Both the position numbers and the translations under genes were made by a program. A DNA stretch of 27,235 nt from positions 1 through 27,235 of IMG/VR virus record IMGVR_UViG_3300006793_000215; one strand, written 5' to 3'. How positions within the stretch are numbered: the stretch's first letter is position 1; every line of letters begins with the position of its first letter. This document shows positions 1-27,235 of this stretch, piece after piece. The notes beneath the pieces are model-generated. The model saw only the letters and a program-made list of their open reading frames with translations, was not told the origin of the DNA and ran no database searches. The stretch comes from a virus.

Positions 1-1832
1 GTAAAAACAGGTGTTTCTCTTCCATAAGCATCTTTGTATACTACACCTGCTTGATATGTTCTTATTGACTTGATAGAACTGTATGGCAGCGTTGTAGAAA
101 CCGAGCTACCCTCATCGTTAATTAATAAATCGGGGTATTCTGTAGAAAACAACGACGTAAGTAGTTTAACCGGTGTTGAAATCTGTCCTGTAGTTTCATT
201 AACAACGCCTACAGTGCTGTAGTTTTGCAAGTAGTTACCGTAAACAATTCTATTGCCAATTATTTCTTGAGACTTAGCTCTGCGAGGCACGTTATCCCAA
301 GGTCTAAGTAATTGATTAGCTTCAACAACCGCGCCAATTAATTCTGTTTTTATTTCGTATTCTGTAGGCAAAGTGGTGTTTTGATAATCACTTTTCTTTA
401 ATGTATCTACTACGTAAACAGCTGTGTTGCTAGATTCTTTGTAAAGTATATCAATTTCAGAAATTTCGTCATCGTTCCAAATTAAATCCTGAATTATAAG
501 TTTTCGTACGTTGTTAGTCATTCCAACATTATAGCCGTCGGATGAAAGATATTCAAAGTCATTACCAATAAAGGCTACTGATGAAAACGGAGAGTAACAA
601 GAATACTCGTTGTCTATATATTTCCATCTGTATGCAAATCTTGGAAAAACGTATTCAAATAAAGGCTTTTTTTCTACTAAAAGCACGTCCCAAGATATAG
701 CTTCAACCTCACCTTCACTGTCTAAGGATTTATTTATGTTTCTAGAAATAGCCTGTATTTCACCAGTTATAGAAGTGCCATTTATAGCATATATTTTTAA
801 ACTTATTTCATAATTGTCGTTTGGCCCAAATTGGTTAACCATTTCTCCCGATAATATCAATATCTCTCCAACCTGTAAAGCGCTGCCAGGTGTTTGGTTT
901 ACTTGAAAAGTAACTCTTCCGTCCCAATAAGGCGCTGTGTTTAACCCGTTAGGGTAAGGTGCAGATTCTGCGGGATTTAAGCTTGAGTTTTGAAAAACAT
1001 TTGGGTTGCCTGTGACTGGATCTATAAGATCTAAGTATTGAGCATATGTAGGTAAAGATTCAAATGTAGTAGGGTTAATTATAATATTTGGCTTGTAAGT
1101 GAAGTTTTCAAGATCTAAGTAACCCCAGCTTGTAGTAAGCGGGTCTAAGCCTGTACCTGGTTGAGGTGTTTGCCCTGGGTTATCAGAAGCGCTAGCCCCC
1201 ATGAAATGCGTTGGGGCCTCTAAAGGTGATAGCTTAATTGTAGTAACATCTGCTTCTACAAAATCAGGGCGTCCAGATAAATTTGTGTTATAGCTGTCTT
1301 GATTAGGTTCCCACTTAGGAATTTTAGTTTGAGTAACAAAATTAGTAGAACCTGTTTTAAACTTCTCAATATTGATTTTTTTAGGCTCAGTTTGATCGTC
1401 TGTCCAGAATAAAAACTTATCAAGTATATTTATGCCTGTAATTAAATAATCAGCAGAAAAATTTAAAATGCCTGCGGTGTCTACTAATACAGGGCTAACT
1501 TCGTTTTTTGTTTGGTCATATTCTGCAATTGCACTAATACCATAACTTGCTATAAACCAATATATTCTTTCGTTTATATCATCTCTATAAGATCCAATAC
1601 AAACAGGGTTTGTCATGGCGTCTATATAGTCACCTGTCCAAGTTGCTCCAGTACCTGTTTTAGAGCGCAGTTGTATTGTACCTGCAATATTTTGCATAGC
1701 CCCAACATCACTTGCATCGGAATTTGCCAAGTCTAAATTTAAAGCGTCTCTATATTCTCCATTCGGAACTAAACGTTCGTCAAGGTCTTTGTTCATTCTC
1801 CCTGCTTGGAAAACATGCACAAACTCTGCCAT
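1..1832 (-). CDS. Large tail stabilisation-type protein, C-terminus cut by window edge
   Basis: The minus-strand frame stays open for 610 codons from an ATG at 1832 to the left edge, so the C-terminus lies outside the window. The N-terminus contains the stretch MNKDLDERLVPNGEYRDAL near residues 13-31. I recognise this as the start of the large 'stabilisation protein' found beside the ring/adaptor genes of crAss-like and other marine Bacteroidota podoviruses. The body is rich in beta-strand-like, Trp/Tyr/Asn-containing segments, as in P22 gp10-like tail hub proteins. No signal peptide or membrane segment is visible. It starts 3 nt after the stop of the adaptor candidate upstream, so the two are cotranscribed. 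The inferred role is sealing or extending the short tail after packaging. The family call is by eye; the exact position in the tail is not shown by the sequence. Confidence 0.68.
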   Translation of the reverse strand, partial: MAEFVHVFQAGRMNKDLDERLVPNGEYRDALNLDLANSDASDVGAMQNIAGTIQLRSKTGTGATWTGDYIDAMTNPVCIGSYRDDINERIYWFIASYGISAIAEYDQTKNEVSPVLVDTAGILNFSADYLITGINILDKFLFWTDDQTEPKKINIEKFKTGSTNFVTQTKIPKWEPNQDSYNTNLSGRPDFVEADVTTIKLSPLEAPTHFMGASASDNPGQTPQPGTGLDPLTTSWGYLDLENFTYKPNIIINPTTFESLPTYAQYLDLIDPVTGNPNVFQNSSLNPAESAPYPNGLNTAPYWDGRVTFQVNQTPGSALQVGEILILSGEMVNQFGPNDNYEISLKIYAINGTSITGEIQAISRNINKSLDSEGEVEAISWDVLLVEKKPLFEYVFPRFAYRWKYIDNEYSCYSPFSSVAFIGNDFEYLSSDGYNVGMTNNVRKLIIQDLIWNDDEISEIDILYKESSNTAVYVVDTLKKSDYQNTTLPTEYEIKTELIGAVVEANQLLRPWDNVPRRAKSQEIIGNRIVYGNYLQNYSTVGVVNETTGQISTPVKLLTSLFSTEYPDLLINDEGSSVSTTLPYSSIKSIRTYQAGVVYKDAYGRETPVF

Positions 1833-1835
1833 ATA

Positions 1836-2756
1836 TTAGTGTTTTATTACTTTGGATTTATTACGCATAACTTGTGTAATCTCCTCAATTTTAATATTTG
1901 ATAATCTTATTTTAGCATTTCTTTTAGCCGCAGAGGTTTCTCTCTTAAAGCGTGATACTAAATATTCGGGTGTATTTGCTCTTGTAGATAAAACGGCGTA
2001 AGCTATATACTTATATAAAGCCTCCTCTGCAAATTTATGCACAACCATTTCTTCGTCAGTGCCAAGACCGTCTGAGATATATTTTAATGTAACTATTTTC
2101 CCAACGAATGAAGAATCAAAGAATATAATTCCTTGAAGTTTATCTATATAAAAGACTCCGTTAGTTTGTGCTTGTTGCGGCGAAAGCCCGTAGCGTCTTC
2201 CAAAATGATTAAAATAATAACCGCCTCCCAGCTTATTATCTAAGTTGTCTATGTTATTATTAACCTCATTGCGGCTAGTTGACTCAAACCTTTTCTTTGT
2301 TTCTGAAGATTGCGCGGATATTATTTCTTGATCTTGCTCATCAAAAAGATATTCATAATTATTGTCTTGTAGAATTGGGAATGGGTTACTAGTGTGCTGA
2401 GCTGGATATATAACGCGTTCTATGCCGTTAGAATCAACCCAAACTAATTTTACATAGTTTACGTAGTCTTTAGGTAATACGAAGTTTAAATTAGGCCCTA
2501 TTTCAATTTCAGCAGATTTAACTGAAGGTAGTATATCAAAGCTAAACTCTTGAATGCCTCGTTGTGCATGGAAAGCTACATCCGTTCTTTTAACTTTAGG
2601 TATAATTTTTTCTTCACCTACATAAGATATAATAAAATTGTTTATAATATCTTTAATGCTAGTGAATTGATAATTGCCATAATCTTCATCCCAGCTATTC
2701 CAAACGCTATCTGGGCCTAAGTAGTATTGTTCGTCTGTTTGATTTATTAAACCCAT
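1836..2756 (-). CDS. Putative head-tail adaptor / tail-tube ring protein
   Basis: This 306-aa protein has an N-terminal helical part with RTDVAFHAQRGIQEFSFD near residues 58-75, followed by a strand-rich part with FVLPKDYVNYVKLVWVD. That layout (paired helices, then a 'LPxDYVxYxKLxW' strand) is what I know from marine podovirus proteins equated with T7 gp11/P22 gp4-type connector rings. The C-terminal third has a helical, basic stretch (KRETSAAKRNAKIR). It is placed between another connector candidate and the large stabilisation protein, as expected for a ring that joins portal and tail. Spacing is 3 nt on both sides. An alternative is another ring or sheath subunit of the crAss-like tail barrel. 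The structural role is well supported by position; the precise ring is not. Confidence 0.55.
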   Translation of the reverse strand: MGLINQTDEQYYLGPDSVWNSWDEDYGNYQFTSIKDIINNFIISYVGEEKIIPKVKRTDVAFHAQRGIQEFSFDILPSVKSAEIEIGPNLNFVLPKDYVNYVKLVWVDSNGIERVIYPAQHTSNPFPILQDNNYEYLFDEQDQEIISAQSSETKKRFESTSRNEVNNNIDNLDNKLGGGYYFNHFGRRYGLSPQQAQTNGVFYIDKLQGIIFFDSSFVGKIVTLKYISDGLGTDEEMVVHKFAEEALYKYIAYAVLSTRANTPEYLVSRFKRETSAAKRNAKIRLSNIKIEEITQVMRNKSKVIKH

Positions 2757-2759
2757 ATG

Positions 2760-3491
2760 TTATGCTTTTTCTTGTTGAATAGTTTCTTGCTCTTCTTGAT
2801 TCATAACTTGATACAAGTTAAGATCTTTTATTAATATGCCTGATAATTCTAATATTTTAATTACAAGCTCTGTTTCTTCCGATGGATGCAGCTCAAAGTT
2901 AACCGAATTAGCAGCATTATATAAAGGCTCGTCAAATACTATTTGGTAAGCCCATTGAACCTTAGCGGGTTTCTTTATGTATTGAAACTCAACTTCAGTA
3001 ACGTCTGTTATCTCGCTATTTCCATAAACTCTGATTCCATTTGTGTTTGCTACAAATACAGGTCTGACGTTTTTAGGTTTTGTTAATGGGGATGAGTTTA
3101 TATATAAAAACTCGTTAGCGTTAATACGCTCTGCTTCAATGCTTTCTGTAGATGATACACCGAAGGAATTTGTTGTTGTATTTTTATATACCACTGTTCC
3201 TAATCTATATAGATCAGTTGGCTCGTCAAAAAAGTTTCCTGTACGAGTTGGTTGCGCTGAAGTTTCAAATATGTTAATTTTTTCATTAAGTAAGTTTAAC
3301 ATGTCCGAATACTCTGTGCTGTTGCCTGGTATTCTACCAAACTGGTTTATATCGTAAAAGTATTGTTCGAATAAATCTTCTTGCGCTTGATTAGCGAATA
3401 AGTTAAATTCTTGAGCTGTTACATAGCCTCTTTGTTCTTTGTTAAGTATGCCAAGCACTCGCTGGTAAACACTATCCACGCTTATTGCCAT
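2760..3491 (-). CDS. Putative connector/ring protein (second adaptor)
   Basis: This 243-aa protein opens with VYQRVLGILNKEQRGYVTAQ and FNLFANQAQEDLFEQYFYD. These are two amphipathic helices typical of small connector proteins in marine flavophages. A beta-rich middle follows, then an acidic, Gln/Glu-rich helical tail (NQEEQETIQQEKA). It is the first gene after a strong RNA hairpin at 3509-3555 and lies only 3 nt from the next adaptor gene, so the pair probably forms consecutive rings under the portal. No enzymatic motif is visible. The function is inferred from gene order and helix pattern; a head-closure protein is an equally good label. Confidence 0.5.
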   Translation of the reverse strand: MAISVDSVYQRVLGILNKEQRGYVTAQEFNLFANQAQEDLFEQYFYDINQFGRIPGNSTEYSDMLNLLNEKINIFETSAQPTRTGNFFDEPTDLYRLGTVVYKNTTTNSFGVSSTESIEAERINANEFLYINSSPLTKPKNVRPVFVANTNGIRVYGNSEITDVTEVEFQYIKKPAKVQWAYQIVFDEPLYNAANSVNFELHPSEETELVIKILELSGILIKDLNLYQVMNQEEQETIQQEKA

Positions 3492-3508
3492 TTGTATATT
3501 TTTTTATT

Positions 3509-3555
3509 ATTTATAGTAATTAGGCCACCATTATAGCGGCCTAGCTACTATAATT
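3509..3555 (-). other. Strong hairpin between structural genes
   Basis: Arms 3509-3526 and 3538-3555 pair at 15 of 18 positions, with a perfect GGCC core and an 11-nt loop. The hairpin fills the 70-nt gap between the 275-aa gene and the first connector gene. On the leftward transcript the stem is followed by an A-rich, not U-rich, run, so it does not look like an intrinsic terminator. It may be an RNA processing or stability element that sets relative expression of the capsid-side and tail-side genes. Confidence 0.55.
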
Positions 3556-3561
3556 AGTGAC

Positions 3562-4389
3562 TTATTTAAGTCTTTTTAAAATTGTTTTGTAAACTTCCAT
3601 TCCATCATCAGTCTTAAAGAAAGATGCTAATGCAGAATAAGGATGTTCATCAAAAGGAACTGTCATTAATTTTCTGTTTCCATCGCCGTATGTAAACGTA
3701 CGTTGATCTCCAGAAAGTTTTAATATGCCGGCTTCAACGGCTTTAGCCCCTGTGTTCCTTAGCTCGACAGAATCGTCGTTTGCTAATTCCATAAATAAGA
3801 TAGGATTTCTTTTTGCAAAGATCATCAAATCTCTTTTTAATTCACTTGAAGATAATGTTGTAACTTTTTCTCCAAACTCAGATCTTAATATCGCTTCTGC
3901 AAGATCAATATCCATACTTTTAGCAGCTGTCAAAGCTTCTAATTCGTATTCAATCCAATCTAATTCATTAACAGAATCTTGTACTGGATCCAGTTCTTTG
4001 TATATTTTGTCTTTAAAAGGGTGATATATAGATAACAACTTCTGTAAAGCAACATCTTCTTTTTTTACAGTTAATGTACCGTTTCTAAAAGCAATTCTAC
4101 CTAATGTTACTTGCCCTTTTTGCTCATCAACAAGCGGCGTTGGCTGATTAGTAGCGTACCGAAGCTCCCGCGAATAACCTAATTCTTCATCAAAATACAG
4201 TAAAGGCTTTCGCTGACTGTGTCTTGAGGGGATGGTAAACAATAAAGGAGATTTTCCTGTAGCAATATAATAAGTTCTATCTTTAAATTCAAACACTGGC
4301 TTAGCCGGCGCTTTTTTAATTGGAGCAGTTTTAACTGCTGTTTTTTGAGTTGCAACCTCAACTGTTTCTGCTGTAGCTTTTTTAGCCAT
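3562..4389 (-). CDS. Conserved structural-block protein of unknown function
   Basis: This 275-aa protein begins with a low-complexity Lys/Ala/Thr/Pro leader (about residues 1-32, with repeated KTA/KAP units) and continues into a folded domain. The domain contains RKPLLYFDEELGYSRELRYAT and then a helical C-terminal half. It lies directly after the major capsid gene and before the connectors. I have an impression of similar proteins in uncultured marine phages, without an assigned role. The disordered basic leader could contact DNA or the capsid interior. Candidates are a head auxiliary or head-completion protein, or a cargo-type virion protein. No catalytic motif is seen. The gene is real: it is long, properly spaced, and has no competing frame of quality. 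Confidence 0.6.
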   Translation of the reverse strand: MAKKATAETVEVATQKTAVKTAPIKKAPAKPVFEFKDRTYYIATGKSPLLFTIPSRHSQRKPLLYFDEELGYSRELRYATNQPTPLVDEQKGQVTLGRIAFRNGTLTVKKEDVALQKLLSIYHPFKDKIYKELDPVQDSVNELDWIEYELEALTAAKSMDIDLAEAILRSEFGEKVTTLSSSELKRDLMIFAKRNPILFMELANDDSVELRNTGAKAVEAGILKLSGDQRTFTYGDGNRKLMTVPFDEHPYSALASFFKTDDGMEVYKTILKRLK

Positions 4390-4426
4390 GATATAATATA
4401 ATTAAATAATTGATAAAAAGTAATAA

Positions 4427-4453
4427 TTACCCCCGCCAATACAACGAGGGTAA
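4427..4453 (-). terminator. Terminator-like hairpin after the major capsid gene
   Basis: TTACCC/GGGTAA arms (6 bp, then one mismatch, then CG/CG) enclose a 9-nt loop, starting 20 nt after the capsid stop. On the leftward transcript the stem is followed by TTATTACTTTTT. This is the best intrinsic-terminator-like signal in the window and could partially end the abundant capsid message. Confidence 0.5.
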
Positions 4454-4472
4454 CAATTACATTAGTTAAGCT

Positions 4473-5900
4473 TTATGCTTTTTTCAATAACACAAAGTTG
4501 TTAGCTCCTTGTACACATAAACATCTTTCTGATAAGAAATGAACGTTCATTGCATCTTCGTCGCTTGTATAGTTTCCACCAACGGATCCAGTAATCCAAG
4601 ACTTCATTTTACGGTCGTCAGCTTCAGAAGCTCTATAACGAATGTGTAAGAATGGTCGTGAAATATTTTTTCCTAATTGCTGATCGTAAACTGTAGAAGT
4701 TCCTGCAGGTACGATAACACCTTCAACATCTCCAACTAATCCACGAGTGGTAGCGTCGTTTAAGTATTTCCAGTCAGTCTTATAGAAATCGTAAGATCCT
4801 CTACGGAATCCGCTAAATCCTAAGTTAAGCGCCATATCTGAAGAGTTGTCAAATACTCCATAAGAAGTACCATCAGTACCATAAGAATTTTGCTGTGCTA
4901 ACATATTGTCAATACCTAAAGAAGTTGCGCGATCTAAGAAAAGCATATTTTCTTCAATAGCTCCTTGCTTGTCAAGTTCCTGTAAGATAACGTCAAAATC
5001 GTCTAATCCAGCAGCGCCTCCAAAGTTAGCGTCTGTGTAAACAAGACCTCTAGTTTCAAGAGCAGCAAAAAGCCCGTCAGAACCTGTAAGCTGTGTTCCA
5101 CCACCAAAGTTGTTGTTAACGTCTGGCACAATAGGAGTTGCAGCTTTTTCAGCTTCAATCATTGCCATTTCTAATTGGTCTTCAAAACGAATACGTGCTT
5201 CGTGCTCAGACTTTAAGTACCATAAGTAACCAGATGTTCCAGCTTCAGTAGTAACTTCAACCCAACCAATTTGAGCAGTATCAGAACCGCTTACATTGTA
5301 TTTATCTCTAAGTATGATTGGCTTATTGTTAAACTGCTCAAAAGCTGCATCAACAGAAGTACCTGCATTAGAAGTTCCTTTTGCATACTCAGAACCATAT
5401 ACAAATACTTTAGCGTCGGCCCCAGAGTGAGCTGTGATTGTTGGAGTTGCATAACCTACCACTGTTAATGTAGCATCACCTGCGTTAGGAGAATCCGCTG
5501 TAACAGTTTTTACGTAAGCTTTTTCTACAGTTAATCCATCAGCTGCAGCAACTACGATTGTAGCGCCTGGGCCAATAACATTTCCTTTAGCTGCAGGAAT
5601 AACAACTGTTGTAGTAGTAGTTAGTACGTCTTCATATGCAATGTGTAATCTTCCTTGCTCAGACCATACTACTGTATCTGAAGCCATCGGCATTTCTGCT
5701 CCTACCATACGTAAGAACCCAGAGATCGTACGGTTACCGTAACGCTCTACTTCTTTCTCATATACTTCTGGTAAGAATTGTTGTGTAAAATCTAAATCAT
5801 TTAGAGTTAGATAGTTATCGTTAAATAATGTTTGTGTTGGGCGTGGTGTTAAGTGCGCTAAAGCACCTGCACTGCCTGTAAATGAACCTGCTGCGGCCAT
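4473..5900 (-). CDS. Major capsid protein (HK97-fold, crAss-like type)
   Basis: This 475-aa protein fits the size and position of a crAss-like major capsid protein: after portal and scaffold, before the connector genes. The N-terminus has DFTQQFLPEVYEKEVERYGN (about residues 38-57) and then FLRMVGAEMPMASDTVVWSE, a pattern I recognise from marine and crAss-like capsid proteins. Residues about 95-190 form a Thr/Val/Ala-rich beta segment that may be an inserted surface domain. A helix-rich P-domain-like part follows (EHEARIRFEDQLEMAMIEAE). No protease gene or obvious delta-domain is visible beside it, so maturation cleavage is unknown. The leader before the ATG is A/T-rich without a Shine-Dalgarno sequence. 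A terminator-like hairpin follows the gene, as suits a highly expressed product. Confidence 0.82.
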   Translation of the reverse strand: MAAAGSFTGSAGALAHLTPRPTQTLFNDNYLTLNDLDFTQQFLPEVYEKEVERYGNRTISGFLRMVGAEMPMASDTVVWSEQGRLHIAYEDVLTTTTTVVIPAAKGNVIGPGATIVVAAADGLTVEKAYVKTVTADSPNAGDATLTVVGYATPTITAHSGADAKVFVYGSEYAKGTSNAGTSVDAAFEQFNNKPIILRDKYNVSGSDTAQIGWVEVTTEAGTSGYLWYLKSEHEARIRFEDQLEMAMIEAEKAATPIVPDVNNNFGGGTQLTGSDGLFAALETRGLVYTDANFGGAAGLDDFDVILQELDKQGAIEENMLFLDRATSLGIDNMLAQQNSYGTDGTSYGVFDNSSDMALNLGFSGFRRGSYDFYKTDWKYLNDATTRGLVGDVEGVIVPAGTSTVYDQQLGKNISRPFLHIRYRASEADDRKMKSWITGSVGGNYTSDEDAMNVHFLSERCLCVQGANNFVLLKKA

Positions 5901-5925
5901 AATTTTTAAGTTTTAAGTTGTTGTT

Positions 5926-7113
5926 TTATTTTCTTTTAATTCCAAACCTAGGCGAACTAGAAGATTTAATTGACTTAACCGTAAAACCGCCTGGCATACT
6001 GACTTTCTCATGAGCACCTCTTGGGCTCATATCAATATTCTTGGCTTTTTCAACACTGCTTTTCATTGCGTCGGCTTTGCCTTGCTCGTAAAAGTGGTTT
6101 GCAATTGCATCTGGATTCATAGCTGTAAATAAAGACTTGTGATAACCTGCAGCGTCATTCATTTCATTTTTATCGTTCAAGAACTTCTTGACCAAATTAT
6201 TGATGTCGCTTTGGGTGTCTTTAACCTGATCTACATTATTAACTTTAAACCTAAATTTCTTTTCTCCAACATTGAAATCAAAACCTTTGAAATCATTAGA
6301 AAAAAGCTTTTCTGTTTTGTTTTTAAATGTAGACACTTGCTGTTCAGCTATTTTAGTTGCCTGTTCGTTTTCTTTTTTATAACGGTTAAAAAACTCAACC
6401 GCTTTTTGTTGTTCTGGATTTAATTTTGATCCAGCTTTAATTTCTTCGTAATACTTAGCCTTTAATCCATCTAGGTGATTTTTAGCTTTTGCTAACTCTT
6501 CTTTATGAGCTAACTTTTTTCTACGTACATCTCGATTTTCATCTAGCTCTTCATCATAAGCAAAATTATCTTCCATTAAGAAAGAAATTTCTTCCGAGTC
6601 TAAATGAGGTCTAGTTGTTTCGTAATATTCTCTTAATAATTGTGTTTCATTCAATGAAGCATAATCTGTATTAAGCTTAACATAATCCTCAAGAGATCCT
6701 CCTGTTTCATTCATAAACTCAACTACCTTTTGAATATTCTCAGGTAATTCAGCTCCTGCGTCAGCCTCTATTAAAGCCTGCTCAACCTGCTCTTCAAGCT
6801 CTTCTGCTTGCTCTTGTACTTCTTCTTCTGTTATTTCTTGAAGAACTGATTCTTCAGCTTGAACGGGGGTTTCCTCATTTTGGACGGGCTCCCGTACTTC
6901 TTCAACCACTTCTTCGCTACTTGGCGTGTCTTCGGGTTGTTCGACAGGAACATCGCCTGCATCTGTTTCTTGTTCTGGAATGGCATCTTCTGTTGGTTTA
7001 TTTAATTCTGATAAATCAACCTTAATAACGCCGTCCTCGAACGACATAGGTTTTGCTTCTTGCACAGTAGTCTCTTCGACTACAGGTGCTTCTTTTTCTT
7101 GTTCTTCTGACAT
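5926..7113 (-). CDS. Putative capsid scaffolding protein
   Basis: This 395-aa protein sits exactly between portal and capsid, where scaffolds are found. The first ~135 residues are extremely acidic and low in complexity (runs of E, V, P and Q). The middle (about 150-290) is highly helical and charged with coiled-coil-like heptads. The C-terminus turns basic (SPRFGIKRK). An acidic disordered head, a helical rod and a basic C-terminal capsid-binding tail are the classic architecture of phage scaffolds. No protease triad is visible, so it is probably not a scaffold-protease fusion. The call rests on composition and gene order; sequence alone does not prove it. Confidence 0.65.
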   Translation of the reverse strand: MSEEQEKEAPVVEETTVQEAKPMSFEDGVIKVDLSELNKPTEDAIPEQETDAGDVPVEQPEDTPSSEEVVEEVREPVQNEETPVQAEESVLQEITEEEVQEQAEELEEQVEQALIEADAGAELPENIQKVVEFMNETGGSLEDYVKLNTDYASLNETQLLREYYETTRPHLDSEEISFLMEDNFAYDEELDENRDVRRKKLAHKEELAKAKNHLDGLKAKYYEEIKAGSKLNPEQQKAVEFFNRYKKENEQATKIAEQQVSTFKNKTEKLFSNDFKGFDFNVGEKKFRFKVNNVDQVKDTQSDINNLVKKFLNDKNEMNDAAGYHKSLFTAMNPDAIANHFYEQGKADAMKSSVEKAKNIDMSPRGAHEKVSMPGGFTVKSIKSSSSPRFGIKRK

Positions 7114-7145
7114 GATAAAATATTATATAATTATTACTATTATTA

Positions 7146-9572
7146 TTACCTAGGCTCGAAGGAACCTAAGTTAAAGTTGCCGCTAAGTATATCGTTTCCG
7201 CTAGATTCGAAGTTTTTAGGCGGCAAATCATTTTGTCTTTGATTTATTAATTCACTTTGCTGTGTGGCTTGTAATTTAGTACGATCGTCTTTACGATCCT
7301 CTTTTTCTGCTAATTCTTCTTTCTTGCCTTTAACCTCAATGCCTTTTAAGCGCATATTCATTTCGAATTCTAAAGACATTAATTCTTTCTTCAGCGAAGC
7401 CTCTTGTATCAGCTTTTGAGAATCAATTTGGGCTTTGGCTTGTTCTAATGCAATTTTCTGTTGTATTAAAGCTTGTTGTTTTTGAACCTCAGCCTGAGCT
7501 GCTACTTGCTGAGCTTGAGCGTTAGCATTTGCTTGAGCCTGTATATTTTGTTGCTGCATTTGCTGGTCTTTCAATTGCTTTTCGTTTCTTCGTATCTTGA
7601 GCAATTGATTAGCTAATTTTATATTTTTAATCTCTCTTAGATCAATAGCGTCGGATAAATCAATAAGTCCGCTTTGAACAGCAGCTTGTATATTATTTTC
7701 TAGTACAGCTCTTTCTTCTTCATCTGGTTGAAGCTCAATAAATATACCAAAGTCATATAAATATAAATCGCTCATTTCCTCTAGCACTGCTACATTTTGA
7801 TTACCTATCTTATGTACAAACGCTTCTTTTGTTGGCGAATATTCTAGTATATCAGATATTCTTAATGATAATCCTTCGCATAAATCTGCAGTTAAAAACA
7901 AACTGCCTTCTAATATGTGTCGTGTTGCTACATTTGAATTTGCCGCCGCAAGCTTTTGCACACCTACCAATGCTCTAGAATCCGGGGTGCTGCCATCTCT
8001 AGCTTCATTAAGTCCCGTCACATCACGGATCATTTGCATATAGTAGTTATAATTAGCGATTAAGCTTTGCATTTTTTGACCACCAGCACCTGTTGTAATT
8101 TCTTGAATAGGCACTTTACCTGGATTCATATCACCGTCTTGTGTAAATGATCTACCAATAACAGATCCCGTTTGAAAAAACATATTCAATGCTTCTTGCG
8201 GATTGTAGTTTGTCCCGTTACCTAAGTCAACCTCAGCTAAACCATCAGCGTCAAGATAGACTCCATCTGGAACCATTCTCGACATTACTTGTTGTAGCTT
8301 TAAATGCGTAAGCTGAATCATATCTGCAAAACCAGTTATACGGCTTACTATAGATTCAATTCTGCCTCTATACATTCTTGGAGCTACAATACTATAGTTC
8401 ATTTTAACTTTAGTATAATCACTTTTAGGACGTATCATATTTTTAGCTAACTCCCATTTAAGCAATTGCCCACCTAGTACTTTTACGCCTTCATAAACAA
8501 CCTCTAAAGATTTTGACAATTTAGATATGCCATACTCTTCATACATTTCTTCTGGCGGATTAAACTCATCAGTTTTAGGTATTATTTTAGCCGCTCCTGT
8601 TGCTGTTTCTTTAACTTTGTAAACTTCGTTTGTGAACGTTTTATAATTAAAGTAAAGAACCTGAACAGTATTTGAATCATCATAATCAGAATTACTAAGA
8701 GTCCTATCGTAAAACCCGTTATTGCTTGTGCTTTGACCTGCAATTTTTTGTAAATCATCATTAGTAAGCCAAGGGAATTCTTTTTTAAGCTCGTTTAAAT
8801 GAACAGCTTTTACTTCTCCGACATAATATATATCTTCAAAGTAGGGTGAATCTGTGTATGACCAAACTAAATTTACCGGATCAACGTACTCAACAGTTGC
8901 TCCTTCTGCTTTACTGAATGTATTCTTAACTGCTCCAATACCTATAGTTGTTAAATCGTAGTTACATCTGCGTTTAATCAAATCATAATTATTGCCGTCT
9001 AATAAAACATTTAAAGCTTGCTCTTCTGCTAATTCAACTTGTTGCTTGTAGCTAAGTTGCATGTGTAAATCTAGCTCTTCTTTATTTTTAGGCAATACGT
9101 CTACATTGCTTTCAAATAAATTTACACCAAATTCTTTTTGAGCAAACTCATTAAGTTCTTTTGTTTGCATATCACGTATTATAGCTTCCATGTACTTAGT
9201 TCGTTTTTCAACTCCGTATGGATCTTGCGAGTATGCTTTTATATCAAATTGTCTATCTGAAATACCATTAACAACTATATCAACAAATTTTGGTATAATT
9301 GGCACTGGCTTCCAGTCTAAATTCAAATAAGATAAATCGCCATTAATAGACAGTTCATCTTTATATTTTTGTATTCCTTGCTCTCCTCGAGCATATAATC
9401 TTAGATTATGAAAAGTAGCTTGATTACTTTTGAATCTGCTATTTCCATTATCGGAACTAAACCATTCATTTTCAATAGCCCTACCGATGGTGTTCCCATA
9501 ATCTTTTGACATTTTCTCGGCATCGCTTGCTATTTGACTCGGAAAATAACTTGTTACAACTGACTCAGCCAT
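7146..9572 (-). CDS. Portal protein
   Basis: This 808-aa protein lies immediately downstream of TerL with a 4-nt gap, the usual TerL-portal order. It has the length of crAss-like portals (about 800 aa). The N-terminal region (1-100) is helical. The middle contains a beta-rich clip/wing-like part and a long helical stem region (about 395-560), including TGFADMIQLTHLKLQQVMSR. From about residue 655 the protein becomes a Gln/Ala/Lys-rich coiled coil (repeated AQA, QQ and KQQ patterns) that could build the barrel projecting into the capsid. The last ~50 residues are charged and probably disordered. It forms the dodecameric DNA entry ring and binds TerL during packaging; this is family knowledge. 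The start is the first ATG after TerL. Confidence 0.8.
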   Translation of the reverse strand: MAESVVTSYFPSQIASDAEKMSKDYGNTIGRAIENEWFSSDNGNSRFKSNQATFHNLRLYARGEQGIQKYKDELSINGDLSYLNLDWKPVPIIPKFVDIVVNGISDRQFDIKAYSQDPYGVEKRTKYMEAIIRDMQTKELNEFAQKEFGVNLFESNVDVLPKNKEELDLHMQLSYKQQVELAEEQALNVLLDGNNYDLIKRRCNYDLTTIGIGAVKNTFSKAEGATVEYVDPVNLVWSYTDSPYFEDIYYVGEVKAVHLNELKKEFPWLTNDDLQKIAGQSTSNNGFYDRTLSNSDYDDSNTVQVLYFNYKTFTNEVYKVKETATGAAKIIPKTDEFNPPEEMYEEYGISKLSKSLEVVYEGVKVLGGQLLKWELAKNMIRPKSDYTKVKMNYSIVAPRMYRGRIESIVSRITGFADMIQLTHLKLQQVMSRMVPDGVYLDADGLAEVDLGNGTNYNPQEALNMFFQTGSVIGRSFTQDGDMNPGKVPIQEITTGAGGQKMQSLIANYNYYMQMIRDVTGLNEARDGSTPDSRALVGVQKLAAANSNVATRHILEGSLFLTADLCEGLSLRISDILEYSPTKEAFVHKIGNQNVAVLEEMSDLYLYDFGIFIELQPDEEERAVLENNIQAAVQSGLIDLSDAIDLREIKNIKLANQLLKIRRNEKQLKDQQMQQQNIQAQANANAQAQQVAAQAEVQKQQALIQQKIALEQAKAQIDSQKLIQEASLKKELMSLEFEMNMRLKGIEVKGKKEELAEKEDRKDDRTKLQATQQSELINQRQNDLPPKNFESSGNDILSGNFNLGSFEPR

Positions 9573-9576
9573 ATTT

Positions 9577-11790
9577 TTATTTTTCTATTAGTTTTGATAA
9601 ACCACCGGAATTGGTGTATTTAGCTATTTTTAAATTTATTTTATTTTTCTCTACTTGTGGTCTTGGGTGATATAAATGTCTGTTGCAAGCCATTATGGCC
9701 AAGCCGGAACTAATCGCAGCATCAAACTTTGTTCTTTTATTTATATCAAATCTAGACCATTCATTTAGGGTAGTATTAAAATACATAGTACCATAACTAC
9801 CATCTTCCTGTAAGCCAACGTGTCTGTCTATATAACTTTCAATAGCGGCTGCGTGTGCTTGTTTTATATCTTCACTTGAGTTTGGCATACCTCCAATTTC
9901 TCTTTCTGTAACTGAAAGCTTATTCCAAACTTTATCAGGTCGATTCATTGAATAACCTCTATATCCTCTTCTTTTAAAATAATACAATAATCTAGGCTTG
10001 TTGTTCTCAGCTAATATTGGCATTCCGTAAAATACACATGCCATCAATACATCTTCAAAAAACATTTCAGCGGTTTGAGGCCTAGCTATATATTCTAAAA
10101 AGAATGTATTAGCAGGGGCATCTTCCATGCTAAACTTAGTTAAACCGTGCAAAGCCCCTTTTGAACCTTGCCCGTCTGTTGTTCCTGATATATCATAGCT
10201 ATCACATCCAAATGCACCCATATGTTCATTACCCGGGCTTTTTAATCCATTCTTCACTATTTGCCTATTCTGTAAAGCAACGCTTGGCACCCAAGAAACT
10301 TTGAATCTGCCGCTTGGGTTTGGAGTGAATATGATTGTAGAATCTTTAACTCCATTAGACCACTGAAAATTACCTGTAGTTAATACGCTGGTGTTACCAA
10401 GATCTTCGTTGTAATCTATTTGTTCGTATATTTTAACTAAGTTAAATATGCTGTTCTTTGTTTCATCTCTGAACGCATGCTCTTCCGTGCGTGGAAACTG
10501 TCTGTAAAATTCATTTAAAGCGTCCTGGTCTCCTTTTAATCCATCCGCTTCATTATCCCAGTGTTCAATTACACCAACGTCTATAGCGTCTCCATATGGG
10601 CCCACTGCTTCTTCTTTAGGCGTATTAAACACGGGCATTCCATATTCATCTATAAAACCTTCGTAGTTCCATTCCATTGGCATAAACAAAGAATATAATC
10701 CTGATGCGGTTTGGCCATTCCTATTTCTTTTGGTAACATCGGAATTGTTATAAAGCTTTTTAAAGTTGTCGCCTCCTTTGTCTAAAGCGTTTGATGTTGA
10801 TCCCATCATACACTTGCCTATGATTCTAGAACCTAAACGTAAACATGTTTTTGTTACTCGCCAGTTGTTTAATATATTATCTGGTCTTTCCCACTTTCCA
10901 CTTTCATCATGCACTAGTAGCCTTAATTTTTCACCATCGTACGAGTTGTCCCCTGTGTTTTTCCAGTCAATTGTTGTATCAAGTCCTTCGAGCGATTCTT
11001 TATTTTCTTTGGTTTGAATTGATTTACGGGTAAGTCTTGAAGCGGGTATTCTATAAGCAAGTTCGGTTTTTGGCCTGTCCATACCGTCCTGGATTGGTTT
11101 GAAAAAGAACGGGTAGTTAACTGATATTGGTACGACTTTATCTGTGAACATTTTCTTAGCATCGCTTCCAGACTTAGACAAGATACCATACCGTGCATCT
11201 GATGTAATTGTTGCCAAATTAACGGTTTCTGCTGAAGACATAAAAGAAAATCCGGAACGACGGTTTTTAAGGTAGCACATTCCGTAAGATCGTGGGTCTG
11301 CTTTGCAAGCTTCCCAGAATATAAAGAATAATCTGTTTGCTTCCCTAAAGTCTGGCTTCCCAACATCAATCTTGCTGAACTGCAAGTACATAAAATGAGT
11401 GCCAGTAATGTAAGTAGCCACGCCTTTATTATTGAACCAATGGCCTTCTTCTCTGCGTTTAAATTGTTCATCTATATATGGTTCCCACTTGTTTTGGAAA
11501 TCTTCCGGATAATCCCGCCAATCAAAAACACTTGTTATTGATTTTAGCTCTTTAGGATATTCTTCTGCTGTCCATTTATTTGTGGATTTATTAATTTTAC
11601 TAGGTTGTTTAGGAAGCGCTATTTTAAGGCCTTGTATATTGTAGATTTCTCCAACTTGCCCTGTCTTGCTTATAACAACCACGTCGTGTTCTTTGTTATA
11701 ACCATACCTCCACTTTTTAGATTTATTAAGCCTAGCTATAGTATTTGATCTTATTGGCGTTATTATGCTATACAATGATTGCTCGTACAT
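9577..11790 (-). CDS. terL: Terminase large subunit (packaging ATPase-nuclease)
   Basis: This 737-aa protein has the layout of a terminase. An N-terminal ATPase carries a deviant P-loop (KNRRSGFS, residues 175-182) and a Walker B with catalytic acid (LRLLVHDESGKW, 289-300; D295/E296). A coupling-like motif GKCMMGSTSN follows at 325-334. The C-terminal RNase H-like nuclease supplies acidic residues in FGCDSYD (D530/D533), PILAEN (E595) and RTKFDAA (D690). The enzyme cuts and translocates DNA through the portal. The P-loop lacks the usual GK[ST] ending; arginine-rich deviant P-loops are known in this enzyme class. It overlaps the preceding small gene by one base (TAATG), implying translational coupling, and leads into the portal gene. 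Confidence 0.88.
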   Translation of the reverse strand: MYEQSLYSIITPIRSNTIARLNKSKKWRYGYNKEHDVVVISKTGQVGEIYNIQGLKIALPKQPSKINKSTNKWTAEEYPKELKSITSVFDWRDYPEDFQNKWEPYIDEQFKRREEGHWFNNKGVATYITGTHFMYLQFSKIDVGKPDFREANRLFFIFWEACKADPRSYGMCYLKNRRSGFSFMSSAETVNLATITSDARYGILSKSGSDAKKMFTDKVVPISVNYPFFFKPIQDGMDRPKTELAYRIPASRLTRKSIQTKENKESLEGLDTTIDWKNTGDNSYDGEKLRLLVHDESGKWERPDNILNNWRVTKTCLRLGSRIIGKCMMGSTSNALDKGGDNFKKLYNNSDVTKRNRNGQTASGLYSLFMPMEWNYEGFIDEYGMPVFNTPKEEAVGPYGDAIDVGVIEHWDNEADGLKGDQDALNEFYRQFPRTEEHAFRDETKNSIFNLVKIYEQIDYNEDLGNTSVLTTGNFQWSNGVKDSTIIFTPNPSGRFKVSWVPSVALQNRQIVKNGLKSPGNEHMGAFGCDSYDISGTTDGQGSKGALHGLTKFSMEDAPANTFFLEYIARPQTAEMFFEDVLMACVFYGMPILAENNKPRLLYYFKRRGYRGYSMNRPDKVWNKLSVTEREIGGMPNSSEDIKQAHAAAIESYIDRHVGLQEDGSYGTMYFNTTLNEWSRFDINKRTKFDAAISSGLAIMACNRHLYHPRPQVEKNKINLKIAKYTNSGGLSKLIEK

Positions 11791-12065
11791 TACTTAGATC
11801 TTTTTTCTGCAAAACCTTTAAAAGCTTTTTTTTCAACTTCTTCCTTAGGCTTATTATTTAATAAATCTTCTTCTTCTTTGATCCTGTTTAATATTTCAAA
11901 GGCATCAAATATAGCTAGCTTTTTTGTAGCAGCAGCATTCTTAAGCCTGTCAGCTGATATATCATCTCCTGAGTCAACGATCTTTTCGCCTGCCACTTTT
12001 ATTAATTCTTCAACTGCTTTATGTCCAGCTTGGATTATATTCAGTTTCGTTTCCTTGATATTCAT
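11790..12065 (-). CDS. Small helical protein before TerL; candidate small terminase
   Basis: The best start is the ATG at 12065, giving 91 aa. An upstream ATG at 12128 in the same frame would add 21 residues but overlap the preceding gene by 110 nt. The protein is almost entirely helical and charged, with NIIQAGHKAVEELIKVAGEK, DDISADRLKNAAATKKLAIF and a Lys/Glu-rich tail. It overlaps the previous gene by 47 nt and TerL by one base. A small helical DNA-binding protein just before TerL is the expected place for TerS, and I believe similar proteins precede TerL in other marine flavophages, but no helix-turn-helix can be asserted. The TerS identity is inference; the gene itself is secure. Confidence 0.5.
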   Translation of the reverse strand: MNIKETKLNIIQAGHKAVEELIKVAGEKIVDSGDDISADRLKNAAATKKLAIFDAFEILNRIKEEEDLLNNKPKEEVEKKAFKGFAEKRSK

Positions 12066-12609
12066 ATTTAATTGTAATTGAATTAGTGGGTACTCTATAA
12101 ACTCTATCTTTATTGATAACAAATTCATACTCTGCCCCTGGCTTAAAACCTACTAAATCACCTTCTGATAACACTTTAAGTTCTGGATCTTTTACGTACA
12201 AAACCCCCATACCTTCTTTTTCAAAGTTAATTGAAAACATTTTTGTTTCTTTAATAGGTTTAACAAAGTTAAAACCTTTGCAAGCCGTCCAGTCGCAACA
12301 TCTTTTATAAGCATACACTTGGTCTTCACTCGCAAAATATATGTTATCTTTATAATATGACTTACTGTTTTTTTCAATACCTCTAATGTCTTTAAAACGC
12401 CTAAAAACATTATGGTGCACTATTACTTTATCGCCTACTTCAATTTCTGTTTCTATCTCAGAAGGTACAGCTATAACTTTAGCTACTCTATTCGAATAAT
12501 TATGATTATGAAGTTCTGTGTTTAAAATAAGCTCTGAGTCTTCTACTTCTTTTTTATTATTATATCTATCCCCTACGGGTTCTATAATAAAATCAAATAA
12601 AGCTTTCAT
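12019..12609 (-). CDS. Tandem GroES-like (co-chaperonin fold) protein
   Basis: This 196-aa protein reads as two GroES-like barrels in a row. The first (about 5-102) has FIIEPVGDR, a flexible stretch where GroES has its mobile loop (residues 19-41, with ELILN in the hydrophobic-tripeptide position), then RVAKVIAVP, VGDKVIVHH and a final strand YFASEDQVYAYK. It carries an insertion at about 72-90. The second (about 113-182) repeats the order: FVKPIKE, MGVLYVKD, SEGDLVGF, then YRVPTNSITI. A Cys-rich linker (CCDWTAC, 104-110) joins them. T4 gp31 is the precedent for a phage co-chaperonin used in capsid folding, and this gene sits just upstream of the packaging and capsid genes. A canonical GroES is also encoded at 17900-18157. 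The fold assignment is by eye; a non-chaperonin barrel protein is the main alternative. Confidence 0.5.
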   Translation of the reverse strand: MKALFDFIIEPVGDRYNNKKEVEDSELILNTELHNHNYSNRVAKVIAVPSEIETEIEVGDKVIVHHNVFRRFKDIRGIEKNSKSYYKDNIYFASEDQVYAYKRCCDWTACKGFNFVKPIKETKMFSINFEKEGMGVLYVKDPELKVLSEGDLVGFKPGAEYEFVINKDRVYRVPTNSITIKYEYQGNETEYNPSWT

Positions 12610-12827
12610 TAGTATTGCAAATCATATTCAACTGCAATTGCCATATTTTTATTAAAATCTTTCCAAGGCAATAACTCATCTCCTTTTTTTATATATATAG
12701 AATACTTATTTTCTTCTTCTATTATATTAGCTATAGTATGACCGCCATACACTTCCTGTCCAACAGCATAGTGCATGGCGTCATTTTTATAGTCTCTCCC
12801 TATACTAATCTTCCGTACTAGGCTCAT
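12609..12827 (-). CDS. Small conserved phage protein, unknown function
   Basis: This 72-aa protein starts SLVRKISIGRDYKNDAMHYA and has VGQEVYGGHTIANI followed by an acidic/aromatic C-terminus (LLPWKDF, IAVEYDLQY). I recognise the 'ISIGRDYKNDAMHYxVGQEV' pattern from other marine phages but know no function. It overlaps the upstream coiled-coil gene by 23 nt and touches the tandem GroES-like gene start (overlap of one base), so all three are coupled. The fold looks like a small beta barrel or sheet. No catalytic residues can be argued. Confidence 0.6.
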   Translation of the reverse strand: MSLVRKISIGRDYKNDAMHYAVGQEVYGGHTIANIIEEENKYSIYIKKGDELLPWKDFNKNMAIAVEYDLQY

Positions 12828-13047
12828 CTTCCTTTATATCTCCAGTTGAAATATCTACTGATACTTGACCGTAAACATCTTCTAATTTTTTTTGTACATC
12901 AGATAAAGTTGCTTTTGCCGTCTCCATAGAATGCAGTACTTCATGCTTTTGAGCTTCCAGTCCGCCTATTTGCAATTGTAAATTATTCATAGCGTTAACC
13001 GCTTCTTGCAATTCTTTTAATTCTTCTTGTGTTAATTTTTTTGACAT
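12805..13047 (-). CDS. Small coiled-coil protein
   Basis: This 80-aa protein is predicted by eye to be one long amphipathic coiled coil (about residues 5-62, with LQEAVNAMNNLQLQIGGLEA and regular leucine spacing). It ends in an acidic tail (DIKEDEPSTED). It resembles prefoldin-like or tail-assembly chaperone-like small proteins, but many unrelated coiled coils look alike. Its neighbours include the tandem GroES-like protein, so an assembly-helper role is possible. The A/T-rich leader of about 60 nt before it has no Shine-Dalgarno sequence. Confidence 0.6.
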   Translation of the reverse strand: MSKKLTQEELKELQEAVNAMNNLQLQIGGLEAQKHEVLHSMETAKATLSDVQKKLEDVYGQVSVDISTGDIKEDEPSTED

Positions 13048-13108
13048 TTGATTTAATTTAATTGTTATTACTTATATTATTAATTACGTGTTATGTATAA
13101 TAACTACT

Positions 13109-13642
13109 TTATGAACCACAGGATCTTTCGAATGACCAAGCGGTCCCTTGCGGCCCTGTTACTCTAATAGTAACAAACGGTGAAGCCTGGTAATCGGCTG
13201 TGGTGTAAACCCACCAAATTAATTGTTGATAATTACCGAATAAAGGGTTTGCATTTCCTGTTTCTAAAATATAAGCGTTAGCCCTTGTTGGAATTGCACC
13301 TTTATTTGTTCCTATAAATTGATCTGTACTTAACGTTTGGTTCGTTGTAGGCACCACATTAGAAGGCTCTGTCCCGTAAGTGTTATCAAATAGGCCGGCG
13401 TTTGCTGTTGTCATTCCAGAAGTAGCAACTTTTGTTCCATTAGCGTTTCCATGAATTATTTCTAGCTTGTCTGGAACTCCTTGAGCATCAAACATAACAG
13501 TTATAACTCCTCCAGAAGGATCCAAAGCTATAGTATTATCTGTTATGCCTCCTCCGCCTGGTAAAGCTACCGCGCTGCAAGGAAGACCTGTATCATTTCT
13601 ATCTGGCCACCAAACACCGTTTAATATCGCAGACCAATTCAT
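13109..13642 (-). CDS. Partner of the spike-base gene; putative virion surface protein
   Basis: This 177-aa protein is Gly/Thr/Asn-rich and beta-like, with a Trp-rich start (NGVWWPDRNDTG) and end (QLIWWVYTTADY), and closes with SFERSCGS. It overlaps the spike-base-like gene by a single base (TAATG), a strong hint that the two products are made together. If the neighbour is a spike base, this could be the shaft or receptor-binding tip of a capsid spike. There is no signal peptide or membrane segment. I do not recognise a named family; the role is inferred only from coupling and composition. Confidence 0.5.
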   Translation of the reverse strand: MNWSAILNGVWWPDRNDTGLPCSAVALPGGGGITDNTIALDPSGGVITVMFDAQGVPDKLEIIHGNANGTKVATSGMTTANAGLFDNTYGTEPSNVVPTTNQTLSTDQFIGTNKGAIPTRANAYILETGNANPLFGNYQQLIWWVYTTADYQASPFVTIRVTGPQGTAWSFERSCGS

Positions 13643-13890
13643 TATTGAATAGCTACAATATCCGCAACTGTAGTATTAACCCCTGTTACAATAGTGTTAA
13701 CTATGCAAGGTAAAAAACTACCGTTTGGAATATTTTTAAACACTACAGGAGTATTAGGTGAGCCCATCAAAGTAACCTCTATATCACCTCCGCTACCTAA
13801 ATACAATGCGCAGTTTCTAACATCAGTAGTCCCTGCGACAACTGGAAACGCATTTGTTCCAAAATCTGGTTGATTGTTGAATTGTCCCAT
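13642..13890 (-). CDS. Spike-base-like virion protein
   Basis: This 82-aa protein has the pattern CALYLGSGGDIEVTL, then VVFKNIPNGSFLPCIV, then VNTTVADIVAIQ. This closely matches the small 'spike base' family known from the Rhodobacter gene transfer agent head spike and many phages ('ALYVGxxGDVxV ... FxxVPxGxxLP ... ATDIVAL'). That family forms a short beta domain anchoring spikes to the capsid vertices. It is 3 nt downstream of the holin and overlaps the 177-aa partner by one base. The family call is by motif and I am fairly confident; whether the spike is on head or tail in this phage is unknown. Confidence 0.65.
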   Translation of the reverse strand: MGQFNNQPDFGTNAFPVVAGTTDVRNCALYLGSGGDIEVTLMGSPNTPVVFKNIPNGSFLPCIVNTIVTGVNTTVADIVAIQ

Positions 13891-13893
13891 TAT

Positions 13894-14295
13894 TTATTTT
13901 TTGTTATTTATTATTGATTTTCCTTTTTCCCAAGATCTTCCTACAAAATAAGCTCCATAAACAGTAACTAATAAAGTTTGAAATATTGGTATATATTCTT
14001 CTGCTATTACAAATTCCCCAACGTTACCGTCAAAAAACGCGCAAACTGTAAATATAAAAGTTAAGTATATAAGTACCATTGGGCGAATGTTTTTAGACAA
14101 GAAAGAATCGGACTGCATGTCTGACTGCCACCTTGCTGTAACTTGCTCTTGCGCTTCTTTATCAGCTTTTTCAAGAATTTCTGTAATAAGCCTTTGAGCT
14201 TCTAGCTTCTCTTCCTTTGTAGTTGTTAAGTTATCTAAAACCTCGCCAACCTCTTTTATGACGGAACCCGTAAGCCATTCCCAAATTTTCTTCAT
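13894..14295 (-). CDS. Putative holin (GTA-type 3TM holin family)
   Basis: This 133-aa protein starts with an amphipathic helix (KKIWEWLTGSV), continues with a charged helical stretch (about 20-60), then the signature RWQSDMQSDSFLSKNIRPM. Two hydrophobic segments follow at about 72-89 and 101-119, and then a basic tail (SWEKGKSIINNKK). The 'SDMxSDSxLSxNxRP' block before the membrane pair is what I know from the holin family first described for gene-transfer-agent release. It would act in the inner membrane to time lysis. It is immediately adjacent to the preceding gene. No recognisable endolysin lies beside it. Confidence 0.7.
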   Translation of the reverse strand: MKKIWEWLTGSVIKEVGEVLDNLTTTKEEKLEAQRLITEILEKADKEAQEQVTARWQSDMQSDSFLSKNIRPMVLIYLTFIFTVCAFFDGNVGEFVIAEEYIPIFQTLLVTVYGAYFVGRSWEKGKSIINNKK

Positions 14296-15270
14296 TTATC
14301 CTAATATATTTAATTCTGGATCAATCGCGTTTGCTGATTGAGAATAAGTGGAGCCTTTTCTTTTTGACAGTCTAGCTTTCTTTTTTTCAATAGCTTTTTC
14401 TTTTCTTAGGGCTTTCTTTTCGTTTCCTTTTGCTCTTGCAATATCAGCTTTATTTTGCTTCTTATCTATACTCCTGTTCTTTCTAGCGTTTTTCTTAGTA
14501 GTTGTTTTTTTAGCAGTTTTTACAGCATCCACTGAAGCTTTATTGTCTATAGACACAGGTTTTGTTGTAATAGTGCTAACTGGTTTTGCTTTCTTTTTAG
14601 CTACCTTGGTTGTGTCATCTTGTTTCCATCCGCGTCTTGTGTACTCATCTCTACGAGCCTGCGTATTTAAACCGAAGTTTTTCATGCTAGCATTGTACTT
14701 CTTTCCAGACGATTTTGTTGTTGTATTTTTAGCAGTATCTTTTTTCTTGTCGGTAGAAGCTGTTTCTTTTTTCTTAACTTTAGACTTATAGGTGCCTTTA
14801 GCCTTAGCCAAAGCATAGTCTCTAGCCGTATAACCTTCTGTTAATGACGGATTCTTTTTTGTGTCGTAATCAAATAAGTTCTTTTCAAACTTTTGAATAT
14901 TTTTTGATTTTCTATTAGCCGCGCGCATTAAGACATCCATTTGTTTAGGATTTTTGTTGCTTGCTGCTCTTTTAGTATCGCTGTCTAAACTTAATACATT
15001 TTTTCTATAGCTATCAAGTCTTTCGTTATAGCTAGCTGCATCTTTTTCTTTTTTAGCTTTTATAGCTTTGGCTTTTTGATTAGCTTTTGTTTTTTGCTGC
15101 GCATCATATTGCGAACTAAAATCCTGTGCTTTTGTTTGTTTAGCAGGGGTTGTTGCTTTCATTTTTACTGGAGCGCCTACATTAAGTAGAGGCTGTGTAA
15201 TACCACCTTTGGTAGTGCGTTTAATTTTAGCTGTTATAGGGGTGCAACCACCGTTTGATTTGTAAGCCAT
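14296..15270 (-). CDS. Lysine-rich low-complexity protein with peptide tags
   Basis: This 324-aa protein is dominated by Lys, Ala, Thr and Asn and is probably largely disordered or helical. It has several very basic runs, for example KKKAKPVSTITTKPVS and the C-terminal KALRKEKAIEKKKARLSKRK. The first 45 residues are different: TPITAKIKRTT (10-20) and PVKMKATTPAK (34-44). Closely related peptides occur in the adjacent 331-aa protein. It could bind phage DNA or be packaged as an internal virion protein. No enzyme motif is seen. An alternative is a host-takeover nucleoid protein. The gene is certain from its length and tight spacing; the function is unknown. Confidence 0.55.
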   Translation of the reverse strand: MAYKSNGGCTPITAKIKRTTKGGITQPLLNVGAPVKMKATTPAKQTKAQDFSSQYDAQQKTKANQKAKAIKAKKEKDAASYNERLDSYRKNVLSLDSDTKRAASNKNPKQMDVLMRAANRKSKNIQKFEKNLFDYDTKKNPSLTEGYTARDYALAKAKGTYKSKVKKKETASTDKKKDTAKNTTTKSSGKKYNASMKNFGLNTQARRDEYTRRGWKQDDTTKVAKKKAKPVSTITTKPVSIDNKASVDAVKTAKKTTTKKNARKNRSIDKKQNKADIARAKGNEKKALRKEKAIEKKKARLSKRKGSTYSQSANAIDPELNILG

Positions 15271-15274
15271 TGTT

Positions 15275-15418
15275 TTATTTTTTATATGGGAATATTTCGT
15301 TTAGTTTTTCTTTTCTTTTTTTGCAACCACAGCCGCCGGGGATTTTATCGGCTAATTTTTTAATACCTGTTGCTTTTGTAAATTTTTCTATTGAATCCCC
15401 TAGTCCTTTTGATTCCAT
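15275..15418 (-). CDS. 47-aa basic CxC mini-protein
   Basis: A short ATG-to-TAA frame fits exactly between two genes, with an 11-nt gap before it and 4 nt after it. The product begins with MESKGLGDSIEKFTKATGIK, has a Gly-Gly-CGC motif at 28-32, and ends with basic and aromatic residues (KRKEKLNEIFPYKK). I recognise the pattern 'GLGDxIEKFTKATGIKK ... CGCxKRxExLNxxFPY' from small proteins of other marine phages, which supports it as a real gene. The CGC could bind a metal or form a disulfide. Nothing is known of its role. Its neighbours are other small basic Cys-containing proteins. Confidence 0.7.
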   Translation of the reverse strand: MESKGLGDSIEKFTKATGIKKLADKIPGGCGCKKRKEKLNEIFPYKK

Positions 15419-15429
15419 TATATTATATT

Positions 15430-15783
15430 TTAAGAGTGTCTACTACAGCACCATCTTCTTCTTGCCGCTTTTCCCCTTGTACCTGTCCAACTCTTAGATC
15501 TAGAACAAAATGCTTTTTGCCTTTTATAAGCTGCTGTGCCAACTTTAACGTCACATTTGGTAACTGCTGTTTTAAGCTTGCTGCCAGGATTATCAGCTCT
15601 ATACTTCTTCACTCCTTTTTGTGACATACCTCCGCCTGCTGCTGCTCCTTCTTTTCTGCCAGCTTTTACTTCGTTGTAATAGCCTTTTGACTTTTTACGG
15701 GACGGTGCATCGCCTTTTTTCTTTAAAGGTGAATCGCAGCCGCAGTTATTTTCTTTAAAGGGATTATTTTGTATATATGCCAT
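15430..15783 (-). CDS. DUF5872-like small basic protein
   Basis: This 117-aa, strongly basic protein has the core GVKKYRADNPGSKLKTAVT (about 58-76), then a spacer and KRQKAFCSRSKSW near 88-100. It ends with GKAARRRWCCSRHS. The 'KGVxxYRAxNPGSKLKTAVT ... KRxKxFCxR' pattern is that of a family of unknown function I know as DUF5872, widespread in phages and also in some giant viruses. The N-terminus holds NPFKENNCGCDSPLKKKGDA, with a CGC motif and an SPLKKK peptide echoing the neighbouring proteins. It may be a nucleic-acid-binding virion protein, but no role is established. Confidence 0.68.
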   Translation of the reverse strand: MAYIQNNPFKENNCGCDSPLKKKGDAPSRKKSKGYYNEVKAGRKEGAAAGGGMSQKGVKKYRADNPGSKLKTAVTKCDVKVGTAAYKRQKAFCSRSKSWTGTRGKAARRRWCCSRHS

Positions 15784-15788
15784 AATTA

Positions 15789-16784
15789 TTATTTTTTACC
15801 GTAACCTTTCATTTTAAACCCTGATCTCATTTTGCCTGGAGCTGCTTTAATTGCGGCCTGCAAATGCTGAGGTAATTTATGTTGATTGCCCTGTAGTTTT
15901 TTTACAGCAGGACTTTTAGCTTTCATTTGAAAAGGGGCGGGCTTCATAGTTATGCCTTGAGAATACTGACCTGGTTTATATAAATCAAGCTCACCTAATT
16001 GTTTAGCTGTTTCCATCATTCCAGAAAAAGGGGTTTGACCCGGCATTGGAGCACCAGCAGATTGACTAGTTGTCACACCCGATTGTGCGGCAATTTCAGC
16101 ACGTCTAGCTTTTTTAGCTTCTTGCTTAGCTGACTCTAACTGCTCTTCCTTACTTAGTTCGCCTTTATCCATTTCTCTTTGGCCTTGGTAATATCTTTCA
16201 CCTGCTGCTCTTCCGCTTTTTACGCCTTTTTGGATATTAGAGGACATTGCTTTTGCTGTATCATACCCTACTTCAGCTTGTTGAAGTTTTCTAAGCTCTT
16301 TTTGGGACAAACCTTCATTTTGCGTAAAATTACCTTCTTTATCAAAAGTACCGTATTTTTCCATTTTACGACGCTTTTTGTTTACTTGACGATCGCTTCT
16401 AGTTTGAGCTCTTAGTTGACGACGCACTTCCCAAGGTTCAAGCATAGTGCCTTTTTTCTTAGTTGTCATAAGGTTTGTATCGTAATCTAGGTCTTCTCCT
16501 TTTTTCGTTGTAGTAATTTCTTTTTCCCCGCCGCTTGTGCCATATAAAGGGTCCGCTTTAGCTACTTTAGAATATTCTTCAAAAGATAAATCTTTGTATT
16601 CAGAACCTCTATCTTTATAAGCTTCTTGTAGACTTTTTTTAGGCGTTTTTACTATTTCAGTTACAGTTTCGTCTTCACCCTCTTCCCTGCCGTATTTTTT
16701 TGCCTTAGGATCTTTTGTTTCTTTTGCCGGAGAGTATTTTAAAAAAGGTGATCTTTTTACTCTACTAGTTATTGGTTTTTGCAT
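15789..16784 (-). CDS. Basic, tag-bearing low-complexity protein
   Basis: This 331-aa protein is rich in Lys, Glu, Gly and Gln and looks mostly unstructured or helical (for example 120-145 and 160-235). It carries short peptides at both ends. N-terminal are KPITSRVKRS (3-12) and SPFLKYSPAK (12-21). C-terminal are PFQMKAKSPAVKK (284-296), LQGNQHKLPQHLQAAIKAAP (297-316) and GFKMKGYGKK (322-331). The 'QGNQHKLPxHLxAAIxAAP' block recurs in marine phages as far as I remember. The arrangement of tags around a variable body suggests a virion-targeting or processing function. No enzymatic motif is visible. It sits 5 nt upstream of the DUF5872-like gene. Confidence 0.55.
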   Translation of the reverse strand: MQKPITSRVKRSPFLKYSPAKETKDPKAKKYGREEGEDETVTEIVKTPKKSLQEAYKDRGSEYKDLSFEEYSKVAKADPLYGTSGGEKEITTTKKGEDLDYDTNLMTTKKKGTMLEPWEVRRQLRAQTRSDRQVNKKRRKMEKYGTFDKEGNFTQNEGLSQKELRKLQQAEVGYDTAKAMSSNIQKGVKSGRAAGERYYQGQREMDKGELSKEEQLESAKQEAKKARRAEIAAQSGVTTSQSAGAPMPGQTPFSGMMETAKQLGELDLYKPGQYSQGITMKPAPFQMKAKSPAVKKLQGNQHKLPQHLQAAIKAAPGKMRSGFKMKGYGKK

Positions 16785-16804
16785 CTTAGTTAGGTTAGTT
16801 TGTT

Positions 16805-17080
16805 TTATACTTCTGGAGTTTCAGTTGAATCAGTGGTTATCGCTGCGTCTGCTTGCCCCTTATTTTTGTCGTCATTTTTGTCGTCATCATTAGGTTTGCT
16901 TTTCGGTGCGCTACCTCCCGCGGGGGTACTTTGACCTCCAGAAAACTTTTCAGCCATTCCTTTTCCATAGTCTACAAACTTTTTTGAAGCAGCTACATCT
17001 GCAGCTCCTTGTACTAAGCCCATATTCATTTTACACGCGCTGGACGCTTTACTTGTTATTGATCTTGCTTTATATGCCAT
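16805..17080 (-). CDS. Small protein with shared N-terminal peptide, unknown function
   Basis: This 91-aa protein starts MAYKARSITSKASSACKMNM, resembling the opening of the 324-aa protein (MAYK, then an ITxK motif). A small helical segment with LVQGAADVAASKKFVDYGKG follows. The second half is a Gly/Ser/Pro linker and an Asp/Lys-rich disordered tail (PNDDDKNDDKNKG). It is 2 nt downstream of the HExxH gene. No function is recognised. The opposite charge of its tail relative to its basic neighbours is notable. Confidence 0.5.
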   Translation of the reverse strand: MAYKARSITSKASSACKMNMGLVQGAADVAASKKFVDYGKGMAEKFSGGQSTPAGGSAPKSKPNDDDKNDDKNKGQADAAITTDSTETPEV

Positions 17081-17082
17081 AA

Positions 17083-17463
17083 TTATGAATTTTTATATGC
17101 TTCTCTTTCCCATTCAAAGTCGCCACCTTCTTCAGCGCCTTTGCCGGTTTTTTCATCTATTAATTGTCCATTTATTCTTTTGTAAACTCTAGCCGGTGAT
17201 TTAGTATCTTTTTTCCAAGTTACAGTATTGTCGTCATACTGCAATCTACCTTGAGCCATTTGATCTAAATGTACTTTTTCGTGATTTACAGCCTCTTGTT
17301 TCTTTTTACCTTTTAGTGACTTGTCTATAAAAATAGTACCATCATTATTAGCTTCACCTAAAATGCCGCCTTCTAATGTTTTTTTAAAAACAGGTGTATT
17401 ATAAGTTGAGGTTTCTTTGTCTATTCCAACAAGGTCTGCAAAATCTTTTAATCTGAATCCCAT
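17083..17463 (-). CDS. Small HExxH zinc-metallopeptidase-like protein
   Basis: This 126-aa protein contains VNHEKVHLDQMAQG at 59-72, a clear HExxH zinc-binding/catalytic motif (H61, E62, H65). Near the C-terminus is WEREAY (118-123), whose Glu could be the third zinc ligand of a gluzincin-type site. The region between (QYDDNTVTWK, SPARVYKRI) looks strand-rich. The length is that of a minimal metallopeptidase domain without a propeptide or signal peptide. The substrate is unknown: candidates are a virion maturation step, processing of the neighbouring tagged proteins, or a cell-wall peptide bond. It overlaps the winged-helix gene by one base (TAATG). Three conserved ligands make chance unlikely, but activity is inference. 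Confidence 0.6.
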   Translation of the reverse strand: MGFRLKDFADLVGIDKETSTYNTPVFKKTLEGGILGEANNDGTIFIDKSLKGKKKQEAVNHEKVHLDQMAQGRLQYDDNTVTWKKDTKSPARVYKRINGQLIDEKTGKGAEEGGDFEWEREAYKNS

Positions 17464-17903
17464 TATCTATCTTTGTCGTTAATCATATCGTCAATTGCTT
17501 TATTAAAAACTTTATCTGTATATGATTTATTATTATAAAAAACACTAGTCGTAGCTGTAGGTAGATCCTCTTCCGCGAGAAGTATTCTATATATTCTATT
17601 TATTAATCTTTTTGACTTTGAAGAAACTTTATAAACAGCATACTTAGAAGTTGTTCTATTGCGTTCTTTAAAAACATCGATCCAGCCATTCCTTCGTAAT
17701 CTTTCCCATCGGTTTTTATCCCAGCTGTAGGTGTATACCCCATTAATAAAATCATTACGTGTAAACAACTTTTTACAATCTAGGTATATGAGCAACTCAA
17801 GATCAGCGTCTTTAAGATCATAAGTCTTACAAGCCCATCGTCTGACGAGCCTGTAATACTTAAATAAATTTATTTCCCTAAGATCTTCTCCTGTTAATCT
17901 CAT
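17463..17903 (-). CDS. Winged-helix (MarR-like) DNA-binding protein, putative
   Basis: This 146-aa protein has a helical N-terminus (LFKYYRLVRRWACKTYDL), DLELLIYLDCKKLFTRNDF, then WDKNRWERLRRNGWIDVFKE, whose position suits a recognition helix and wing. A final helical part follows (SKSKRLINRIYRILLAEEDL). The spacing resembles MarR-type winged helix-turn-helix proteins of marine phages. It overlaps groES by 4 nt (ATGA) and the HExxH gene by 1 nt. It may regulate late transcription or the host. Lack of an obvious ligand pocket makes plain DNA binding the safest statement. Confidence 0.5.
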   Translation of the reverse strand: MRLTGEDLREINLFKYYRLVRRWACKTYDLKDADLELLIYLDCKKLFTRNDFINGVYTYSWDKNRWERLRRNGWIDVFKERNRTTSKYAVYKVSSKSKRLINRIYRILLAEEDLPTATTSVFYNNKSYTDKVFNKAIDDMINDKDR

Positions 17904-18157
17904 TCAACAATAACAACATCTTTAACAGTTATAACAACATGAAAATTATCTTTCCACTCTATACCAAATCCCGCGTGTTTATCGTATCTAATAATATCAC
18001 CTTCTTTGATTCCTGTAACTTTATCTCCAGCACTTATAACTTTACCTTTTAAGTACCTAATGTCGCTATCCTGCTTTTCGGTTAATTCGATACCTCCAAC
18101 TTTTTTAGGAGCTTCTTTTATCTTGTCTATAACTATGTAATAATTAATCGCTTTCAT
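17900..18157 (-). CDS. groES: Phage co-chaperonin GroES
   Basis: This 85-aa protein has the normal GroES layout: first strands (YYIVIDKIKEA), a mobile loop (about 15-37) with the GroEL-contacting tripeptide inside VGGIELTEK, then LKGKVISAGD, IKEGDIIRYDKHAGF and a last strand VVITVKDVVIVE. It is slightly shorter than bacterial GroES (about 95 aa). GroES caps GroEL and allows folding inside the cavity. It follows groEL with a one-base overlap (TAATG), so the two are translationally coupled. The order is groEL-groES, opposite to nearly all bacterial operons. The hydrophobic IEL tripeptide suggests it can still contact a GroEL apical groove. Confidence 0.85.
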   Translation of the reverse strand: MKAINYYIVIDKIKEAPKKVGGIELTEKQDSDIRYLKGKVISAGDKVTGIKEGDIIRYDKHAGFGIEWKDNFHVVITVKDVVIVE

Positions 18158-19710
18158 TATGCTAACCTTTTATTACTGATTACACAATCCGCAGAGATGA
18201 TGGTTGTTACTACACTTACAGCGTTTTTAAGAGCTGACTTAGTAACTAAAACAGGATCTATAATACCTGCTTTAATCATATTAACTTCTTTGCCTGTTTT
18301 AACATCAATACCTCTATTCTTAACAGAAGGCTTTTTAATTTCAACAATTCCAGCATTATCTAGTATTGTATAATAAGGAGCTTTGATTGATTCAAATAAT
18401 ATCTCTTCTCCTTTATTTTTTGGCTTTAAAGTATTTGCTGCGTTCAGTAAAGCAATTCCTCCTCCAGCTACAATGCCTTCTTTGTAAGCTGCCTTTGTAG
18501 CATGGATTGCGTCCTCAACTCTGTCTTTCTTTTCTTTAAGCTCAACAGGAGTGTCTGCTCCTACATAAACAAGACCTACTTTTCCGGTTAGCATTGACAA
18601 ACGCTGCTCTAGTTTCTTTCTAAAAAACGGGTTTGTTTCTGTTTCTATTTTCTTATTAACATCAGCTACTCTGTCTGTAATATCAATCTCATCGGATATT
18701 TGCAATACGGTTGACTTGTCATCAGTTACAGCTTTGATTGCAGATCCTAATACATTTGGATCAATTAAATCTAAATCATCTCCAAGCTCTTCATTTATAA
18801 TCGTTGCACCCGTAAGTAAAGCTAGATCCTCTATAGTTTCCTGCCTTGTTGGGCCAAAGCCCGGTGCGTCAACTATATTTACTTTTATATTGCCTTTTAC
18901 TTTATTTGACAATAATGTAGCAAATGGCTGCTGCTCTACGCTAGCAACTATCAGTAAGCTTCTTTTTGATTTTATAACGTGTTCTAAGACGCTTTGTATT
19001 TTTCTTATATTAGGAATAGGAGAAGAAACAATAAGCACGTAAGGATCGTTTAAAACAGCCGTTCCTTTGTCTTTGTCTGTTATTAGATGCGGCGATTTTA
19101 GCCCGCTATCAAATTGTACGCCTTCAACAAAATCAACATAAGTTTCATTTGTATCAGACTCCTCCATTAATACAACTCCATTTTTTCCAACTTGCTCGTA
19201 AGCTTCGCCAATTTTGGTTCCAAGTTCTGTGTCGTTATTGCAGCTAATGATAGCAACGTTTTGTAACATTTCCCCTTTAACTTCAGTACTGGTTTTATCA
19301 AGATATACCTTAACTTTATCAGCACCACTAATAATGCCACTTTTAAGTTCTCTAACTTTTTCTTCATCTAAATGTTTATTTGCAATTTTTAATAGAGAGT
19401 GAGCAAGCACGGTTGATGTTGTTGTACCGTCTCCTGCTTCTCTAACTGTATTTCTAGCTGCTTCTTTTATTAGTGTCGCACCTATGTTTTCAACCGGATG
19501 TAATAAGACTACGCTTTCTGCAACGGTTACACCGTCTTTTGTTATTACCGGCTTTCCAAGAGCATCTTCGTAAATAACGCATTTTCCTGAAGCACCTAAG
19601 GTTGATTTCACTGCGTTTGCTAATTTTTCTACTCCTGATATAATTTGACTATTTGCCTCACTTCCGAAAGTAAGGGTTTTAACGATTTCGTTAGGATTAT
19701 TAAATTCCAT
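18157..19710 (-). CDS. groEL: Phage chaperonin GroEL
   Basis: This 517-aa protein is collinear with bacterial GroEL over the equatorial, intermediate and apical domains. ATPase residues are kept: VITKDGVTVAES (D59 = E. coli D52), EAGDGTTTSTVLA (D94 = D87), KKDRVEDAIHATKAA (D400 = D398) and EGIVAGGG. By hand alignment the apical groove differs: E. coli Y199, Y203, F204, L234 and V264 read L204, H208, L209, Q239 and S268 here. The C-terminus stops at ISADCVISNKRLA and lacks the GGM-repeat tail. So the folding cage should hydrolyse ATP but bind a different client set, plausibly the phage capsid or tail proteins. It is coupled to groES downstream. Divergence is uniform, as expected of a long-resident phage gene. 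Confidence 0.92.
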   Translation of the reverse strand: MEFNNPNEIVKTLTFGSEANSQIISGVEKLANAVKSTLGASGKCVIYEDALGKPVITKDGVTVAESVVLLHPVENIGATLIKEAARNTVREAGDGTTTSTVLAHSLLKIANKHLDEEKVRELKSGIISGADKVKVYLDKTSTEVKGEMLQNVAIISCNNDTELGTKIGEAYEQVGKNGVVLMEESDTNETYVDFVEGVQFDSGLKSPHLITDKDKGTAVLNDPYVLIVSSPIPNIRKIQSVLEHVIKSKRSLLIVASVEQQPFATLLSNKVKGNIKVNIVDAPGFGPTRQETIEDLALLTGATIINEELGDDLDLIDPNVLGSAIKAVTDDKSTVLQISDEIDITDRVADVNKKIETETNPFFRKKLEQRLSMLTGKVGLVYVGADTPVELKEKKDRVEDAIHATKAAYKEGIVAGGGIALLNAANTLKPKNKGEEILFESIKAPYYTILDNAGIVEIKKPSVKNRGIDVKTGKEVNMIKAGIIDPVLVTKSALKNAVSVVTTIISADCVISNKRLA

Positions 19711-19731
19711 TAAATTAAATTTGATTGATTT

Positions 19732-20022
19732 TTACTTGAATGTTTTTACTACTTTTGGTCCGTTTATAAATTTAACTTTCTTATTGTAGTGCTCGACAGT
19801 CTTATCAACAGATGTTTCAGCCGCTTCAATTGTTTCACGTCGTGTTACATCTTTCCATTCGTTTTCATTTCGAATATCCTGATATTCTGTCTGGTAATAA
19901 CCGTTTGGCAGTTGAACTATACGCCAATTTTTTTTATCAGCAATATGCTCCCACAGTTTTAAACGGTTTTCATCTGGTTGCGGGTGACTACTCCACGATT
20001 CAGTCTGGTAAAATAGTGTCAT
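19732..20022 (-). CDS. Small conserved phage protein upstream of groEL
   Basis: This 96-aa protein has DENRLKLWEHIADKKNWRIV, then QLPNGYYQTEY, VTRRETIEAAETSVDKTVEH, and a basic end (INGPKVVKTFK). Trp/Tyr-rich short strands followed by one amphipathic helix suggest a small alpha/beta domain. I have seen similar small proteins in marine phages but know no function. It lies 21 nt upstream of groEL and 75 nt downstream of the preceding gene, with an A/T-rich leader containing repeated AAAACCAA units on the coding strand. Confidence 0.55.
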   Translation of the reverse strand: MTLFYQTESWSSHPQPDENRLKLWEHIADKKNWRIVQLPNGYYQTEYQDIRNENEWKDVTRRETIEAAETSVDKTVEHYNKKVKFINGPKVVKTFK

Positions 20023-20097
20023 TGGTTTTGGTTTTAAATTACTATTGGTTTTATACCTTTATGGTATGGTTATATTATTACGTGTAAACTTAATTAT

Positions 20098-20421
20098 TTA
20101 CTCCCCTATTGTCATTGTTATAGACGTTGGGTTTATTAAGGCTTCTATTTGACCAGCAATACCAGCTTCTATAGATGCTACTTGCTCTTCGCCCATAGCC
20201 TCCTTAGTCCACTCAACAACTATTTCGTTGGTTAAGTCTTCAAATGGTATAAAATCACCACCTTCATTTAAAGGTACAATTTGAGTTCCTATGCTGCTCG
20301 CAAAATAATCTCCATCAACACCTGTTACTGTCCAGTGTACGTTGTACACTACATCCGTCTGCCCTTCTTCTTGAGGGTGTACATCTACTGTTTTACAATT
20401 CCAATCGTAAGTTACTGCCAT
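20098..20421 (-). CDS. Conserved small phage protein downstream of fibre gene
   Basis: This 107-aa protein contains YDWNCKTVDVHPQEEGQTDV, VVYNVHWTVTGVDG, an acidic middle (FEDLTNEIVVEWTKEAMG) and a C-terminal ALINPTSITMTIGE. The 'TYxWN ... DVVYNVHW ... LINPxSVT' pattern is common in phage genomes, usually near tail-fibre genes, and is unassigned. A beta-sandwich with one helix is likely. It starts 2 nt after the stop of the 1119-aa fibre, so it may be a fibre-assembly helper or minor virion protein. Confidence 0.6.
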   Translation of the reverse strand: MAVTYDWNCKTVDVHPQEEGQTDVVYNVHWTVTGVDGDYFASSIGTQIVPLNEGGDFIPFEDLTNEIVVEWTKEAMGEEQVASIEAGIAGQIEALINPTSITMTIGE

Positions 20422-20423
20422 TT

Positions 20424-23400
20424 TTATTTATTTTCTAAAGTTTGTATTCTTGTTTCTAGTTGTTCTATTTTTGATATAGCTTCTTGAAGAGCTGCTGTCA
20501 ATAAAGGTACTATTTTAGCTTGATCTATTCCTTGATAAGATGGTTTATTATTTTCATCAACCGCATCCTTTTCACCTGATACAGCTTCTGGTATTACTTC
20601 AGCCACTTCGTGAGCTATAAAGCCATCTACTTTATAATCGCTTGGTCCTTCTTTCCAACTAAACCTATTAGGTTTTAATTTATTTAATCTATCTAGAGCG
20701 TTGTTTATAGGTGTAATATTTTCTTTAAGTCTATAATCCGAACTCGTATTGTATTGAACTCCGTATTGGTTCATAGATATGTAGCCCCTAACAGCATAGT
20801 TAGATCTTATAAATTCTATAATTCGTAGCGGAGTGCTGGTAGAAGACGATGTAGATCTTATTCTCATTAGCTGAGAAGATGAGTTAGATGTAGATCCTTG
20901 TATATAAAGCTTAGAACTTGGACTAGTCATTCCAATACCTACGTTGCCGCCAAGTGGATTTAATAACATGTTATAAGCTGTTGCAGAGGTATTGCTTTGA
21001 GCTTGCAACCAAGAAGCCCCAACATTGTTTACACCTATATTTAATCCATAGCTGTTAGCTGTGTTACTAACAAATAGCGGAGCTGTAGAAGATCCTAAAG
21101 ATGGATCGTCGTCACCTGTTAAACCTGATACATGTAATTTAGTTCTAGGACCAGTCGTACCAATACCGAAATTGCCATTAGCGTGCAATGTTGCTCTTAT
21201 AGAGTTTGATGTTCCTAAATATAAATTAGAAGTATATTCATTTACAAATTCTAAATCGTTTGTGTTTGTTCTATAACCTAATCTACTTACAACTGCTCCT
21301 CCATCTTGCTTTAATATTATTTGGGGATTATCAGTTTCAGTAACATTATCAGAGTCAGCTTCTATAAGTATTCTAGCTGGACCTGTTGATTTTAAATGCA
21401 GTAGCTCTGAAGGACTAGTTGTTCCAATACCAACATTGCCTTGACCTGAAACAACCATTTTATCTGAGCCAGAAGATCTTAATCTAAGTAGATATCCATT
21501 TGTTGTAGATGTATTATTCGCAAATATAGCTGAATCTGTAAATGATGAGCTTGAATTTTCTACAATTAAACCATTTTGAGCTGTCCCGTTAAAAATATGT
21601 GTTTTAGCGTTCGGCAAAGTAGTTCCAATACCTACGTTGCCGCCTAAAGGCTGAAGGTTTAAGTTGTATAGTGTCGTGTTTGTATCTGCTCTTTGAGATT
21701 GAATCCAACCCCATCCAGAGCCACTAACACCCATGTTAATACCATAAGATTTATTAGTATTTGAAACAAATAATCCTCCATTTGTAGTTCCTGCTACAGG
21801 AGTATCACTGCCAGCACCGCTAGCTACATGAAGTTTTGCTTTAGGGTCAGTCGTATTAACACCAACGTTGCCAGTAGTATTGTGTATTCGTATTCTTTCA
21901 GAACCAGCCCCGTAAAATATTTGACCAATACCTGATACTGTTTGGTTAATCAAATAATTATTAGTAACATAATTATAAGCTTTTACTACGCCGTTAGCTT
22001 GAAAAGCTATACCTCCAGATGTTGTTGTAGAAGTAGATCCCAAGCTTAAAGTTGTACTCGTGGAAGATATACTAGTAAGACTAGTAGTTCCAATACCAAC
22101 GTTGCCTGAACTATTAATAACCATTTTTTGAGTAGCATTAGTCCAAAACTCCATGTTGTTACCAGCCATCTCATATCTAATCCTACCTAAAGTTTGAGTT
22201 GAAGCATTACCAAACCAAAGCTCAGCTTCATTAGCGGCTGTTAAAGTTAGAAAATTCCTATTACTAGCTGTGCTTTCAAATATAGCTGACGTTCCAAAGG
22301 TAGGTGACCAAGTTCTTAAAGTGCCGTTTGCTACGTGAAGTTTAGCCTGGGGACTAGTCGTTCCAATACCAACGTTGCCGCCGTTTAGTATGGTCATTTT
22401 TGTGTCTGAAAACTGAACGTTTCCAGAGTCAGCTGTAGAGTCTAAAGCAAAGTGCATGTCACTTCTTCCAAAACTACCCGCTGCATTTCTAGCTATAATA
22501 GCTGCTTTTTCATAATTGGTTTCAGAAGCAATAGTGCTAAACTTTAAAGTAGCCTCTGTTCCAGCGGCGCTATTGTAAGCTAGTATTTTTACGTCAGTAT
22601 TAGAAGTTCCATTTCTAACAGTAAGTTTTTCACTTGGGCTAGTTGTTCCAATGCCGACGTTGCCGCCAGACAATATTGTCATTCTCTGCGAGTTATTAGT
22701 CCAAATGGCTAACGTGGACGCTTTGTAGTTTAGAAGGTTGACTTGACCTCCCATGTTTGAACTATTATTTATTATCTGAAATCCATTTGCGTTAGTATCT
22801 GTATTATTTGACATTTTTAACCTAGTAGATCCAGTTGAGTCATTTCTAACATGAAGATAAGTGTTAGAATCTGTTGACGCTACTTCTAGTTTAGAATCTG
22901 GACTAGTAGTTCCAATACCGACGTTGCCTAAAAAATAACCCTTACCATCAAAATATCCAGCCCATCCACCTGCTCCGCTAGCATCTCCATATATAGCAAA
23001 ACCTCCTGAAGTACTTACTTTTCCAGCTACACCAACAGAGTTAGCGTAAAGCGTGTCTGTACTATCGTTTATTCCTAATACTGCCGCACGGTTTGTGTAA
23101 TCCACTGGGCCGCTATTTGTAGTAACTGAGTGAAGTCTACTAGTTGGAGTAGTTGTTCCAATACCTAATCTCTGGTTAGCGTGGTCTACATATAATGGAG
23201 TCGGCACGTCGTTAACACGTCCCGCGCCAAATACCTCTATAGTACCATTAGTATTATCATCTCTAATTACAACACCTACTTTTTGAATATACTTTACTCC
23301 AGTTGGTTTTGTAGTAGTAAGACCTCCTGGAGCGTCACTTACAAACACCTCGTCGCCAACCTGAAAAGCAGATGTATCAATACCTGACACCTTACCAAAC

Positions 23401-23783
23401 ATGATAGCATCACCCTCGTCGTTGTTACCGCCAGAGGCATCTAAATCCTCGTTTAGTATACCTAAAGCTGGCATTTTGCCTGTAGCGTTATTGTCAGCTA
23501 AAGCAACTTCAATTAAGTTGCCGCTTGGTGGAGAGATAGATACATTTTCGCATATAACTTGACCTTTGGTCATTGCAGATAACGTAGAGTTTTTAACTCT
23601 TAAGATAACAGACTTAGCTTTATCAGCTTCTCCTGCTACAACGTCACCTTGGTCTATCCACTCGACGCCAGCTACGCCGTTTCCGTCTACTCCTAGTGAA
23701 GAAAGTATTTTCCCATCGGTTCCAGCTGAACCAGCTGAATCTTCAATACCAGCTTGAGACTCTATGTTACTTTTAAACTTCAT
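20424..23783 (-). CDS. Tail fibre/spike with C-terminal S74 intramolecular chaperone
   Basis: This 1119-aa protein has an N-terminal module (about 1-200) with SAGTDGKILSSLGVDGNGV and a beta-barrel-like segment. Ten copies of an 'NVGIGTTSPxxKLHV' unit follow, separated by 60-95 variable residues, as in beta-helical trimeric fibres. The last ~105 residues form a Peptidase_S74 intramolecular chaperone: SSDYRLKENITPINNALDRL, FIAHEVAEVIPEAVSG and a terminal coiled coil (QLETRIQTLENK). The expected Ser-Lys dyad is S1015/K1020, with the five-residue spacing of the K1F enzyme; autocleavage would release the chaperone. It is the main receptor-binding candidate. No lyase or sialidase motif is recognisable in the repeats. 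Confidence 0.85.
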   Translation of the reverse strand: MKFKSNIESQAGIEDSAGSAGTDGKILSSLGVDGNGVAGVEWIDQGDVVAGEADKAKSVILRVKNSTLSAMTKGQVICENVSISPPSGNLIEVALADNNATGKMPALGILNEDLDASGGNNDEGDAIMFGKVSGIDTSAFQVGDEVFVSDAPGGLTTTKPTGVKYIQKVGVVIRDDNTNGTIEVFGAGRVNDVPTPLYVDHANQRLGIGTTTPTSRLHSVTTNSGPVDYTNRAAVLGINDSTDTLYANSVGVAGKVSTSGGFAIYGDASGAGGWAGYFDGKGYFLGNVGIGTTSPDSKLEVASTDSNTYLHVRNDSTGSTRLKMSNNTDTNANGFQIINNSSNMGGQVNLLNYKASTLAIWTNNSQRMTILSGGNVGIGTTSPSEKLTVRNGTSNTDVKILAYNSAAGTEATLKFSTIASETNYEKAAIIARNAAGSFGRSDMHFALDSTADSGNVQFSDTKMTILNGGNVGIGTTSPQAKLHVANGTLRTWSPTFGTSAIFESTASNRNFLTLTAANEAELWFGNASTQTLGRIRYEMAGNNMEFWTNATQKMVINSSGNVGIGTTSLTSISSTSTTLSLGSTSTTTSGGIAFQANGVVKAYNYVTNNYLINQTVSGIGQIFYGAGSERIRIHNTTGNVGVNTTDPKAKLHVASGAGSDTPVAGTTNGGLFVSNTNKSYGINMGVSGSGWGWIQSQRADTNTTLYNLNLQPLGGNVGIGTTLPNAKTHIFNGTAQNGLIVENSSSSFTDSAIFANNTSTTNGYLLRLRSSGSDKMVVSGQGNVGIGTTSPSELLHLKSTGPARILIEADSDNVTETDNPQIILKQDGGAVVSRLGYRTNTNDLEFVNEYTSNLYLGTSNSIRATLHANGNFGIGTTGPRTKLHVSGLTGDDDPSLGSSTAPLFVSNTANSYGLNIGVNNVGASWLQAQSNTSATAYNMLLNPLGGNVGIGMTSPSSKLYIQGSTSNSSSQLMRIRSTSSSTSTPLRIIEFIRSNYAVRGYISMNQYGVQYNTSSDYRLKENITPINNALDRLNKLKPNRFSWKEGPSDYKVDGFIAHEVAEVIPEAVSGEKDAVDENNKPSYQGIDQAKIVPLLTAALQEAISKIEQLETRIQTLENK
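20936..23180 (-). repeat. Ten dispersed fibre repeats (GIGTTSP units)
   Basis: On the plus strand a 15-20 bp core close to GTTCCAATACCAACGTTGCC recurs at about 20936, 21150, 21419, 21622, 21849, 22086, 22356, 22639, 22906 and 23153, at 200-290 bp intervals. Each encodes the NVGIGTT turn of the fibre. The copies are near-identical at DNA level while the spacers are diverse, so unequal recombination could add, delete or swap receptor-binding segments. Confidence 0.8.
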
Positions 23784-23805
23784 AAATTAAATTTTATTTT
23801 TATTG

Positions 23806-24936
23806 TTACCCTATTTTCTGCACTAGGATAGTAATGTCTGTTGCTTCAGCTACTGATATAGTAGCTACAGAAGTTGATGCTTGTCCAACTGTGCCTGTTC
23901 TAGTTACATCACAGTATACAGTGTCTCCAGCAGCATTTATTGTTTGCACTATAGTATTCTTACCAAATAAATGGTTAACAGTTCCAGACAGATTTCCAGC
24001 TGCAATCGTGCCTGTTGCAGAAGTTGCGTTTAACTGCACAAAGCCGGTTGTGTCAACCGTAAAGTCGTCTTGATCGTAACGAGATATACCGAGTTCAGCG
24101 GTGACACTTGTACCTTGTGTAGCTATTCCAATATTGTTTTGAACGGTTGTCCAATCAGATAACGCTCCATTTCCAGATGCTAAATCGTCTTCCGCTATAA
24201 GAACATCTCCTACCTCAACGTTTTCACCATAAAAAGTACCTGCGACAGTGACTGTATATGTCCAACCTCTATTTACCGCTATTTGAGTTCCTCTACTGTC
24301 TAAGTAATCACTTGTGCCAGCCACTTTACCAGTTGCACCATCAAAGCCTCCTTGATAAATTAGTCCGCCAGCTACAGAATCATCAATGTAGGTTTTTACT
24401 AACGTTAAAGCCTCTACTGGTATATCTCCAAAAGTTGTTTTCTTAACTATATCAGTTGTTAATGCGGGATTTGCGTTATCTGTGAAGTCGTTAAAAGGTA
24501 TTGTATCATCCGCTGCAGCTGTAGCCGAACCTTGATTAACCACATAATTATTAGATACACCAACACCGCCATCTACTTTTAAACCTACAGTAAGGGTTTT
24601 AGTTGTAGTTGCTTGGCCTGTTAAATTAGATGTTAAATCTGCAGTTGCAGCTATTTTAACAGTGTCACCTGATGCTATCGAACCGGTTATAGCGGGATTT
24701 GCGCTATCACTTAAAGTGAATGCGTAAGAGCTCGATACTTCAGCCCATTGGTAAGATGGAGGGTTTGTAGCAGGTGTTACTTCTTTACCTACTTTAAGCA
24801 CGTTGCTTGTTGTGTTATAATATAACTGACCCTCTACAGGTGTTCCAGCAAGATTATCACTTGCTTGATTTTCTATCCTTGGATGAAGTAGCTGATTTTG
24901 GTTGTAATCAACGTTGTTTAAAAAATTAATTGCCAT
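23806..24936 (-). CDS. Fibre-like tail protein
   Basis: This 376-aa protein is Ala/Thr/Gly/Val-rich and beta-like throughout. The N-terminus NFLNNVDYNQNQLLHPRIEN and GTPVEGQLYYNTTSNVLKVG are typical of fibre proteins from marine phages (N-terminal attachment, then 'PxEGQxYYNTTxN'). The middle has VALTLVKTYIDDSV-like and GGFDGATGK segments, and the C-terminus ends in DITILVQKIG. There is no S74 domain or enzymatic motif. It lies between the 239-aa tail protein and the long spike with gaps of 13 and 22 nt, so the four tail genes are one unit. The role is probably a second fibre or a fibre shaft. Confidence 0.6.
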   Translation of the reverse strand: MAINFLNNVDYNQNQLLHPRIENQASDNLAGTPVEGQLYYNTTSNVLKVGKEVTPATNPPSYQWAEVSSSYAFTLSDSANPAITGSIASGDTVKIAATADLTSNLTGQATTTKTLTVGLKVDGGVGVSNNYVVNQGSATAAADDTIPFNDFTDNANPALTTDIVKKTTFGDIPVEALTLVKTYIDDSVAGGLIYQGGFDGATGKVAGTSDYLDSRGTQIAVNRGWTYTVTVAGTFYGENVEVGDVLIAEDDLASGNGALSDWTTVQNNIGIATQGTSVTAELGISRYDQDDFTVDTTGFVQLNATSATGTIAAGNLSGTVNHLFGKNTIVQTINAAGDTVYCDVTRTGTVGQASTSVATISVAEATDITILVQKIG

Positions 24937-24949
24937 TAGTTTGTTTTTG

Positions 24950-25669
24950 TTAGTTTATGAAAGCTTGACCTGAAAAGGCTGCTGAAAAATTTATTGTTAA
25001 ATTATTTAAGTCATTGAATACAACCTCACCATATATTTGTATGTTATTTATATTAACGGGGGTTACTGAAGGAAATTTGTTTAAGTTGTGTTGAACCGTC
25101 CACGTAGCAGATGCCACGGGCTGTGGATGCACGTAGTTTTTATCTCCTGCAGAATTAGAATCAACAAATTCACTAAATATATAGTAACCATTAAGCGATA
25201 TTGCCCCATTTGAAACATAATTTTCTAATGTTACTAAAAAGAAGCTAGGTTCCGCAACATCCGTTGTTATCGATGTTACTTTATACGTCCCAAAGCTATT
25301 AATATTCCCTGCTTCGGCTAGTATTATATCCTTACCTATAAATAAAGGTAAATATTGAGCAACCGATTTATTACCTGGAGCCGTCTTACTTATTAATACC
25401 TGTGTTATATCACTAAACTGAGTTCCAACGCCGCCTCCTGCCACAAAACTAATTGTTCCTGCATCTCTACCTTGCGAAATATCACTTTGATATAGGAATA
25501 TAGCTTGGTCGGCTACACCTAAAGCGTTTGACTGATTAAATAAGTCTATTACCTCTCCTAAAGAATAGTTTTTTGTTCTTAAATCTGCTCCAGGAGCGGT
25601 ATCTGTGCCAATTACCTTGTCGTTTAATTCAGGTTTAGCATCAATGCCATATGTGCTTATTCTAGCCAT
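24950..25669 (-). CDS. Tail protein with shared N-terminal anchor and C-terminal collar-like domain
   Basis: This 239-aa protein starts MARISTYGIDAKPELNDKVI and TKNYSLGEVI, the same opening as the next upstream gene (MARITTYALD ... LNDKLVGTD ... TKNYSI). The C-terminus is ATWTVQHNLNKFPSVTPVNI and FSAAFSGQAFIN, a small beta domain common at the tips of phage fibres. The middle is mixed strand and loop. The shared N-terminus is best explained as an attachment module to the same tail structure; the tips differ. No catalytic motif is seen. Confidence 0.6.
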   Translation of the reverse strand: MARISTYGIDAKPELNDKVIGTDTAPGADLRTKNYSLGEVIDLFNQSNALGVADQAIFLYQSDISQGRDAGTISFVAGGGVGTQFSDITQVLISKTAPGNKSVAQYLPLFIGKDIILAEAGNINSFGTYKVTSITTDVAEPSFFLVTLENYVSNGAISLNGYYIFSEFVDSNSAGDKNYVHPQPVASATWTVQHNLNKFPSVTPVNINNIQIYGEVVFNDLNNLTINFSAAFSGQAFIN

Positions 25670-25679
25670 GCGCTATTTA

Positions 25680-26264
25680 TTATACCTCCACGGTTGATAA
25701 AACACCAGCGTCGTCTACCACAATTCTATAGTCAGTTCCACCAGGAGATGTTAATACAAAATTATCAATCCATCGCGCTGCGCTTCCGGTTGTACTTAAT
25801 ACTTGGCCGGGGGTTCCAGGCGAGCTTTGCTCATCTCTTACAATATTTTGAAAATTTGCCTCACCCTCAAACGTGGTGTCTCCATAAATTGTAATATTAT
25901 CATTAAAAGCTACGGTGCCATTAAACACACTCCCACCACCGCCAACAGTTATGCTGTTATCAACATCAATATCACCTTGCACAGTTAAATCATCTATTAC
26001 AGTTAAATTGACTCCAACTGTAATATTGCCGCCTACGTCCTGGGTTATAGTGGAATCACCTATAATTTGCCCGTCTGGGGTAAACATAGGTATTGTGTTT
26101 AATGTGCCAGTTCCAGTTATAATACTCTTAAGTGATATTAAACCATCGCCGAGAGCATCTATTGAATAATTCTTAGTTATGCTATTGTCGTCAGCATCAG
26201 TGCCCACTAATTTATCATTTAAAGATATATTAGAATCTAATGCGTATGTGGTAATTCTTGCCAT
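25680..26264 (-). CDS. Tail protein with shared N-terminal anchor (paralogue)
   Basis: This 194-aa protein shares its first ~40 residues with the 239-aa protein downstream. The rest consists of short repeated beta turns (NITVGVNLTVIDDLTVQGDI, VGGGGSVFNGTVAFNDNITI) like a beta-helix shaft. It ends with SSPGTPGQVLSTTGSAARWI, a motif frequent near the N-termini of flavophage fibres, and a strand-rich tail. It could be a short fibre or a connector between the tail and the longer spike. The start is two bases from the stop of the gene at 26266-26520. Confidence 0.6.
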   Translation of the reverse strand: MARITTYALDSNISLNDKLVGTDADDNSITKNYSIDALGDGLISLKSIITGTGTLNTIPMFTPDGQIIGDSTITQDVGGNITVGVNLTVIDDLTVQGDIDVDNSITVGGGGSVFNGTVAFNDNITIYGDTTFEGEANFQNIVRDEQSSPGTPGQVLSTTGSAARWIDNFVLTSPGGTDYRIVVDDAGVLSTVEV

Positions 26265-26265
26265 G

Positions 26266-26520
26266 TTATTTTGTGTTGTAAGTTTGTCCTGATTCTTGCT
26301 GAGTACCTAAGCCTTCGTTTCCTCTGTTTGATTTAATAGAAACGAACTTCTGTCTTTTGTGATCGTAATCTTGACCGTCTAGGTTTTGACCTTTCTTTTT
26401 AGCCGCACTACGGACTCTCTGAGCATGCGCTTTTTTAGCCTTCCGTTCAGGGGTCATTGCATAAGCTTTATCTCTAGCAGCTTTAGCTCTTCTAGCAGAT
26501 GGGGAAAGTTGTTGTCTCAT
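26266..26520 (-). CDS. First gene of the leftward block: small basic protein
   Basis: I take the ATG at 26520 (84 aa). A TTG at 26541 would add seven residues but lies in the putative promoter. The product is Lys/Arg/Ala-rich and helical at the start (SPSARRAKAARDKAYAMTPE and KKAHAQRVRSAAKKKG), then DGQDYDHKRQKFVSIKSNRG and NEGLGTQQESGQT. The 'DGxDYDHKRxxFxSxKSNRGNxGxGT' part is familiar from small proteins of other marine phages. It may bind nucleic acid or be packaged in the virion. No signal peptide is present. Confidence 0.65.
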   Translation of the reverse strand: MRQQLSPSARRAKAARDKAYAMTPERKAKKAHAQRVRSAAKKKGQNLDGQDYDHKRQKFVSIKSNRGNEGLGTQQESGQTYNTK

Positions 26521-26538
26521 ACCATGTATGATTACGCA

Positions 26539-26575
26539 CAATTATATAATACTAACATAGACCCCAATTATATAA
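26539..26575 (-). promoter_or_regulatory. Direct repeat upstream of the leftward block, possible late promoter
   Basis: CAATTATATAA occurs at 26539-26549 and 26565-26575. Read leftward, each gives TTATATAATTG, which contains TATAATTG, close to the Bacteroidota -7 box TAnnTTTG. A TTG lies 18 nt upstream of the gene-proximal copy. This makes it a reasonable late promoter or activator-site pair for the first leftward gene, but the spacing is slightly shorter than the usual 19-21. Confidence 0.35.
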
Positions 26576-26625
26576 AATGCGACAATAGCCTACTACTATT
26601 ATATATAACTACCTAATGTCGCATT
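26576..26625. repeat. Inverted repeat (12 of 13 bp) in the divergent region
   Basis: Arms AATGCGACAATAG (26576-26588) and CTAATGTCGCATT (26613-26625) match at 12 of 13 positions across a 24-nt A/T-rich spacer. The left arm abuts the direct repeat. It could be an operator for a dimeric regulator or a cruciform. It lies upstream of both transcription directions. Confidence 0.6.
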
Positions 26626-26838
26626 GTGAAAAAAATATTAAAAAATTTTTTGTTAGTTATGTGGAACTAAAGGGTTACGCTACGCTATACAATTTTCGGC
26701 CCCCGAACGGGAATTTACTTTTTTTTTACCAGCCCCCGTGCTGTTTTTGCGGATCTGGTGACGTTTCGTACGTTTTGCCACCGATAACTCAGACGACTAT
26801 CGTAACTAATTTCCGAATTTTGTGTATAACGTTTCACC

Positions 26839-26876
26839 TTTTTGCAAACGTAGTACGATCGGTTTACGATAATATA
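26839..26876 (+). promoter_or_regulatory. Early promoter-like element, copy A
   Basis: A 38-bp element (TTTTTGCAAACG, then AGTACGAT, then CGATAATATA-like end) lies 23 nt before the ATG of the 49-aa gene. It matches copy B at 33 of 38 positions. TTGCAA and TAATAT boxes are separated by exactly 22 nt in both copies. Placement upstream of two separate genes argues for promoters; the recognising sigma factor or polymerase is unknown. Confidence 0.65.
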
Positions 26877-26899
26877 TACGAATAATAAATATAATAACT

Positions 26900-27049
26900 A
26901 TGCAATTAAATAACCGAACACGAATCGAAATACTATCTACGATCGACGAATTAAATCAGTATCTAAACGGTAACGTAACGACCGACAGTCTACGCGATAC
27001 GTTGGAGGAGTGTCAACTTGCACTCGATGGAATTTTTATAAACAAATAG
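26900..27049 (+). CDS. Small rightward early gene, 49 aa
   Basis: ATG to TAG encodes 49 residues beginning MQLNNRTRIEILSTIDELNQ and containing TDSLRDTLEECQLALDGIFI. It looks like two amphipathic helices, acidic overall. It is flanked by the two copies of the promoter-like element, one before it and one after it, as a small early gene would be. The sequence holds 14 CG dinucleotides in 150 nt, against 0-2 in comparable late-gene stretches, so its codon use (CGA, ACG, GAC, ATC) is unlike the rest of the window. No family is recognised; a host-takeover peptide is possible. Confidence 0.55.
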   Translation: MQLNNRTRIEILSTIDELNQYLNGNVTTDSLRDTLEECQLALDGIFINK

Positions 27050-27052
27050 AAT

Positions 27053-27090
27053 TTTTTGCAAACGAAGTACGATAAGTATTCGATAATATA
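27053..27090 (+). promoter_or_regulatory. Early promoter-like element, copy B
   Basis: This is the second copy of the 38-bp element, starting 4 nt after the stop of the 49-aa gene and ending 37 nt before the next ATG. It keeps TTTTTGCAAACG, AGTACGAT and CGATAATATA and the 22-nt spacing between boxes. The five differences from copy A all fall between the conserved blocks. Confidence 0.65.
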
Positions 27091-27127
27091 AATGAAAATA
27101 AATAATAACAATTAAATAAATAAAATT

Positions 27128-27235
27128 ATGTCAAATCAAGAATTAATTACCAAAGCATTAACTAACATGTCAAACGAAGAAAAGTCTTTAATCTTCCCAC
27201 CTATTACAAGAAAGAACTTTGTAGTACGTAAATCA
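27128..27235 (+). CDS. Start of a rightward gene, cut by window edge
   Basis: An ATG opens a frame that runs 36 codons to the end of the window: MSNQELITKALTNMSNEEKS followed by a Pro/Phe-containing stretch with basic residues (FVVRKS). It follows promoter copy B through an A/T-rich leader with no Shine-Dalgarno sequence. It resembles the start of an early gene with a helical N-terminus. Too little is present to name it. Confidence 0.6.
   Translation, partial: MSNQELITKALTNMSNEEKSLIFPPITRKNFVVRKS

Follow-up and report, generated by a model that had tools for sequence, protein, structure and literature searches.

In phage T4, a capsid-targeting sequence (CTS) of ~10 residues encapsidates virtually any protein to which it is attached (PMC7697877), and the CTS is removed by the head protease (PMC7697877, PMC5694885). 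The propeptides of the giant phages SPN3US and phiKZ are mostly >100 residues long and are cut at a [S/A]xE-type motif by the prohead protease (PMC5694885). The cargos of the crassvirus phicrAss001 are large (60-91 kDa proteins and RNA polymerase subunits) in the account of this virion, which does not mention cleavage nor, in the part available, a targeting peptide (PMC10172136). Here we analyse a locus in which short peptides, called tags below, recur at the ends of unrelated late proteins of uncultured phages and may well direct these proteins into the phage head. No description of these tags came up in literature searches on DUF6321 (no paper) or DUF5872 (a single paper, on an algal virus), nor in those on SPKK and on capsid targeting by phages of Bacteroidetes.

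The window (the whole stretch of DNA that was analysed) covers a fragment of 27,235 bases from an uncultured podovirus-like phage, with the main genes on the minus strand. Its portal protein is 54% identical to that of Manatee Spring phage MW202828, 46% to that of Maribacter phage Panino, and 44% to that of Flavobacterium phage elemo, and its major capsid protein is 50%, 47%, and 43% identical to those of the same three phages and 37% to that of Calle. These homologous portal and major capsid proteins place the window in the podovirus lineage of the elemo, Panino, and Calle phages, and homologues of both proteins are also present in Cellulophaga phages. On the minus strand, the genes follow in the order GroEL, GroES, 146-aa protein, HExxH protein, 91-aa, 331-aa, and 117-aa proteins, an unlisted 47-aa ORF, 324-aa protein, holin, several small proteins, terminase, portal, acidic scaffold-like protein, and capsid protein. 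The features used below are as follows.

5926..7113, minus strand: acidic 395-aa protein (net charge -37), a putative scaffold by its charge and its position between the portal and major capsid genes
14296..15270, minus strand: 324-aa basic, low-complexity protein that carries tags
15133..15174, minus strand: second tag of the 324-aa protein, APVKMKATTPAKQT, residues 33-46 (consensus APVKMKxSSPAKQT)
15217..15240, minus strand: PIT tag PITAKIKR, residues 11-18 of the 324-aa protein, from the sequence and its relatives
15275..15418, minus strand: unlisted 47-aa ORF, MESKGLGDSIEKFTKATGIKKLADKIPGGCGCKKRKEKLNEIFPYKK, between the 117- and 324-aa genes, read from the sequence
15430..15783, minus strand: 117-aa DUF6321 protein, with a tail that contains NPFK and SPLKKK, followed by a small helical domain
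15789..16784, minus strand: 331-aa basic, low-complexity protein with tags at the N- and C-terminus, from the sequence and alignments
15792..15947, minus strand: conserved C-terminal tag block of the 331-aa protein, with FQMKAKSPAVKK, LQGNQHKLPQHLQAAIKAAP, and SGFKMKGYGKK
16749..16775, minus strand: PIT tag PITSRVKRS, residues 4-12 of the 331-aa protein, from the sequence and its relatives
16805..17080, minus strand: 91-aa protein with a PIT-type tag and then an LVxGAA motif; its homologues have clear PIT tags
16982..17029, minus strand: motif MNMGLVQGAADVAASK, residues 18-33 of the 91-aa protein, with which a 476-aa putative ejection protein of a near relative (G001) also begins
17039..17062, minus strand: PIT-type tag SITSKASS, residues 7-14 of the 91-aa protein
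17083..17463, minus strand: 126-aa HExxH protein, which starts MGFRLK and has a predicted metallopeptidase fold; PIT-tagged in some relatives (G015, G020, and L258)
26266..26541, minus strand: 91-aa lysine-rich protein, 46% identical over 71 aa to gp80 of Cellulophaga phage phi38:1

The original prediction held that the 324-, 331-, and 91-aa proteins open with related peptides and that the first two have further short motifs in common, suggesting a targeting, packaging, or cleavage signal on unrelated cargo. All of the peptides that it quoted were located on the minus strand at the positions it gave. In the 324-aa protein, TPITAKIKRT starts at residue 10 and PVKMKATTPAK at residue 34; in the 331-aa protein, KPITSRVKRS runs from residue 3, and PFQMKAKSPAVKK and GFKMKG are close to the C-terminus; and RSITSKASS begins at residue 6 of the 91-aa protein. 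From the window alone, the relatedness of the 324- and 331-aa N-termini stood at a moderate level (score matched by 13 of 3000 shuffles), and the score of the internal APVKMK motif of the 324-aa protein against the C-terminus of the 331-aa protein was reached by 4 of 3000 shuffles. The tag of the 91-aa protein was not significant, since 710 of 3000 and 1045 of 3000 shuffles were as good, which is indistinguishable from chance. Taken alone, the window provides weak to moderate evidence for shared tags. The relatives decide the matter in favour of shared tags and extend the observation beyond what had been noted; homologues of the 91-aa protein there read KPITNKASS, AQPITSKAKCSPLK, and TPITQKCKSSPMKMN.

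Two attributions were revised. The protein with SPLKKK, which had been called DUF5872-like, is a member of Pfam DUF6321 (PF19846; E=2.9e-7, 31.4 bits compared to a gathering score of 28.5), and DUF5872 gave a weak match only to another small protein, in G001. In the structure model of the 117-aa DUF6321 protein (pLDDT 72), residues 1-26 score <50, and its tag-bearing tail is predicted to be disordered. SPARVYK, which had been proposed as the tag of the HExxH protein, lies within the predicted folded core (strand 92-97, high confidence), where Y94 and R96 are invariant; it is probably not a tag and was rejected as one. No Pfam or PHROG family matched the 324-aa protein, a PDB sequence search with DUF6321 and the 324-aa family returned nothing useful, and a fold search with DUF6321 gave a single, worthless match.

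ORFs were then taken from homologous loci and long contigs of relatives. The phages that carry tags are uncultured relatives of cultured Flavobacterium and Cellulophaga phages, and the PIT tag occurs in them on ~10 otherwise unrelated body families of late proteins. Relatives of the 324-aa protein are 191-379 aa long and keep the start of ~40 residues (the N-tag), while the body is replaced. Relatives of the 331-aa protein keep the start and the LPQHLQ block, and near relatives also keep the FKMKGYGKK end; the body is variable. The LPQHLQ block of the 331-aa C-terminus also stands at the start of other proteins (G008, L197, and L203), and related KKGYxK tails end other genes. DUF6321 homologues carry PIT in the tail in G009, L147, L149, L155, and L159, and HExxH homologues are PIT-tagged in the three relatives listed above; neither protein has PIT in the window. 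The PIT carriers that have no homologue in the window are the QEVT family (44-227 aa), two small families that are cysteine-rich or SPAK-bearing, a 228-aa protein, and a WPSAYASG-type protein in L305. A single ORF in G020 joins HExxH, 91-like, and 331-like parts and carries a PIT tag internally, at a junction. BLAST comparisons between families matched mainly the tags themselves, and body likeness beyond the tags was small. The L177 sequence, at first grouped with the 324 family, proved to belong to the 331 family and to bear a tag of the 324 type. Homologues of the unlisted 47-aa ORF are present in relatives and in MW202828. Among the genes inspected in the cultured relatives elemo, Panino, phi38:1, phi46:3, and MW202828, there was no PIT-tagged protein, which implies that the tag is not required for this head type. 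The 331- and 324-aa proteins have no relatives among cultured phages.

Of 2618 distinct ORFs, 144 had PITx[KR] within their first 30 residues, compared to a mean of 1.47 and a maximum of 6 in 200 local shuffles, which bears out the expectation that the motif exceeds its chance frequency, in a set collected by homology in which homologues inflate the count of 144. Therefore, a family-blind DNA scan with controls was used as an independent measure. One DNA spelling of PITQKAK, with fixed codons, gave 99 matches in 2.9 million viral contigs, and 98 of these were in frame. The extreme C-terminus accounted for 62 of the 98, the N-terminus for 33, and internal sites for 3. The permuted control peptide PTIQKAK gave 6 matches, with 2 in frame. 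Most of the C-terminal PITQKAK matches belong to one small family (WDGPL), which has no relatives among cultured phages, and a second C-terminal family (RKSFKEQARELD) may be related to the 91-aa family. A few terminal PITQKAK ORFs are very short (L297 and L322) and are perhaps not genes. Bacterial and archaeal genomes scanned for the PITQKAK pattern (257 billion bases) gave 74 matches, 34 of them outside any ORF. Only 2 of the 74 were tag proteins; these lie on contigs, probably of phage origin, from a single archaeal metagenome bin, and no other tag-like terminal peptides were found in the bacterial and archaeal genomes scanned.

Codon comparisons were made in tag blocks that had not been used for selecting sequences. 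The LPQHLQ block of the 331 family showed 76% identity and 55% synonymous codon differences, and in the APVKMKxSSPAKQ block of the 324 family the mean pairwise identity was 74%, with 56% of codon differences synonymous compared to 12-24% in most body blocks. In general, most body blocks were at about 10-20%, and a few sparsely occupied or near-tag blocks had higher values. These alignments indicate that the unselected tag regions evolve under purifying selection. The synonymous fraction of 87% in the N-tag was not counted as evidence, because the sequences had been chosen by that tag. The three tags in the window are spelled by different codons, which rules out recent gene conversion as the source of their likeness. 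The tags are real, common to unrelated bodies, under selection, terminal, and located among late genes, and they are confined to these phages as searched. The central claim of the original prediction, that unrelated cargos share tags, is strongly supported by the ~10 body families, cargo exchange, purifying selection, and terminal placement.

Several links lead from the tagged proteins to virion genes. The 476-aa protein of G001 has at its start the motif MNxxLVxGAAxVAASK, which the 91-aa protein also carries; it is the best profile match (E=0.0014) outside the 91-aa family and its tagged relatives, and the alignment score of 55 was reached by 0 of 2000 shuffles. This 476-aa protein, a putative ejection protein, adjoins the giant virion gene, as do its counterparts. 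A 209-aa putative ejection protein begins MKKYQGESPLKLAP, with SPLK at its start, in one genome only (G020), and a PIT-tagged protein gene directly follows the giant virion gene in L305. FKMK-like motifs are near the N-terminus of 4 of 17 scaffold-position proteins (G007, G014, G018, and G025); at the family level, FK[MLI][KRQ] is no commoner than in shuffles (12 families compared to a mean of 6.9 and a maximum of 14). The phi38:1 gp80 protein is labelled structural in its record, by similarity, and its relative in the window (26266-26541) has no tag. The motifs held in common with ejection and scaffold proteins point to the virion, but no more than suggestively.

From the late head and lysis synteny, the ejection-protein motif, the SPLK start, the FKMK motif in 4 of 17 proteins, and the structural relative in phi38:1, we infer a targeting or packaging role, which is the best-supported part of the predicted signal. 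Our main reading, to which we assign a probability of roughly 0.52, is that the tags are address peptides by which late proteins that are unrelated and for the most part basic are loaded into the prohead or virion. The tags would be short linear peptides, exposed at protein ends, that carry late cargo to the prohead or virion in the style of T4 capsid targeting. The core element, [T/K]PIT[S/A/Q/K/N][K/R][A/V/I][K/S], would act from the N-terminus of most cargos and from the very C-terminus of others, with FKMK/SPxK, the LxGxQxxLPxxLQxxIxxAP block, and the basic KKGYxK tail as accessory elements. The tags may bind a head-assembly component, such as the scaffold, major capsid protein, or portal, and the tagged proteins, once packaged, may act inside the head or be ejected. 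More tentatively, the tags could form a small code of interchangeable address peptides, usable at either end and with freely exchanged cargo, that loads a variable internal head proteome. Address peptides that serve some other destination would fit the evidence just as well.

Among the alternatives, the tags could be DNA-binding elements, in which S/T-P-x-K motifs and basic tails condense DNA and histone-like cargos enter the head riding on it. SPKK is a DNA minor-groove motif of histone H1 tails, and the likeness of SPxK to SPKK, the very basic G001 counterparts of the 331-aa, DUF6321, and 324-aa proteins (net +22, +25, and +42), and the adjacency of DUF6321 and small basic proteins are consistent with DNA binding. 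However, the most conserved element, PITxK, is not SPKK and is confined to termini, where it is also found on near-neutral proteins (the 91-aa family and HExxH), and to our knowledge the retained LPxxLQxxIxxAP blocks match no DNA-binding signature; we consider DNA binding unlikely. We regard as less probable again a protease reading, in which a maturation enzyme, possibly the HExxH protein of the cluster, would recognise or cut the tags and so trim the cargos. The model of the 126-aa HExxH protein (pLDDT 87) resembles metallopeptidases, and the best rows of the fold search are HExxH enzymes, including IrrE/PprI (Z 5.9) and the minigluzincin abylysin (Z 4.2), with scores below the level that secures a shared fold (Z <=5.9; no Foldseek E-value <0.001). 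Among 27 homologues, H61, E62, and H65 are invariant and W118, E119, and E121 of the C-terminal WExEAY are nearly invariant, and the sequence has the HExxH motif and downstream glutamate of gluzincins and minigluzincins. A search of cultured phages gave no convincing match to this protein. Further consistent with a protease, an HExxH homologue is present at 73 of the 98 PITQKAK loci, and the internal PIT tag of the fused G020 ORF lies at a junction. Nonetheless, HExxH proteins without PIT are common, and a cut within ~10 residues of a terminus would take off the tag only. Cleavage, which the original prediction had included, is less likely than targeting or packaging, because Pfam recognised no prohead protease family among the proteins scanned, where an endolysin-type M15 and the small HExxH protein were the only candidates seen, and because some phages with a C-terminal PIT tag (clades L236/L248 and L301) lack an HExxH gene in the cluster.

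In the window and many relatives, the cluster lies immediately downstream of the phage GroEL/GroES genes and next to the holin. This location would also fit tags that, with no relation to the virion, direct proteins within the infected cell to some structure of the host or phage (chaperonin, membrane, nucleoid, or lysis machinery), and no tag receptor is known. This reading, to which we give still less credence, is opposed by the motif held in common with a putative ejection protein, by the tagged gene that adjoins the giant virion gene, and by the confinement of tag-like terminal peptides in the bacteria and archaea scanned to the two probable phage contigs. Finally, the genes lie next to one another, have low complexity, and show a modular make-up, as would be expected if the tags were functionless leftovers of exchange among linked disordered genes. 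The conservation of the tags compared to their diverging bodies, the mostly synonymous codon changes in the tags, and their different DNA spellings argue against this origin, which is very improbable.

If the tags load cargo, as in the main reading, sequence alone would reveal which internal proteins this widespread group of uncultured phages carries, and any gene with a terminal PIT would encode a candidate packaged or ejected protein, including members of families of no known function. Capsid-targeting peptides would then have arisen outside T4-like phages and would be able to work from the C-terminus. Even for another destination, one conserved end peptide on ~10 unrelated families implies a receptor that can be sought directly.

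Compared to known systems, the tags share S/T-P-x-K repeats in basic, disordered proteins with the SPKK motif of histone H1 tails, whereas the PIT core and LPxxL block are foreign to SPKK. Crassvirus phicrAss001 is likewise a Bacteroidetes phage with virus-encoded proteins (gp45 and gp46) inside the virion. The propeptides of SPN3US and phiKZ are similar in being N-terminal segments common to several head or ejection proteins; in contrast, the tags described here are ~8-20 residues long and have no evident [S/A]xE-type motif. The capsid-targeting sequence of T4 (IPI-III and Alt) resembles the tags in that one short terminal peptide stands on unrelated proteins, here of ~10 families, and is thought to route cargo into the prohead, as the tags would do here. 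The sequences are unrelated, the tags are of several types, and Pfam recognises no prohead protease among the proteins scanned, whereas the T4 CTS is removed by a head protease. Moreover, the T4 sequence is always N-terminal, whereas 62 of the 98 in-frame PITQKAK matches are at the C-terminus, which implies that the tags would work like the T4 CTS without being a member of it.

The PIT tag (a short peptide, core PITx[KR]) lies internally in a single 457-aa ORF of the relative G020 (L117:6321-7664), which joins the HExxH (predicted metallopeptidase fold), 91-like and 331-like parts; 91-like and DUF6321 parts are likewise fused in L158. The tag forms the extreme C-terminus of a family of small proteins (WDGPL...GSSSG...PITQKAK; 64-80 aa; L225-L323), for which a search of cultured phages gave no match. 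A phage tag protein is also encoded on two contigs (L379 and L403) of a single Woesearchaeota metagenome bin, and these contigs are probably misbinned phage sequence.

Three further features lie on the minus strand of the window:

15275-15418, -, 47-aa ORF absent from the gene list, between the 117-aa and 324-aa genes (pattern GLGDSIEKFTKATGIKK...GCGC...LNEIFPYKK)
17463-17903, -, 146-aa protein after GroES
26266-26541, -, 91-aa lysine-rich protein

Counterparts of the 47-aa ORF are kept across many relatives and also in Manatee Spring phage MW202828. The lysine-rich protein has a relative in Cellulophaga phage phi38:1 that bears the annotation structural. The 146-aa protein is kept in the relatives examined, and its phi38:1 counterpart looks to be gp78 (phrog_17028).
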